Source: Sphingopyxis sp. OAS728 (lineage in GTDB: Bacteria > Pseudomonadota > Alphaproteobacteria > Sphingomonadales > Sphingomonadaceae). Taken from it: 64,000 nucleotides of DNA. The DNA is taken from assembly GCF_014873485.1 (NCBI RefSeq), contig NZ_JADBDT010000001.1, positions 2,294,001 to 2,358,000 of the forward strand. The letters run 5' to 3'. The position numbers and the translations under genes were made by a program. Shown in pieces: positions 1-64,000 of this stretch. The notes under the pieces are model-generated. The model did no database searches, was not told the DNA's origin, and worked only from the letters and a program-made list of their open reading frames with translations. Positions within the stretch are counted from its first letter, which is position 1; each line of letters starts with the position of its first letter.

Positions 1-730
1 GCTCCAATTCGCCCAGATATCGTTCGACCGAGGTCGCACCGTTCGTACGCTGATAATCGGCCTGCGCGCGAAATTTGTGCGTCCAGTCGATCCCCTTGCG
101 CGCAAGCGCGACGCCGGCGCTCAGCCCGACGGATTCGGTATTGCCGCTGCTCTGCGACGCACCGATCTGGCCCTCGCCCTTCCAATTCTGCCAGAATTTG
201 GCCGCCGCCAGTTTCGCGCGCTCGGCCGCCGCCGCCTCGTCGCGCAGCCGCTTGCGTTCGGCGCGATAGGCGAGGAGACGTTCCTCGATCTCCTGCGCGT
301 TTTCGGGGTTGGTTTCCTTCGCCAGCTTGCCGACCGCTTCGACATCGGCATCCTTTGCACTCGCCATCGCCGCGGCGAGCATATTGCCCACCGGATCGGG
401 CGGCGTCTCCGGCGGATGCTCGCTGCGATAATAAGCGAGCAGCGCGTCGATCTCGCCGATATTGCCCGGGTTGGTCCGCCGCGCGAACCTCGCCACCGCC
501 TCGACATCGTCATTGTCGCCGCTCGCGAAGGCGGCGTCGATCATCGCGCGCACCGCGATGGGCAGCTCGGGATCGAGCGGGACAAGCGCTGTCGGGATCG
601 GATTGGCCAGCACCGGGTCGACAAGCAAGGGATTCGGCTGGAGCGACTCTGCCGCGTCCTGCGCATGCGCGGACGGAACGGCGAGAGCGAGCGGCAGGCA
701 AAGCGCGGCCAGTCGGGGGAGGTTTGTCAC
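1..730 (-). CDS. DUF481-family outer-membrane protein (3' end beyond window)
   Basis: The frame reads leftward from a GTG at 730 and runs off the left edge, so the C-terminus is missing. An AGAAGGA Shine-Dalgarno sits 8 nt upstream and decides the GTG start. The N-terminus is a signal peptide ending in SAHAQD. A charged helical stretch follows, with YRAERKRLRDEAAAERAKLA near its end. The start of a beta-barrel is then visible as KGEGQIGASQSSGNTES and WTHKFRAQADYQRTNG, the usual beginning of DUF481/YdiY-like salt-induced outer-membrane proteins. The long helical region ahead of the barrel is an extension common in sphingomonad members. The exact function is unknown; an outer-membrane location is inferred from the barrel motif. 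The missing C-terminus prevents a length comparison. Confidence 0.75.
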   Translation of the reverse strand, partial: MTNLPRLAALCLPLALAVPSAHAQDAAESLQPNPLLVDPVLANPIPTALVPLDPELPIAVRAMIDAAFASGDNDDVEAVARFARRTNPGNIGEIDALLAYYRSEHPPETPPDPVGNMLAAAMASAKDADVEAVGKLAKETNPENAQEIEERLLAYRAERKRLRDEAAAAERAKLAAAKFWQNWKGEGQIGASQSSGNTESVGLSAGVALARKGIDWTHKFRAQADYQRTNGATSVERYLGELE

Positions 731-863
731 CGAAGACGTCCTTCTCTGGGGGGCAGGAGCCGGGTTCGTTCGATCGTTCGCGCGGGGCCGGTGCGCGAAC
801 GGTGCGACCCTATAACCCGAAAGTCGCTGGCATTTCCACCCCGCGTCCCCCATTTGCAAACCT

Positions 864-1139
864 ATGGTTATCGCACTCATCGCCATTTTCTGCGCCGGGA
901 TCGGCAATTTCGCGATGCACCGCGCCTTCATGGAAAGCGACGATCCGCTGATCCAGCAGATGGTCCAGCCGCTTGCGGACAAAGTCGGGCCGAACATCAC
1001 CTACGTCTTCGAATTCCTGCTGCTCGTCGGCGCGATGGCGATCGCGACACGGAACTGGTTTACCGCGCTGATGCTCTATGGCCTCTACACAATCTTCAAC
1101 GCGATGGCATTCAGCTGGATCATGCAAAGACCGCGATAA
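864..1139 (+). CDS. small inner-membrane protein, unknown function
   Basis: A 91-residue protein with a hydrophobic N-terminal segment (MVIALIAIFCAGIGNFAMH) and a second hydrophobic stretch from about residue 48 (FEFLLLVGAMAIATRNWF) that continues to residue 86, suggesting two or three membrane helices. I do not recognise a family. The ribosome-binding site is weak. It is divergent from the DUF481 gene and converges on the TraB-like gene with only 5 bp between the stops. Codon use resembles the neighbours, and it is the only frame on the plus strand here with a membrane-protein profile, so it is probably real. Confidence 0.6.
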   Translation: MVIALIAIFCAGIGNFAMHRAFMESDDPLIQQMVQPLADKVGPNITYVFEFLLLVGAMAIATRNWFTALMLYGLYTIFNAMAFSWIMQRPR

Positions 1140-1144
1140 GCCGC

Positions 1145-2068
1145 CTACCAGGCCGGGCCGCTGATCGGCAGCCCCTGCGCCTTGAGCCGATCGAGCACGC
1201 CGTCCTTTTCGGCCAATATGCGCAGCGGAACGACCGCCAGCGTCACGCCGGGTTGCCCGGTCGCGTCGCGGATCGCACCGACCCATGTCTGGCGCAGCTC
1301 GGGACCGAAGCTGTCGTTCGTCCACGGCCAGCAGCGCCCCAGCGCCTCCTCAAGCGGGCTCGCCATCACCGCGGGCACGTCGAATTCGGTCCACGCGCGC
1401 CCGCGCGCGATCACCACATCGCCGTCCGCCTCGGCCGCCGCCATCGCGGCTTCAAGGCACGGGATATGCGTCTCGGGCGCCGCCGCAAACAGATTGTCGA
1501 GCATATCCTCGCCGCGCACCTCGCCGACGGGCTGGGTCGGAATCTTCGATTGCCGCGCCGCCTTGCGCACGACATCGGAGGCATCGTCGGCGCTGTCCTT
1601 GTTGAAGGCGAGGCGCTTCGACAGCAGGTCGAATGCCGTCATCAGGAAATTCGAACGGGCGTAGTCCTGATCGAACCGGGTTTCGAGCGCGTGAAGGCGC
1701 TTCATCTGATCGGCATTCAGATAATCGGCGGCGACGCGCCCCTTCGGCAATTTGGTCAGCCCGCCACCCTTGAAGATCAGCCGCAGGATATCGCCCGGCG
1801 ATACCTTCGCCTTGGTGCCGAGGATGACGCGCTGCGCGCGGTCGGTCGCGCCCTCCAGCCGCTCGGGACGCCACGGCGTTGCTTTCGGTACCGCCGCAAT
1901 CTCGCCGACGAGGATGACAACGCCCGCGCGCGTCTGGATCGTCCACATCGGCGCGCCCGAACGACGCGCGGTGACGACAATTTCGTCATTGGCACCGGGT
2001 TCGTCCGCCAGCGCGGTGACCGGCGCCAGCATGACCGCGGCGCCCAACAGAACCCCGAACCCGCGCAT
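1145..2068 (-). CDS. TraB/GumN-like secreted protein with degenerate motifs
   Basis: A 307-residue protein with a signal peptide (MRGFGVLLGAAVMLAPVTALADE). The fold-defining stretches of TraB/GumN proteins are recognisable: the opening WTIQTRAGVVILVGEIAAVPKATPW, a central helical region, and a C-terminal GVLDRLKAQGLPI. Family members normally carry a GTIH-like motif in the first and a GAGHL-like motif near the second. Here these positions read GEIA and VVPLRIL, so the conserved histidines are absent. The start is fixed by a TGATG junction in which the stop of the upstream metallo-beta-lactamase-fold gene overlaps this ATG by one base, which implies translational coupling. An in-frame ATG upstream would lie inside that gene and is rejected. 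Family assignment is moderate. Confidence 0.7.
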   Translation of the reverse strand: MRGFGVLLGAAVMLAPVTALADEPGANDEIVVTARRSGAPMWTIQTRAGVVILVGEIAAVPKATPWRPERLEGATDRAQRVILGTKAKVSPGDILRLIFKGGGLTKLPKGRVAADYLNADQMKRLHALETRFDQDYARSNFLMTAFDLLSKRLAFNKDSADDASDVVRKAARQSKIPTQPVGEVRGEDMLDNLFAAAPETHIPCLEAAMAAAEADGDVVIARGRAWTEFDVPAVMASPLEEALGRCWPWTNDSFGPELRQTWVGAIRDATGQPGVTLAVVPLRILAEKDGVLDRLKAQGLPISGPAW

Positions 2069-3192
2069 CAGGCTACCCCGTGATACCACCACACGCCGTC
2101 GCGGTCTTCGCGCTTCACGCGGCCCTCGACCTCGAGCCGCTTCAGATGCGCAAGCGCCTCGCCCGTCGCAAGCCCCTGATTATGCTCGCCGATCGGGCGA
2201 TTGAAGAGCAGAGGGAAGCTGTCGACCGCGCGCATCGGCGCCTTCGCTGCCGCCTCGGCCAGATTGTAGAGCCGCATCCGATGCTCGTCGCGCAGCGCCA
2301 TCAGGCGGACGTGAAGCCCCTTGAACGGCTCACCATGCGCGGGGCAGGTCACGACATCGGCGGGCACCGTCGCGAGCAATTTGTCGATCGACGCCAGCCA
2401 TTCGCCCAATGGATCGGCATCGGGTTCGGTGATGTTGACCGAAACGTTCGAGCTGATCCGCGGCAGCACCTGATCGCCCGAGACGAGCACGCCTTCGCGC
2501 TCGTTCCACAGGCAGGCATGTTCGGGGCTGTGCCCCGACCCGGTGACGACGCGCCACTGGTGCGCGCCCATGTCGAGCCGCTCGCCATCCCCGATCCGCA
2601 CATAGCTACGCGGCAGCGTGAAGATCATGCGCTGGAACATGTTCCAGCCGCGCGACCGCTGCGTCTCGATCGCAGCTTCGTCCCAGCCCGCGGCACGCGA
2701 CTGGGTGAGCACTTCGTCGGGGGCGGTATCGGAGGAATCGGCGACAATCGCCCGCGCGGTGAGCATCTCGCCACGCGTCATCCACAGCTTCACGTCCTGC
2801 TTTTTAGCGATCCAGCCCGCAAGTCCGATATGGTCGGGATGGAGGTGCGTTCCGATGACGCGCGTGATGCGCTTGTCCTTGAGCGCGCCAGCATAAAGTG
2901 CCTTCCACGCATCGGAGCACATCGTCAGGCAAATGCCGGTATCGACCACCGCGACGCCTTCATGGTCGTCGAGCAGCCAGCTGTTGATATGGCCGAGCGA
3001 CCCCGGCATCGGGATGCGCGCCCAGCTGATGCCGTTCGCGATGCGGATCGTCTCGCCCGGTCCGGGTGCGGCCTCGCCCCATGGATAGGTGAGCCCCGCA
3101 TGACTCGTCGCGGTAAAGCTGTCGTCCTGGGTCAGCGAGGCATCCGGCGAGCCGCTGGCCGCCGGAATATTATCCTCGTCCGCCCCCGCCAT
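2068..3192 (-). CDS. metallo-beta-lactamase-fold hydrolase
   Basis: A 374-residue cytosolic protein with the metal-binding set of the metallo-beta-lactamase fold: THLHPDHIG (HxHxDH), GSGHSPEH, SGDQVLP and PAHGEP. The C-terminal ~80 residues (GLATGEALAHLKRLEVEGRVKRE) look like a small winged-helix cap, as in LACTB2-like proteins, some of which are nucleases or hydrolases. A specific substrate cannot be read from the sequence. The ATG lies 3 bp after the trcR stop and the gene overlaps the TraB-like gene by one base, so the three are probably one operon. A full set of metal ligands is present, so activity is expected. Confidence 0.85.
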   Translation of the reverse strand: MAGADEDNIPAASGSPDASLTQDDSFTATSHAGLTYPWGEAAPGPGETIRIANGISWARIPMPGSLGHINSWLLDDHEGVAVVDTGICLTMCSDAWKALYAGALKDKRITRVIGTHLHPDHIGLAGWIAKKQDVKLWMTRGEMLTARAIVADSSDTAPDEVLTQSRAAGWDEAAIETQRSRGWNMFQRMIFTLPRSYVRIGDGERLDMGAHQWRVVTGSGHSPEHACLWNEREGVLVSGDQVLPRISSNVSVNITEPDADPLGEWLASIDKLLATVPADVVTCPAHGEPFKGLHVRLMALRDEHRMRLYNLAEAAAKAPMRAVDSFPLLFNRPIGEHNQGLATGEALAHLKRLEVEGRVKREDRDGVWWYHGVA

Positions 3193-3195
3193 GCG

Positions 3196-3858
3196 TCAGG
3201 CTTCGCCGTCGGCTTCGGCCTCTTCGGCGGCGCGCGCTTCGGCGGCCGCGCTACGCTCGGCGCGCAGTTCTTCGAGCAGCGCTTCGCGGTCGCCCTCGAA
3301 CCGGCTGTCCTCGGGGGCCTTGATGCCGGCCTTCTTCGCCGCCTTGGCGACGAGCGCGTCGAGTTCACGCTGCGAGCAGAGGCCGAGCGTTACCGGGTCC
3401 TTCGGCACGATGTTCGCGCTGTTCCAATGGCTGCGGTCGCGGATCGCGCCGATCGTGTTGCGGGTGGTGCCGATCAGCTTGCCGATCGCGCCGTCCGACA
3501 CTTCGGGGTGGTTCTTCAGGATCCACGCGATGCCGTCGGGCTTGTCCTGGCGCTTGCTGACCGGGGTATAGCGCGGGCCGCGGGTACGGCGGATCGTGTC
3601 CTGCGCCTGCTTGCTCATCTTAAGCTTGTAGTTCGGGTCCTTCTGACCCTTTTCGATTTCGTCCATCGACAGCTCGTGCGCGCGGACGGGGTCGCGGCCG
3701 GTATATTTGGTCGCGGCGGTCTCGTCGGCGATCGCCTGCACTTCGAGGATGTGGATGCCGCAATATTCGGCGATCTGGGCAAAGGTCAGGCCGGTGTTGT
3801 CGACCAGCCAGGCGGCGGTCGCATGCGGCATCAGCGGGGTGGCGTCGGCAGTGGCCAT
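3196..3858 (-). CDS. trcR: TrcR/DUF1013-family cell-cycle transcriptional regulator
   Basis: A 220-residue protein matching the alphaproteobacterial DUF1013 family, now called TrcR. Two helix-turn-helix-like segments are visible: residues 24-45 (LTFAQIAEYCGIHILEV) and residues 120-141 (VSDGAIGKLIGTTRNTIGAI). The region between carries the characteristic KYTGRDPVRAHELS and RRTRGPRYTP blocks. The tail is alanine- and glutamate-rich and probably disordered. In this family the protein is thought to bind DNA and influence cell-cycle transcription; targets here are unknown. GGAG lies 10 nt before the ATG. It is the first gene of a three-gene operon with the metallo-beta-lactamase-fold and TraB-like genes and is insulated upstream by a strong terminator. 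Confidence 0.88.
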   Translation of the reverse strand: MATADATPLMPHATAAWLVDNTGLTFAQIAEYCGIHILEVQAIADETAATKYTGRDPVRAHELSMDEIEKGQKDPNYKLKMSKQAQDTIRRTRGPRYTPVSKRQDKPDGIAWILKNHPEVSDGAIGKLIGTTRNTIGAIRDRSHWNSANIVPKDPVTLGLCSQRELDALVAKAAKKAGIKAPEDSRFEGDREALLEELRAERSAAAEARAAEEAEADGEA

Positions 3859-3879
3859 GACGAAAAGTCTCCAAGCGGA

Positions 3880-3910
3880 AATAATAAGGGCCGCCCCTCG
3901 CGGGGCGGCC
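3880..3910 (-). terminator. rho-independent terminator after the glutathione transferase gene
   Basis: The arms GGCCGCCCC (3889-3897) and GGGGCGGCC (3902-3910) form a 9-bp perfect stem. On the minus strand it is followed by CTTATTATT, a moderate T tract. It lies between the stop of the GST gene and the ATG of trcR. Confidence 0.8.
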
Positions 3911-3969
3911 GTTCGGCGGCTGATGTAGACCTGTTTGGCCTATGGGGCAAGGGAGAAGGCTTTGCGCAC

Positions 3970-4593
3970 TTATGCCGCCATCGGCACAAACCCCGGCTCG
4001 GCCTCGATCCGCGCGATCCATCGTTGCACCGCAGGAGTGTCAGCGAGCGCGAACAGCCCGCTGTCCTCGGCGACATGCGTATAGGCATAAAGCACAATGT
4101 CGGCGAGCGAGAGGTCGTGCCCCGCGAGCCAGTCGCGCCCGGTTAGATGCTCGTCCATCAATTTCAGCGCCGCTACGCCCGCCGCCTGTTTCGCGGGCAA
4201 TTGCGCGCGCTGGAGGTCGGTGAAATTCGCCTCGCCGATCCACTTCATCCAGAAGCGCAAGGTCGCGACATTCGGTTCGTGATTATATTGTTCGAAGAAC
4301 ATCCAGCGCAGCATGTCGGCGCGCTCGAACCGGTCATAGGGGACGAGATGTGTGCCGTCGGCGAGCCAGAAACAGGCGGCGTTGCTTTCGGGCAGGAACT
4401 TGTCGCCGACCTGCAGCACCGGGATACGGCCGTTGGCGTTGACCTTCGCCAGAAACTCGGGCGTCCGCGTCTCGCCCTTCATGATGTCATATTCGCGCCG
4501 TTCGATTGGGCACTCAAGCAGCGCCGCGGTCAGCCGGATCTTGTAGCAATTGCCGCTCGCGGCATATTCGTGAAGGATCGGCCTGTCGCCCAT
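3970..4593 (-). CDS. glutathione S-transferase family protein
   Basis: A 207-residue protein with the two-domain GST layout. The thioredoxin-like N-terminal domain opens LHEYAASGNCYKIRL, has the cis-Pro loop GRIPVLQ and the GSH gamma-Glu-contacting LPESNAACFWL. An all-helical domain follows with LAGHDLSLADIVLYAY, the N-capping box of GSTs. The likely reaction is glutathione conjugation or glutathione-dependent reduction; the substrate is not predictable. I prefer the ATG at 4593, which has GGGGGC 4 nt upstream; an ATG four codons earlier at 4605 has no visible ribosome-binding site. It is a single gene, with a hairpin upstream and a terminator downstream. Confidence 0.88.
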   Translation of the reverse strand: MGDRPILHEYAASGNCYKIRLTAALLECPIERREYDIMKGETRTPEFLAKVNANGRIPVLQVGDKFLPESNAACFWLADGTHLVPYDRFERADMLRWMFFEQYNHEPNVATLRFWMKWIGEANFTDLQRAQLPAKQAAGVAALKLMDEHLTGRDWLAGHDLSLADIVLYAYTHVAEDSGLFALADTPAVQRWIARIEAEPGFVPMAA

Positions 4594-4615
4594 TGCAGCC
4601 CCCATCGTGATGAAT

Positions 4616-4642
4616 CGCCGCTGGCCCCCGACACCAGCGGCG
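4616..4642. terminator. hairpin between lipoprotein and GST genes
   Basis: A perfect 9-bp stem CGCCGCTGG / CCAGCGGCG with a 9-nt loop, just after the stop of the lipoprotein gene read on the minus strand. No T tract follows, so it may attenuate or protect the 3' end rather than terminate efficiently. Confidence 0.45.
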
Positions 4643-4680
4643 CTTCTATGCGGGGAACGGGCAATGCCCGCAAGCGGAGC

Positions 4681-5247
4681 TTACGGGCCGCAGCGCCACA
4701 CCCCGGCGAAGACACGCTGCGCGCCGTCGGCGCGGTCCGCGGTCAGCGTCGCGGGACGTGGAGGCGATTCGCCGCCGCCCGGTGCCGGCCCTACCAGAGC
4801 GACGCGAAGCTGCAGGCCCTTGCTGAAGAATTTGGTGCCCTTGGCCATCGCGTCGAAGCCGCCGTTCGCCGACACGGGCTCGATTGTATCGCCGACCTTC
4901 ACGATGCCCCGCGACGGGTCGCTCGAGGCAACGTCGCCATTGGCGATCAGGATCGGCTGCGCGGCTTCGTCAGCCGCGAAGCTGCATGCGAGTTCGCCCT
5001 TCAGCTTGGCGCCGCCGACGTCGGCTTCGGTCAGCGCCGAAAGTTCGATCGGCGATCCGTCGCCGCCGCGCGTCGGAATGTCGGTCGGCTTGATCGCGGG
5101 CACGGCGGGCTCGGCCGCCTTGCCTTCGGGCACCACGTCGCCGTCATAGGAGGCGGTGGAGGCTTTTTCGGTTTCGGCGGGCCCGGAACAGGCCGCAAGG
5201 GCAAAGGAGAGAGCGGTGGCAGGAACGAGCAAACTACGCATCTTCAT
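4681..5247 (-). CDS. hypothetical lipoprotein
   Basis: A 188-residue protein starting MKMRSLLVPATALSFALAACSGP, with a clear lipobox (LAAC) that predicts cleavage and lipidation at Cys20. An Ala/Pro/Glu-rich linker of about 40 residues follows. The globular part contains AKLKGELACSFA, a second cysteine and a C-terminal FAGVWRCGP. I do not recognise a family. It is probably an envelope lipoprotein, with the two mature-domain cysteines (in LACSF and WRCGP) possibly forming a disulfide. It sits between GST and quinone oxidoreductase genes on the same strand, with about 75 bp on either side, so operon membership is uncertain. Confidence 0.7.
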   Translation of the reverse strand: MKMRSLLVPATALSFALAACSGPAETEKASTASYDGDVVPEGKAAEPAVPAIKPTDIPTRGGDGSPIELSALTEADVGGAKLKGELACSFAADEAAQPILIANGDVASSDPSRGIVKVGDTIEPVSANGGFDAMAKGTKFFSKGLQLRVALVGPAPGGGESPPRPATLTADRADGAQRVFAGVWRCGP

Positions 5248-5321
5248 GGGGAGAGATCATCCTCTTTGATTGTCCCCCTCCGGTCGCTCAACCGCCGATC
5301 ATGCCCGAATGTTCCCTCGGT

Positions 5322-6302
5322 TCATCCCACGCTGAGCACGATCTTCCCCACATGCTCGCCCGCCTGCATCCGTGCGTGCGCCGCGCTCGCGTCGGCGAGC
5401 GGGAAGGCCCGATCCATCGCGGGCTTCCACCCGCCTTCGGCAAGACGCGGCCACAATGTGCGATGGATTTCGTCGGCGAGCAGCGCCTTGAAGTCTGCGC
5501 TGCGCGCGCGGAGGGTCGATCCGGTCAGCGTCAGGCGGCGGCGCATAACATCGGTGATGTCGATTTCGGCCTTTGCGCCGCGCTGGAAGGCGATCGAGAC
5601 ATGGCGCCCGTCCTCGGCGAGGCACGCGAGGTTGCGCGGCAGATAGTCGCCGCCGACCATGTCGAGCACGACGTTGACGCCCTTGCCACCGGTGAAGGTC
5701 TTTACTGCCTCGACATAATCCTCGGCCGAATAGTCGACCGCCAGATCGGCGCCGAGCGCCATTGCGGCGGCGCATTTGTCGGCGCTGCCGCACGTCACGA
5801 TGATCTTGATGTCGAACAATTTGCAGAGGCCGATCGCGGTCGTGCCGATGCCGCTGGTGCCGCCATGGACGAGCACGGTCTCGCCATCATGCACATAGCC
5901 GCGCTCAAAGAGGTTGTGCCACACGGTGAAGACGGTTTCGGGCAGCGCCGCGGCCTCGGCCATCGAAAAACCCTTGGGTACCGGCAGGCAGCTTCCGATC
6001 GGAGCGAGGCAATATTCTGCATAGCCGCCACCCGCGACGAGCGCACACACCGCCTGCCCCAAAAGCTCGGGATCGCCCCCCGGCCCAATCCCGGCAATTA
6101 CCCCTGCAATCTCCAGCCCCGGCAGGTCCGACGCGCCCGGCGGCGGCGGGTAAAAGCCCATGCGCTGGAGGACGTCGGGGCGGTTCACCCCCGCGGCGGC
6201 GACGCGGATCAGCACCTCCCCCGGGCCCGGCTGCGGCACCGGCCGCGTCGTCGGTTGCAACACTTCGGGCCCGCCCGGCGCACTGATGGCGATGGCGGTC
6301 AT
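5322..6302 (-). CDS. NAD(P)H-quinone oxidoreductase, zinc-independent MDR family
   Basis: A 326-residue member of the medium-chain dehydrogenase/reductase superfamily, closest to the PIG3/QorA branch. It begins MTAIAISAPGGPEVL, has VAAAGVNRPDVLQR and PGLEIAGVI in the catalytic domain, and a nucleotide-binding loop VLVHGGTSGIGTTAIGLCKL. The structural and catalytic zinc cysteines of alcohol dehydrogenases are absent, as expected for quinone reductases. It probably reduces quinones with NADPH in the cytosol. The ATG at 6302 matches the usual family N-terminus; a GTG at 6323 has a better Shine-Dalgarno (GGGGGA, 9 nt) and cannot be excluded. It is divergent from the DUF1192 gene. Confidence 0.88.
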   Translation of the reverse strand: MTAIAISAPGGPEVLQPTTRPVPQPGPGEVLIRVAAAGVNRPDVLQRMGFYPPPPGASDLPGLEIAGVIAGIGPGGDPELLGQAVCALVAGGGYAEYCLAPIGSCLPVPKGFSMAEAAALPETVFTVWHNLFERGYVHDGETVLVHGGTSGIGTTAIGLCKLFDIKIIVTCGSADKCAAAMALGADLAVDYSAEDYVEAVKTFTGGKGVNVVLDMVGGDYLPRNLACLAEDGRHVSIAFQRGAKAEIDITDVMRRRLTLTGSTLRARSADFKALLADEIHRTLWPRLAEGGWKPAMDRAFPLADASAAHARMQAGEHVGKIVLSVG

Positions 6303-6455
6303 TTGTACTGGCACGCTGGTCACGCTGCTAATTCCCCCACTGGTCCCCTCAGGGTCCGTACTGATCCCCTACCCCCTGGCCCGCCTTATTGACAGTGCCG
6401 CGACACGGGTCAACAGTCGCGCGCCTTTTAACATGAGGGACCAGGAGGATACGCC

Positions 6456-6653
6456 ATGGACGATGACGACCTTCCCCGCCGCCGCGACGATATACTGACG
6501 GCGCTGATAAAACAGCCACTCGATCCTTTGTCGGTCGACGAGCTCGGCGAACGCATCGCAACCCTCGAAGCCGAGATCGAGCGCGTCAAGGCGCACCGCA
6601 GCGCGGCGACGAGCCAGAAGGCGGCGGCCGAGGCGCTGTTCCGGAAGAATTGA
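6456..6653 (+). CDS. DUF1192 small protein
   Basis: A 65-residue protein with the DUF1192 pattern: an acidic N-terminus (MDDDDLPRR), PLSVDELGERIATLEAEIERVKAH, and a C-terminal helix AAAEALFRKN. It is predicted to be mostly coiled coil. This short family is widespread in Alphaproteobacteria and has no established function. AGGAGG lies 7 nt before the ATG. It converges with the haem peroxidase gene. Confidence 0.85.
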   Translation: MDDDDLPRRRDDILTALIKQPLDPLSVDELGERIATLEAEIERVKAHRSAATSQKAAAEALFRKN

Positions 6654-6712
6654 GCGAAAGAAATCGCCGACGCCCCTCGGGGCGCCGGCGACATCGCCCC
6701 CCTTTTCGCGCG

Positions 6713-8197
6713 CTAGGCGACCTCTGCGTACCGAAGCAAATCGATCATCCGGAAATCGTCGCCCTTCTTCGACGCGTCGACCGTCGGCAGGAAGGGCTGC
6801 CATTCGGGATCCTGCGACAGATAGGATCCCTTGTCACCCTGCAGCAGCCCGACGAACACCTCGGTAACGATTCGTGCGCCGACCGGGCCGAGCCGCTCGC
6901 CATTTTGCGTCACCTGCGCCTCGCGCAGGATGTAGAACCACAGCGGCGTCCGGTCGTCGAAGCCGTGCGGCTTGAGGTCGGACAGGTCTCCCTTCGACAG
7001 TTCGGGCAGCTTCATCGCGCGCGCCACCCGCTGCCCCGACGGCAGCGAGAAGGTCAGGTGGCGGAGCAGGTTGCGCTGCGCGAGCGATGCCGGGTTCGAC
7101 TTCGGATCGGGGTTCGGCACCACCGATCCCGGCAGGCGGAACAGCGAGGTAGACAGCGTCGTGTCGATCTTCTTGTTCGGCTTCACATTGCCGTCGCTGA
7201 AATCGAAGAAGGTCGGCCAGTCGATGAAGCGCCGCGGTGCGCGGCAACCGCCCGACAGATCGTCGGGATCGTTGGGGTCCGACGGCGTCGGGGTAAAGAT
7301 CATCGCAAAGAAGGGATTGCCGCCATTGCCGGTGAAATTGGCGCGGTACGACGGTCGCACCTGGCTATGCCCGAAACGATAGGCCGCGACCGAAAATTCG
7401 ACCGGGATATAGGGCTCGTTGTGCCAGCTGTAATATTTGCGGCCGTTCGTCAGAACATCGTCGACCACTGTATCGCCGCACGTCTTGCGCAGGAATTCAT
7501 GGACGATGATCCATTGATAATGCCAGCGCACGATCCGCTGCGCCTCGGCGAAAATCTCGTCCGATCCGGTCAGCTTGATCTTGGTCTTTACATATTCGAC
7601 GACCTGATTGTGAAACTTCAGGAAAGCGACCTGCAACTGGCTGATGATCAGATTCTCGTCGTCGCGCGGGTCGCCGATCAGCGCGACCTTCTGGCTGTTG
7701 CGCGGCACATCGAACTTGTTCGCGGTGCCGGTGGGTTCGAGCAGGAACTTCCCGCCCTTGCCGCCCTGCGTGTCATAGAGGTGCGGACTGCCGCCTGGCC
7801 CCGCGCCATAGACATTGTCGAGGCCAAGGCTTGGGGTACGGAAATTGGCGATCTGTTCGGGATCGACCTGCCGCTCGAGGCTCGACGTAGGGTCGAAGGT
7901 CATGTCGTGATCGAGGAACTGGCCGAGGAAGGTAAAGCCCGCGGTCAGCGTCGGATTGTCGCTGTTCTTCGCCGACAGCGCCGGGTTGGTGATCAGCTCG
8001 GCGGGCGTCTTGGTCAGATTGTCCTTGGCATCCATGATGCCGCCCACCTTGCCGATTTCGATCAGCGCGGCGCGCACATCGGGAGTATCGGCGGCAAAGG
8101 GGGGCAGTTCGCCGAACATGCGGCCAAAACGGCCGGCGTCGGAATATTTGGACCGCGGCGGAACGATGTCGCGCGGATATACGCCGTGACGAGGCAT
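6713..8197 (-). CDS. animal-type haem peroxidase
   Basis: A 494-residue protein of the peroxidase-cyclooxygenase (animal haem peroxidase) superfamily. The distal site GQFLDHDMTFDPT carries the distal His and the adjacent Asp that can form a haem ester. GDPRDDENLIISQLQVAF holds the catalytic Arg and the second ester-forming acidic residue. YRFGHSQVRPSY contains the proximal His. All key residues are present, so peroxidase activity with covalently attached haem is predicted. No signal peptide or membrane segment is visible, so the enzyme is cytosolic or exported by another route. AGGAGAG precedes the ATG. The gene stands alone. Bacterial members exist, but their substrates are poorly known. Confidence 0.88.
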   Translation of the reverse strand: MPRHGVYPRDIVPPRSKYSDAGRFGRMFGELPPFAADTPDVRAALIEIGKVGGIMDAKDNLTKTPAELITNPALSAKNSDNPTLTAGFTFLGQFLDHDMTFDPTSSLERQVDPEQIANFRTPSLGLDNVYGAGPGGSPHLYDTQGGKGGKFLLEPTGTANKFDVPRNSQKVALIGDPRDDENLIISQLQVAFLKFHNQVVEYVKTKIKLTGSDEIFAEAQRIVRWHYQWIIVHEFLRKTCGDTVVDDVLTNGRKYYSWHNEPYIPVEFSVAAYRFGHSQVRPSYRANFTGNGGNPFFAMIFTPTPSDPNDPDDLSGGCRAPRRFIDWPTFFDFSDGNVKPNKKIDTTLSTSLFRLPGSVVPNPDPKSNPASLAQRNLLRHLTFSLPSGQRVARAMKLPELSKGDLSDLKPHGFDDRTPLWFYILREAQVTQNGERLGPVGARIVTEVFVGLLQGDKGSYLSQDPEWQPFLPTVDASKKGDDFRMIDLLRYAEVA

Positions 8198-8389
8198 GGC
8201 AGTCTCTCCTGTTGGTCAACTATGTTTTGGGTTTTTCGGGACGATCCACCCACCAAGAGAGCTGGCATCCGCTGTTTTAGGCGCGAACCTGCGGCAAGGG
8301 TTGCGCCGATCCGCGCGCAGTCCCAAGATTTTAGGTGACTAATTCGGAATTAACATGCCGGGTCGCGGCGAAATCGCGACGGAGCGAGC

Positions 8390-9862
8390 CTATTCGGCCT
8401 CGGTGCTGAGCCCGAGTTCGGGGATGCCGATCGAGCGCCGCCCGCCGAAATCGGCGCGCACGACGATCACGCCCTGCTTTTCCATATATTCGACGAGGCG
8501 GCGGATGCGTCCCGGCGAGCGGCTGCCATAGGCGCGGCCAAGGATATCGTCGTCAGGACAGGGTTCGCCGTCCATCGCGGCGCGCGCAATCTGCAGGAAG
8601 GGCGCGAACATGTCGTGCGGCAGCCGGTCGGCAACTGCGAGCATCTCGCGCCAGCGCGGCTCGGACGGGTCGAACACCCCGCCCTTGGCGAGCGCGAAAC
8701 GGCGGCGGAAGGCGGCAAGGTCGAGCGGCACCTTCTTCAGCTTCTGCATCCGGCAGCGCACCGAAAAATCCTGATAGAGGAAGGATTCAGGCTGGAAGGC
8801 GCAGTCGGGGTCGGAGAGCATTTCCTGCAGCGTCTCGATCACGACCGCGTCGCTCTGTTCGGCTTCCTCGACCGCTTCGAGGATGTCCAGCACCGGCGGC
8901 GCATCGGCATCCTCGTGCAGCGGCTCGCTCGCGGCGATCCGCTCGAGCACTTCGCTCGCCGCGACCGGTTCGGGTTCGGGCGCAAAGAAGCGGGGTTGGG
9001 CCGGCGCCTCCAATTCGGTGAAGAGCATCGAACGCATATCCTCGCCGCCCGCCGACGGCAGCGGCATCAGCCCATGCGTGCCCAGCCGCGTCGAGGTCTG
9101 CGTCGACCCGATCCGTACCGCGATCGGCCGCCGCGAGATCGCGGGGCCGAGCCCGAGGAAATGGCCGCGTTCGAGGTCACGGATCGTCTCGGCCTGCCGC
9201 CGCTCCATGCCTAGCAAGTCGGCGGCGCGCGCCATGTCGATATCGAGGAAGGTGCGCCCCATCAGGAAATTGCTCGCCTCGGCGGCGACATTCTTCGCCA
9301 GCTTCGCGAGCCGCTGCGTCGCGATCGCGCCCGCGAGACCGCGCTTACGCCCGCGGCACATCAGGTTGGTCATCGCACCGAGGCTCGCGCGGCGGACATT
9401 GTCGGCGACGTCGCCTGCGACGCTCGGCGCGAACATCTGTGCCTCGTCGACCACGACCAGCGCGGGGAACCAATGCTCGCGCGGCGCATCGAACAGCGCG
9501 TTCAGGAACGCCGCGGCGCAGGTCATCTGCGCCTCGATATCGAGCGATTCGAGGCTGAGGATGATTGACGCGCGATGTTCGCGGATGCGCGCGCCCATCG
9601 CCGCGATCTCGCGTTCGTTATAATCGCCGCCGTTGATGACGACATGGCTATACGCATCGGCGAGCGTCACGAAATCGCCCTCGGGATCGATCACGATCTG
9701 CTGCACCAGCTCGGCGCTTTCCTCGAGGATACGGCGCAAGAGGTGCGACTTTCCCGACCCCGAATTACCCTGGACGAGCAGGCGCGTCGCGAGCAGTTCC
9801 TGCACGTCGATGCGCACGCCCTGCCCCGTGCCGTCGGTCCCGATGTCGATGCTGGTCTTCAC
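8390..9862 (-). CDS. HerA-like P-loop ATPase (DUF87 type)
   Basis: A 490-residue protein with Walker A GNSGSGKS at residues 32-39, Walker B ALVVVDEAQMF and the downstream GRKRGLAGAIATQRLAKL, typical of the HerA/FtsK ATP-binding domain. The C-terminal half is acidic and ends in a region that resembles a winged helix (SPGRIRRLVEYMEKQGVIVVR). HerA proteins are hexameric DNA translocases acting with nucleases, but no nurA-like partner is next to this gene, so the role is unassigned. I take the GTG at 9862 as start because it begins the domain (VKTSIDIG) and leaves a normal divergent promoter region. A longer in-frame start would overlap the divergent 89-residue gene. Confidence 0.8.
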   Translation of the reverse strand: MKTSIDIGTDGTGQGVRIDVQELLATRLLVQGNSGSGKSHLLRRILEESAELVQQIVIDPEGDFVTLADAYSHVVINGGDYNEREIAAMGARIREHRASIILSLESLDIEAQMTCAAAFLNALFDAPREHWFPALVVVDEAQMFAPSVAGDVADNVRRASLGAMTNLMCRGRKRGLAGAIATQRLAKLAKNVAAEASNFLMGRTFLDIDMARAADLLGMERRQAETIRDLERGHFLGLGPAISRRPIAVRIGSTQTSTRLGTHGLMPLPSAGGEDMRSMLFTELEAPAQPRFFAPEPEPVAASEVLERIAASEPLHEDADAPPVLDILEAVEEAEQSDAVVIETLQEMLSDPDCAFQPESFLYQDFSVRCRMQKLKKVPLDLAAFRRRFALAKGGVFDPSEPRWREMLAVADRLPHDMFAPFLQIARAAMDGEPCPDDDILGRAYGSRSPGRIRRLVEYMEKQGVIVVRADFGGRRSIGIPELGLSTEAE

Positions 9863-9973
9863 GATGGTCGCCCTATCGGGGCGTTTGGGCAAAGACAACC
9901 GGGGCGGGTCTTCGGATTGCCCGATTTTGCCGCGCAACCTTGCCAAGCCGCACGGAAGGGCCAAAAGGACGGC

Positions 9974-10243
9974 ATGGATTTCGACGACCAGCTCCGCCGC
10001 TATTTCGGTACCGCCGACATTGCGGCGATCCACCCCGAGGCGCACGCTGCGGGCACCGAACGCATGCGCGTCGACTTCGGGCTCGAAACCAACCCCGGCC
10101 GGCGCTTCGCGCTCTGGGCGCTGATGTACATGCTCGGCGTGGCGCCCGACCTTGACGTGGCGTTCAAGGACGAGAGCGAGCGCGACACCGCGCGCGACTT
10201 CATGGACATGGTGGATCGGGCGGGCGAGGAAGACGGCAGGTAA
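9974..10243 (+). CDS. conserved small hypothetical protein
   Basis: An 89-residue soluble protein starting MDFDDQLRRYFGT, with an AAGGAC ribosome-binding site 4 nt upstream. It is acidic at both ends and has a hydrophobic central helix FALWALMYMLGVAPDL. I recognise no family. It is divergent from the HerA-like gene across a 111-bp region and is followed by a palindromic repeat. Clean start signals, plus a composition unlike antisense shadows, support it as a real gene. Confidence 0.65.
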   Translation: MDFDDQLRRYFGTADIAAIHPEAHAAGTERMRVDFGLETNPGRRFALWALMYMLGVAPDLDVAFKDESERDTARDFMDMVDRAGEEDGR

Positions 10244-10263
10244 CGACCGGTAGGCGACCTGAT

Positions 10264-10384
10264 CTCCCCTCCCGCTTGCGGGAGGGGCAGCGAGGCTTGC
10301 CAGCTTGCTGGCTAGCCGCAGCGGGGAGGGTCATCGTACCGCTACAGGCCCTCCCCCGACCCCTCCCGCGAGCGGGAGGGGAGA
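10264..10384. repeat. composite palindromic repeat, family A copy 1
   Basis: Perfect 10-bp hairpins CCCCTCCCGC-tt-GCGGGAGGGG (10266-10287) and CCCCTCCCGC-ga-GCGGGAGGGG (10360-10381) bound the element. In between lie GGGGAGGG/CCCTCCCC arms and a small hairpin GCCAGC-tt-GCTGGC (10299-10312). The reverse complement aligns along its length with the element at 23021-23134. Non-coding, REP/BIME-like. Confidence 0.85.
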
Positions 10385-10508
10385 AAGAAGGGCCGCTCCC
10401 CAGCCCAAAACAGAGATTGGGCGAGCGACAAAAATCGCTGTCCTACTTTATTCCGCCGTGCCAGCCTCCGCCCCGCTCTTTGAAATGGTCGGCTTCAGCA
10501 ACCTCGCC

Positions 10509-10617
10509 TAAAGCGACAAAGGAGACATTTTCGACGCGCACGTCCGTATCTTTTGTCGCCTTAAGGCCACAAAGGACACAGTTTCGAGGCGCCCATGTGG
10601 GGCTTTTGTGGCTTTAA
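10509..10617. repeat. two tandem imperfect hairpin units
   Basis: Unit 1 has arms GCGACAAA (10513-10520) and TTTGTCGC (10552-10559). Unit 2 has GCCACAAA (10566-10573) and TTTGTGGC (10605-10612), with the stem extended by TTAAG/TTTAA. Both units share an AAAGGAGACA/AAAGGACACA block after the left arm and end in a TTAAGGC-like junction. The third stem position differs between units but remains paired. Confidence 0.7.
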
Positions 10618-10811
10618 GGCCCGACGGATCGCAAATATCGCATGCGCCCAAAGCCCAGGGCCGCGTTTGCCACCCTTGAATGGATCGTCGCGAAGCGGAT
10701 TGCAGAACCTCGGCCCAATCCGAACATCCCGTTAACCACATTCCAACCCCGTCATCGTAATTTCACAAAGCCAACCGCTTTTCCCTTGCGATGAGGCGGC
10801 GGCATCGCCAC

Positions 10812-10838
10812 CTTGTGTTCCTAAGGGGGCCGCCATCT
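10812..10838 (+). promoter_or_regulatory. RpoH (sigma-32)-like promoter of clpA
   Basis: CTTG at 10812-10815, a 17-nt spacer and CCATCT at 10833-10838, about 28 nt before the ATG. This resembles the alphaproteobacterial heat-shock consensus (CTTG, 17-18 nt, CYTATNT). The clpB gene in this window has the same arrangement. Confidence 0.5.
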
Positions 10839-10866
10839 CCCCGGCCTGGTCCCCGCAAGGAGATGA

Positions 10867-13212
10867 ATGACCATGCCGTCTTTTTCGGAAAGCCTCGAAA
10901 AGACCCTCCATAACGCTCTGAAGGCCGCTTCGGAGCGCCACCACGAATATGCGACGCTCGAGCATCTGCTCTACGCGCTGATCGACGACGATCATGCCGC
11001 CGAAGTGATGCGTGCGTGCGGCGTCGCGCTCGACGACCTGCAATCGGCGGTCGTCCATTATCTCGACACCGAACTCGACAGCCTGAAGGTCGAGGGGCAC
11101 AGCGACCCGTCGCCGACATCGGGCTTCCAGCGCGTCGTCCAGCGCGCGATCCTGCACGTCCAGTCGTCGGGCAAGGATGAGGTGACGGGCGCCAATGTCC
11201 TCGTCGCGCTCTTCTCTGAACGCGAATCCTATGCGGTCTATTTCCTGCAGCAGCAGGATCTGACGCGGCTCGACGCGGTCTCGTACCTCAGCCACGGCGT
11301 CGGCAAGGGCGGCAAGCCCTCGCCGCAAGCCGAGCCCGAGGAAAAGGAAGAGGCCAAGGAAAAGAGCGACGGCAAGAACAAGAAAGAGACTGCGCTCGAC
11401 CAGTTCACCGTCAACCTCAACGAGAAGGCGAAGACCGGCAAGGTCGACCCGCTGATCGGCCGCAGCGCCGAGGTCGACCGCACGATCCAGATCCTCTGCC
11501 GCCGCAGCAAGAACAACCCGCTCTATGTGGGTGATCCCGGCGTCGGCAAGACCGCGATCGCCGAGGGACTCGCGCGCAAGATCATCGAGGGCGACGTGCC
11601 CGAGGTGCTGTTGCCCGCGGTCATCTATTCGCTCGACATGGGCGCGCTGCTTGCGGGTACGCGCTATCGCGGCGATTTCGAGGAACGGCTGAAACAGGTC
11701 GTAACCGAGCTCGAAGGCCTGCCGCACGCGATCCTGTTCATCGACGAGATCCACACCGTCATCGGTGCGGGCGCGACGAGCGGCGGCGCGATGGACGCGT
11801 CGAACCTCCTGAAGCCGGCGCTGTCGGGCGGCGTCATTCGCTGCATCGGCTCGACGACCTACAAGGAGTTCCGCAACCATTTCGAGAAGGACCGCGCGTT
11901 GCTGCGCCGGTTCCAGAAGATCGACGTGATCGAGCCGAGCCTCGAGGACACCAAGAAGATCCTCGCGGGCCTGCGCAGCGCGTTCGAGGCGCACCATCAG
12001 GTGCGCTACACGCAGGATGCGATCAACGCCGCGGTCGACCTGTCGGCGCGCTACATCAACGACCGGAAATTGCCCGACAAGGCGATCGACGTGATCGACG
12101 AGGTCGGCGCGATGCAGATGCTCGTCGCCCCGTCGAAACGCAAGAAGACGATCACCGCCAAGGAGATCGAGGCGGTCATCGCGACGATGGCGCGTATCCC
12201 GCCCAAGTCGGTCTCGACCGACGACAAGGCGACGCTCGCCAGCCTCGAAACCGACCTGAAGCGCGTCGTGTTCGGCCAGAACACCGCGATCGAGGTGCTC
12301 TCGTCGGCGATCAAGCTGAGCCGTGCGGGCCTGCGCGATCCCGAGAAGCCGATCGGCAACTATCTGTTCAGCGGCCCGACCGGCGTCGGCAAGACCGAGG
12401 TCGCGAAGCAACTCGCGTCGATCATGGGCATCCCGCTCCAGCGCTTCGACATGTCCGAATATATGGAACGCCACAGCGTGTCGCGCCTCATCGGCGCGCC
12501 TCCGGGCTATGTCGGTTACGATCAGGGCGGCCTGCTCACCGATGCGATCGACCAGAACCCGCATTGCGTGCTGCTGCTCGACGAGATCGAAAAGGCGCAT
12601 CCCGACCTGTTCAACATCCTGTTGCAGGTGATGGACCATGGCCGCCTGACCGACCATCACGGCAAGACGGTCGACTTCCGCAACGTCATCCTGATCATGA
12701 CGACGAATGCGGGGGCCAGCGACATGGCGCGCGAGAGCATCGGCTTCGGCCAGTTCACGCGCGAGGATGTGCAGGAGGAAGCGGTGAAGAATCTCTTCAC
12801 CCCCGAATTCCGCAACCGCCTCGATGCGATCGTGCCCTTCGGCTATCTGCCCCCCGAAGTGGTCGCGCGCGTTGTCGACAAGTTCATCCTGCAGCTCGAA
12901 CTGCAGCTGGCCGACCGCAACGTCCACATCCAGCTCGACGAAGCGGCGCGCGAATGGCTGACCGGCAAGGGCTATGACAAGCTCTATGGCGCGCGTCCGA
13001 TGGGCCGCCTGATCCAGGAAAAGATCAAGCAGCCGCTCGCCGAGGAATTGCTCTTCGGCAAGCTGGTCCATGGCGGCGAGGTCAAGGTGAAGATGAAGAC
13101 CGGCGAGGATGCCAAGGTCGGCAACCCGCTGACCTTCGAAATCACCCCCGCCGCGCCCAAGGCCGGCAAGGGCAAGCCCAAAGCCGACAAGGCGAAGAAG
13201 GCCGCAGAATAA
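10867..13212 (+). CDS. clpA: ATP-dependent Clp protease ATP-binding subunit ClpA
   Basis: A 781-residue Clp/Hsp100 unfoldase. A Clp N-domain covers residues 1-150. The first AAA+ module has Walker A GDPGVGKT at 222 and Walker B ILFIDEIHTVIGAG. No middle coiled coil is present, which separates it from ClpB. The second module has Walker A GPTGVGKT at 503 and VLLLDEIEKAH. A lysine/alanine-rich tail (AGKGKPKADKAKKAAE) closes the protein. It works with ClpP to unfold substrates, including N-degron proteins brought by ClpS. No clpS lies directly upstream, unlike the common clpS-clpA arrangement. AAGGAG precedes the ATG; a second ATG two codons on is equally possible. A heat-shock-like promoter is upstream and a strong terminator downstream. 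Confidence 0.97.
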   Translation: MTMPSFSESLEKTLHNALKAASERHHEYATLEHLLYALIDDDHAAEVMRACGVALDDLQSAVVHYLDTELDSLKVEGHSDPSPTSGFQRVVQRAILHVQSSGKDEVTGANVLVALFSERESYAVYFLQQQDLTRLDAVSYLSHGVGKGGKPSPQAEPEEKEEAKEKSDGKNKKETALDQFTVNLNEKAKTGKVDPLIGRSAEVDRTIQILCRRSKNNPLYVGDPGVGKTAIAEGLARKIIEGDVPEVLLPAVIYSLDMGALLAGTRYRGDFEERLKQVVTELEGLPHAILFIDEIHTVIGAGATSGGAMDASNLLKPALSGGVIRCIGSTTYKEFRNHFEKDRALLRRFQKIDVIEPSLEDTKKILAGLRSAFEAHHQVRYTQDAINAAVDLSARYINDRKLPDKAIDVIDEVGAMQMLVAPSKRKKTITAKEIEAVIATMARIPPKSVSTDDKATLASLETDLKRVVFGQNTAIEVLSSAIKLSRAGLRDPEKPIGNYLFSGPTGVGKTEVAKQLASIMGIPLQRFDMSEYMERHSVSRLIGAPPGYVGYDQGGLLTDAIDQNPHCVLLLDEIEKAHPDLFNILLQVMDHGRLTDHHGKTVDFRNVILIMTTNAGASDMARESIGFGQFTREDVQEEAVKNLFTPEFRNRLDAIVPFGYLPPEVVARVVDKFILQLELQLADRNVHIQLDEAAREWLTGKGYDKLYGARPMGRLIQEKIKQPLAEELLFGKLVHGGEVKVKMKTGEDAKVGNPLTFEITPAAPKAGKGKPKADKAKKAAE

Positions 13213-13219
13213 AGGCGAC

Positions 13220-13249
13220 GGGGCGGCCAATGGCCGCCCCTCGCTTTTT
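13220..13249 (+). terminator. rho-independent terminator of clpA
   Basis: A perfect 9-bp stem GGGGCGGCC (13220-13228) / GGCCGCCCC (13232-13240) with an AAT loop, followed by TCGCTTTTT. Confidence 0.9.
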
Positions 13250-13275
13250 GAGGCTCCAGCGACTATATCGCTCTC

Positions 13276-14115
13276 ATGTACGACTATGTCTCCGTAACCG
13301 CCGCCGATGCTGCGGCCCCCGCCCGCGTTCGCGACGGCACGATCAAGCTCCATGACGAGGCGGGCTTTGCCGGCATGCGCAAGGCGGGTCGACTGTCGGC
13401 GGAAATCCTCGACGCGCTCGTTCCCTTCGTCCAGCCGGGCGTGACCACCGCCGAGATCGACGACCTCGTCCGAACGATGATGCTCGATGGCGGCGGCATT
13501 CCCGCGACCTTGGGCTATCGCGGTTTCACGCACAGCTGCTGCACCAGCATCAACCATGTCGTCTGCCACGGCATTCCCGACGACAAACCGGTGCGCGAGG
13601 GCGACATCGTCAACATCGACGTCACCAGCATCGTCGATGGCTGGCACGGCGACACCAGCCGCATGTATCTGGTCGGCGATGTGCCGATCAAGGCGAAGCG
13701 CCTCGTCGAAATCACCTATGAATGCCTGATGCTCGGCATCGAGCAGGCAAAGCCCGGCAACCGCATGGGCGACGTCGCGCATGCGATCCAGACGCATGCC
13801 GAACGCCACCGCTATTCGGTCGTCCGCGATTTCTGCGGCCACGGCCTCGGCCAGATGTTCCACGATGCGCCCGAGGTCGTCCACGCCGGCCGCCCCGGCA
13901 CGGGCCCCGAGCTTCGCCCCGGCATGTTCTTCACGATCGAGCCGATGATCAACACCGGCAAATATGCGGTGAAGATGCTCGCCGACGGCTGGACCGCGGT
14001 GACGCGCGACCGCTCGCTCTCGGCGCAGTTCGAGCACAGCATCGGCATCACCGAAACCGGCTGCGAGATTTTCACCGCCAGCCCGAAGGGTCTGAACGCG
14101 CCGCCCTGGGCGTAA
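13276..14115 (+). CDS. map: type I methionine aminopeptidase
   Basis: A 279-residue enzyme that removes N-terminal methionine from nascent proteins. All five metal ligands are recognisable: the two Asp in NIDVTSIVDGWHGDTS, His in FCGHGLGQMFH, Glu in FTIEPMI and Glu in QFEHSIGI. The substrate-pocket segment HSCCTSINHVVCHGIP is also present. The N-terminus is about 20 residues longer than in E. coli MetAP. The Shine-Dalgarno is weak. The gene follows the clpA terminator and so probably has its own promoter in the 35 bp between. Confidence 0.96.
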   Translation: MYDYVSVTAADAAAPARVRDGTIKLHDEAGFAGMRKAGRLSAEILDALVPFVQPGVTTAEIDDLVRTMMLDGGGIPATLGYRGFTHSCCTSINHVVCHGIPDDKPVREGDIVNIDVTSIVDGWHGDTSRMYLVGDVPIKAKRLVEITYECLMLGIEQAKPGNRMGDVAHAIQTHAERHRYSVVRDFCGHGLGQMFHDAPEVVHAGRPGTGPELRPGMFFTIEPMINTGKYAVKMLADGWTAVTRDRSLSAQFEHSIGITETGCEIFTASPKGLNAPPWA

Positions 14116-14176
14116 GTCAGCCCCCTCTCTTACCCCCCAATTTCCCGCTTGCACCCGTGCGCCTTCGCGCGCAGTC

Positions 14177-14192
14177 TTGACGTTAACGTCAA
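14177..14192. promoter_or_regulatory. 16-bp perfect palindrome, candidate operator
   Basis: TTGACGTTAACGTCAA is a perfect palindrome 28 bp before the ATG of the PQQ dehydrogenase gene. Its first half doubles as a -35-like TTGACG. It resembles sites bound by MerR-family regulators of the LiuR type in Proteobacteria; the regulator here is not known. Confidence 0.5.
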
Positions 14193-14220
14193 CGATAGGC
14201 GTCGAACGGGAGAGCAAGGG

Positions 14221-16407
14221 ATGGCGAAACGGGTCTTTACGGCCGCGCTGCTGGGCTGCGCGGCATTGGCACTGGCTTCATGCAACGCATCGAAGAATGA
14301 CAGCATCTCGGGCGGCGGATCGCTCGACGATGCCGAGAAGGCCAGCGAGACCCTGCTCAAGACCGGCGGCAACGGCGACGACTGGGGCGGCATCGGCTAT
14401 AGTTACGACGAACAGCGCTTCAGCCCGCTGACCGATATCAACGACAAGAATGTGGGCGAACTCGGCATCGCCTGGACCGCCGACCTCGACGATGCGCGCG
14501 GACAGGAAGCCACACCAGTGGTCGTCGACGGCGTCATGTATGTCACGCACGCCTGGTCGAAGGTCAGCGCATGGGACGCCGCGACCGGCAAGCCGCTGTG
14601 GAAATTCGACCCCAAGGTTCCCGGCGAGCGCGCGGTTAGCGCCTGCTGCGACGTGGTCAACCGCGGCGTCGCCGTCTGGGGCGACAAGGTCTTCGTCGGC
14701 GCGCTCGACGGCCGCCTGATCGCGCTCGACAAAAAGACGGGCAAGGAGCTGTGGTCGACGCAGACCTTTGACACGTCGAAGCCCTACACGATCACCGGCG
14801 CGCCGCGCGTCGTGAAGGATATGGTGTTGATCGGCAACGGCGGCGCCGAATTCGGCGTGCGCGGCTATGTCACCGCCTATGACGCCGATACGGGCAAGGA
14901 GCGCTGGCGCTTCTACACCGCGCCGAACCCGACCAAGGCGAAGGACGGCGCAGCCTCCGACGATATCTTCGCAACTAAGGCCAACGCCACCTGGTCCGAC
15001 AAGGGCGAGTGGCAGACCTCGGGCGGCGGCGGCACCGTGTGGGACGCGATCGTCTACGACAAGGACCTCGACCAGATCTATCTCGGCGTCGGCAACGGCA
15101 ATCCGTGGAACCATGGCACGCGCTCGAATGGCGAAGGCGACAACTGGTTCCTCTCCTCGGTCGTCGCGCTCGATGCCACGACGGGCAAGTATAAATGGCA
15201 CTATCAGGAGACGCCGGGCGAGACGTGGGACTACACCGCGACCCAGCCGATCATCCTCGCCGAGCAGGCGGTGAACGGCAAACCGACCAAAGTGCTGTAC
15301 CATGCGCCGAAGAACGGCTTTTTCTTCACCATCGACCGCGCGAACGGCAAGCTGATCGACGCAAAGCCTTTCGTCGACGGGATCAACTGGGCGACCGGCT
15401 ACGACATGGCGACGGGCCGCCCGATCGAGACGCCGGAGGCCCGTTTCTACAAGACCGGCAAGCCCTTTATCGCGATCCCCGGCGCACTCGGCGCACACAA
15501 TTGGCATCCGATGAGCTACAACCCCGCGACGGGCCTCGTCTACATCCCGGCGCAGCAGATCCCGCAGGCTTATTTGCAGGACATGACCGAACTCGACAAA
15601 CGCAAGGTCGTCGGGTTCAACATCGGCTCGTCGCTCACCGCGACGATGATGCCCGACGACAAGGCGGCCTATCGCGCCGCCGTCGCGGCCACCACCGGCC
15701 GCCTCGTCGCCTTCGATCCGGGCACCGGCAAGGTCGCCTGGGCGGTCGATCACCCCGCCGCATGGAATGGCGGCACGATGACGACTGCGGGCAACCTCGT
15801 CTTTCAGGGCACCAGCCTCGGCCGCTTCCGCGCTTATGCAGCCGACACCGGCAAGCAATTGCTCGACCTCGACATGCAGTCGGGGATCGTCAGCGCGCCC
15901 TCGACCTTCCGCGTCGGCGGCGTGCAATATATTGCCTTCCAGACGAGCAAGGGCGGCGCCTTCCCGCTCGTCGCCGGGGTCGCGGGCGGCGCGACGCGCA
16001 AGATCCCGAACATCCCGCGCCTGATCGTCATGAAGATCGGCGGCACGGTGAAGCTCCCCGCCCCGCCCGCCTCCGCCGCGCTCGCATGGAACCCGCCGCC
16101 AATGACCGCCTCGCCCGCGCAGGTTGCGGCCGGCAAGGCGCATTTCGGGCGCTATTGCATCGTCTGTCATGGCGACAGCGCGATCGGCAACGGCTTCACC
16201 CCCGACCTCCGCGTTTCGGGCACGCTTGCCAATGCCGACGCGTGGAAGGGCGTCGTGATCGGCGGCGCGCTGAAAGACCGTGGTATGGTCAGTTTCGCCA
16301 ATGTCCTCACCCCCGCCGATGCCGAGGCGATTCGCGCCTATGTCATCGAGCGGTCGAACTGGACGAAGACCAATCTGGCGGACTCCTCGGCGCCGATGGG
16401 ACGCTGA
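14221..16407 (+). CDS. PQQ-dependent alcohol dehydrogenase fused to cytochrome c
   Basis: A 728-residue quinohaemoprotein. A lipobox (LALASC) predicts an envelope-anchored periplasmic protein. The eight-bladed propeller contains the vicinal disulfide SACCDVVNRG (Cys142-Cys143) that stacks on PQQ and the active-site TWDYT (catalytic Asp337). A C-terminal class I cytochrome c domain has CIVCH at 646-650 and an axial-Met candidate in DRGMVSF. It should oxidise alcohols and pass electrons through the haem to the respiratory chain. The residue two after the catalytic Asp is Thr, whereas lanthanide-dependent enzymes have Asp there, so calcium is the predicted cofactor. The ATG at 14221 follows GGGAGAGCAAGG and starts the signal peptide. 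No pqq synthesis genes are in the window. Confidence 0.92.
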   Translation: MAKRVFTAALLGCAALALASCNASKNDSISGGGSLDDAEKASETLLKTGGNGDDWGGIGYSYDEQRFSPLTDINDKNVGELGIAWTADLDDARGQEATPVVVDGVMYVTHAWSKVSAWDAATGKPLWKFDPKVPGERAVSACCDVVNRGVAVWGDKVFVGALDGRLIALDKKTGKELWSTQTFDTSKPYTITGAPRVVKDMVLIGNGGAEFGVRGYVTAYDADTGKERWRFYTAPNPTKAKDGAASDDIFATKANATWSDKGEWQTSGGGGTVWDAIVYDKDLDQIYLGVGNGNPWNHGTRSNGEGDNWFLSSVVALDATTGKYKWHYQETPGETWDYTATQPIILAEQAVNGKPTKVLYHAPKNGFFFTIDRANGKLIDAKPFVDGINWATGYDMATGRPIETPEARFYKTGKPFIAIPGALGAHNWHPMSYNPATGLVYIPAQQIPQAYLQDMTELDKRKVVGFNIGSSLTATMMPDDKAAYRAAVAATTGRLVAFDPGTGKVAWAVDHPAAWNGGTMTTAGNLVFQGTSLGRFRAYAADTGKQLLDLDMQSGIVSAPSTFRVGGVQYIAFQTSKGGAFPLVAGVAGGATRKIPNIPRLIVMKIGGTVKLPAPPASAALAWNPPPMTASPAQVAAGKAHFGRYCIVCHGDSAIGNGFTPDLRVSGTLANADAWKGVVIGGALKDRGMVSFANVLTPADAEAIRAYVIERSNWTKTNLADSSAPMGR

Positions 16408-16432
16408 CTGCTCAAAATTTAGGCAATCGAAT

Positions 16433-16475
16433 AACGCCGTTGCTCACCCCTTGGGCAGCGGCGTTCTTTCGTTTC
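16433..16475 (+). terminator. rho-independent terminator of the PQQ dehydrogenase gene
   Basis: A 14-bp stem from 16433-16446 (AACGCCGTTGCTCA) pairing with 16452-16465 (TGGGCAGCGGCGTT), with two G-T wobbles and a CCCCT loop, followed by CTTTCGTTT. Confidence 0.85.
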
Positions 16476-16507
16476 AAATTTCTTACCAAATCCCCGCGAT
16501 TCGCCAA

Positions 16508-16524
16508 TTGGCACGGCTTTTGAT
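16508..16524 (+). promoter_or_regulatory. sigma-54 promoter of glnBA
   Basis: TTGGCACG (-24) at 16508-16515, GCTT, then TTGAT (-12) at 16520-16524. The GG to GA distance is exactly 10 nt, as in sigma-54 promoters; only the -12 C is replaced by A. A TGGTGCA half-site like that of NtrC lies at 16525-16531. Nitrogen-limitation control of the genes downstream is expected. Confidence 0.7.
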
Positions 16525-16584
16525 TGGTGCAAGATGGCGGGACATCGCACCGACTCGACGGCAGACCGGACCAGGCACGCCTGA

Positions 16585-16974
<390 letters not shown>

Positions 16975-17045
16975 TCTTTCGCACTTTTCGAAAACCCGAA
17001 AACCCCCGGCACGCCGGATCATTTCGCAAGAAGGAAGCATAGACG

Positions 17046-18458
17046 ATGGCTACGAAGCCCAAGGATATCATCGCGCGGATCAAGGAAAACGACATCGAGT
17101 GGGTCGACCTGCGTTTCACCGACCCCAAGGGCAAGTGGCAGCACCTGACCATGGTCGCCTCGGTCCTCGGCGAAGACGAGCTCGAAGACGGCCTGATGTT
17201 CGACGGTTCGTCGATCGAAGGCTGGAAGGCGATCAACGAGTCGGACATGATCCTCAAGCCCGACCTCGACGCCGTTTATGACGATCCCTTCTCGGCCACT
17301 CCGATGCTCGTGATCTTCTGCGACATCGTCGAACCCTCGACCGGCGAAGGCTATGCCCGCGACCCGCGCACCACCGCGAAACGCGCCGAGGCCTATGTCG
17401 CCTCGACCGGCATCGGCGACACCGTCTATGTCGGCCCCGAAGCCGAATTCTTCATGTTCGACGACGTCCGCTTCGAAACGGGCTACAACAAGTCGGGCTT
17501 CGAGATCGACGATATCGAGCTGCCGACGAACACCGGCCGCAGCTATGAAGGCGGCAACCTCGGGCACCGTCCGCGCGCCAAGGGCGGTTACTTCCCCGTC
17601 GCGCCGGTCGACAGCGCCGTCGACATCCGCGCCGAAATGGTCTCGACGATGCTCGAACTCGGCCTGCCGTGCGACAAGCATCACCATGAGGTCGCCGCCG
17701 CGCAGCACGAACTCGGCCTGACCTTCGGCACGCTCACCGAAACCGCCGACCGCATGCAGATCTACAAGTACGTCGTGCATCAGGTCGCGCATGCCTATGG
17801 CAAGACCGCGACCTTCATGCCGAAGCCGATCAAGGACGATAACGGCAGCGGCATGCACACCCACATCTCGATCTGGGAAAAGGGCAAGCCGCTCTTCGCG
17901 GGCAACGGCTATGCCGGCCTTTCGGACATGTGCCTCTATTTCATCGGCGGCGTCGTCAAGCACGCCAAGGCCCTCAACGCCTTCACCAACCCGACGACGA
18001 ACAGCTACAAGCGCCTCGTCCCCGGTTTCGAAGCGCCGGTGCTGCTCGCTTATTCGAGCCGCAACCGTTCGGCCTCGTGCCGCATCCCGTACGGCGCGGG
18101 CGCCAAGTCGAAGCGCGTCGAATTCCGCTTCCCCGACGCGATGGCGAACCCCTATCTGTGCTATTCGGCACTGCTGATGGCGGGTCTCGACGGCATCCAG
18201 AACAAGATCCACCCGGGCGACCCGATGGACAAGAATCTGTACGACCTACCGCCCGAGGAACTGAGCGAAGTCCCGACCGTCTGCGGCAGCTTGCGCGAAG
18301 CGCTCGACAGCCTGATGGCCGACCACGACTTCCTGCTAAAGGGCGACGTGTTCTCGAAGGACCAGATCGAAGCTTATGTCGAACTGAAATGGGACGAAGT
18401 CTACCGGTTCGAACAGACCCCGAGCCCGGTCGAATTCGACATGTACTACAGCGCCTGA
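17046..18458 (+). CDS. glnA: type I glutamine synthetase
   Basis: A 470-residue GSI-beta enzyme that makes glutamine from glutamate, ammonia and ATP. The signature FDGSSIEGW, the ATP-binding [16 protein letters not shown] and the glutamate-site [18 protein letters not shown] are present. The adenylylation site [10 protein letters not shown] places the modified Tyr at residue 399, so GlnE control is expected. It is co-transcribed with glnB and ended by a terminator at 18485. Confidence 0.98.
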
Positions 18459-18484
18459 TCCCAGCGATCAGTTACGCCACGGGA

Positions 18485-18517
18485 GGGCGTCCGGTTCGGG
18501 GGAACCGGGCGCCCTTT
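18485..18517 (+). terminator. rho-independent terminator of glnA
   Basis: A 12-bp stem GGGCGTCCGGTT (18485-18496) / AACCGGGCGCCC (18503-18514) with one T-G wobble, followed by TTTCCTGTT. Confidence 0.85.
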
Positions 18518-18642
18518 CCTGTTGGGTGTCGGCGCCACGAAAGCGCGGCCCTCCACTTGTGGTAAACTGGCGGGGTTGCGGTCCCTCCGGACGGGTGGCA
18601 GGTTGGTATCGGGTGGGCTTGATCGCGAAAGGCTGTTTGTTC

Positions 18643-20118
18643 ATGCGGATACGCGTCCTCGCCGCCCTCTCCCCTTTGATCTTGGCATCTTGCGGCGGAG
18701 GAGGAGGAGGAAGTGGTGGCGGAGGTGGCGGCACCCCGCCCACGGCCAACGCCCCGCCGACCTTCACATCGCTCCAGACTGCAAGCATCGCGGAAAACAC
18801 GGCCGCCGCCTATCAGGCGACGGCAACCGATCCCAATGGTGACGCGCTGACCTTTGCAATCGACGGCGGCGCCGATGCGGCGCTGTTTTCGATAACGACG
18901 GCCGGTGCGCTGCGCTTCAACGCCGCGCCCGATTACGACCTGCCCGGCGACACCAATGGAGACAATGTCTATACGGTCCAACTGCGCGTCAGCGACGCGA
19001 ACGCAAGCGCGACGCAGATGGTCAACATCACCGTGACCAACAGCCGCGAAGGCATTGCCGTTGCGCGCGTCGGCACGGGCTTCAGCCAGCCCCTCTATGT
19101 CGCGCCCATTCCCGGCAGCAGCAACGTCTATGTCGTCGAGAAGGGCGGCAATGTGTACCGCTTCGATCCCGCCAACGGCAACCGGACGCTCGTCCTCGAT
19201 ATCACCGACATTTCCACGAACGGCGAACGCGGCCTGCTGGGGCTCGCGGTATATCCCGACCATGCCACCTCGCAGCGGCTGTTCGCCGTCGCCACCGCGA
19301 CCGACGGCGCAGTGCAGGTGCGCCGTTACACGCTGGGGCAACCGAACTCGTCGACCACCTATGACACGGTGCTGAGCATCCCGCATTCGGAGAACAGCAA
19401 CCATAATGGCGGCTGGATCGGCTACGGTCCCGACGGCCACGTCTATGTCGCCGTCGGCGACGGTGGCGGCAGCCTGGCGAACAATGCGCAGAATACGAAC
19501 TCGCGGCTCGGCAAGATCCTACGCTTCGCGGTCGGCGCCGGGGGCAACAGCTACAGCGCCGCGCCGGGCAATCCATATCTCGCGGGCGGCGGCGATCCCT
19601 ATGTCTTTGCGCTCGGTTTCCGCAATCCGTTCCGCGCCTCTTTCAACGGTTCGACGCTCGTGATCGGCGACGTCGGCGAAGGCGCGGTGGAGGAAGTCGA
19701 TATCGTCACGACCAGCCAGCCGGGGCTCAATTTCGGCTGGCCGTTCCGCGAAGGTACGCGCGCGAATTCCGGAACCCCGCCCGCCGGCCTCGTCAATCCG
19801 GTCGCCGAATATCTGCATGGCAGCGGGCTGCGCGAAGGGAGCACCGTCACGGGCGGCTATGTCTATCGCGGCCCGGTGACCTCGCTTCAGGGGCAATATG
19901 TCTTCGGCGACTTCATCTCGAGCAATTTCTGGACCGTCCCTTTCTCCAGCTTCATCGCCGGACAGACGCTCCCCGCATCGCGCTTCGCCCGCCGCAACGA
20001 GGACTTCGCCCCCGATGCGGGAACGCTCAGCCAGGTCGCCTCCTTTGGCGAGGACAGCGCCGGGAATCTCTTCATCGTTAGCCTCGGCGGCGATATTTTC
20101 ATGGTCCGCCCGGGCTAA
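18643..20118 (+). CDS. PQQ-type sugar dehydrogenase lipoprotein with cadherin-like domain
   Basis: A 491-residue lipoprotein (lipobox LASC followed by a glycine-rich linker). Residues about 30-135 form a cadherin-like repeat (APPTFTSLQTASIAENTAA, ATDPNGDALTFAIDGG, VYTVQLRVSDANA). The rest is the six-bladed glucose/sorbosone dehydrogenase propeller: PLYVAPIPGSSNVYVVEKGG, GERGLLGLAVYP, NHNGGWIGYGPDGHVYVAVGDGGG and ALGFRNPFR. It probably oxidises aldose sugars in the periplasm with PQQ. The cadherin-like part may bind calcium or surface glycans. I chose the ATG at 18643 because it starts the signal peptide; longer frames begin inside the glnA terminator. Confidence 0.88.
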   Translation: MRIRVLAALSPLILASCGGGGGGSGGGGGGTPPTANAPPTFTSLQTASIAENTAAAYQATATDPNGDALTFAIDGGADAALFSITTAGALRFNAAPDYDLPGDTNGDNVYTVQLRVSDANASATQMVNITVTNSREGIAVARVGTGFSQPLYVAPIPGSSNVYVVEKGGNVYRFDPANGNRTLVLDITDISTNGERGLLGLAVYPDHATSQRLFAVATATDGAVQVRRYTLGQPNSSTTYDTVLSIPHSENSNHNGGWIGYGPDGHVYVAVGDGGGSLANNAQNTNSRLGKILRFAVGAGGNSYSAAPGNPYLAGGGDPYVFALGFRNPFRASFNGSTLVIGDVGEGAVEEVDIVTTSQPGLNFGWPFREGTRANSGTPPAGLVNPVAEYLHGSGLREGSTVTGGYVYRGPVTSLQGQYVFGDFISSNFWTVPFSSFIAGQTLPASRFARRNEDFAPDAGTLSQVASFGEDSAGNLFIVSLGGDIFMVRPG

Positions 20119-20175
20119 CGGCTTGCAGCCTTTTGAGGCGCGCGGCACAAGGACGCCTCCACAGGAGGCCCCCCC

Positions 20176-21486
20176 ATGAAATCTTTGCCCTTTACCGCTC
20201 TCGTCGCGCTGCAACTCGCGCTCGCCCCGGCCGCGCAGGCCAAGCTGACGAAAGCCGAAAGCGGCATGGCAAAGACGGTCGAGGCCGAGCAGGCGCGCTC
20301 GCTCGCGCTGCTCGAAAAGCTGGTCAACCAGAACAGCGGCTCGCTCAATCTCGAGGGGGTCGAGAAGGTCGGGCAGATGATGCGCGCCGAACTCGAGCCC
20401 TTGGGCTTCAAGGTCGAGTGGAAGCCGATGACCGACACCGGCCGTGCCGGCCATCTGATCGCGACGCACATCGGCAAGCCCGACACCAAGCGCCTGCTGC
20501 TGATCGCGCATCTCGACACGGTGTTCGAGCCGGACTCGCCCTTCCAGAAATTCACCCGAAAGGGCGATATGGGTGAAGGCCCCGGCGCGGGTGACGACAA
20601 GGGCGGGATGGTCGTGATCGTCGCGGCGCTGCGCGCAATGAGGGCGGCGGGTACCCTCAACGACGCGAATATCGAAATCCACATGACCGGCGACGAGGAA
20701 GATTCGGGCAGCCCGATCGAGAAAGCGCGCGCCGACCTGATCGCCGCGGGCAAGCGCAGCGACGTCGCGCTCGATTTCGAAGGATTGGTGCGCGACAACG
20801 GCGCCGATATGGGATCGGTCGCGCGACGTTCGTCGGACAGCTGGAAGGTCGTCGCGACGGGCAAGAGCGCGCACAGTTCGGGCATCTTCAGCGCCGCGGC
20901 GGGCGACGGCGCAATCTATGAGCTGACACGCATCATCCAGCGCTTTCGCACCGAACTTCCCGAACCGAACCTGACCTTCAACGTCGGGCTGATCGCGGGC
21001 GGGCAGCAGGCCGAACTCGACGCCGCGGGCATCCGCGCGACCGCGAACGGCAAGACCAATATCATCGCGCCGATCGCGATCGCACGCGGCGACCTCCGCG
21101 CGCTGTCGGGCGAACAGATCACGCGCGTGAAGGCGAAGATGACCGCGATCGTCGCCGAGCATGCCCCCGGCACCGGTGCGACGATCAGCTTCGATCCCGG
21201 CGGCTATCCGCCGATGGCGCCGACCGACGGCAATCGCGCGCTGCTCACAAAATTGAACGGCGTGAACCGCGACCTCGGGCTCGCCGAAATGGCGCCGCTC
21301 GATCCGCTGAAGCGCGGCGCGGGCGACATCAGCTTCGTCGCTGCCGACGTTGACGGGATCGCGGGACTCGGACCGTATAGCACCGGCGACCACGCCCCGG
21401 GCGAGGCGGTCGATATCCCCAGCATCGCGCGGCAGGCGACGCGCGCTGCCATCCTGATGTCACGCCTTTCTGCTGAAAAGCGCTAA
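20176..21486 (+). CDS. secreted M20-family metallopeptidase (carboxypeptidase G2-like)
   Basis: A 436-residue protein with a signal peptide (MKSLPFTALVALQLALAPAAQA). The M20 dizinc ligands are visible: HLD at 112-114, GAGDDKGG, and GDEEDSGS with the general-base Glu. A dimerisation domain follows (SVARRSSDSWKVVATGKSAHSSG). A C-terminal GPYSTGDHAPGE supplies the last His ligand. Similarity is greatest to glutamate carboxypeptidases that remove C-terminal glutamate, but the substrate is not certain. GGAGG is 6 nt before the ATG. The gene lies 57 bp after the sugar dehydrogenase gene on the same strand. Confidence 0.9.
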   Translation: MKSLPFTALVALQLALAPAAQAKLTKAESGMAKTVEAEQARSLALLEKLVNQNSGSLNLEGVEKVGQMMRAELEPLGFKVEWKPMTDTGRAGHLIATHIGKPDTKRLLLIAHLDTVFEPDSPFQKFTRKGDMGEGPGAGDDKGGMVVIVAALRAMRAAGTLNDANIEIHMTGDEEDSGSPIEKARADLIAAGKRSDVALDFEGLVRDNGADMGSVARRSSDSWKVVATGKSAHSSGIFSAAAGDGAIYELTRIIQRFRTELPEPNLTFNVGLIAGGQQAELDAAGIRATANGKTNIIAPIAIARGDLRALSGEQITRVKAKMTAIVAEHAPGTGATISFDPGGYPPMAPTDGNRALLTKLNGVNRDLGLAEMAPLDPLKRGAGDISFVAADVDGIAGLGPYSTGDHAPGEAVDIPSIARQATRAAILMSRLSAEKR

Positions 21487-21581
21487 ACTGCCGTCTTTGG
21501 CAGTTGGCCTCGCTTGATTCATTTGCCACAGTGATTAGGTAGCAATCCGAGACGGAATTGACCGCCGATGGGAGACAGGAC

Positions 21582-23015
21582 ATGAGCACCGAAACGCATC
21601 TCAAGCAGAATTACATCGGCGGCCGCTGGGTCGACAGCAAGGGCGGCAAGCCGCACGACGTGATCAACCCCGCCACCGAAGAAGCCGCCTCGACGATCGT
21701 CCTCGGCACCGCCGCCGACGTCGACGACGCCGTCGCTGCGGCACGCGAAGCTTTGAAGAGCTGGTCGCAGACGACGCGCGAAGAGCGTCTCGCGCTGCTG
21801 AACCGCATCGTCGAAGAATATAAGAAGCGCGCGCCCGACCTCGCGAAGTCGATGGCGAGCGAAATGGGCGCCCCGGTCAGCTTTGCGGGCACCGCACAGG
21901 TCGGCGCCGGCATCGGCGGCTTCCTCGGCACGATCGCGGCGCTTCAGGATTTCAGCTTCACCGAAAAATATGCCGCGGGCGTCATCGCCTATGAACCGAT
22001 CGGCGTCGTCGGCATGATCACGCCGTGGAACTGGCCGCTCAACCAGATCGCGCTCAAGGTCGCCCCCGCACTCGCCGGCGGCAACACGATGGTGCTGAAG
22101 CCCTCCGAAGAATGCCCCGGCAACGCGACAATCTTCGCCGAAATCCTCGACGCCGCGGGTGTCCCGCCGGGCGTGTTCAACCTCGTCCAGGGTGACGGCC
22201 CGACCGTCGGCAACGCGATCAGCGCGCACCCCGGCATCGAAATGGTGAGCTTCACCGGCTCGACCCGCGCCGGCATCCTCGTCGCCAAGGCGGCGGCCGA
22301 CACCGTCAAGCGCGTCCATCAGGAACTCGGCGGCAAGTCGCCGAACATCGTCCTGCCCGACGCCGACTTCGCCGCGGTGCTGCCGCCGACGGTGCAGGGC
22401 GTGCTCGTCAATACCGGCCAGAGCTGCATCGCCCCGACGCGCATCCTCGTCCAGAAGGACCGCGAAGCCGAAGCCGTCGGCGTCATCAAGGCGATGTTCG
22501 ATGGCACACAGGTCGGCGATCCGCAGGCCGAGGGCGGCCATATCGGCCCCGTCGTCAACAAGGCGCAGTTCGACAAGATCCAAGGCCTGATCCAGTCGGC
22601 GATCGACGAAGGCGCGACGCTGGAGACCGGCGGCACCGGCCTGCCCTCAAACGTCAACCGCGGCTATTACATCAAGCCGACGGTCTTCTCGGGCGTCACG
22701 CGCGACATGCGCATTGCGAACGAGGAAATCTTCGGTCCCGTCGCAACGATCATGGCCTATGGCGACCTCGAAGAGGCGGTCGATATCGCCAATGACACCG
22801 AATATGGTCTGTCGGCCGTCGTCTCCGGCGATCCTGCCAAGGCCGCGGAAATCGCGCCGAAGCTGCGCGCCGGCATGGTCGCGGTCAACGCTTGGGGACC
22901 CGGCCCGGGCGCGGCGTTCGGCGGCTACAAGGCGTCGGGCAACGGCCGCGAAGGTGGCCTGTTCGGGCTCAAGGATTTCATGGAAGTGAAGTCGATCAGC
23001 GGCATTCCCGGCTGA
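21582..23015 (+). CDS. NAD(P)-dependent aldehyde dehydrogenase
   Basis: A 477-residue member of the aldehyde dehydrogenase superfamily. It has TPWNWPLNQIALKVAPALAGG for cofactor binding, the catalytic Glu in QELGGKSPNIV and the catalytic Cys282 in NTGQSCIAPTR. The C-terminal EEIFGPVATIM and NAWGPGPGAAFGGYKASGNGRE blocks are also typical. The best match is to short-chain aldehyde dehydrogenases of the bacterial betaine/vanillin type; no substrate is assigned. The ATG at 21582 follows GGGAGACAGGAC. Its proximity to two PQQ dehydrogenases would fit oxidation of their aldehyde products, but that is inference. Confidence 0.92.
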   Translation: MSTETHLKQNYIGGRWVDSKGGKPHDVINPATEEAASTIVLGTAADVDDAVAAAREALKSWSQTTREERLALLNRIVEEYKKRAPDLAKSMASEMGAPVSFAGTAQVGAGIGGFLGTIAALQDFSFTEKYAAGVIAYEPIGVVGMITPWNWPLNQIALKVAPALAGGNTMVLKPSEECPGNATIFAEILDAAGVPPGVFNLVQGDGPTVGNAISAHPGIEMVSFTGSTRAGILVAKAAADTVKRVHQELGGKSPNIVLPDADFAAVLPPTVQGVLVNTGQSCIAPTRILVQKDREAEAVGVIKAMFDGTQVGDPQAEGGHIGPVVNKAQFDKIQGLIQSAIDEGATLETGGTGLPSNVNRGYYIKPTVFSGVTRDMRIANEEIFGPVATIMAYGDLEEAVDIANDTEYGLSAVVSGDPAKAAEIAPKLRAGMVAVNAWGPGPGAAFGGYKASGNGREGGLFGLKDFMEVKSISGIPG

Positions 23016-23020
23016 TAACT

Positions 23021-23134
23021 CCCCTCCCGCTTGCGGGAGGGGTCGGGGGAGGGCCTGTCGCGTAGCGAACCCTCCCCGCTGCGACTAGCGAGCAAGCTCG
23101 CAAGTCTCACTGCCCCTCCCGCTTGCGGGAGGGG
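23021..23134. repeat. composite palindromic repeat, family A copy 2
   Basis: The hairpin CCCCTCCCGC-tt-GCGGGAGGGG occurs at both ends (23021-23042 and 23113-23134). In between lie GGGGGAGGG and CCCTCCCC blocks and a small hairpin GCGAGC-aa-GCTCGC (23088-23101). It aligns with the reverse complement of 10264-10384. It lies between the aldehyde dehydrogenase gene and argJ; the last stem is followed by TTTT and could also terminate transcription. Confidence 0.85.
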
Positions 23135-23169
23135 TTTTGCTTTGGGCCGATAGCGATTATGCGCCGCCC

Positions 23170-24396
23170 ATGACCACCCGCTCACCGCTCGCCCCCGACT
23201 CATTTCCGGTCCTCCCCGACATCGCCGGGGTTACGCGCCGCGTCGCGCGCGCGCAGTACAAGAATTGGGACCGCTGCGACCTCACCTATGTCGAGCTCGC
23301 ACCCGGCACGACGGTCGCGGGCGTGTTCACGCGCAACATCTGCTGCTCGTCCGAAGTCGAACTCGGCCGCGAGCAAGTCAAGGGCGGCAAAGGCCGCGCG
23401 CTGATCGTCAACGCGGGCAACAGCAATGCCTTCACCGGCTATCGCGGGCGCGAGGCGGTCGAACAAATCATGGGTCAGGTCGCGGACCATCTCGGCTGCG
23501 AGCCGAACGAGGTCTTCGTGAGTTCGACCGGCGTCATCGGCGTGCCGCTCCCCAAGGACAAGGCGCGCGCCGGAGTCGCGGCCGCGCTCACGGCAGAGTC
23601 CTGCTCATGGGAAGACGTCGCCGACACCATCGGCACCACCGACACCTTTGCCAAGGGCTCCGCCGCCAGCGCGATCGTCGGCGGCACGACAGTCCACGTC
23701 GCCGGGGTCGTCAAGGGATCGGGCATGATCGCACCCGACATGGCGACGATGCTCGGCTATATCTTCACCGACGCCGCAGTCGCACCCGCGCTGCTGCAGG
23801 CGATGCTGAGCGAAGCGACCGGCGGCAGCTTCAACAGCATCACCGTCGACAGCGACACCTCGACCAGCGACACCGTGCTGCTGTTCGCGACCGGGCAGGC
23901 TGGCAACGCCGTGCTGACCACGCGCGATGACCCCGGCGCCGACGCGCTTTACGCGGCGATCCGCGAAGTCGCGCTCGACCTTGCACATCAGGTGGTGCGC
24001 GACGGCGAAGGCGCGTCGAAATTCATCGAAATTCAGGTAACCGGCGCGACCAGCGACGACAGCGCCAAACGCGTCGCGCTCGCCATCGCCAACTCGCCGC
24101 TGGTGAAGACCGCGATCGCGGGCGAGGACGCGAACTGGGGCCGCGTCGTGATGGCAGTGGGCAAGGCGGGCGAACCCGCCGACCGCGACAGGCTCGCGAT
24201 CCGTTTCGGCGATCATTGGGTCGCGAAGGACGGGCTACCCGTCGACGGCTATGACGAGGCGCCGGTTGCGGCGCACCTCAAAGGCCAAGACATTCGCGTT
24301 GGCGCGGATTTGGGCTTGGGCGAGGGCCGCGCGACCGTCTGGACGTGCGACCTAACCCACGGATATATCAGCATCAATGCCGATTATCGCAGCTGA
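23170..24396 (+). CDS. argJ: bifunctional glutamate N-acetyltransferase / amino-acid acetyltransferase
   Basis: A 408-residue ArgJ of the arginine biosynthesis pathway. It transfers the acetyl group from N-acetylornithine to glutamate and may also use acetyl-CoA. It is a self-cleaving Ntn-type enzyme. The cleavage site and nucleophile are in IAPDMATMLGY with Thr193, where the precursor splits into alpha and beta chains. VNAGNSNAFTG and SSTGVIGVPL, both family signatures, are present. The start codon follows a palindromic repeat with a poor Shine-Dalgarno. The gene converges with trxA. Confidence 0.95.
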   Translation: MTTRSPLAPDSFPVLPDIAGVTRRVARAQYKNWDRCDLTYVELAPGTTVAGVFTRNICCSSEVELGREQVKGGKGRALIVNAGNSNAFTGYRGREAVEQIMGQVADHLGCEPNEVFVSSTGVIGVPLPKDKARAGVAAALTAESCSWEDVADTIGTTDTFAKGSAASAIVGGTTVHVAGVVKGSGMIAPDMATMLGYIFTDAAVAPALLQAMLSEATGGSFNSITVDSDTSTSDTVLLFATGQAGNAVLTTRDDPGADALYAAIREVALDLAHQVVRDGEGASKFIEIQVTGATSDDSAKRVALAIANSPLVKTAIAGEDANWGRVVMAVGKAGEPADRDRLAIRFGDHWVAKDGLPVDGYDEAPVAAHLKGQDIRVGADLGLGEGRATVWTCDLTHGYISINADYRS

Positions 24397-24411
24397 GCTG
24401 CGCATAGGAAA

Positions 24412-24495
24412 TCCGTTCGCATCGAGCGAAGTCGAGATGTCCATCGATATGGCACAAGGCCGATGGGTGTCTCAACTTCGCTCGACACGAACGGA
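24412..24495. repeat. palindromic repeat, family B copy 1
   Basis: An imperfect inverted repeat whose outer arms are TCCGTTCG / CGAACGGA and whose inner arms are TCGAGCGAAGT / ACTTCGCTCGA. It lies between the convergent genes argJ and trxA and may serve as a bidirectional terminator. The same arms occur at 57924-58006. Confidence 0.85.
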
Positions 24496-24507
24496 CTAAA
24501 GGGCCGT

Positions 24508-24828
24508 TTACAGCGCGCCTTCGAGCCAGCCCTTGAGCGCGCTCTTCGGCGCGGCGCCGACCTTGGTGTCGGCGATCTCGCCGTTCTTGAAAAGGATCAT
24601 CGTCGGGATGCCACGCACGCCATATTTGGCGGGGGCGTTCGGATGATCGTCGATGTTCAGCTTTGCGATCACCACCTTTTCGCCGAGTTCGTCGGCGATT
24701 TCCTCGAGCGACGGGCCGATCATCTTGCACGGACCGCACCATTCGGCCCAGAAATCGACGAGCACGGGGGTGTCGCTGTCGAGGACGTCGGCCTGAAAGC
24801 TGTCGTCGCTGATTGCCTTGGTACCCAT
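24508..24828 (-). CDS. trxA: thioredoxin
   Basis: A 106-residue thioredoxin with the active-site WCGPC (Cys31, Cys34), the DFWAEW lead-in, the cis-Pro loop GIPTMILF and the closing [16 protein letters not shown]. It reduces protein disulfides in the cytosol with thioredoxin reductase. It lies 33 bp after addA on the same strand and may be the last gene of the divL-addA run. A palindromic repeat ends the unit. Confidence 0.96.
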
Positions 24829-24861
24829 ATCTTGGACTCCTGAAATATCGTTGCACCCAAA

Positions 24862-27800
24862 CTAGGGTGTCGCTGCGTCCGGCTCAAGGGCTGAACCCGG
24901 CAAATTCGCCTTGGTTGCCGCCAAGCCGGGCTTGTGCGCGTCGAGCAACGCGTCGTCGAGCCAAATCGGCCGCGCGGCGGCGGTATAAAGCAGCGCCACC
25001 TCGACCCGGCGTCCCGGGAAAATCACCGCGAGCGCATCGCGGTACGCCGCCATCTGGCGCAGATAGGCGGGCGCGACATCGGCGGCGGTGGCGGGAACAT
25101 GCCGCCCGGTCTTATAGTCAATCACCGTCACCACTGCGTCGGTGACGAGCAGCCGGTCGACGATCCCCGCGACGACAATGCCATCGACCACCGCCGACAG
25201 CGGCACCTCTCCCAGCGATCCCGGCCCGAACAGCGCGGCATGCGCCGGATCCTCGATCACCGCGAGTATCTCGTCGACCATCGCCGCGCGCATCGCCTCG
25301 TCGAGCGCGGCGGCCTGCACCGACAGCCAGTGCAACGCCGCAGCGCGCCGACGCTCGGGCGCCACGGGCGGCAGCCGCTCGAACAGCGCATGGAGCAGCA
25401 GCCCGCGCTCGACCGCGACCGCACGCTCGCCGCCTTGCGGCGGCGCCGCGACATCGTCCTCGCCCAGCGCCGACGGCGCGAGCGGGCGCGGCGGGCGCGC
25501 TTCCTCGGACGCCGGTTTCAGCGCCCAATCGGGTATCGCGACGGCCCGCGCGGCCGCCGCGGGCTTGTCGCGATGCCGCGCCCACGCTTTCGGATTCACG
25601 GCATGGACGCGCTTCTGCCCCCAGCGCGGCCCGGCGTCCTGCCAACCGAGCCCCATGCCCTCCATCACCCCGTCGACCGCAGCATGCCAGCAGAGTTCGG
25701 GCAGCGATCGGTCTTCCTTCTTGGTGATACCGGTGACGATCAGCAGTTCCTCGGCGCGCGTCATCGCGACATAGAGCAAACGCCAATGCTCCTCGATCTC
25801 GGCCTGCGCCTTCCGGTCGTGCGCCGCAGCAACCGGCCCGTGGCGTTCTTCTTTCGACAGACCGAACACCGGCAGCCGGTCCCAACCCGCAAGCGACAGG
25901 TCGAAGCCGCGCTGGCGCTGCACCGGATCGTCGGTCGCATCGGCGAGGATGACGATCGGCGCCTGCAATCCCTTCGACCCGTGCACCGTCATCACGCGCA
26001 CGACATTGCTGCGCGCCTCGGTCTGGCGCTTGATATCGGCGCGGCTCGCCTCGACCTCGCTCAGAAAGGCGAGCAGCGAGGGTGTGTGCAATCTTTCGAA
26101 CGCCAGCGCCTGGTTCAGCAATTCGTCGATCGGGTCGCGCGCCTCGCGCCCCAGCCGCGCATAGAGCCGCCGCCGTCCCTGCATCGGCCCCGACAGCACG
26201 CGGTCGAGGAAGCGATAGGGCGTCGTGAAATCGGCCATGCCGAGCAGATGACGCAGCGCCGTCATCGTCTCAGCCGGCACCTCGGCCTCGCGATCGCGCA
26301 GCCGCTCCCACAAGGCGCGCTTGCCGCGCCCGTGCGCAAAGGCGAACAGATCGTCCTGCGACCAGCCGATCAGCGGCGATACCAGCAGCGCCGCGAGGTT
26401 CAGATCGTCGAGCGGCTGGATCGCGAAACGCATCGCCGACAACAGATCCTGCACGCCGAGCGGCTGCGTCAGCGCAAAGCGATCGACACCCGCGACGGGC
26501 ACGCCAAGCGACTGCAACCGCGCAACGATCCGCGCCGCAAGATCGCGGCGGCGGCGGACGAGGATCAAGATATCGCCCGGCGCGACGCTGCGCCCGTCCT
26601 TGCCGTGCAGCGTCCAGTCATGGACCTCGTCGGCAAGCGCGCGCGACAGGCGGAGGCTCGCGGGATCGCTCGCGGGAGCGAGCGGATCGCCGCCCTCGCC
26701 GCCTTCCTCTTCGCCGCCATCCTCTTCATCGGCGTCGGCCGCGAACGCCTTGCCGACCGGCAGCGGCTGCCACAGTTCGACACGCCCCGGATGCTCGCTG
26801 CGGAACGGCTCGTGCGGTGGCTCGTCGCTCGCGAGGCCCATGAGTTCGGTTCCGCCGCGCGCCACCCATTCGTCGACGACGTCGAGCACCGCGGGGCTCG
26901 ACCGGTAATTGGTGACGAGGTCGACCTCGGCGAACGGCTGGCCGCCGTCGGCCGCCCATTCGCCGAAACGGATGCGCGCCGCCTCGAATGCTGCGGGCTC
27001 GGTGCCCTGAAAGCCGAAGATCGCCTGTTTGCGGTCGCCGACGGTGAACATCGTGCGGATGCGCTCGTCCTTCGCGCCCGTCCCCGCGAAAAATTCCTCG
27101 GCGAGCGCGGCGACGATCGCCCACTGGCGCGTGTTGGTGTCCTGCGCCTCGTCGACCAGGATATGGTCGGTGCGCTGGTCGAGCTTGAAGCGCACCCATT
27201 CGCCGAACTGCCCGAGCCGCAGCAGCGACCCCGCAATCGCGATCAGATCGTCGAAATCGGCAAGCCCGCCCTCGCGCTTCGCCAGCGCATAAGCCTCGGC
27301 AAAGCGGCTCCCCAGATCCCACGCCGCGGCCAGATCGTCGGCGACGCGCATCGCGGCGGCAGTCGCCAGCAATGCCTGCGCGGTTTCGACGATCCGCACC
27401 GCGCTGTCGACGCAATCGGTCATCCGCCCCTTGTCGCCCGCGAAGTCCGCGCGGAGTTCGCCCTTGCCGGTCAGGAAGCAGCCGAGCAGGCCGTCCAGCG
27501 TCGCGGCGCGCGCGGACGCATCGGCAGCCAGCCAACCCGCCATCGCGTCGGCACAGGCAAGCCCGGTCTTCGTCCCCCAACCCGCCCCGCTGGCCGCGAC
27601 GGCATGGACATGCGTATCGGCGATCGCCCCCTCCGCGATCCGCGCCGCCAGCCACGCCTCGGCATCGCCATCGGGCAACCCCAGCGCCGCGCGCAGGTCA
27701 TGCCCGCGCGGCGGCAATATCCGCGTCTGGAACGGCGCGGCAAAGGCATGGGCGCAGCGCACGAGGAACGCCATCGCGGCATCCTGCCCCATCCGCCGCG

Positions 27801-28347
27801 ACAGCATGGCCGCATGGCCGCGCATTGCATCGCCCTCGGCGCCGGGCTGCCCCAGCAGCTTGCCCATCACCTGCCGCTGCAGATCGGCCGCCTCGCCCTC
27901 TTCGAGCGCGCGGAAGCCCGGCATGATCTTCGCCTCGAGCGGGAAGCTCGCGAGCAGGGTCTGGCAGAAGCTGTGGATCGTCTGCACGCGGATCGCGCCC
28001 GGCGCGCTGTCGATCACGGTGGCAAAGAGCGACCGCGCGCGGTCGAGAATGCCCGGTTGCTGCCAGTCGGCGCCGAGTGCGTTGAGGTCGACGCGCAAAT
28101 CGCCGTCGTCCATCCGCACCCAGAGCGCGAGCCGCTCGTGAATGCGGTGCGCCATTTCCGCGGCGCCCGCCTTGGTGAAGGTGATGCACAGGATCGCATC
28201 GGGCGCGACCCCCGCGAGCATCAGCCGCAGCACGCGCGCCGACAAGACCTGCGTCTTGCCCGTCCCCGCCGACGCGCCGAGCCAGACATGCTCGTCGGGC
28301 TGCGCCGCCGCCTGCTGCCCCGGATCGAGATCGTGGAGCCGCGTCAT
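24862..28347 (-). CDS. addA: double-strand break repair helicase-nuclease AddA
   Basis: A 1161-residue UvrD-like helicase subunit of AddAB, the alphaproteobacterial counterpart of RecBCD. Walker A is ASAGTGKTQVL near the N-terminus, motif II is ILVDEAQDTN, and motifs QAIFGFQGTEP, VTNYRSSP, VMTVHGSKGLQAP and VAMTRAEE follow. The C-terminal RecB-type nuclease domain has VVTVIDYKTGRH. Its ATG overlaps the addB stop by 4 bases (ATGA), which fixes the start at 28347. The length agrees with family members. Confidence 0.96.
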   Translation of the reverse strand: MTRLHDLDPGQQAAAQPDEHVWLGASAGTGKTQVLSARVLRLMLAGVAPDAILCITFTKAGAAEMAHRIHERLALWVRMDDGDLRVDLNALGADWQQPGILDRARSLFATVIDSAPGAIRVQTIHSFCQTLLASFPLEAKIMPGFRALEEGEAADLQRQVMGKLLGQPGAEGDAMRGHAAMLSRRMGQDAAMAFLVRCAHAFAAPFQTRILPPRGHDLRAALGLPDGDAEAWLAARIAEGAIADTHVHAVAASGAGWGTKTGLACADAMAGWLAADASARAATLDGLLGCFLTGKGELRADFAGDKGRMTDCVDSAVRIVETAQALLATAAAMRVADDLAAAWDLGSRFAEAYALAKREGGLADFDDLIAIAGSLLRLGQFGEWVRFKLDQRTDHILVDEAQDTNTRQWAIVAALAEEFFAGTGAKDERIRTMFTVGDRKQAIFGFQGTEPAAFEAARIRFGEWAADGGQPFAEVDLVTNYRSSPAVLDVVDEWVARGGTELMGLASDEPPHEPFRSEHPGRVELWQPLPVGKAFAADADEEDGGEEEGGEGGDPLAPASDPASLRLSRALADEVHDWTLHGKDGRSVAPGDILILVRRRRDLAARIVARLQSLGVPVAGVDRFALTQPLGVQDLLSAMRFAIQPLDDLNLAALLVSPLIGWSQDDLFAFAHGRGKRALWERLRDREAEVPAETMTALRHLLGMADFTTPYRFLDRVLSGPMQGRRRLYARLGREARDPIDELLNQALAFERLHTPSLLAFLSEVEASRADIKRQTEARSNVVRVMTVHGSKGLQAPIVILADATDDPVQRQRGFDLSLAGWDRLPVFGLSKEERHGPVAAAHDRKAQAEIEEHWRLLYVAMTRAEELLIVTGITKKEDRSLPELCWHAAVDGVMEGMGLGWQDAGPRWGQKRVHAVNPKAWARHRDKPAAAARAVAIPDWALKPASEEARPPRPLAPSALGEDDVAAPPQGGERAVAVERGLLLHALFERLPPVAPERRRAAALHWLSVQAAALDEAMRAAMVDEILAVIEDPAHAALFGPGSLGEVPLSAVVDGIVVAGIVDRLLVTDAVVTVIDYKTGRHVPATAADVAPAYLRQMAAYRDALAVIFPGRRVEVALLYTAAARPIWLDDALLDAHKPGLAATKANLPGSALEPDAATP

Positions 28348-31340
28348 GGTACGTCGCCTCCCCGCCCGAACCATTCGTCGCGGCGCATCAGCTGGTCGTA
28401 ATCGGTAAAGCGCTTCGCATTGTCCCCCGGCGCGAACACGCCGTCGCCGAGCAGATAGGCGGCCGTGAGTTCGGCGAACGCGTCATAAGCTCGCGCGACC
28501 GCCTCTTCGGCGGTCTTGAGCTTGCGCCGGCTCCCATGCGTCGGCGCGATGCTGCCGCCCGTGCCCTTGGCGCGGTCGGCCTTGAGGCTCCAATATTCGA
28601 GCGCGTTGATCGGTCCCGCCGCAACCCCGTCGACCTTGCCCATTTCGGCGAGCAGGCCGAGCAGCCCCAATTGATTGTCGAGACCGTCCGCCGCCGCGCT
28701 GCCGCTCGGCGCCGCGCCGGTCTTGTAGTCGACGATCGCGAGGCCGCCGTCGGCGAGCCGGTCGATGCGGTCGGCCTTGCCCGTCAGGCGGATGCCGTCC
28801 AGCTCGTGTACGCCGCTGACCTCGGTCGCGATCGGCTCGCGCCCTTCCGTGCGCGCCGCCCATACACGCTCGGCCGCCCAGCGCAGCGCCGGCTCGATCC
28901 GCGGGAACCAGAAAGCCCGCGCGAGCGCGTCGAGCGCCGGGTCGTCGAGCAGGCGGCCGATTTCGACCTCGAGCGCTTCGGGCGTCGCGCCCGCGCGCTG
29001 CCAATCCTCCAGAAACGCATGGACGCGCGTGCCGAGCCAGCGCGGATCGGGGCCTGCGCGCAACGGGTCGAGCACCGAAAGCCGCAGGATTCGTCCCGCG
29101 TAAAAGCCGTACGGGTCCTTCGCGAGCAGGTCGACACCGGTCACGCTGATCTGATCGGGCCGCGTATCGGCGGGCGGCCGCGGCTGCGGCATCGGCGCGG
29201 ACGCGACCGGCCCCGGCGGCACATCGAGTGCTGCCGCCAGCGCCACTACGCTCTCACCGCCCAGCCGCGCCTCGGGCAAGTCGCCCGCGAGCGCCGCGAG
29301 GCGGAGCCAGAAGCGCGACGCGACCGCCGGATCGCCACCACTACGCATCGCGCGCGTCACCACCACTTCGCGCGCCGCAAAGGCGCCCGCGAAATCATGC
29401 GCCGCCGCGCCCTGCTGGCGTTCGGGCGCCGCGAGCCCGAGCATCCGCCGGATGCCCGGCGCGAGCCACGGATCGGGGCTCTGCTGCTGCGGCCAGCGCC
29501 CCTCGTCGAGCCCGCCGAGGATCATCACATCGGCGCGCTGCAACCGTGCTTCGAGCAAGCCCCAAATGAACAGCCGCGGATGCCCGCCATAGGGCGGCCG
29601 CACGCTTTCGCCCGACAGCAGATCGGTGAGCATCGCCGGGAAATCGGCGGGTGCGACCAGCGCGGGGCCATCGCCCTTTGCCAAGGCCCAGCGGTCGAAG
29701 AGTTCGGACAGCGCGCGTCCGGCATGGCCGGTCCATGCGCCCTCACCGGTCAGCCAGCCAAGCGCCGCCTGCAAGGCGCGGAGCAGGACGGGCGGCGGCG
29801 CGGACGCGCCCGCGGCGAAGGGCGCAAGCGCGGCGCCGAGCCCTGCCGCGACATCGGCCCACCAATCGGCGACCAGCGCCGCCTCGCCATGGCCGCGCGC
29901 CTTCGGATCGGCGGCGCGTTCGGCGATCCGGGCGGTCACACCTTCCCAGCCGGGCACCAAACCGGGGCCGCGCAGGACAAGGTCGAGCCGCCGTACCTGA
30001 TCGAGCCAGCCCAATCGCGCCTCGCCCGCGCGCACCAGCGGATGCCCGAGCAGCGCGACCAGCCGCACCGGATCGAACGCCGCCGCGAACTCGGCGAGCG
30101 CGAGCAGCAGCGCGCCCGGCGGCGTCTGCCCCAGCGGCTGCCCCGCGCTGTCGTCGACCGAAATGTCCCAGCGCGCGAGCGCCGCCGCGACGCGCGTCGC
30201 GAGCGCGCGGTCGGGCGTGACCAGCGCGGCGGTGCGCGCGGGCGTTTCGAGCGCGTGGCGCATCATCAGCGCGATCCCCTGTGCCTCCTGCCCGTCATCG
30301 GCAAACACCGCCGCGCTGACCCCGCTTATGCCGCGTCCGAGATCGCCTGCCTGCTGCCAGCGCGCAGTGTAGGCGGCAGGCGCGAAGAGCAGCGAGGTGA
30401 AGGGCGCGCGCGCATCGGGACCGTCGAAGGGCGACGTCGCGCCCCACGGCTGCACCTCGTCTCGCGACACGCCCATGCGCCCGAGCAGCAGCTTCAGATG
30501 ATATTGCGGGTGCGTTTCGAGCGGGCGTTCATGAGGCTTCTCCGGGTCGGCCTTCACCGGCCCGAGCGCGTCCCACTCCTCGTCCGCCATGCCAAGGTCG
30601 AGCCCCGGCAGCACGACCATGCCGTCGGCGAGGTCGGCGACGGTGCGCAGCAGCCGCGCGATCGCGGGCGCCGCCGTCGTCACACCCGCCGCGACGACGA
30701 AGCGCGCGGGCGGCGCGATGCGCCATCCCCTCGTCACGCGCGCGAGCAGGCGGTTACGGCGATCGGCGCGGTCGATCTGCCCCGTCTCGGCAAGCAGCTT
30801 CGGCCACTGATCGACAAGCAGCGACAATCGCCGCCACGACGCCTGCCAATGCCCCGCCAGATCACCGAGCGCGCTTTCGATGTCGGCGAGCCGCGCCGGC
30901 GCGATCTCCTCATAATGGAGCTGGTCGATCACGCGCCCCAGCCCCTCGGCAAGCTGGAACGCCGCCGCGCCGGTGATCGGGTCTTCGCCGGCGGGATTAT
31001 GTTTCTCGATCAGCGCGGCAAGCATCAGCCGCCGCTTCAGCGCGTCGATCGCGGGCGGGATCGCATCGCTTTCGTCGATCGGATCGAGCGCGAGGGCCAC
31101 CGATTCATCGAGGTCGGCGTCGCCGATCACCGCAAGCCGCGGCATCAGCAGCCCCGAACCGCCCGCGCGCACGAACGCCGCCTGCACCGCGCTCCGCGCA
31201 CGGTTGCTCGGCAGTATGATCAACCCTTGCGCGAGCCCCAGCGCGCCGTCGGCGTAGCGCGCGATCAACCCGGCGGCGAGCGCATCGGCGAAGGCCCGCT
31301 GGACCGGAATGGAAAAGACGGTCGGTTTGGCGTCAGCCAT
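28344..31340 (-). CDS. addB: double-strand break repair protein AddB
   Basis: A 998-residue AddB. The N-terminal region has GLIILPSNRARS, a non-canonical stretch where Bacillus AddB has a P-loop, so it is likely an inactive helicase that recognises Chi-like sequences. A DVMILGGLDEGRWP block lies in the middle. The C-terminal nuclease domain carries GKADRIDRL and LAIVDYKTG. I see no cysteine in the translated protein, so the iron-sulfur cluster of Bacillus AddB cannot be present. It overlaps the murU end by 8 bases and addA by 4. Confidence 0.93.
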   Translation of the reverse strand: MADAKPTVFSIPVQRAFADALAAGLIARYADGALGLAQGLIILPSNRARSAVQAAFVRAGGSGLLMPRLAVIGDADLDESVALALDPIDESDAIPPAIDALKRRLMLAALIEKHNPAGEDPITGAAAFQLAEGLGRVIDQLHYEEIAPARLADIESALGDLAGHWQASWRRLSLLVDQWPKLLAETGQIDRADRRNRLLARVTRGWRIAPPARFVVAAGVTTAAPAIARLLRTVADLADGMVVLPGLDLGMADEEWDALGPVKADPEKPHERPLETHPQYHLKLLLGRMGVSRDEVQPWGATSPFDGPDARAPFTSLLFAPAAYTARWQQAGDLGRGISGVSAAVFADDGQEAQGIALMMRHALETPARTAALVTPDRALATRVAAALARWDISVDDSAGQPLGQTPPGALLLALAEFAAAFDPVRLVALLGHPLVRAGEARLGWLDQVRRLDLVLRGPGLVPGWEGVTARIAERAADPKARGHGEAALVADWWADVAAGLGAALAPFAAGASAPPPVLLRALQAALGWLTGEGAWTGHAGRALSELFDRWALAKGDGPALVAPADFPAMLTDLLSGESVRPPYGGHPRLFIWGLLEARLQRADVMILGGLDEGRWPQQQSPDPWLAPGIRRMLGLAAPERQQGAAAHDFAGAFAAREVVVTRAMRSGGDPAVASRFWLRLAALAGDLPEARLGGESVVALAAALDVPPGPVASAPMPQPRPPADTRPDQISVTGVDLLAKDPYGFYAGRILRLSVLDPLRAGPDPRWLGTRVHAFLEDWQRAGATPEALEVEIGRLLDDPALDALARAFWFPRIEPALRWAAERVWAARTEGREPIATEVSGVHELDGIRLTGKADRIDRLADGGLAIVDYKTGAAPSGSAAADGLDNQLGLLGLLAEMGKVDGVAAGPINALEYWSLKADRAKGTGGSIAPTHGSRRKLKTAEEAVARAYDAFAELTAAYLLGDGVFAPGDNAKRFTDYDQLMRRDEWFGRGGDVP

Positions 31341-32052
31341 CCGTCAGCGCGGCTTCGGTCGGCGCGATGCTCGCCGGGGTGCCGACGTCGAACCACTGCC
31401 CCATGTGCGACAAGCCATAGAGCCGCCCCGCCGCGATCGCGCGGTCCCAGAGGATGTTGGTCGAAAACGCCCCTTCGGGTGCATTGTCGAGCAGCCGCGG
31501 CGAAATGAGCTGGATGCCGGTATAGACGAAGGGCGCGATGCGCCCCGGTTTGCGGCGCGACAGCTTGCCGTCGCCATCCATATGGAAATCGCCGCGCCCG
31601 CCATGCCCCGTCGCGCTCGCCTGCCGGATCAGCAGCAATAGCGCGTCCATCTTGTCGCCGTCCCAATGACGCGCGAGATGGCGGATGCTGTCCTGCGGCC
31701 CGTCGGTCCAGATATTGTCGCTGTTGACGATCAGGATCGGGTCGCCCGTCAATTGCGGCAGCGCCTTGACCATCCCACCGCCGGTTTCGAGCAGCAGGTC
31801 GCGCTCATCCGAAATCGCGATCGTGAACTTGCGCTTCTGCGCCGCCAGATGCGCTTCCAATGCGTCGGCGAGATAATGGACGTTGACGACGACATGCTCG
31901 ACGCCCGCCGCCTCGATGCGGTCGAGGCTGTGGTCGATCAGCGCCTTGCCGGCGACGCGCACCAACGGCTTGGGCCGCGTCGCGGTCAGCGGACGCATGC
32001 GCTTGCCGATCCCCGCCGCCATCACCATCGCGCTTTCGATTTTCACGCTCAC
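31333..32052 (-). CDS. murU: N-acetylmuramate-1-phosphate uridylyltransferase
   Basis: A 239-residue nucleotidyltransferase. The N-terminal VMAAGIGKRMRPLTATRPKPL is the nucleotide-binding signature, followed by VVNVHYLADALEAH, ETGGGMVKAL and VNSDNIWTDG. Directly after an AmgK-type kinase, the likely role is to convert MurNAc-1-phosphate into UDP-MurNAc, a peptidoglycan-recycling shortcut that bypasses MurA and underlies intrinsic fosfomycin tolerance in species that have it. The GTG at 32052 overlaps the amgK stop (GTGA); a second GTG two codons later is the alternative. Confidence 0.88.
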   Translation of the reverse strand: MSVKIESAMVMAAGIGKRMRPLTATRPKPLVRVAGKALIDHSLDRIEAAGVEHVVVNVHYLADALEAHLAAQKRKFTIAISDERDLLLETGGGMVKALPQLTGDPILIVNSDNIWTDGPQDSIRHLARHWDGDKMDALLLLIRQASATGHGGRGDFHMDGDGKLSRRKPGRIAPFVYTGIQLISPRLLDNAPEGAFSTNILWDRAIAAGRLYGLSHMGQWFDVGTPASIAPTEAALTDG

Positions 32053-33032
32053 AGCCAAGCCTCCGCCCGTTTCGAAGCGGGGACATTGGCGTCGAACCAT
32101 TGCCGAACGGGGACAAGCGCCGGATGCGCGAGGTCGCGTTCGAGCAGCCCCCACATGCGCGGCTGGAAGCTTTTGTAATGCGGCTTGTTGTCGCGTTTCC
32201 ACAGGCGGACGAAGACGCCGAGGATGCGCGTATTGCGCTGTGCCGCGAGCGCCCAATAGGCGTTCTCGATGTCCTGCCCGGTTGCCGCCTGATAGCGCGC
32301 GAGCATCGCCGCCTCGACCGCCGGGCTCACATCGCGCCGCGCGTCCTCAAGCACCGAGGCGAGGTCATAGGCCGGATGGCCGACCAGCGCGTCCTGGAAA
32401 TCGAGCAGCCCATAATGGGCGATGCCCTGCTTGCCCGGCACCAGCATGATATTTTCGGCATGATAGTCGCGCAGCACGGTGACGCGCGGCAGGCCGTCAT
32501 TCTCGACCGGCGTCAGCACCTCGGCCCATGCGGCGCGAAACGCGTCGCGGTCGACCTCGATATCGAACGCCGGGCAATACCAGTCGCTGAACAGCATCAC
32601 CTCGTCGAGCCACTGGTCGAGCCCGTGCACCGGCAGCCCGTCCATCGGCGCCCGCGCATGCAGGTGGACGAGCAGGTCGGTGACGCCGGCGTAGAGGTCT
32701 ACCTCGCGATGCAGCGCCTCGTCGGCCGTTTCGCGCAGCCGCACGTCGCCGAAATCGTCGATCAGCAGCAGCCCCTGCTCCAGATCGCGCGCGAGGATCG
32801 TCGGCGCGGTCAGCCCCTGTTCGCACAGATATTCAGCGACCGCGATGAATGGCCGCGGATCCTCGTGCGGCGGCGGCGCGTCCATCAGCACCGCCTGCCG
32901 GTGGCCGTCGACGATCCGGAAATAGCGACGAAACGACGCATCGCCGGCGAGCGGCAAAATCTGGGCATCGCCCCAGCCGTGCGCGGCGAGAAAGGCGGGC
33001 GCATGGGGGGGCGGAATCATCAAAGCGGCCAT
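32049..33032 (-). CDS. amgK: anomeric N-acetylmuramate/N-acetylglucosamine kinase
   Basis: A 327-residue aminoglycoside-phosphotransferase-fold kinase. It opens with FLAAHGWGDAQILPLAGDASFRRYFR, has LLIDDFGDVRL, the catalytic loop TVLRDYHAENIML and the metal-binding GLLDFQDALVGHPAYDLAS. Its pairing with murU identifies it as AmgK, which phosphorylates MurNAc and GlcNAc on C1. The ATG at 33032 has GGGGAG 4 nt upstream. An ATG at 33020 forms a TGATG junction with the tsaE stop, is just as credible, and would give 323 residues. Confidence 0.88.
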   Translation of the reverse strand: MAALMIPPPHAPAFLAAHGWGDAQILPLAGDASFRRYFRIVDGHRQAVLMDAPPPHEDPRPFIAVAEYLCEQGLTAPTILARDLEQGLLLIDDFGDVRLRETADEALHREVDLYAGVTDLLVHLHARAPMDGLPVHGLDQWLDEVMLFSDWYCPAFDIEVDRDAFRAAWAEVLTPVENDGLPRVTVLRDYHAENIMLVPGKQGIAHYGLLDFQDALVGHPAYDLASVLEDARRDVSPAVEAAMLARYQAATGQDIENAYWALAAQRNTRILGVFVRLWKRDNKPHYKSFQPRMWGLLERDLAHPALVPVRQWFDANVPASKRAEAWL

Positions 33033-33469
33033 CTTGCTCCCCAAGCGGGCGGCACTGTCGCTGTCAAGACGCGCGCGTCGCCGTCGCCCGAAATCGCGAG
33101 GAGCAGCGCTGCGGGCCAACCGCCCGCGCCGAGCCGTTCGGGCCATTCGATCAGCAGCGCGCCGTCATAAAGATAGTCGTCGAGCCCGAGTTCGATCAGC
33201 TCGTCTTCGTCCTCGATCCGGTAGAGATCGACATGCGCGATGGGCAGGTCGGTCTCGGGCGGCGCATAGGGCTGGACGATCGCAAAGGTCGGGCTGGGGG
33301 CTTCGCCCGCGAGCCCGCGCGCCTTCAGCATCGCGCGCGCCAGCGTCGTCTTGCCCGCGCCGAGATCGCCCGACAGCGCAACGACGTCACCGGGCATCAG
33401 CGCCGCGCCGATCGCGGCGCCGATCCGTTCGGCTTCGCTCAGATCATATCGGGTGGAAAAATCGGTCAT
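33020..33469 (-). CDS. tsaE: tRNA threonylcarbamoyladenosine biosynthesis ATPase TsaE
   Basis: A 149-residue P-loop ATPase with Walker A GDLGAGKTTLARAML (34 onward), SPTFAIVQPY and HVDLYRIEDEDELIELGLDDYL. It partners TsaD and TsaB in making t6A37 on ANN-decoding tRNAs. The ATG overlaps the divL stop by four bases. Its position between divL and amgK is inside an overlapping gene run. Confidence 0.94.
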   Translation of the reverse strand: MTDFSTRYDLSEAERIGAAIGAALMPGDVVALSGDLGAGKTTLARAMLKARGLAGEAPSPTFAIVQPYAPPETDLPIAHVDLYRIEDEDELIELGLDDYLYDGALLIEWPERLGAGGWPAALLLAISGDGDARVLTATVPPAWGARWPL

Positions 33470-35829
33470 GCGCCGCGCGGCAGACTGATCCGCACGAGCG
33501 TTCCCTGCCCCTGCTCGCTGACGACTTCCATCGTCCCGCCGTGCGCCGCGACGAGCTGGCGCGCAAGCGCGAGACCGATCCCGCCCGATGCCGTGCCCGC
33601 CTGCTGTCCTTGAGTCACCGCCGTCACCGCCTCGGGAATACCGGGGCCATTGTCCGACACGATGATATCGACCCCGCGCGCATCGCCCGCGGCATGGAGC
33701 AGCACGCGCGCGCCGGTCCGCCGCGTCGGCACGGTGTAGCGGACCGCATTGTCGAGCAGCCCCGCGACAAGCCGCGACAGGCGGGGAGCGTCGCCCGCAA
33801 TCTCGCCGAGATCGGGCGCCAGATTGCCGACCAGTTCGACCTTCTCGCCGTCCGCAAGCAGTTTGGCTTCGGCGAGCGCGCCTTCGAGCAGTGCGCGGAC
33901 GTCGACCGGCTCACGCTCGACCGCCAGCGTCCCCGCCTCGCCCTGCGCAAGGTCGAGCACATTGTCGATCTGGCGCCCCAGCACAGCGACCGAATCCATG
34001 ATCGCGTCGACATAGGCGCGCTGCTGGTCGCCGAGCTTGCCGGCATAGCCCGCCTGCAACATCTCGCCGAACCCGCCGATCGAGGTCAGCGGCGTGCGCA
34101 GTTCATAACTCATCCGCGACAGGAAGGCGGTCTTGACCTGATCGGCCGCCTCGAGCGCCTCGTTGCGTTCGCGCAGCGCGCCTTCCATCTTCCGGCTCGG
34201 CGTGATGTCGAGCATGATGAGCAGCGCATTGCCGTCGGGCAGCGGGATCGACGCGAAATCGAAATAGCGGCCGTCGGCGAAACCGATTTCGCCGCCGCGC
34301 TGTTGCCGTTCCAGGGTCGCGGCGCGGATGACTTCCTGCACGACGCTGATCTGGTTCGGTTTGACCAGCCGGTCGGCGAGGCCGCCCATCAGCGCGTCGA
34401 CGCGCGGATGGGCCGCAAGCGTCCCCTCGTCGATGCCCCACAGGCGGCGGAAGCGCTGGTTCCACAAATGCAGCCGCCCGTCGGGGGCGAACACCGCGAT
34501 CGCCTCGAACAGATTGTCGAAGGTCGCGGTGCGGACGCGCAGCAGCGTGTCGCGCGCGCCCGCGAGTTGCACCTGCTCGGTCTTGTCCTCGGCGATCAGC
34601 AGCATCCCGCCGTCGGGGGTCGGCTGGGCGACGACGTGGAGATGCGTTCCGTCGCGCAGCAGCCAGTCCTCCTCGCTCGCCCCCGGCTGCGCGAACCAGT
34701 CGACATGCGCCTGCCGCCATTCGGGATAGTTGCGTACTTCGGGCGTCCGCCCGCCCTCGCGCCATGCATCGAGCAGGCGCGCGAAGGGTGCCGCCTCAGC
34801 GACCTCGTCGGCGTCGAGTCCGAACAGGCGGCGGAACGGCAGGTTGGCAAAGCTCAAGCCCTGGTCGGGGCCGAATTGCGCGACCGCCGCCGACAACCGG
34901 TCGAGCAGCTCGCGCTGGGTATCGACGAAGCGGCGGTGCGCGCCGCGCTCGCTTTCGAGCTCCTGAATGTCGATCGCATAGCCCGCGATGCCGATCACCC
35001 GGCCGCCCTCGGGGGCCAGCGGCACATCGACGACGCGCATGATCCGCCGCTCGCCCTCGATCGTCACGGGAATGGTGCGGACCTGCGCCGATCCGGCGGC
35101 GCGCGCATCGTCGGCGGCTTCGGCGGCGCTCACGCCCGCGACGGTTTCGCACAGCTCGATCGCGCCATCGATCACCGCGGCGGCGCTTCTCGCTTCGACC
35201 GCGCGGACATAGGCCTTGTTGACCAGCGCGAGCGCGAGGTCGGTATCGCGGAACCACATCGGGAACGGCGCGGCCTCGATCAGCCCCGACAAGGCTTCGA
35301 AGGCCGCCATCGCCTCGTCGCGCTCGCTGCGCGCGTGCGCCAGCGCCTGCTGCCCGTCGGTCGCATCGCTCAGCCAGAGCAGCACGCCGCCCGGCCCGCC
35401 GACGGCATTCGGCGCCGCCGCGCCATGGACGATGATCGTGCGATTGCTGCTCTCGGGCCGAAGGCTCAGCGTAAAGGGTTTGGCGCCGCGCTGCGCGCCG
35501 AGGATCGCTTGCCGCAACGCGTCATGCCCCTGCGCGTCCAGCCCGCTGCCGAGCCCGCGCAGTTCGTCGAAATTGCGCGGGCCGCGCTCGAGCCCCAGCC
35601 AGCGCCCGAGCCGCTCGCTCGCCTCGATCCGCCAGTCGGCGCGGACGATGACGGGAAGCTGCGGCGACGCCTCGACCAAGCTGGCGAGCCGCTCGGCCTG
35701 CCCCGCGACGAAGGCCGAGCGGCGCTGCATCGCGATCCCGCGTCCCACCGCCCACAATCCTGCGAGCAGCCACAGCGCGGCGAACAGGCCGGTAGCGAAC
35801 AAGGCTGTTGCCGACTGAATCATGACCAT
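33466..35829 (-). CDS. divL: DivL-type PAS/histidine-kinase-like protein with Tyr in the H-box
   Basis: A 787-residue membrane protein. An N-terminal helix (ATALFATGLFAALWLLAGLWAV) is followed by several PAS-like regions (ADWRIEASERLGRWLGLERG, AAPFPMWFRDTDLALALVNKAY, DNLFEAIAVFAPDGRLHLWNQRF). The dimerisation helix reads RMSYELRTPLTSIGGFGEM: the usual H of SHELRTPL is Tyr575. The ATPase domain keeps LLDNAVRYT, DNGPGIP and GGIGLALARQL. This is the hallmark of DivL, which in Caulobacter works as a pseudo-kinase controlling CckA and CtrA rather than by His phosphorylation. The ATG at 35829 is chosen because it starts the membrane helix; an ATG two codons later is possible. It heads the run tsaE-amgK-murU-addB-addA. 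Confidence 0.9.
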   Translation of the reverse strand: MVMIQSATALFATGLFAALWLLAGLWAVGRGIAMQRRSAFVAGQAERLASLVEASPQLPVIVRADWRIEASERLGRWLGLERGPRNFDELRGLGSGLDAQGHDALRQAILGAQRGAKPFTLSLRPESSNRTIIVHGAAAPNAVGGPGGVLLWLSDATDGQQALAHARSERDEAMAAFEALSGLIEAAPFPMWFRDTDLALALVNKAYVRAVEARSAAAVIDGAIELCETVAGVSAAEAADDARAAGSAQVRTIPVTIEGERRIMRVVDVPLAPEGGRVIGIAGYAIDIQELESERGAHRRFVDTQRELLDRLSAAVAQFGPDQGLSFANLPFRRLFGLDADEVAEAAPFARLLDAWREGGRTPEVRNYPEWRQAHVDWFAQPGASEEDWLLRDGTHLHVVAQPTPDGGMLLIAEDKTEQVQLAGARDTLLRVRTATFDNLFEAIAVFAPDGRLHLWNQRFRRLWGIDEGTLAAHPRVDALMGGLADRLVKPNQISVVQEVIRAATLERQQRGGEIGFADGRYFDFASIPLPDGNALLIMLDITPSRKMEGALRERNEALEAADQVKTAFLSRMSYELRTPLTSIGGFGEMLQAGYAGKLGDQQRAYVDAIMDSVAVLGRQIDNVLDLAQGEAGTLAVEREPVDVRALLEGALAEAKLLADGEKVELVGNLAPDLGEIAGDAPRLSRLVAGLLDNAVRYTVPTRRTGARVLLHAAGDARGVDIIVSDNGPGIPEAVTAVTQGQQAGTASGGIGLALARQLVAAHGGTMEVVSEQGQGTLVRISLPRGA

Positions 35830-36134
35830 TGCGCCGGTTGGGCAGGAAAATCGGGACAATGGCCTGAGAGCATCTTGTCCCACTATCGCCAGTATCGAGC
35901 CGATTCAATCGTCGGACGTCGAAGCGTCGCACAACGGCGTCGCAATAGCGAAAACGCGGCATCTCCACCCGCCGAATTTCGTCGAAATTCGCTTGACTTG
36001 CCTGTCCCGCTTTGAAACCTTTTGGGCATGCCCGCATCAGGCCGCGCCGTAAAAATGGTAGGACAGGGCTCGGCTTGACCTTTTGTAAATGTCCCGTGGG
36101 CACAATACGAACGAGTACAAACCGGGGAATTGAT
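35830..36134. other. 305-bp divergent intergenic region, divL / TonB receptor
   Basis: It must hold the promoters of divL (minus) and the TonB receptor gene (plus). TTGACT at 35993 and TTGACC at 36075 are -35-like on the plus strand, but neither has a convincing -10 at 16-18 nt. GGGGAATTGAT before 36135 is the receptor's ribosome-binding site. I see no repeat or coding frame. Confidence 0.5.
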
Positions 36135-39100
36135 ATGCAAAAATTTGAAGCGGCCGCGTCGCGGTCACGGCGGAACTATGGTCTGGCCGGTGTATCGGCG
36201 TTGGCGATCATGCTCGCGGCGCCCGCTTACGCGCAAACGGAAGAAGCGCCTGCGGCTCCCGCCGACGAGGCGGTGGACGCCGCCGGCACCGGTGAAGCGA
36301 TCATCGTTACCGGCTCGCGCATTCGCCGGCCCAATCTCGAGTCCTCGGTCCCCATCACCTCGATTTCGGGCGATGAATTCTTCCAGACCGGCAAGACGTC
36401 GGTCGGCGACGTGCTCAACGAATTGCCGGCGCTTCGCAGTACTTTCAGCCAGTCGAACTCAAGCCGCTTTCTCGGCACCGCGGGTCTCAACCTGCTCGAC
36501 CTTCGCGGCCTTGGCACCCAGCGCACGCTGGTACTGCAAAACGGGCGCCGTCATATCGCCGGCGATATTCTGAGCAACGCGGTCTCGCCCGACGTCAACA
36601 CCATCCCTACCGACCTGATCGAGCGCGTCGACATCGTGACCGGCGGCAATTCGGCAATCTACGGCTCGGACGCGATCGCGGGCGTCGTCAATTTCATCCT
36701 CAAGGACAATTACGAAGGCGTCCAGCTGCGCGCCCAGGGCGGCTCGAGCAAATATGGCGATGCCGGCTCCTATTATGTGAGCGCACTGGCGGGTACGAAC
36801 TTCGCCGATGGTCGCGGCAACGTCGCGATCAACTTCGAATATGCGCATCAGGAGGACTTCTACGCCGCTGGCCGGCCGAACCTGCGCAACCAGCAGGGTT
36901 TCGTCCAGGTCGACACGGACGCGTCCGACGCACCTAACGGCAGCGACGGCACCCCCGACCGCCTTTTCTATACCGACATCCGCAGCGGGCTTTACAGCAA
37001 CGGCGGTTCGTTCCTGTCCTATTTCGGCGGCGATTATTACGTGCCATATCTGTTCCAGCCCAATGGTACGCTGATCGAACAGACCGGCGAGGTTGTCGGC
37101 TTGGGTCCGGTCCCCACCTATATCGGCGGCAATGGTGACAATTTCCGCGACGGCACACAGTTCGGCCTGTCGCCGAAGCTTGATCGCTACTCGGCCAACC
37201 TGATTGCCCATTTCGAGGTGAGCGAGGCCTTCGTTCCCTTCGTCGAGGCGAAATATGTGCGGACCAAATCGCTCGGCAATGCCAGTGGCCCGTTCTTCTT
37301 CAACGGCGGGGTCACAGGTTCGCCTCGCGAAGTCTTTTTCACCGACAATCCCTATCTGAACGAACAAGCAAAGGGTATCATCCGCGACTATTATGGCGTC
37401 GCGCCAGACGAAGACACCGCCTTCACCTTCCTCAAAAATGCTGTCGACCTCAGCAACCGCGAGGAATCGGCAACACGCGAAACCTATCGCATTGTCGGCG
37501 GCGTTCGTGGGTCATTCAATGACGACTGGGGTTATGAAGTCTCGGCCAACTACGGCGAGTTCCGCGAAAAAACCCGAATTCTCGGCAACGTCAATCTCCA
37601 GCGCTTCCTGCTCGCGATCGACGCTGTCGATCAAGGCCTTGTCCAGAATGGTGTCGCCAACGGCAATATTGTGTGCCGGGCATCGATCGATCCTGCCGCG
37701 CGGGTAGCGCTCGAAACGGCGGCCGACCCGGACTACGCGGCCGCCCAGCTCGCCAGCGACGTCGCGCAATGCCGGCCGGCGAACTTCTTCGGTTCGGGCA
37801 ATATTTCGGACGAAGCCCGCAATTACCTCCTCCAGGACAGCTTCGCGCGCGGCAAGATCACGCAGCTCGTCCTGAGCGCATCGATGTCGGGCGACACCAG
37901 CCAGTTTCTGGAGCTGCCCGGCGGACCGATCGGTTTTGCTTTCGGCGCAGAATATCGCCGGGAAACCGCAAAATATGACCAGGACGAAGCGACCGCAGCT
38001 GGCATGACCTTCTACAATGCCATCCCCACCTTCGATCCGCCGTCGTTCGAGGTGAAAGAGCTCTTCGGCGAATTGCGCGTACCGATCCTGAAGGAAACGC
38101 CCTTCTTCGAAGAGCTGACGCTCAGCGCTGCGGGTCGTATCGCCGACTACAAGGGTGCGACCGGAACGGTCTATTCCTACAACGCAGGCATCGACTGGGC
38201 GCCAGTCCGCGACATCCGATTCCGTGCAAATTATTCGCGCGCGGTGCGAGCGCCCAACTTGGTGGACCTTTACACACCGCTCGGCCAGAACTTCGCGCCC
38301 CCACCCGTCGATCCGTGCGCGCTCAATTCGATCGGCGAAGGCTCGGCGACGCGCGAAGCGAATTGCCGTGCCGACGGCGTGCCGGATGACTTCAACTTCC
38401 AGTACCAATCGTCGCTTCCCTTCCTGTCGGGCGGCAACCCCGATCTGAAGGAGGAAACATCGGACTCCTATACGATCGGCGGCGTGATCCAGCCGCGCTT
38501 CCTGCCGGGCTTCTCGCTCTCGGTCGACTATTACAAGATTGTCGTGAACGACGTCATCACCGCGCCGACCGCGCAGGCGATCATCGATACCTGTTACGAC
38601 GCGTCGGATCTCGACAACCAGTTCTGCGACCTTTTCGAACGGGCCGGGCCAGGTGGCGGCCCGCGCGGCGAAATCGAGGGCCAGATTCTCGAAAACAGCC
38701 TCGACGTGGTTCCGCTGAACTATGCGAAGCTCAAAGTACGCGGGATCGATTTCGAACTTGGTTATCGACGCAATCTAGGCGGCATCGGCGATGTCAGCAC
38801 GCGCCTTATCTACACGCGCGTGCTTCAGAACGACAGCTACCTCGATCCGACCGATCCCGGCTTTGCCGACCAGATCCTGTACGAGCTTGGCGACCCCCGC
38901 GACGCGTTCAACTGGAACGTCGATCTCAAGACCGGTCCGTTCACCATCGGGTACAAGATGCGTTATATCGGCAAGATGGTCCTGAACGAATATGAGGATT
39001 TCTTCAGCAAACAGGGCCGCGATCCTCAGAATGCCGACTATGCCGATCGGCGCTTCTACAAGGCCGTGATGTATCACGATGTCCGTCTGGACTTCGAAGC

Positions 39101-39245
39101 AGGGGACAAGTTCAACCTTTATGTTGGGGTGGACAATGTCACCAACCGCCTGCCGCCGCTGGGGCTGACTGGCGCCGGAGGCGGCAGCGGCATCTACAAT
39201 AATATTGGCCGCTTTTTCTACGCCGGCGCCGTCGCAAAATTCTAA
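36135..39245 (+). CDS. TonB-dependent outer-membrane receptor
   Basis: A 1036-residue receptor. The signal peptide ends LAAPAYAQ. The plug domain opens with [20 protein letters not shown] and has [44 protein letters not shown]. The barrel includes RFRANYSRAVRAPNLVDLY and closes with the outer-membrane C-terminal signal (RFFYAGAVAKF). It imports an unknown ligand using TonB energy. No TonB, ExbB or regulator genes are adjacent. It lies upstream of a TPR-sulfotransferase gene on the same strand, but a terminator separates them. Confidence 0.95.
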   Translation: MQKFEAAASRSRRNYGLAGVSALAIMLAAPAYAQTEEAPAAPADEAVDAAGTGEAIIVTGSRIRRPNLESSVPITSISGDEFFQTGKTSVGDVLNELPALRSTFSQSNSSRFLGTAGLNLLDLRGLGTQRTLVLQNGRRHIAGDILSNAVSPDVNTIPTDLIERVDIVTGGNSAIYGSDAIAGVVNFILKDNYEGVQLRAQGGSSKYGDAGSYYVSALAGTNFADGRGNVAINFEYAHQEDFYAAGRPNLRNQQGFVQVDTDASDAPNGSDGTPDRLFYTDIRSGLYSNGGSFLSYFGGDYYVPYLFQPNGTLIEQTGEVVGLGPVPTYIGGNGDNFRDGTQFGLSPKLDRYSANLIAHFEVSEAFVPFVEAKYVRTKSLGNASGPFFFNGGVTGSPREVFFTDNPYLNEQAKGIIRDYYGVAPDEDTAFTFLKNAVDLSNREESATRETYRIVGGVRGSFNDDWGYEVSANYGEFREKTRILGNVNLQRFLLAIDAVDQGLVQNGVANGNIVCRASIDPAARVALETAADPDYAAAQLASDVAQCRPANFFGSGNISDEARNYLLQDSFARGKITQLVLSASMSGDTSQFLELPGGPIGFAFGAEYRRETAKYDQDEATAAGMTFYNAIPTFDPPSFEVKELFGELRVPILKETPFFEELTLSAAGRIADYKGATGTVYSYNAGIDWAPVRDIRFRANYSRAVRAPNLVDLYTPLGQNFAPPPVDPCALNSIGEGSATREANCRADGVPDDFNFQYQSSLPFLSGGNPDLKEETSDSYTIGGVIQPRFLPGFSLSVDYYKIVVNDVITAPTAQAIIDTCYDASDLDNQFCDLFERAGPGGGPRGEIEGQILENSLDVVPLNYAKLKVRGIDFELGYRRNLGGIGDVSTRLIYTRVLQNDSYLDPTDPGFADQILYELGDPRDAFNWNVDLKTGPFTIGYKMRYIGKMVLNEYEDFFSKQGRDPQNADYADRRFYKAVMYHDVRLDFEAGDKFNLYVGVDNVTNRLPPLGLTGAGGGSGIYNNIGRFFYAGAVAKF

Positions 39246-39269
39246 CGGGATTTCGACAGCGAAACATAA

Positions 39270-39298
39270 GGGTCGGAGCGCATGCTCCGGCCCTTTTT
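39270..39298 (+). terminator. rho-independent terminator of the first TonB receptor gene
   Basis: A 10-bp stem GGGTCGGAGC (39270-39279) / GCTCCGGCCC (39284-39293) with one T-G wobble and a GCAT loop, followed by TTTTTCC. Confidence 0.9.
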
Positions 39299-39382
39299 CC
39301 TTATCGGCGGACCGACATTGTCTCTCGATCACAGCGGTGATGCCCCTTGATCTTTCGGAGCGTCCGCCGCCATCATGCCGGG

Positions 39383-41167
39383 ATGGATGAGGTAGCACGT
39401 TCGGGCAGCCTGAAGGCGGCGTTGGCGCAAGGCGAACGGCTGCTCGGCTGCGATCCCACCGCGGCGCTCGAACAGGCACGCGAGATATTGAGGATCGCCC
39501 CTTATCAGCGCGACGCGTTGTGGCTGGCCGCGGCAGCGTTGCGGTCGAGTGGAAATGCCGTGGAAGCGGCGCGCGTAGAACAGACAGCAATCGACACCAG
39601 CGGGCAGGATCCGGATCTGGTGCGCGCCGGCAGCGCCATCGGCGCGGGACGTCTGCGCGAGGCCGAGCATATCCTACGCCCGCTGGTCCATACCCGGCCA
39701 CGTGACGCTGTAGCGATCCGCATGCTCGCCGAAATTGCGATGCAGCTTGGCATCTATGTCGAAGCCGAAGCCGGACTGCGCCGCGCGCTGACGATCGCGC
39801 CCGGGTTCGCCGACGCGCGCGCGGCGCTGGCGACCGCGCTTATGCATCAGAACCGCCCGGACGAGGCGCTTGAGGAGTTCGACACGCTGCTCGCCGCCGA
39901 TCCGGGTGACGCCCGCACGACGATCGCCAAGGCCCAGATGCTCGGCCAGCTTGGCGAATATGCCGCCGCGATCGAATGCTACGACCGGCTCCTGCAGCTT
40001 CGCATCGATTCGCCCCGTGCATGGCTTGGATATGGCAACATCCTCAAGACGGTCGGCCGCCGCGAGGGTGCCATCGCTGCCTACCGCCGCGCGCTGACGC
40101 TGGCACCAGCGATGGGCGAGGCTTGGTGGAGCCTCGCCAACCTGAAGACGTGGCGCTTCGACGCGCGCGACATCGCGGCGATGCAAGCCGCCGCCAGCGA
40201 TCCGAGCGCGCAGCCTGGCGACCTGATCCACCTCCATTTCGCTCTCGGCGAGGCCTATGAGGTGGCCCGCGAGTTCGAAGCCTCCTTTGGCCATTATTCC
40301 GAAGCGAACCGGCTGCGCCGCCTCTCGATCGATCATGACGCCGAGGCGCTGACGAGGCAGGTGTCGAGCGGTATTGCACTTCATACCCGCACCTTCTTCG
40401 ACGACCGCAAAGATTGGGGCGATGCGTCTGCCGAACCGATCTTCATCATCGGCATGCCGCGCGCGGGATCGACGCTGATCGAACAGATTCTGTCGAGCCA
40501 CTCCGCAGTCGAAGGCACCGCCGAACTGCCCGACATCCCGCTGCTCCTGCAAAAGATGATGGTCGAGCAGCAAGGCGGATCGCCCCTTGCCTACCCCGAG
40601 ATCACGGCCCGGCTGGGCGCAGACGCAGCGCGCGCATTCGGCAAGGACTATCTTTCGGGTACGCGGCTGCACCGCAAGGCGGGCAAGCCTTTCTTCATCG
40701 ACAAGCTGCCGAACAACTGGCTGCATATAAGTTTCATCCACCTGATCCTGCCCAATGCCCGGATCATCGATGCACGGCGCGATCCGCTCGACTGCTGCTT
40801 CTCGAACTTCAAGCAGCATTTCGCGCGCGGGCAGGCCTTTTCCTATTCGCTCGACGATATGGGGCGCTACTACCGCGATTATGTCCGGCTGATGGACCAT
40901 GTGGACCAAGCGTTACCCGGCCGCGTCCACCGCATGATTCATGAGGAATTGATCGCCGATCCCGAGCGCGAGATCAGGCGGATGCTTGCAGCACTGGACC
41001 TGCCCTTCGAGGAGGCCTGCCTGCACTTCCATGAAAACGCCCGCCCCGTGCGCACGGCGAGTTCGGAACAGGTCCGCCGCCCGATCAATCGCGACGGGGT
41101 CGAACGCTGGCGTGCGTATGAGCCGTGGCTGGGGCCACTCAAGCTGGCGCTCGGCGATCTGGTATAG
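39383..41167 (+). CDS. TPR-repeat sulfotransferase
   Basis: A 594-residue protein. Residues about 10-290 are tetratricopeptide repeats (for example AALEQAREILRIAPYQRDALWLAA region, RPDEALEEFDTLLAADPGDA, YAAAIECYDRLLQLRIDSPR). From about residue 350 a sulfotransferase domain begins with the PAPS 5'-phosphosulfate loop GMPRAGSTLIEQILSSH (Arg360, Ser363, Thr364). IIDARRDPLDCCFSNFKQHF follows as the 3'-phosphate-binding region. It should transfer sulfate from PAPS to a protein, glycan or small molecule recognised by the TPR part. No signal peptide is visible. The start at 39383 has a poor Shine-Dalgarno. It converges with ahcY. Confidence 0.9.
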   Translation: MDEVARSGSLKAALAQGERLLGCDPTAALEQAREILRIAPYQRDALWLAAAALRSSGNAVEAARVEQTAIDTSGQDPDLVRAGSAIGAGRLREAEHILRPLVHTRPRDAVAIRMLAEIAMQLGIYVEAEAGLRRALTIAPGFADARAALATALMHQNRPDEALEEFDTLLAADPGDARTTIAKAQMLGQLGEYAAAIECYDRLLQLRIDSPRAWLGYGNILKTVGRREGAIAAYRRALTLAPAMGEAWWSLANLKTWRFDARDIAAMQAAASDPSAQPGDLIHLHFALGEAYEVAREFEASFGHYSEANRLRRLSIDHDAEALTRQVSSGIALHTRTFFDDRKDWGDASAEPIFIIGMPRAGSTLIEQILSSHSAVEGTAELPDIPLLLQKMMVEQQGGSPLAYPEITARLGADAARAFGKDYLSGTRLHRKAGKPFFIDKLPNNWLHISFIHLILPNARIIDARRDPLDCCFSNFKQHFARGQAFSYSLDDMGRYYRDYVRLMDHVDQALPGRVHRMIHEELIADPEREIRRMLAALDLPFEEACLHFHENARPVRTASSEQVRRPINRDGVERWRAYEPWLGPLKLALGDLV

Positions 41168-41173
41168 AAGCCA

Positions 41174-41205
41174 ACGGCCCGCCCCTCAGGTGAGGAGCGG
41201 GCCGT
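41174..41205. terminator. bidirectional hairpin between convergent genes
   Basis: A 15-bp stem, ACGGCCCGCCCCTCA (41174-41188) and TGAGGAGCGGGCCGT (41191-41205), with one mismatch and a 2-nt loop, between the stops of the sulfotransferase gene and ahcY. Confidence 0.8.
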
Positions 41206-41231
41206 GTCACTTCCACATCCGTGGCGGAAGA

Positions 41232-42647
<1,416 letters not shown>

Positions 42648-42735
42648 GGGGATTCTCCATTTTTGGCAATACGACCGCAGGCGAGCGGCCACGAAATTAT
42701 CGTGCGCCCCTACCCCAAGAAGGCTTCCCGATCAA

Positions 42736-42755
42736 ATATAAAGTTTTCTTTATAT
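42736..42755. promoter_or_regulatory. perfect AT-rich palindrome upstream of ahcY
   Basis: ATATAAAG (42736-42743), TTTT, CTTTATAT (42748-42755): a perfect 8+8 inverted repeat in otherwise GC-rich DNA, 89 bp before the ahcY start. The form suggests a dimeric repressor site, for example an ArsR-family regulator of the methyl cycle. Confidence 0.6.
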
Positions 42756-42845
42756 CGCGTGCGCACCACCGTCCATCGGCGGACGCGGGCATGCGAATCG
42801 GCGGCGCAAAAACGCACCGCCCGCGAAAATAATTTTCACGCGCTT

Positions 42846-42970
42846 CGATTGTGACAATCGGGAGGCTCCGATTGTGACATAGAGTCGCAAAAGCCAAGAT
42901 TCTGAAAAATCTGACTTATAATGCGCCTTGCGATCAGCTTAATTTCGCTTTGTGACAACAGTGTTACAAA
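42846..42970. promoter_or_regulatory. repeated TTGTGACA motifs, candidate operators
   Basis: CGATTGT-G-ACAATCG is a perfect palindrome at 42846-42860. CGATTGTGACA recurs at 42869-42879, 23 bp from the first. TTTGTGACA at 42949-42957 faces TGTTACAAA at 42962-42970 as an inverted pair, just upstream of the TTGACA promoter of the small TPR gene. Confidence 0.5.
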
Positions 42971-43039
42971 GCCCCGGAAATATTGACAATTTTTGCAATG
43001 CGCGAGAAAATCTCTCCAAGTTTTCGGGGAGATACCAGA

Positions 43040-43435
43040 ATGAAAAAATATCTGCTGCCGCTCGTCGCCCTCGCCTTCGCGAGCCCCGCCATGGCGCAGT
43101 CGATCATCGTCACGGGTGAAGAAGAGAATGATTCGGCACCGCTGTCGGTCGCCTATGAAGAGCTCAAGGCCGGCCAGAACCAGTTGGCAGTCGACAAGCT
43201 CACGCACAGCTCGATCCACCGCGACGATCCCTCGCGCCTGATCAATCTCGGCACCGCTTATGCCCGCCTTGGCCAAAAGGCCGACGCGCAGACCGCGTAC
43301 AAGGCCGCGATTACGAGCGACATCCGCTACGACGTCGAACTCGCAAACGGCACCTATATGGATTCGCGCTGGGCCGCGCGCACCGCACTGACGAACCTAA
43401 ACGAGGGCAAGCCGCTGCTGGCGCTTGCGCGCTGA
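43040..43435 (+). CDS. small periplasmic TPR-like protein
   Basis: A 131-residue protein with a signal peptide (MKKYLLPLVALAFASPAMAQ). The mature part has two TPR-like helical pairs (APLSVAYEELKAGQNQLAVDKL and RLINLGTAYARLGQKADAQTAY). It ends with WAARTALTNLNEGKPLLALAR. No specific family is recognised. GGGGAGATACCAGA precedes the ATG. A good TTGACA promoter and several TTGTGACA motifs lie upstream, so regulation is likely. It converges with yqgE across a very strong hairpin. Confidence 0.75.
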   Translation: MKKYLLPLVALAFASPAMAQSIIVTGEEENDSAPLSVAYEELKAGQNQLAVDKLTHSSIHRDDPSRLINLGTAYARLGQKADAQTAYKAAITSDIRYDVELANGTYMDSRWAARTALTNLNEGKPLLALAR

Positions 43436-43445
43436 AATTGAAGGT

Positions 43446-43524
43446 GGCACCGGCCCGCTCCCCCTCCCGGCCTCCCTAACGATAGTAGCCTATGGGAGGC
43501 CGGGAGGGGGAGCGGGCCGGTGCC
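43446..43524. terminator. perfect 31-bp hairpin between convergent genes
   Basis: The arms at 43446-43476 and 43494-43524 are exact reverse complements over 31 nt; the loop is 17 nt (43477-43493). A second hairpin, GTTTCAG / CTGAAAC, lies at 43529-43547. Together they separate the small TPR gene (plus) from yqgE (minus). There is no T tract. Confidence 0.85.
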
Positions 43525-43552
43525 GAACGTTTCAGCAGAGCTGAAACAGAAA

Positions 43553-44116
43553 CTAAGCCTCGCCGCCTTCGGTTGTGAGCAAGCGGGCGTCCACTCCCGC
43601 TTCGGCAAACGCCGCCTGCCACCTTTCGGCGGGCGGCGTTTCGAATAACAGGCCGTCGCTGCCCGGGGTGACGTGCCAGCCGTGGCGGACCATTTCGCCC
43701 TCCAGCTGGCCCGGCGACCATCCCGCATAGCCCAGCGCGACCAGCCAGCGCGACGGGCCGCGCCCTTCGCCGATCGCGCGCAATATGTCGTGCGAGCTCG
43801 ACACCATCCAGCGATCGCCGACCTGGACCGCCTCCTGCCCGCCCCAGTCGAGACTGTGGAGCACGAAACCGCGCGACGGCTCGACGGGTCCGCCAAGGAA
43901 TACCGGCTGGTCGAGCGTCGCCGTATGTTCGATTTCAAGCTGGTCGAGCACCGCGCCGACGGTCATGCCATCGATCGGATCGTCGATGCCGATCCCCATC
44001 GCGCCCTCTTCGTCATGGCTGATCATCGCGATCACCGCATGTTCGAACCGGGGGTCGCCAATTCCGGGCAGCGCTAGCAGCAGCTGTCCGGTGAACCAGG
44101 TGGGGTCTGTGTCCAT
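43553..44116 (-). CDS. yqgE: YqgE/AlgH family protein
   Basis: A 187-residue protein of the YqgE/AlgH (DUF179) family: FTGQLLLALPGIGDPRFEHAVI, GAMGIGIDDPI, VFLGGPVEPSRGFVLHS, and WLVALGYAGWSPGQLEGEM. The molecular role is unknown, although AlgH influences alginate regulation in Pseudomonas. The start is uncertain. ATG at 44116 gives the usual family length. A strong AAGGAGG is positioned better for a GTG at 44125, and ATGs at 44128 and 44146 are in frame. Confidence 0.92.
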   Translation of the reverse strand: MDTDPTWFTGQLLLALPGIGDPRFEHAVIAMISHDEEGAMGIGIDDPIDGMTVGAVLDQLEIEHTATLDQPVFLGGPVEPSRGFVLHSLDWGGQEAVQVGDRWMVSSSHDILRAIGEGRGPSRWLVALGYAGWSPGQLEGEMVRHGWHVTPGSDGLLFETPPAERWQAAFAEAGVDARLLTTEGGEA

Positions 44117-44248
44117 ATGTGACACCATGCCTCCTTGCGGCGACATGGTCCAGCCCTTCGATCGATTCGTCCGCCGCGCTTGACTTGGCCACCGGCGCAT
44201 CCAATGTCACGCCCACCAAAAAATCCCCTCAATGAAAGGATGCCGACC

Positions 44249-44731
44249 ATGACGATCCAGACCGGAGACAAGCTGCCCGACGCCACCTTCGTAAAGGTCA
44301 CCGAAAGCGGCCCCGAACAGGTCAATACCGCCGATTATTTCAAGGGCCGCCGCGTCGCGCTCTTTTCGGTCCCCGGCGCCTTCACCCCGACCTGCTCGGC
44401 GAAGCATCTGCCGGGCTATGTCGACAAGGCCGGCGAACTCAAGGCCAAGGGCGTCGACGAAATCGTCTGCACCGCGGTCAACGACGCCTTTGTCATGGGC
44501 GCATGGGGCAAGAGCGCCGGCGCGAACGAAAGCGTCACGATGCTTGCCGACGGCAATGGCGATTTCGCCGAAGCAGTCGGTCTCACCATGGACGGCAAGG
44601 CGTTCGGTATGGGCAAGCGCGGCCAGCGCTTCTCGATGATCGTCAACGACGGCGTCGTCGAACAGCTCAACGTCGAAGCCCCGGGCGAATTCAAGGTGTC
44701 GAGCGCCGACCATATGCTCGAACAGCTCTGA
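44249..44731 (+). CDS. peroxiredoxin, Prx5 type
   Basis: A 160-residue thiol peroxidase. The peroxidatic Cys is in PGAFTPTCSAKHLPGY, the Prx5 signature. DAFVMGAWGK and GQRFSMIVNDGVVEQLNVE are also family blocks. It reduces hydrogen peroxide and organic peroxides, using glutathione or thioredoxin for recycling. I chose the ATG at 44249 because AAAGG lies 9 nt upstream; an ATG three codons earlier is directly against that site. It is divergent from yqgE. Confidence 0.95.
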   Translation: MTIQTGDKLPDATFVKVTESGPEQVNTADYFKGRRVALFSVPGAFTPTCSAKHLPGYVDKAGELKAKGVDEIVCTAVNDAFVMGAWGKSAGANESVTMLADGNGDFAEAVGLTMDGKAFGMGKRGQRFSMIVNDGVVEQLNVEAPGEFKVSSADHMLEQL

Positions 44732-44903
44732 AACCCTTTCCCGCCCGCCGGTCGCGGCCTGTTGCCCTAGAGCCACAGTGCCGGATTATTATCGTCCGGC
44801 GGGCGGTTTCCTCCCATCCAAGTCGTTTTCCAAGCGTTGCAGACGCGGCTGCAAAAAATGGCAGCCGGCCGCACAGGCCTGAAAACGACAGGAGGAGAGG
44901 ATT

Positions 44904-47759
44904 ATGTACGGAATCCAGCATTTCGCCCGGTCCGGAGCGGCGAGCATCGCCGTCGTGGCCGCGCTTGCAAACGCCGCACCCGGCTACGCGCAGCAGGCGG
45001 CGCCGCCGCAGGAAAGCACCGCCGAAACCTCGGGGGACATGATCGTCGTTACCGGCTCGCGCATTCGCCGCGATCCGCTCGATCAGGACGCCCCGATCAC
45101 CTATGTCGGGCAGGAAGATATCGCAAAGACCGGCCTCGCGTCGGTCAACGACGTGCTCCAGCGCCTGCCGAGTTCGGGCGGCGGCCTCAACAGCAAGTTC
45201 AACAATAGCGGGAACCTCGGCAATCCGCCCGACGGCGGCGGTGTCGGTGCGGGCGCGGCGGAAATCGACCTGCGCTATCTCGGGTCGCGCCGTGTGCTCG
45301 TGCTCGTCGACGGCATTCGTTATGTGAACGGCGCCTCGGCGAGCGGTGTGCCCGGATCGACCGACCTCAACTCGATCCCCGAAAGCGCGATCGAGCGCAT
45401 CGAGGTGCTGCAAGACGGTGCCTCGGCGATTTACGGCTCGGACGCGATCGCCGGCGTCGTCAACATCATCACCAAGAAGAGCCAGGAGGGCCTCCGCGCC
45501 AGCGCGCAGGTCGGCGGTTACGGCCAGGGCGACGGCTTTACCAAAAGCGCGCAGGTCAGCTGGGGCAACGGCCGCGGCCCGACGCAGATCGTCGTCGGCG
45601 CCAACTATGTCCAGCAGGACGGCGTCTCCGCGGGAAGCCGCGCGATTTCACGCTTTCCCGCGCCTTATTCGGACACCTGCCTCGATGGCGGCTGTTCGGG
45701 CTTCGTGCCGCTCGGGCGCTTCATCGTTTTTGGCAACGACCTGACGCTGCGCGGCCCGGTGATCGGCCGCAATCCCGTGTATAATGCGGGCAATCCGACC
45801 GATCCGGCGAGCGATTTCAAGGCGTTTACCGACGCCGACCGCTTCAACTTCGGCCCGTTCAACTATCTGCAAATCCCGGTCGAACGTTACGGCGCCTTCA
45901 TCAACGCGCGGCAGGAACTGTCGGACAGCATCAACTTCTCGGTCCGCGGGATCTGGAACCAGCGTAAATCGCAGAACCAGGCCGCGCCCTTGCCCTTCGG
46001 TTTCGGCCCCGCTGCGGGACTGACGCCGGTGCTCGACGCGATCACGGTCGATGCCACCAACCCGTTCAACCCGTTCGGGGTGACGCTCGACGCGAGCAAT
46101 ACCGATCTCGTCTATCGCCGCTTCGTCGAAGGCGGGCCGCGCCGTTTCAACCAGCGGGTGACAACCGTCTATGGCGTCGCGACGCTCGACGGCAGCTTCG
46201 ACTTTGGCGGCGGCAGCAAATGGTATTGGGACGTCAACGCCGCCTATGGCCGCAACAAGGCCAAGCAGACGATGTACGGCAATATCAACTCGGACCACCT
46301 GCGCCGCGCACTCGGCCCGGTCGCCGACTGCACCGGCGAATGCGTGCCGTTCAACATCTTCGGCGGGGTCGGATCGATTACCCAGCCGATGCTCGACTAT
46401 GTCATGTTCACCCAGCGCGACCGCAGCCGTCAGTCGACCTTCAGCGCCTCGGCGAACCTGACCGGCAGCCTGTTCGAGCTGCCCGGCGGGCCGCTCGGCG
46501 TCGCGGTCGGGGTCGAATATCGTAAATTGAAAGGCAGCTTCGATCCCGACCCGATCGTCGCCGCAGGGTTCAGCTCGGACATTCCGGCCTTGCCGACGCG
46601 CGGCAGCTATAATGTCAAGGAAGCCTATGCCGAACTCAGCGCCCCCGTGCTGGCCGACGTCCCCTTCATCAACCTGCTCGAATTCACCGGCGCGGTACGC
46701 TGGTCCGATTATTCGACCTCGGGCTCGACGACGACGCTGAAGGGCGGCGTCAACTGGAAGCCGATCCAGGACCTGCGCCTCCGCGCCTCCTATGCCGAAG
46801 GGTTCCGCGCCCCGTCGATCGGCGAATTGTTCGGCACCCAGTCGCGCTTCGACCAGTCGATCAACGACCCCTGCTCGACCTCGACCACCGCGGGCCAGAA
46901 TTGGAACAACAATACGACGATCCGGGCCAATTGCATTGCGCAGGGCGTTCCGGCGGCGGGTTATGCACAAGCCAATCCGCAGATTTCGGTGCTTGTCGGT
47001 GGCAATCAGGATCTGTCGGCCGAAAGTTCGAAGAGCTGGATTTTCGGCGGCGTCTACAGTCCGAGTTTCATCCCCGGCCTGTCGATCGAGGGCAATTATT
47101 ACGACATCAAGATCAAGGGCGCGATCCAGGCCGTGAATGCCGAAATCACGCTGGCGCAGTGTGTCGGACAAAATGACGCCGACGCCTGTGCGCTCGTCAC
47201 CCGCGCGCCGGGCGGCGGACAGCTAACCTTTATCGAAGGGCTGCTCCAGAATATCGCCGGCATCCGCACCAAGGGGATCGACGCCAACCTGACGTACCGG
47301 ACGCAGAAGACCTCGGCGGGCCGGTTCGGCTTCACCTGGAACAACACGATCCTCACGCGTTACGACGTGATCGTGCCGACCGCCGACGGCTCGCTCGTCG
47401 TCAGCCGCGAGGGGACCGAACAGGGCAGCCCCAGCCAGGCCTTCCCCAAATGGAAGTCGGTCGGCATCCTCGACTGGGACGGCACGTCGATCGGCGCGAC
47501 GCTGACCGGCCGCTATGTTTCGGCGATCAAGGAACCGCTGGCCGACGACAACAAGATGAAGGCGCGTTTCTACACCGATTTCCAGCTGCGCTGGTTCCCG
47601 GCCGAGGATCCCGAGGCCTTCGGCTTCGCGCTCGGCGTGAACAATCTGTTCAACGTCAAGGCACCGGGCTGCATCAGCTGCGATATCAATAATTTCGATC
47701 CGACCGCTTATGACCTGCCCGGACGTTATTTTTACGCCCGCGCCAGCTTCAAGATGTAA
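44904..47759 (+). CDS. TonB-dependent outer-membrane receptor
   Basis: A 951-residue receptor with a signal peptide ending APGYAQQ. The plug opens [20 protein letters not shown] and has [19 protein letters not shown] and [25 protein letters not shown]. The barrel ends [11 protein letters not shown], with the final aromatic at the third-last position. AGGAGGAGAGG precedes the ATG. The ligand is unknown. It is followed by a hairpin terminator and amn. It is related to, but not a recent copy of, the receptor at 36135. Confidence 0.95.
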
Positions 47760-47770
47760 CAAATGGGGGC

Positions 47771-47799
47771 GGCGGCGCGGCCCGAAAGGCCGCGCCGCC
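47771..47799. terminator. hairpin terminator after the second TonB receptor gene
   Basis: A perfect 12-bp stem GGCGGCGCGGCC / GGCCGCGCCGCC with loop CGAAA. The T-rich run (CCCTTTTCTTTTG) is some distance downstream. Confidence 0.7.
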
Positions 47800-47852
47800 A
47801 TCATTTCCGGTCACCCTTTTCTTTTGTCACATTTTCGTGCAACAGCGACGCG

Positions 47853-49334
47853 ATGACATCCAACGCATCGCAAGAAACCACCGACCCCACCGCGCTCGTC
47901 GACGACATCATCGCCGAACTTCAAACGCGCTTCCGCACGTCGGTTTCCAACCTCAAATCCGCCATCGCCGACTATGTCCGCGACCGCACGCTGCCGCCGG
48001 CCGATGCCGCCGCGACCGGGCTGTTCGACTATCCGGCGATCCGCCTCGTCACCACCGGCGAGCAGCGCGAGGGGCAGAAGGGCCATAATCTCGCCTTCGG
48101 CCGCTTCGAGCGCGCGGGCGAGTTCGTCACCACCGTGACGCGCCCCGATCTTTTCGCCGATTATCTCCGCGACCAGCTCACCCTGCTTGCGCGTCACTAT
48201 GATATCGAATTGTCGGTGACGCGCACCGGGCAGCAAATCCCCTTCCCCTATGTGCTCGACGCCAGCGACGGGTCGGACATGGGCGGTGTTACCCCGCTCG
48301 AACTCGCGCGCCACTTTCCGACGACCGAGCTTGCAGACATCGGCGACGAACTCGCCGACGGGCTGTTCGGGCAGGATCCCGCCGCGTCACAGCCGCTCGC
48401 GCTGTTCGATGCGCTGCGCACCGACTTCAGCCTCGCGCGCCTCCGCCATTACACCGGCACCGCGCCCGAGCATTTCCAGCGCTACATCCTCTTCACCAAC
48501 TATCACCGCTACGTCGACGAATTCGTCGCCTGGGCGGGGTCGCAGGTCGGGCAGGGTCGGTACACCGCGCTCGCGGGCGCCGCGGGCCTCTACGTCGACC
48601 AGCCGGGCGTCAACGCGAGCGCGCTCGTCGCCGACAGCGCATGGCGGCGGCACCAGATGCCCGCCTATCACCTGATCGCCCCCGACGGCGGCGGCATCAC
48701 GCTGGTCAACATCGGCGTCGGCCCGTCGAACGCCAAGACGATCTGCGACCATCTCGCGGTGCTGCGTCCCGAGGCGTGGCTGATGATCGGCCACTGCGGC
48801 GGCCTCCGCCCCAGCCAGCGCATCGGCGACTATGTACTCGCGCACGCCTACCTCCGCGACGACCATATCCTCGACGCGGTGCTGCCGGTCGAAATCCCGA
48901 TCCCGCCGATCGCCGAAGTGCAGGTGGCGCTCGCAAGCGCCGCCGAAGCCGTGTCGGGCGCCACCGGCGCCGACCTCAAGAAGCGCATGCGTACCGGCAC
49001 CGTCGTCACCACCGACGACCGCAACTGGGAGCTGCGCTACACCGACAGCGCGCTGCGCTTCTCGCAGTCGCGCGCGATCGGCATCGACATGGAGAGCGCG
49101 ACCATCGCCGCGCAGGGCTATCGCTTCCGTGTCCCCTATGGCACCCTACTCTGCGTCAGCGACAAGCCACTCCACGGCGAACTCAAGCTGCCCGGACAGG
49201 CAAACCGCTTCTACGAGGAAGCGATCGCCGCGCACCTCCAGATCGGCATCCGCGCGTGCGAGACGATGCGCGACGAGGGCGCCAAGCTGCATAGCCGTAA
49301 GCTCCGCGCCTTCAACGAGCCGCCGTTCCGCTGA
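47853..49334 (+). CDS. amn: AMP nucleosidase
   Basis: A 493-residue enzyme that hydrolyses AMP to adenine and ribose-5-phosphate. The N-terminal AMP-nucleosidase domain (residues about 10-190) is followed by a phosphorylase-type catalytic domain with LVNIGVGPSNAKTICDHL, MIGHCGGLRPSQ, GDYVLAHAYLRDD and AIGIDMESATIAAQGYRFRVP. It takes part in purine salvage and AMP-level control. The start at 47853 has a weak Shine-Dalgarno; upstream sequence is the receptor terminator. Confidence 0.95.
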   Translation: MTSNASQETTDPTALVDDIIAELQTRFRTSVSNLKSAIADYVRDRTLPPADAAATGLFDYPAIRLVTTGEQREGQKGHNLAFGRFERAGEFVTTVTRPDLFADYLRDQLTLLARHYDIELSVTRTGQQIPFPYVLDASDGSDMGGVTPLELARHFPTTELADIGDELADGLFGQDPAASQPLALFDALRTDFSLARLRHYTGTAPEHFQRYILFTNYHRYVDEFVAWAGSQVGQGRYTALAGAAGLYVDQPGVNASALVADSAWRRHQMPAYHLIAPDGGGITLVNIGVGPSNAKTICDHLAVLRPEAWLMIGHCGGLRPSQRIGDYVLAHAYLRDDHILDAVLPVEIPIPPIAEVQVALASAAEAVSGATGADLKKRMRTGTVVTTDDRNWELRYTDSALRFSQSRAIGIDMESATIAAQGYRFRVPYGTLLCVSDKPLHGELKLPGQANRFYEEAIAAHLQIGIRACETMRDEGAKLHSRKLRAFNEPPFR

Positions 49335-49352
49335 CGGCCTCGCGCCCGATCG

Positions 49353-50597
49353 TCAATAAGGGCTTTTCGGTGCGGTTCCCGGCCGCGTGAACAGCTTTCC
49401 GCGCTCGGCCCAGAACACCAAGGTCAGGCCGACCACCGCGCTGATCAGGAAGGCATAGGCCAGCGGCAGCGTCGTGCCGTCATATTGCTGACCGATCGTC
49501 GCACCGACGGTCGCCGCCAGCAGCGTCTTGGCAAAGCTTTGATACGACGAGGCGACGCCGGCCATATGGCCGAAATCCTCCATCGCAATCGACCCGAAGT
49601 TGCTGCCGATAAAGCCGACGAGCCCGACGTTGACCATCATCAGCGCGGTGAACATCCACAAAGTCTCCGCTCCGCTCAATGCCGCGACGATCTGGAGGAT
49701 CGAGGTCGCCATGAAAGCGAAGACCGCCGACTGCGACACCCGCCGCGCGCCGAAGCGCTCGACGATTGCGGCGTTCGAGAAATTGGCGATCGCGATCCCC
49801 ACCGCGACGCAGGCGAAGATCAGCGGGAACATCGCCTGCGCGCCGAACACCTCTGAAATGATCTGCTCGCTGCTGTTGAGATAGCCGTAGAGTGCGCCCT
49901 GCATCATCCCCGACGCGATCATATAGCCCGCGGCGCGGCGGTGCCGCGTCACCGTCGCCCAGCCCGCGATCATCGTCTTGAGATCGAGCGGGCGCACATC
50001 GGCCGGGTCTAACGTCTCCGGAAGGCGGCGCAGCCAGAGCAGCATCACGATCGACATCACCGCGAGCACGACGAAGATCGCGCGCCAGCCCGCGACCGCG
50101 GCGATCCCCGCGCCGATCGTCGGCGCGATGATCGGCACGATCATGAAGACGAGGAAGATCAACGACAGCCGCTTTGCCATCGCATCGCCCGCAAACAGGT
50201 CGCGGATGACCGCCACGACGATGACCCCGAGCGCAGCACTGACCAGCCCGTGGATGAAGCGCAGCACGAGCAGCATCGCGAAACTCGTCGCGAGCCCGCA
50301 GCCGACAGCGAGCGCGAGATAGGCGAAGAGCGCCGGGACAAGCACGCCCTTGCGCCCAAAGCGGTCCGACAGCGGCCCGTAAAGCAGCGAGCCAAAGCCG
50401 ATGCCGAGCAGGTAGATCGAGATAACGTGCTGGCGATCATTGGCGACGGTGACCCCCAGCGCGTGACCGATCGCGGGCAGCGCGGGCAGCATCGAATCGA
50501 TGGCGAGCGCATTCAGCGCCATGACCATCGCCATCATGACCACCATCTCACGGTCGCCCGGCAGGCTCCGCTGGGGGGATTGGGCCGGCTTGTGCAT
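49353..50597 (-). CDS. Bcr/CflA-type multidrug MFS exporter
   Basis: A 414-residue protein with twelve predicted membrane helices. The loop 2-3 motif GPLSDRFGRKGVLVP, the first-helix ALNALAIDSMLPALPAIGHALG and PIIAPTIGAGIAAVAGWRAIF are typical of Bcr/CflA drug exporters. It is expected to expel small drugs by proton antiport; the substrate is unknown. It is convergent with amn (18 bp between stops) and is a single gene. Confidence 0.92.
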   Translation of the reverse strand: MHKPAQSPQRSLPGDREMVVMMAMVMALNALAIDSMLPALPAIGHALGVTVANDRQHVISIYLLGIGFGSLLYGPLSDRFGRKGVLVPALFAYLALAVGCGLATSFAMLLVLRFIHGLVSAALGVIVVAVIRDLFAGDAMAKRLSLIFLVFMIVPIIAPTIGAGIAAVAGWRAIFVVLAVMSIVMLLWLRRLPETLDPADVRPLDLKTMIAGWATVTRHRRAAGYMIASGMMQGALYGYLNSSEQIISEVFGAQAMFPLIFACVAVGIAIANFSNAAIVERFGARRVSQSAVFAFMATSILQIVAALSGAETLWMFTALMMVNVGLVGFIGSNFGSIAMEDFGHMAGVASSYQSFAKTLLAATVGATIGQQYDGTTLPLAYAFLISAVVGLTLVFWAERGKLFTRPGTAPKSPY

Positions 50598-50675
50598 GGC
50601 GGCAGCCTATGCGCCCATGGTGCCGCTTTGGATAGCCCCCGAATGGCCTGCAACGCCAAAGGGCATTGCTATGCA

Positions 50676-50708
50676 AAGCAAAAGGGCCGCCCGGCATGGA
50701 CGGCCCTT
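50676..50708 (-). terminator. rho-independent terminator of the small gene at 50729
   Basis: On the minus strand AAGGGCCG (50708-50701) pairs with CGGCCCTT (50689-50682), followed by TTTGCTTTGC. Confidence 0.75.
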
Positions 50709-50728
50709 CGCATATCCTGACGTACCGC

Positions 50729-51031
50729 TTAACCCTGACGGGTGCCGGTCATCGCCATCGAACCGAACGCACCGGCCTTGATCGTACCGGTCAGCGCGTC
50801 GCCGTCGATCGTCGCTTCGCATTCGAGCGTCATCGGCATCGGCACCTTCATGTTCATGGTCCAGGTCAGCTTGTTGCCATCGACCTTGCCATTTTCGACA
50901 TCGAGCGAACCCATCGCGCCGGCATTCTGGCCGGTGAAGCTGCCGCCGTCGCTGTTGACGGTGAAAACCGACTTCTGGTCGCCCATCGGCGACTTGGTGA
51001 CGCAATCATAGCTGCCATCGACTTGGGACAT
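50729..51031 (-). CDS. conserved hypothetical small protein
   Basis: A 100-residue protein starting MSQVDGSYDCVTKSPMGDQK, with AAGGAGAG 5 nt upstream. It looks like a small all-beta domain (SVFTVNSDGGSFTGQNAG, KLTWTMNMKVPMPMTLECEA, LTGTIKAGAFGSMAMTGTRQ) with two cysteines. The layout resembles lipocalin-like hypothetical proteins associated with MaoC/ketosteroid pathways, but I cannot name a family. It has no signal peptide. It lies 26 bp after the M16 peptidase gene and may be its operon partner. Confidence 0.7.
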   Translation of the reverse strand: MSQVDGSYDCVTKSPMGDQKSVFTVNSDGGSFTGQNAGAMGSLDVENGKVDGNKLTWTMNMKVPMPMTLECEATIDGDALTGTIKAGAFGSMAMTGTRQG

Positions 51032-51057
51032 TGGGGCTCTCCTTACTGAAACTGATG

Positions 51058-53937
51058 TTAGTTATCGAGGGACACCGTTTCCACCGGCAGACCCAATCCG
51101 TCAAGCTGCGGTTTTACCACCGCGGCGTCACCGACGACGACATAGACGAGATCGTCGGTGCTGAGCGCTTTCCGCGCCGCGGCATCAATTTCGGCCGCGG
51201 TCATCGCCTCATAGGTGGCGGGCAGCGTCTCGTAATAATTGTCGGGGCGACCGAACTTCACGATCTGGCGGAGCCCGCCGAGCACGTCGCCCGACGTTTC
51301 GAAGCTGCCGGGCAGTTCGCGCACGCTGCCGTTGATCGTGCGTTCGAGTTCTTCCTTCGTCACGCCCTTGTCGCCGAGGAAGCTTTTGAGGTCGCTTTGC
51401 AGCTCCTTGATCGAATCGCCCGTGCGGTCGGCCTGCACCGGCGCCGAGGCGACCCAGGTCAACCGGTCCTGGTCACCCGAGATGCGGCTGCGCACGCCAT
51501 AGGACCAGCCCTTGGTCTCGCGCAAATTGGTGTTGAAGCGCGACAGGAAATTGCCGCCAAAAATGTCGTTCGCCGACCGCAGCACTTCAAGCTCGTCGCC
51601 GCCCTTGGCGTCGAGCACCTTGCCGGCGAGGATCACCGACTGCGGCGATTTAGGACGGTCGAACAACAGGATACGCGGTTTCGGCGCGGGGATCGCAACC
51701 TCGAAATGCTTGACCGGCTTCGCTGTCGCGGGCGACTGCCACTGGCCCAGCGTTGCGTCGAGCTGCTTCTTGACCTCGGCGAGCGTCGTATCGCCGACGA
51801 CGAAGATGCGCGCATTGTCGGGACGGATCCACGCCGAATGGAATGCCGCAAGCTGGTCACGCGTCGCCGCCGCCACCGACTTCGCATTGCCGAGGCCCGA
51901 CGGCGGGATGCCATAGGGATGGTCGGCGCCATACAGCACCGGCGTCAGCACGCGTGAGGCGATTGCGCTCGGATTATTGAGTTCGGCCTTCAGCCGGTTG
52001 AGCTGCTGCGCGCGCACCCGCTCGAGTTCCTTAGCGTCGAACGCCGGATTGCGGATATAGTCGGCGAGCAGGCCGAGCGAAGCCTGCAAATTAGGCTTGA
52101 GCGCAAACAGGCTGAACACCGTCTCGTCGGCATTGGCACTCGCATCGATCTGCGCGCCGAGCCGTTCCTTCGCCTCGGCAAAGGCGATCGAATCGAGATT
52201 TTGCGTGCCCTCGTCCATCAGGCTGAGCATCAGCGACTGCGTGCCGAGCGCGCTGTGCGGATCGGCGGCATAGCCCGCATCGAAGCTGACCGCGACATTG
52301 ACCGTCGGCACCGTCGTGCGGCGCGCAAAAACGACCTCGACGCCATTTTTGAGCTTGGCGCGCTCGATCGCCGGGAAGTCGAGAGCCTTGAGGTCGGCAA
52401 CCGCGGGCAGCTGCGAACGGTCGGCGAACGACGACGCACCGCCGGTATCGGGGCCGACATCGCCGAGCGCCTCGTTCCAGTAGCGATCGGGCTGGACCGC
52501 TTCGGTCGCCTTGCCGCCCGTCACCGCGCCGCCGCGATTTTCGCCGCCCTCGGTACGTTCGCCGGGCGTGTAGGTCAGCGAGAAGGCCGGGCGCGACAGC
52601 CATTTATTGGCAACCGCCTTCACCTGCTCGGGCGTCGCCTTCGCCATCCGGTCGAGTTCGACTTTGTAGTAAGCGGGATTGTTCGAATAGAGCGCGCCCT
52701 CGGCCAGCGTCACCGCCTTGCCGCCAAAACCGCCGACCGATTCGAGCCCCGAGATCGTGCCCGCGAGGTAGCTTGCGGCGGTGCGCTGCAATTCGTCGGC
52801 GGTCGGCCCCGTCGCGAGGAAGCTCGCGATTTCGGCGTCGAGCCGCTCTGTGACGAGCTTCGCATCGACGCCCGGCTTCACATCGGCCTGAACCAGCAAG
52901 ATGCCCGCGTCCTCGAACGGCTGCGCCACCGCCGACACGCTCACCGCGACCGGATCCTTGCGCACCAGCGCATTGTCGAGGCGCGACGAGGACAGACCGC
53001 CGAGCACGCTCATCGCCATCTGCAGCGGCACCGCCTCGGGATCGTTGAGCCCGGGGATCGCCCACATGCGATAGATGCGTGTCGTCGGAATGAGGTCCTT
53101 AACCTCCTTCGCCAGCGGCGCGGGCAGCGTCGGCACCGATACTGTGGGCATTGCCACCGCGGGGCCGCGCGGGATGTCGCCGAACCATTCCTGCACCTTG
53201 GCTTTTGCAGTGGCGACATTCACGTCGCCCGCGAGCACCAGCACCGCATTGTTCGGGCCGTAATTGTCGGTGAACCACTTCTTTACATCGCCAAGGCTCG
53301 CCGAATTGAGGTCGCCCATCGAGCCGATCGTGCTGTGGTGATAGGGATGGCCGGTCGGGAAGAGATTTTCGAAGATCTCGTAACGCAACAGGCCATAGGG
53401 ATTATTGTCGCCCTGACGCTTTTCGTTCTGAACTACGCCGCGCTGGTTATCGAGCTTTTCCTGCGTCACCGCGCCGAGCAGATGCCCCATGCGGTCGCTT
53501 TCGAGGAAGAGCGCACGGTCGAGCGCGCCGGTCGGCACCGTCTCGAAATAATTGGTGCGGTCGACATTGGTCGTGCCGTTGCTGTCGGTCGCGCCGACCT
53601 GTTGCAGCGGCTCGAAGAAATCGCCTGGCGAATTTTCCGAGCCGTTGAACATCAGATGCTCGAACAGGTGCGCAAAACCCGTCTTGCCCTTGGGCTCGTG
53701 TTTCGATCCGACGCGATACCACACCGACACCGCGACGACGGGCGCCTTGCGGTCTTCGTGCACGATGACGCGGAGGCCATTGTCGAGCGTGAAGCTCTGG
53801 TACGGAATATCGACCGCCTTGACGAGCTCGGCGATCGGCGCCGGGTTCGCGGCCTTCGCCTGGGCGAGCGCGGGGCCCGCAGCGACGAGCGAGGTGGTGA
53901 CCGCGAGGGCCAGGGCGAAGCGATGGAAACGGGACAT
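51058..53937 (-). CDS. secreted M16-family zinc peptidase
   Basis: A 959-residue protein with a signal peptide ending AGPALAQ. The first M16 domain contains the inverted zinc motif HLFEH (90-94). The second M16 domain (from about residue 520: TTVPTVNVAVSFDAGYAADP) lacks it and is structural, as in pitrilysin-like proteins. The sequence includes RGVVQNEKRQGDNNP, the distal-Glu helix and R/Y motif regions. It is probably a periplasmic protease degrading small peptides. AAAAAGGATTTCC precedes the ATG. Confidence 0.93.
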   Translation of the reverse strand: MSRFHRFALALAVTTSLVAAGPALAQAKAANPAPIAELVKAVDIPYQSFTLDNGLRVIVHEDRKAPVVAVSVWYRVGSKHEPKGKTGFAHLFEHLMFNGSENSPGDFFEPLQQVGATDSNGTTNVDRTNYFETVPTGALDRALFLESDRMGHLLGAVTQEKLDNQRGVVQNEKRQGDNNPYGLLRYEIFENLFPTGHPYHHSTIGSMGDLNSASLGDVKKWFTDNYGPNNAVLVLAGDVNVATAKAKVQEWFGDIPRGPAVAMPTVSVPTLPAPLAKEVKDLIPTTRIYRMWAIPGLNDPEAVPLQMAMSVLGGLSSSRLDNALVRKDPVAVSVSAVAQPFEDAGILLVQADVKPGVDAKLVTERLDAEIASFLATGPTADELQRTAASYLAGTISGLESVGGFGGKAVTLAEGALYSNNPAYYKVELDRMAKATPEQVKAVANKWLSRPAFSLTYTPGERTEGGENRGGAVTGGKATEAVQPDRYWNEALGDVGPDTGGASSFADRSQLPAVADLKALDFPAIERAKLKNGVEVVFARRTTVPTVNVAVSFDAGYAADPHSALGTQSLMLSLMDEGTQNLDSIAFAEAKERLGAQIDASANADETVFSLFALKPNLQASLGLLADYIRNPAFDAKELERVRAQQLNRLKAELNNPSAIASRVLTPVLYGADHPYGIPPSGLGNAKSVAAATRDQLAAFHSAWIRPDNARIFVVGDTTLAEVKKQLDATLGQWQSPATAKPVKHFEVAIPAPKPRILLFDRPKSPQSVILAGKVLDAKGGDELEVLRSANDIFGGNFLSRFNTNLRETKGWSYGVRSRISGDQDRLTWVASAPVQADRTGDSIKELQSDLKSFLGDKGVTKEELERTINGSVRELPGSFETSGDVLGGLRQIVKFGRPDNYYETLPATYEAMTAAEIDAAARKALSTDDLVYVVVGDAAVVKPQLDGLGLPVETVSLDN

Positions 53938-54033
53938 GGAAATCCTTTTTACGGACACAGGCCATTCGGGCCTGATTGCGACCGGGTGCCGGACGGCACT
54001 GTATCAACGGTTTAGGACAGCAGTTTGCCGCTT

Positions 54034-56190
54034 TCAAGGCCGATAGAAGCGCGCCCCGCTCGCCTTCAGCGCCGCCGGATCGAACAGCACGGGCTTCAGC
54101 TTGTGCTGCACAAACAGCGGCGCCTGATCGTTATAATGCGGGCTGTCCGGCCGCGTCGTCGCCGATCCGAAGGGCTGGATCGATTCGGACTGAACCTTGC
54201 CGGCCTTGTCCCATGTCACGAACATGATGAAGCTGTCGCCATGACGCACCTTCAGCCGCCCGTCGGGTTCGGCGTCCCACAGGGTCGAGGCGCGCACCGT
54301 ATCATTGCCACCGTCGAGCGGCAGATCGATGCGGTTCGCTCCCTCGCCGTGGCGAAGCCGCAGCACCGTCCCGAGCTTCGGGTCGAGGCCGTCGAAATGC
54401 TCCTGCAGATGCGCCACCGTTTCTTTGAGCACGGCGCGCGGATCGGGCGCGGCGCGGCGCTGGTAGTGGCTGCCGTTCGCAGGCCGCAGCACCATCAGCG
54501 CCAGCGCGTCGCCCTTGCCCTTGCCATCAAGGTTCCAGTCCCATTCGCGCAGCAGTTTCTGCGCCTGTGCGAGCGCCGGATCGTCCTTCGTGTCGAGCGC
54601 GAGCAGACGGCGCATCCACGCCGCCGCATAGCCCGTCTTCGCATAGGCGGTGTCATATTTGATCGCGCGCAGCCGTGCTGCGTCGATCTGCCCCGACGCC
54701 TCGAACAATTCGATCAGCCGCGTCGCGCGGTTGGTCATATCGTCCTCGATCCCGAGCAGCGGAGAGAAAGCCGCGGCATCGAGTTCGTCCCCCGGCCCCG
54801 CCGCGACCCACGGCGTGTTGTTCGCGTTCATCACATAGCCCGAGCGCGGATTGACCAGCGCGGGCACACGGTCGAACGGCAATGTCTTCGTCCACAGGTC
54901 CGCCGACGTGTCGCCAGGCAGCACCCCGCGCCAGTTGAACCCGGCCGGCCGGTCGGGGAACATCGCGTTGTAGAAAAGCCCGATGTTGCCCTTCGCATCG
55001 GCGTAGATGAAATTGGTCGCGGGCACGCCCTGCCCCGCCATCGCGGCGCGCCATTCGGCAAAGCTCTTCGCCTTGTTCAGCCTGTAATATTGCGTGACCA
55101 TATTCGCCTGGTCGATCCCGGCATAACGGATCGCAAAGGCGCCCTTTTCGTTCTTCACGACCGGCCCGTGGACCGAGCGCCAGATGGTGCGCGGCACGGG
55201 CAGCACGAACGGGCCGACCTTGACCTTCAGCCAGATGCGCTTTTCTTCGAGCGGTCGCCACGCACCGTCGAAACGGTAGTTCTCGCCGCTCTCGTCGAGG
55301 GTCAGCTTGTACACGTCGATCAGATCGGGCCGGTTCACCGTGTTCGTCCAGCCGAGATATTTATTGTGGCCGAGGAAGGGATAAGGCGAGCCGGGGAAGT
55401 TCGCGCCGGCAAAGTCCCAACCTTCCTGCGAATGGACGACGAGTTCGTACCAGGCGACGCCGCCCGTCCATGGTTGGTGCGAGTTCGACACGAGCCGCGT
55501 CGCACCATCGGTCGAGCGCGCCGGCGCGACCGCCATGCCGTTCGATCCATTGTCGGCCGGGTCGGTGCCGACCGGCGTCAATTCGCGCGGGACAAGCTTG
55601 CCCGTCGCATCGAGCGCGGGGCCGCCTTCGCGGCTCAACGCCTTATCCTCGACGAGCGAACCGAGCACCGAATCGAGCCCGAAGAAAAAGGGCGAGCGCA
55701 GCACGAAGCCCGCGACGACATCTTCGCCGGTCACCGGGAACAGCCCCGACAGGCGGACCTCGCCCGGATGCTTGTCGGCATAATGGTTGAGCCCCGCCGC
55801 ATAGGCAGTGAACAGCGCCTTCACATCAGCGGGCAGCCGCGGCCAGTCGCGCGCGGTCGTCGCACGGACGTCCAGCAGCGCCTCGGCATAGTCGATCTTC
55901 GCACCATCCTCGCCGAGCATCGCCCCCGCCCGGCCGCGCGTCATCGCGAGCACCTCCTGCAAGGTCGAGAAATCATCCTCGGCGTGCGCATAGGCGACGC
56001 CATAGGCGACATCGGCGTCGGTCTTGCCGAAGATATGCGGCACACCGAATTTGTCGCGCGCGATGCGGACGTCGGTCGGCTTGAAAGCAGGCGCAGCGGG
56101 CGCTTCGGCGGTCAGCGGTTCCCAGAACACGAGCGACACGGCGACAACCGCCAGCAGCAACAGGAACCCCAGAAAAATCCGTTGCAGCAT
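54034..56190 (-). CDS. penicillin/acyl-homoserine-lactone acylase family protein
   Basis: A 718-residue Ntn hydrolase made as a precursor. The N-terminal hydrophobic segment (IFLGFLLLLAVVAVSLVFW) is a signal or anchor. The alpha part has GVPHIFGKTDADVAYGVAYAHAEDDF. The autocleavage site is before Ser216 in DNGSNGMAV, the nucleophile of the beta chain, followed by NSHQPWTGGVAWYELVV. It hydrolyses an amide of an acyl side chain; substrates could be AHL signals, penicillins or peptides. AGAGGA precedes the ATG. The acyl-pocket sequence does not settle which. Confidence 0.9.
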   Translation of the reverse strand: MLQRIFLGFLLLLAVVAVSLVFWEPLTAEAPAAPAFKPTDVRIARDKFGVPHIFGKTDADVAYGVAYAHAEDDFSTLQEVLAMTRGRAGAMLGEDGAKIDYAEALLDVRATTARDWPRLPADVKALFTAYAAGLNHYADKHPGEVRLSGLFPVTGEDVVAGFVLRSPFFFGLDSVLGSLVEDKALSREGGPALDATGKLVPRELTPVGTDPADNGSNGMAVAPARSTDGATRLVSNSHQPWTGGVAWYELVVHSQEGWDFAGANFPGSPYPFLGHNKYLGWTNTVNRPDLIDVYKLTLDESGENYRFDGAWRPLEEKRIWLKVKVGPFVLPVPRTIWRSVHGPVVKNEKGAFAIRYAGIDQANMVTQYYRLNKAKSFAEWRAAMAGQGVPATNFIYADAKGNIGLFYNAMFPDRPAGFNWRGVLPGDTSADLWTKTLPFDRVPALVNPRSGYVMNANNTPWVAAGPGDELDAAAFSPLLGIEDDMTNRATRLIELFEASGQIDAARLRAIKYDTAYAKTGYAAAWMRRLLALDTKDDPALAQAQKLLREWDWNLDGKGKGDALALMVLRPANGSHYQRRAAPDPRAVLKETVAHLQEHFDGLDPKLGTVLRLRHGEGANRIDLPLDGGNDTVRASTLWDAEPDGRLKVRHGDSFIMFVTWDKAGKVQSESIQPFGSATTRPDSPHYNDQAPLFVQHKLKPVLFDPAALKASGARFYRP

Positions 56191-56339
56191 CGTTGGTCCT
56201 CTTACGGTTTGGCGCGCAAGGCTATGTGACCGCCATGTCATCCGATGGCAAGCGACTGTCGTTCGTCGAGCCGAATTTGCGGGCGCGCGGAGTGTCGCTA
56301 TGCAAGGTGGAGGTCATTGAACAACGGGGATATCGAACC

Positions 56340-57914
56340 ATGCGCATGAAACATCTGCTCCTTTCCGCTTGCCTGTCGCTCGCCCTCGCGCCCGCCGCGA
56401 TGGCACAGGGCATCGCCGGATCGGGCGTCGTTCCGGCAACCGCCGCGAATAGTGCCGAGCGCGCGATCGGTTTTGCCACCAACGCCCCCGCAGGCGCCGC
56501 ACTCGTCGTCGTGATGACCAATGCCACGCTGCCGCCGCTGGACGGCGTGACGCTGAACGCGGCCGAACGGCAGGCGGTCACGGCAGCCATCGCGGCGGCG
56601 AGCTTCGACGGCAAGGCCGGCTCGACCCTGTCGCTGCGCGGCATCGGCGCGTACCCGCGCATCCTGCTCGTCGGGGCGGGCGCGACGCCGTCGTCGCTCG
56701 CTCTTGCCGAAGCGGGCGGAAAGGCCGCGCAGGAACTCAAGAGCGAAGCGCAGCCGGTGGCGATCGCGGGCGCCTTTGGCGACACAAGTGCCGCCGATGT
56801 CGCCTATGGCTTCACGCTCGGCCAATATCGCTTCGACCGCTATCAGACCGTCGGCAAAAAGGCGCCCGCGACCGGCGCCGTGACCCTCGTCGGCGCCAAT
56901 CCGTCGGGCGCCGAGGCGGCGTTCACCAACCGCTGGAAGCCGCTGGCCGACGGTGTGCGCCTGTCGCGCGACCTTGCGAACGAACCCGCGAACGTCATCT
57001 ATCCCGAGACCTTCGTGGCCGAAGTGCGCAAAGCTTTCGCCGGTGTGGCGGGCGTCAGCATCGAAGTGCTCGACGAGGCCGCGATGCGTAAGCTCGGCAT
57101 GGGGACGATCGTCGGTGTCGGCCAGGGCAGCCCGCGCGGATCGCGCCTGTTGCTCGTTCGCTATCGCGGCGCGGGCTCGCCCGACTCGCCGACGGCCTTC
57201 GTCGGCAAGGGCATCACCTTCGATTCGGGCGGCCTGTCGCTGAAACCCGGCGCCGGGATGGGCAATATGAAGGGAGATATGTCGGGTGCCGCGTCGGCGA
57301 TCGGCGCGGTCGTCTCGCTCGCCAAGTCACGCGCGCCGGTGCATGTCGTCGGCGTCGCCGCGCTCGCCGAAAACATGCCCGACGGCAATGCGCAGCGCCC
57401 CGGCGACGTCACGCGCACCATGTCGGGCAAGACGATCGAGATGGTCAATGCCGACGCCGAAGGGCGCCTCGTCCTCGCCGATGCCAATGAATATGTTGCC
57501 AAAACCTATAAGCCCAAGGCAATCGTCAACATCGCAACGCTCACTGGCGCGGTCGTCGGCGCGCTCGACAACAGCTATGCGGGGCTTTTCGCGCGCGACG
57601 AGGCGCTCGCCGCGCGGCTGACCGCCGCGGGCACCGCAAGCGGCGAGGAATTGTGGCGGCTGCCGCTCCACAAGGATTATGCCGAGCGGATGAAGTCCGA
57701 CATCGCCGACATTCGCAACTCGGCGACCGGACAGGGCCCCGGCGCGAGCTTGGGTGCGCATTTCATCGGTTTCTTCGTCGACGAGGCGACTCCATGGGCG
57801 CATCTGGACATCGCCGGGGTCAACCGCACCGAAAAGGCCTCGCCGCTCGTCCCGAAAGACATGACCGGCTTCGGCGTCCGGCTGCTCGACCAATTCGCGC
57901 GGTCGGGCAAATAG
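56340..57914 (+). CDS. exported M17 leucyl aminopeptidase
   Basis: A 524-residue M17 peptidase with a clear signal peptide (MRMKHLLLSACLSLALAPAAMAQ), unlike the cytosolic PepA. Metal and catalytic blocks are KGITFDSGGLSLKPG, MKGDMSGAAS and VNADAEGRLVLAD (the canonical motif has T in place of the first A). It probably forms hexamers and removes N-terminal residues from peptides in the periplasm. It is divergent from the acylase gene and followed by a palindromic repeat. The ATG at 56340 starts the signal peptide. Confidence 0.92.
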   Translation: MRMKHLLLSACLSLALAPAAMAQGIAGSGVVPATAANSAERAIGFATNAPAGAALVVVMTNATLPPLDGVTLNAAERQAVTAAIAAASFDGKAGSTLSLRGIGAYPRILLVGAGATPSSLALAEAGGKAAQELKSEAQPVAIAGAFGDTSAADVAYGFTLGQYRFDRYQTVGKKAPATGAVTLVGANPSGAEAAFTNRWKPLADGVRLSRDLANEPANVIYPETFVAEVRKAFAGVAGVSIEVLDEAAMRKLGMGTIVGVGQGSPRGSRLLLVRYRGAGSPDSPTAFVGKGITFDSGGLSLKPGAGMGNMKGDMSGAASAIGAVVSLAKSRAPVHVVGVAALAENMPDGNAQRPGDVTRTMSGKTIEMVNADAEGRLVLADANEYVAKTYKPKAIVNIATLTGAVVGALDNSYAGLFARDEALAARLTAAGTASGEELWRLPLHKDYAERMKSDIADIRNSATGQGPGASLGAHFIGFFVDEATPWAHLDIAGVNRTEKASPLVPKDMTGFGVRLLDQFARSGK

Positions 57915-57923
57915 CGTTCCATC

Positions 57924-58006
57924 TTCCGTTCGTGTCGAGCGAAGTCGAGACACCGTGAAGGCGTGCGCCACGATGGGCATCTCGACTTCGCTCGATGCGA
58001 ACGGAA
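57924..58006. repeat. palindromic repeat, family B copy 2
   Basis: Outer arms TTCCGTTCG / CGAACGGAA and inner arms TCGAGCGAAGTCGAGA / TCTCGACTTCGCTCGA form a near-perfect inverted repeat between the M17 gene and clpB. It shares its arms with 24412-24495 and ends 14 bp before the -35 of clpB. Confidence 0.85.
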
Positions 58007-58020
58007 CTGGTTGCAAGCCC

Positions 58021-58048
58021 CTTGTGTTGCACAATGGCAACACTATCT
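58021..58048 (+). promoter_or_regulatory. RpoH (sigma-32)-like promoter of clpB
   Basis: CTTG at 58021-58024, an 18-nt spacer, and CTATCT at 58043-58048, 26 nt before the ATG, in close agreement with the alphaproteobacterial heat-shock consensus. The spacer contains a perfect TGTTGC (58025-58030) / GCAACA (58037-58042) inverted repeat. Confidence 0.65.
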
Positions 58049-58074
58049 TGCTCGGCGAGAAAGGGGCTTTCTGA

Positions 58075-60654
<2,580 letters not shown>

Positions 60655-60659
60655 ACGAA

Positions 60660-60690
60660 AAGGGCGGCAGAGATGCCGCCCTTATTTATT
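60660..60690. terminator. bidirectional terminator, clpB / small-protein operon
   Basis: AAGGGCGGCA (60660-60669) and TGCCGCCCTT (60674-60683) form a perfect 10-bp stem with a GAGA loop, then ATTTATTTCC. On the minus strand TTTCG follows, so it can end both clpB and the minus-strand operon. Confidence 0.85.
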
Positions 60691-60703
60691 TCCGACCGCA
60701 GCC

Positions 60704-61036
60704 CTAGCAGACGGCGGTCGGCGGACAGCCGCTCCCCTTGCTGCCGAAATGCTCTACCGTTTCACGCGAGTCGCGATTTCCCTGCTCCCAGAGCCTTTTC
60801 CACTCATCGTTGGTGTGGCAAACGCGCGCCTTTTTGACGAGCGAGCCGATCTCCTCGATCTTCCGGCACTTGATAAAGTCGGGATGCGTGGGCGCGAGTC
60901 CGACATTGTACGCCTTGATCTCGCTACCAGTCATTGTCGAGGCGGGTCGACCGAGCGGCGGACGGCGGTCCGAGTCCTCGCCGGCAGCGGGCAGCGCGTA
61001 AGCGGCAAGGGTCAGCACCGACATCGTCCGGATCAA
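60704..61036 (-). CDS. small secreted two-Cys protein, paralogue A
   Basis: The last of four tandem paralogues. The mature core carries FIKCRKIEEIGSLVKK and RVCHTNDEWKRLWEQGN, shared almost residue for residue with paralogue B. The start is not ATG-clear. A TTG at 61036 has GGGAGG 5 nt upstream and yields LIRTMSVLTLAAYALPAAG, a better signal peptide than the ATG at 61024. It ends with an extra cysteine pair (GCPPTAVC). Function unknown. Confidence 0.7.
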   Translation of the reverse strand: MIRTMSVLTLAAYALPAAGEDSDRRPPLGRPASTMTGSEIKAYNVGLAPTHPDFIKCRKIEEIGSLVKKARVCHTNDEWKRLWEQGNRDSRETVEHFGSKGSGCPPTAVC

Positions 61037-61067
61037 CGGCCCCTCCCGTCGCGACCGAAACACCGCC

Positions 61068-61400
61068 TCAGCAAGTCCCTGTCGCGCGGCAATCGCCCGC
61101 CTTGCTCGAATAGGCGTCCATCGTGTCGCGCGAATCTTGGTTGCCTTGCACCCACAGCTGTTTCCACTGCTCGTTGGTGTGGCAGACGCGCGCCTTTTTG
61201 ACGAGCGATCCGACCTCCTCGATCTTGCGGCACTTGATGAAGTCGGGATGCGTCGGCGCAAGCCCCACGTTATAAGCCTTGATCTCGGTTCCCGTCATCG
61301 TAGAGGCGGGACGATCGAGCGGGGGTCGGCGATCGGTCGCGGCGACGGTCGTCGGTGTGCTCGACGTGGCGAGCGCGAGCGCAATCATCATCGTCAGCAT
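61068..61400 (-). CDS. small secreted two-Cys protein, paralogue B
   Basis: A 110-residue protein with a short signal peptide (MLTMMIALALATSSTPTTVAA) followed by RPPLDRPASTMTGTEIKAYN, FIKCRKIEEVGSLVKK and RVCHTNEQWKQLWVQGN. It ends in DCRATGTC. AAAGGGG lies 7 nt before the ATG. Very close to paralogue A, from which it differs mostly at the ends, so the A/B duplication is the most recent. Function unknown. Confidence 0.75.
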   Translation of the reverse strand: MLTMMIALALATSSTPTTVAATDRRPPLDRPASTMTGTEIKAYNVGLAPTHPDFIKCRKIEEVGSLVKKARVCHTNEQWKQLWVQGNQDSRDTMDAYSSKAGDCRATGTC

Positions 61401-61412
61401 GCTATGGCCCCT

Positions 61413-61766
61413 TTATTGCGGGCGAATCTCAGGCACCATGGTGCCCGGGGGCTCTTGCGAATTGCTCCAGCCGCGCGCCAGTATTTCCATCGAATCGCGC
61501 GCGTCTTGATTGCCCTTGTCGGTTACCCGTTTCCATTCGGCATTGGTGTTGCAAACGCGCAATTTCTTGACGAGCGATCCCGGCTGCTCGATCCGGCGGC
61601 AGCGGATATAGTCTGCGTCGGTCGCGACGCGACCTTGGTTATAGGCGTCGATCTCGGCGCCCGACATCTCTGACGGCGCCCGCCCCAGCGGGGTTTCGGT
61701 TTCGCCAGCGAGAGCGGGAGCTGCCGATATGCACGCCAGAGCCCCCAGGCAAACAAGTCTACGCAT
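61413..61766 (-). CDS. small secreted two-Cys protein, paralogue C
   Basis: A 117-residue protein with the signal peptide MRRLVCLGALACISAAPALAG. The core is diverged but aligned: APSEMSGAEIDAYNQG, YIRCRRIEQPGSLVKK, RVCNTNAEWKRV and GNQDARDSME. It lacks the C-terminal cysteines of A and B. AGGAG is 7 nt before the ATG at 61766. It is 12 bp from paralogue B. Function unknown. Confidence 0.75.
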   Translation of the reverse strand: MRRLVCLGALACISAAPALAGETETPLGRAPSEMSGAEIDAYNQGRVATDADYIRCRRIEQPGSLVKKLRVCNTNAEWKRVTDKGNQDARDSMEILARGWSNSQEPPGTMVPEIRPQ

Positions 61767-61797
61767 CGTCACTCTCCTACACCGGATCGCCGGGCGC

Positions 61798-62127
61798 TCA
61801 GTTCGACGAACTACCCCCGCCGCTCACAAATTGCTCGGTCGTGTCACGCGCATTCTGGCTGCTGTTCGCGATGACCTCTTTCCACTTTTCGTTCGTGTAG
61901 CAGGTGCGGTTCTTCTTCACGAGCGAACCGATTTCCAGCATCTTGCGGCACTTGATATAATAAGGGTGGGTCTGGGGAAGCCCCTCATTATACGCCTTGA
62001 TCTCGGTCGGCGTCATCGCCGATGGCGGCTTGGGCGGCGGTGCGCGATCGGCACCAGCTTCGGCAGCCAAAGCGGCCGGCGCGGCGAGCAGCGCGGCCGC
62101 GACGAATGCGGGCAGAATATGGTTCAT
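61798..62127 (-). CDS. small secreted two-Cys protein, paralogue D
   Basis: A 109-residue protein, first in the operon, with the signal peptide MNHILPAFVAAALLAAPAALAAE. A proline-rich linker (RAPPPKPPSAMTP) leads to TEIKAYNEGLPQTHPYYIKC, RKMLEIGSLVKK, RTCYTNEKWKEV and SSQNARDTTEQ. It ends in a Gly/Ser tail. TAGGAGG lies 6 nt before the ATG. Its better ribosome-binding site and first position suggest it may be the ancestral copy; this is inference. Confidence 0.78.
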   Translation of the reverse strand: MNHILPAFVAAALLAAPAALAAEAGADRAPPPKPPSAMTPTEIKAYNEGLPQTHPYYIKCRKMLEIGSLVKKNRTCYTNEKWKEVIANSSQNARDTTEQFVSGGGSSSN

Positions 62128-62244
62128 GCAATTCCTCCTACCGCGGGCCCCACCCGCAGCCTCATGGCGCCATCATATGGGGCATGGGGCCTTTCGCAAA
62201 GCTGAATTTCGGCCAGCAACAGGCGCCCCGAAGCCGCAGAAAGC

Positions 62245-63429
62245 CTAGCGCGGAACGGCATAACCCGACGCATCGGCCGACGCGAAATAGCGCTGGAGGA
62301 GATCGCGTTCGCGCTCGCTCAAATGCGGGTTCCAGACATCGAAGATCAGCACCGCGCGCAGCTCGTCGCTGTCGTTCCACGCCTCATGCTCGATCGTGTC
62401 GTCAAAGGCGAACGCCACGCCCTCTTCCCACGCACGCGTCTCTCCGCCAACCCGAAAGCCACAGCCTGGCGGAACGATCAGCGGCAGGTGGACGATCGCG
62501 CGCGTATTGGTGACGCCCGTGTGCGGCGGGATGCGCGTGTGCGGCTTCAACATCGAAAAAAATGCGCTCGGCGCCCGTCCCGGAATGCGCGCGCCCGGAA
62601 TCGCCGCGAGCGCAGCCGCCGTTACGGGGCAACGGTCGAGCACCACTTGGTTGGGTTCGCCATATTCCCAGAGGAAGCAGGCGCCCCAGTCGAGCCGGTT
62701 GTCGAGTCCGGACCAGATCGATTCGGGCGTCCCTGCATCCATCTTCACATAGGGCCGCAGCGCCTCACCCGGATCGTCGAGCAAGGCCTGCAACTCGGCA
62801 CGGATCGCGCCCGTTTGCGCCTCGATTTCGGCGAACCACTGGAAATGGCCGCGGTCGAAGAATTCGTCGGCAGGCAGGAAGGGATAATAGATGCCCGCGC
62901 ACTCATTTTGATAGATACGGCGGCGGCCGAGCGCGCTCGCAATGAAGACCTCGCCGCGGCGTGCCTCGGTTTCCGACAGGTCGCCCCGAACTGCCGCGAA
63001 CGCGCCCGACGCCGCGGTGAACATCGTATCGGTCGCCGCCGCGACAAAAGCCTGCCCATGCGCGAGTAGCGCCTCGAGCGGCGGCGGCACCGGATTATGC
63101 TGTGCGCCAAGCGCAATCGCCGCGCTCCACGCCGCGAGCGCGGCGCCCTTGTCGTTGCGTGCCTCATGACGTTCCGCTTTGCGGATCCATGCCATCAAGT
63201 CGCGACGATCGACCGCAAGGGCAGCATCGAGCGCTGCGAGTTCGCGCGCGTCATCGCCAAGCGCGCGCCATGCCGAGGCGAGGTTGCGTTGGAGCGCCCC
63301 CGAATGCGGATCGCCGGAAATCGCCGCCGCAAAATGCTGCGCCGCCGCCGCCGCGTCCCCGGCTTGCAGGGCTGAAATTCCAAGCCGATTTGCCTCGACG
63401 GATGAGGCGGGTGGAGGTGCGCTGGTCAT
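62245..63429 (-). CDS. TPR-aspartyl/asparaginyl beta-hydroxylase
   Basis: A 394-residue protein. The N-terminal ~110 residues are TPR-like (EANRLGISALQAGDAAAAAQHF, LQRNLASAWRALGDDARELAAL). The C-terminal 2-oxoglutarate/iron domain of the AspH/LpxO type has the first His in HTGVTNTRAIVHLPLIV, the GFRVGGETRAWEEG strand, and FDDTIEHEAWNDSDELRAVL with the second His and 2-oxoglutarate-binding Arg. It is expected to hydroxylate Asp or Asn in a protein or peptide, or a lipid acyl chain. The start is uncertain: ATG at 63429 or 63444, neither with a strong Shine-Dalgarno. It is divergent from a sulfotransferase gene. Confidence 0.85.
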   Translation of the reverse strand: MTSAPPPASSVEANRLGISALQAGDAAAAAQHFAAAISGDPHSGALQRNLASAWRALGDDARELAALDAALAVDRRDLMAWIRKAERHEARNDKGAALAAWSAAIALGAQHNPVPPPLEALLAHGQAFVAAATDTMFTAASGAFAAVRGDLSETEARRGEVFIASALGRRRIYQNECAGIYYPFLPADEFFDRGHFQWFAEIEAQTGAIRAELQALLDDPGEALRPYVKMDAGTPESIWSGLDNRLDWGACFLWEYGEPNQVVLDRCPVTAAALAAIPGARIPGRAPSAFFSMLKPHTRIPPHTGVTNTRAIVHLPLIVPPGCGFRVGGETRAWEEGVAFAFDDTIEHEAWNDSDELRAVLIFDVWNPHLSERERDLLQRYFASADASGYAVPR

Positions 63430-63502
63430 GGCTATGCTTGCCATCGGCGGGGGCAATCGGCAAGGTCGATTGATGACCCCGGAGCCTTCAATTGCTGCCA
63501 TA

Positions 63503-64000
63503 ATGAGCGATACCGAATGGCTCGCGCATCGCTACGACCCCGGCCATGACGCCTTTCATTTTCGGCGCGTCGGCCGCACGCAGCGAGCCGATGTTCCTTT
63601 CCTGACCGACCTGCATCTCGGCGAGGAAGAATCGCCCGTCGTGCTGCGCCGCGCCGATTGCCGAACCGCCGCGGAAGGCCGGTCGCCTCCGCTGCATTTC
63701 CTGTTTCATTCGGCCTATTGCGCCTCGACGATGCTCGCGCAAGCGCTCGACCAGCCGGGCGTCGCGACCAGCCTGTCCGAACCAGTCCTGCTCAACGATA
63801 TGGTCGGTTGGCGGCGCCGCGGCGCGAGCCCGCGCGATCATGCGCGGGTGATGGACGATGCGCTGGCCATGCTCGGGCGCGGCTTCACCCCCGACGAGGC
63901 GGTGATCGTCAAGCCGTCGAATATTTTCAATCCGCTTGCCCGCGGCGCCCTGATGCTGCGTCCCGAAGCGCGTGCGATCCTGCTCCATGCACCGCTGCGC
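63503..64000 (+). CDS. sulfotransferase-like protein (3' end beyond window)
   Basis: An open frame from the ATG at 63503 runs through the right edge, giving at least 166 residues. LHFLFHSAYCASTMLAQALD is a PAPS-binding-type P-loop like that of sulfotransferases. SEPVLLNDMVGW and EAVIVKPSNIFNPLARG follow as in the rest of the nucleotide-binding fold. No signal peptide is visible. It starts about 70 bp from the divergent TPR-hydroxylase gene, so the two probably act together. The acceptor is not known. Confidence 0.7.
   Translation, partial: MSDTEWLAHRYDPGHDAFHFRRVGRTQRADVPFLTDLHLGEEESPVVLRRADCRTAAEGRSPPLHFLFHSAYCASTMLAQALDQPGVATSLSEPVLLNDMVGWRRRGASPRDHARVMDDALAMLGRGFTPDEAVIVKPSNIFNPLARGALMLRPEARAILLHAPLR

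Follow-up and report, generated by a model that had tools for sequence, protein, structure and literature searches.

A tandem gene array in Sphingopyxis points to a widespread family of small cysteine-hairpin proteins absent from the searched catalogues

The four genes at positions 60704–62127 of the window (the whole stretch of 64,000 nucleotides from Sphingopyxis sp. OAS728 that was analysed) encode small paralogous proteins, and our searches strongly indicate that these belong to a large, widespread bacterial protein family that is absent from the catalogues searched. The layout of the family is likewise strongly indicated: a signal peptide, a low-complexity linker, a cysteine-bearing beta-hairpin with a basic loop, a long helix near a T-x3-W motif, and a variable tail. 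This anatomy is well supported; the function is something we infer.

The array and its gene products

The four co-oriented minus-strand genes are transcribed in the order D, C, B, A (Table 1). The original prediction described them as consecutive tandem paralogues, and this is borne out by the open reading frames, which are separated by gaps of 31 bp (D–C), 12 bp (C–B), and 31 bp (B–A). Core identities are 0.88 for A–B, 0.63 for B–D, 0.59 for A–C, 0.58 for B–C, 0.57 for A–D, and 0.49 for C–D, and the DNA itself forms a four-unit direct repeat (unit of 218 nt, 63–100% identity to one copy, spacing of 349–369 nt). Putative purine-rich ribosome sites lie ahead of the starts, clear for D, C, and A and weaker for B; the matching copy in another four-copy genome (G024) has ATG where gene A starts with the TTG at 61036. 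A consensus scan found four promoter-like sites in the array region, compared with 0.4 expected. Judged from related genomes, in which the genes are under purifying selection (see below), translation of the array is supported. Two additional tandem family copies are located elsewhere in the same genome (C1:66.3–66.9 kb).

Table 1. Features of the array and its flanks (window coordinates)
Feature	Position	Strand	Description
gene D	61798-62127	-	first copy, 109 aa, signal peptide, Cys60-Cys76 core
gene C	61413-61766	-	second copy, 117 aa, ATG start, signal peptide, Cys56-Cys72 core, longer tail
gene B	61068-61400	-	third copy, 110 aa, Cys57-Cys73 core and Cys104/Cys110 tail pair
gene A	60704-61036	-	fourth copy, 110 aa from TTG, Cys57-Cys73 core and Cys104/Cys110 tail pair; within the B group in the tree
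intrinsic-terminator-like hairpin	60660-60683	both	10 pairs, between gene A and clpB; consensus match only
sigma-70-type promoter-like site	62172-62199	-	9/12, between AspH and gene D; consensus match only
AspH	62245-63501	-	TPR and aspartyl/asparaginyl beta-hydroxylase domain (PF05118), directly upstream of gene D
clpB	58075-60654	+	convergent neighbour; marks the same chromosomal place across genera

Each protein had been credited with an export signal. Read by eye from the sequence, signal peptides are clear in C and D and weak in A and B, and export of the array proteins as a whole is probable. It is less certain for A and B than for C and D, because the N-termini of the former are hydrophobic with few or no basic residues. 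The claim that two cysteines occupy fixed positions holds for the core pair, which is found in all four proteins; A and B, however, have four cysteines, and their second pair, at residues 104 and 110, is absent from C and D. Two further cysteines encoded by gene C both lie inside its signal peptide.

Definition, predicted fold, and distribution of the family

The family is defined by the core C-[RK]-x5-G-[ST]-x7-C-x-T-x3-W, which is present in all four copies. Across 47 diverse cores, the C, G, and C are invariant, and the T and W occur in at least 90%. Structure prediction, proposed earlier as a check, was carried out for B and for the distant member P0159, and both are modelled as a hairpin followed by a helix. 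The AlphaFold model of B (97 sequences; pLDDT ~90 over residues 31–100) comprises a helix at 37–43, strands at 55–61 and 69–75, and a helix at 76–101; that of P0159 has the same layout, with strands at 47–53 and 61–67, a helix at 68–96, and a disordered linker ahead. In both models, the core cysteines are placed on facing, paired strands, from which a core disulfide is likely, as had been suggested. Foldseek and VIA-align comparisons of the B model with the PDB and with viral models returned no convincing relative, which is not proof of a new fold, and B likewise had no relative among PDB sequences (best E 1.2).

Further features emerged from the 371 members that fit the search pattern, a set that leaves out non-fitting members and is unweighted for relatedness. 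The loop between the core cysteines is 15 aa long in 351 of them and net basic in 366, with a mean of 5.0 K/R against 1.4 D/E. The tail contains no cysteine in 254 members, two in 115, and one or three in 2; this near-constant choice between none and two speaks for proteins that are exported and oxidised, with a single disulfide or a pair of them. Family members are probably Sec-exported. Several proteins carry two cores (P0217, P0226, P0254, P0257, P0225, P0240, P0190, P0205, and also P0219), and in the first eight of these SSSR in the leading core takes the place of the TGSR seen in the other.

None of the catalogues Pfam, NCBIfam, PHROGs, and PADLOC yielded an accepted match for A–D, in agreement with the earlier view that they are without annotated function. 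Scanning 120 relatives (120 listed of 229 hits) against Pfam and NCBIfam revealed no consistent family either; the best tallies were DUF3450 (6/120) and ICEA (5/120), with best E-values of 4.7e-4 and 1.3e-3. In the literature, listings with the openings of abstracts contained nothing that names a family with this core. The Pfam entry EF-hand_EFHB_C (PF25325) resembles residues 50–92 of A (19.9 bits) and 50–90 of B (16.8 bits); these matches fall below the curated 27-bit cut-off and were taken as chance, and the profile does not match C or D, nor is the hairpin and helix modelled for B a paired EF-hand. Among the PHROGs, a distant single-copy relative matches the C-terminal end of phrog_22439 (E 3.4e-4), and phrog_10583 is hit by B (E 0.04) and by A (E 0.15), but neither fits the array proteins well and neither has an assigned function.

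A few relatives carry the source labels UrcA, IalB, or RcnB, which we take to denote small exported proteins with cysteines, as in the array family. These labels were not supported by Pfam and NCBIfam profile scans: among the 120 relatives scanned, which include the labelled ones, none matched a model bearing such a name at E 0.01. P0159, labelled UrcA in UniRef, had 0 NCBIfam matches at this threshold, the presence in the library of the UrcA model (presumably TIGR04433) being unconfirmed; P0152, P0200, and P0218, labelled IalB by JGI, had no IalB match, and the presence in the Pfam library of that model (presumably PF06776) is unconfirmed as well.

Four relatives carry the family core behind a TonB C-terminal domain (PF03544), a domain that A–D do not have (L073:7614-9518 and L258; three tandem copies in G196, one in G833); PF03544 was scanned for one of these fusions, and the others were recognised by alignment and profile. 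We rejected the idea that such fusions are common. The fusion profile matched 143 of 199 genomes, but among the matches listed only G833 clearly spans both parts, a few (G159, G817, G878) end at profile positions 144–150, and the others cover the TonB_C part.

A search with B matched 27 of 60 genomes; every one of them is among the 36 Sphingopyxis genomes (own genome included), and none is among the 24 genomes from other families of the order. Ten of the 27 have three matches, two have four (G000 and G024), four have two, and eleven have one. A wider profile, in a search of the kind that the original prediction had called for in sphingomonad genomes, matched at least 85 genomes out of 196 sampled from the order. 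These belong to 27 of the 63 genera, and the matches listed all fall in Sphingomonadaceae. A core profile built from 47 rows matched at least 11 of 289 genomes in a sample of the class (eight outside Sphingomonadaceae) and at least 22 of 299 in a sample of the phylum (five outside the class), these counts being lower bounds since the large searches scored the best candidates per genome only; one of the 22, G633 from the same class, is a 62-aa frame and probably spurious. The family is frequent in Sphingomonadaceae and sparse elsewhere in the phylum. Several relatives from outside the class have lipoprotein-type signals, as read by eye.

Evolution of the tandem copies

In a tree of copies from 15 Sphingopyxis genomes (91 columns; bootstrap not fully settled), the copies sort by position. 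Those at C form one clade (98/95), the two A copies form one clade (100/98) inside the B group, and a single D clade is not rejected (AU 0.546). The tree supports the proposal that A is close to B and that C and D are more distant. Within positions, the median core dN/dS in Sphingopyxis is 0.14 for D, 0.19 for C, and 0.17 for B, and none of the 254 usable pairs exceeds 1. Diversifying selection, which the tandem amplification had been thought to imply, therefore finds no support in the proposed dN/dS comparison. Constraint is weaker in the signal region (dN/dS 0.24–0.52), where 10 of the 225 pairs usable at D, C, and B exceed 1. Within Sphingopyxis, D, C, and B each keep a distinct identity, and purifying selection acts on their cores.

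In their own genome, the A and B cores differ at dN 0.08 and dS 1.03; a dS this high despite the low dN means that A is not a fresh copy of B. The corresponding dS in G024 is lower (0.38), which may reflect gene conversion. Six metagenome clusters (P0057, P0060, P0066, P0070, P0073, and P0075) appear to join a B-type front to an A-type tail, an arrangement that would fit recombination between neighbouring copies or mixing during assembly. Of 67 tandem copies from genera other than Sphingopyxis, 33 have their nearest relative within the array they belong to (this test set two Sphingopyxis arrays aside), so that repeated local duplication or conversion fits only about half of them. A dosage role for the amplification, as originally suggested, is possible, but the separate position signatures across species fit specialised paralogues better than simple dosage.

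Chromosomal neighbourhood and candidate functions

Gene context was read in 80 stretches (60 of the order, 20 from beyond it), all from genomes with matches; tandem stretches of the order were taken first and some genomes gave several, so that the sample is not random. Genes were called with a custom ORF picker and identified through BLAST markers (a single receptor, a single clpB, and the like); some were overlooked in this way, AspH in L083 being one. Of the 60 stretches from the order, 42 lie in a neighbourhood marked by a TonB-dependent receptor (TBDR), AspH, sulfotransferase-like genes, or clpB, a class that requires one of five marker genes, so that counts within it are partly circular; one of the 42 (L165) was placed by a 44% clpB-like gene only. 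A further 13 are flanked by trmJ or nrdR on one side and rpsD on the other, and the remaining 5 are at other places. Outside the order, 18 of the 20 stretches lie elsewhere, 1 is beside a TBDR, and 1 falls in the trmJ group through a 35% trmJ-like gene only.

Upstream of the OAS728 array, beyond the end of the window, lies a gene for a 1061-aa TBDR. A same-strand TBDR occurs upstream within six genes in 36 of the 60 stretches from the order, compared with 1 of the 20 from outside it (BLAST marker), and none was found beside the trmJ–rpsD copies by the marker used. The 25 named loci are mostly from Sphingopyxis and were retrieved by patterns of the Sphingopyxis type; 24 of them have AspH immediately upstream in the same orientation, the remaining one ending at a contig edge, and 23 have clpB downstream, the exceptions being cut by contig ends. 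In other genera, the same neighbourhood contains a TPR protein with PF13759 (2OG-Fe(II) oxygenase), a second oxygenase with PF13640, and TPR-sulfotransferases with PF13469. Two Sphingopyxis genomes (G004 and G034) have a single copy beside clpB and no AspH match in the genome at E 1e-30, which indicates that AspH is not required.

Several loci depart from this pattern or add to it. In the own genome, a gene at L225:5180-6499 (+), which runs from about position 63179 of the window to past its end, is a neighbour conserved in many genomes; it had no Pfam match at E 0.001 and is labelled SulfT here for what we take to be a sulfotransferase-like motif in its product. In L158 (Sphingopyxis sp. PET50), the array is separated from clpB by two additional ORFs of 346 and 663 aa, possibly a mobile-element insertion, and the ORF picker reported clpB as two pieces. 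In L249 and L251 (G005 and G028), an opposite-strand, sulfotransferase-looking TPR protein replaces the array between AspH and clpB, and a relative of the array is located elsewhere in each genome. The array of G152, a Parasphingopyxis-type genome, contains a degraded-looking extra copy (L061:2187-2450).

The reading that we tentatively favour is that A–D are oxidised, cationic binding or adaptor proteins of the periplasm or outer membrane that probably serve the neighbouring receptor module. The binding or adaptor role is suggested by the probable export, the cysteine pairs, the basic loop, the long helix, the variable tails, and the specialised copies; service to the receptor module is suggested by the neighbourhood. 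The cysteines would be oxidised in the exported protein, which would act in the periplasm or at the outer membrane; the disulfide-held basic hairpin would dock onto a protein partner or an anionic constituent of the envelope, the long helix would pack or pair, and the variable tails would confer on each copy a specificity of its own. Three specialised copies (D, C, and B) and a fourth (A) derived from B would then most likely serve the adjoining module of TBDR, oxygenases, and sulfotransferases. The upstream TBDR in 36 of 60 stretches, the AspH gene in 24 of 25 loci, and the TonB_C fusions favour such a link. Against the binding or adaptor role stand a hairpin–helix fold without a solved relative and the weak signal peptides of B and A. 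The receptor link may also be merely a shared position, given the single TBDR among the 20 stretches outside the order, its absence from the trmJ–rpsD sites, and the single clpB-side copies in G004 and G034.

A general role in envelope stress or periplasmic protection, with small, basic, oxidised proteins made in quantity and tandem copies providing the dose, appears rather unlikely. It would suit an exported design with paired cysteines, the clpB neighbour, and the presence of tandem copies at two places, and EcfG-like sites precede slightly more genes than expected (3 of 122 upstream stretches with a strict and 4 with a loose pattern, against 0.9 and 1.2 expected). Even so, these are at most 4 of 122, and the same scan with simple consensus patterns found 2 RpoH-like sites where 6.1 were expected and no sigmaE-like site where 0.6 were expected, leaving little support for the envelope-stress factors of the original prediction; moreover, the copies are specialised by position rather than interchangeable, and clpB is convergent and lies beyond the terminator-like hairpin. 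We consider it quite unlikely that the proteins are substrates which AspH, other 2OG oxygenases, or TPR-sulfotransferases modify ahead of export, giving a TBDR-linked product that acts as a peptide signal or resembles a metallophore. The AspH gene directly upstream in nearly all named loci and the PF13759, PF13640, and PF13469 proteins nearby in other genera would agree with such a pathway. However, the one candidate residue, the Asn of C-x-T-N, occurs independently of AspH presence (Fisher p 0.74, 43 loci, in at least one of which, L083, the gene picker missed AspH), single clpB-side copies persist in G004 and G034 without an AspH match, and no modifying enzyme is marked beside the trmJ–rpsD copies.

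Secreted antagonism, with the cationic, disulfide-held hairpins serving as toxins, inhibitors, or immunity proteins directed at neighbours, is less probable still. The combination of such a hairpin with tandem copies presumably resembles antimicrobial peptides, but the core is under purifying rather than diversifying selection, the genes occupy fixed chromosomal places, and no immunity partner gene was recognised. B matched nothing in phage and plasmid collections, and PADLOC returned 0 matches for A–D, AspH, and P0159; the earlier suggestion of immunity proteins thus found no sign in its favour, and nothing marks the array as a known toxin, immunity, or defence system. Very improbable, finally, is mimicry of the TonB box, whereby the hairpin tip xxGS[L/R] would copy the VVTG[ST][L/R]I segment of the TBDR and bind TonB. 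The residue after G-[ST] does agree between locus mates in 36 R/R and 22 L/L of 72 pairs, and rare fusions to TonB_C exist; yet the L/L loci form a single branch of the TBDR tree, so that the match has about one independent origin, and the loops score 0.8–1.2 on a TonB-box profile, compared with 27.8 for TBDRs, values that 9–10% of unrelated 80-aa stretches reach. The tests have therefore weakened the hydroxylase-target, TonB-box-mimicry, stress-sigma-control, and mobile or defence readings.

Small exported proteins frequently go unannotated. The present family, found in at least 85 of the 196 genomes sampled from the order, recurs at two chromosomal sites and has a confidently predicted fold, yet none of the libraries searched contains a model for it; a curated model would annotate many orphan genes together. 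The neighbourhood of receptor, oxygenase, and sulfotransferase genes offers a concrete starting place in the search for its function. At its most specific, the binding or adaptor reading would make the family part of an unnamed TBDR accessory system of sphingomonads, in which proteins with interchangeable tails select or hold periplasmic cargo, one ligand or partner per tandem position. We regard this version as quite unlikely; if true, it would define an accessory system made up of a receptor, TPR-type oxygenases and sulfotransferases, and oxidised, cationic hairpin–helix proteins.
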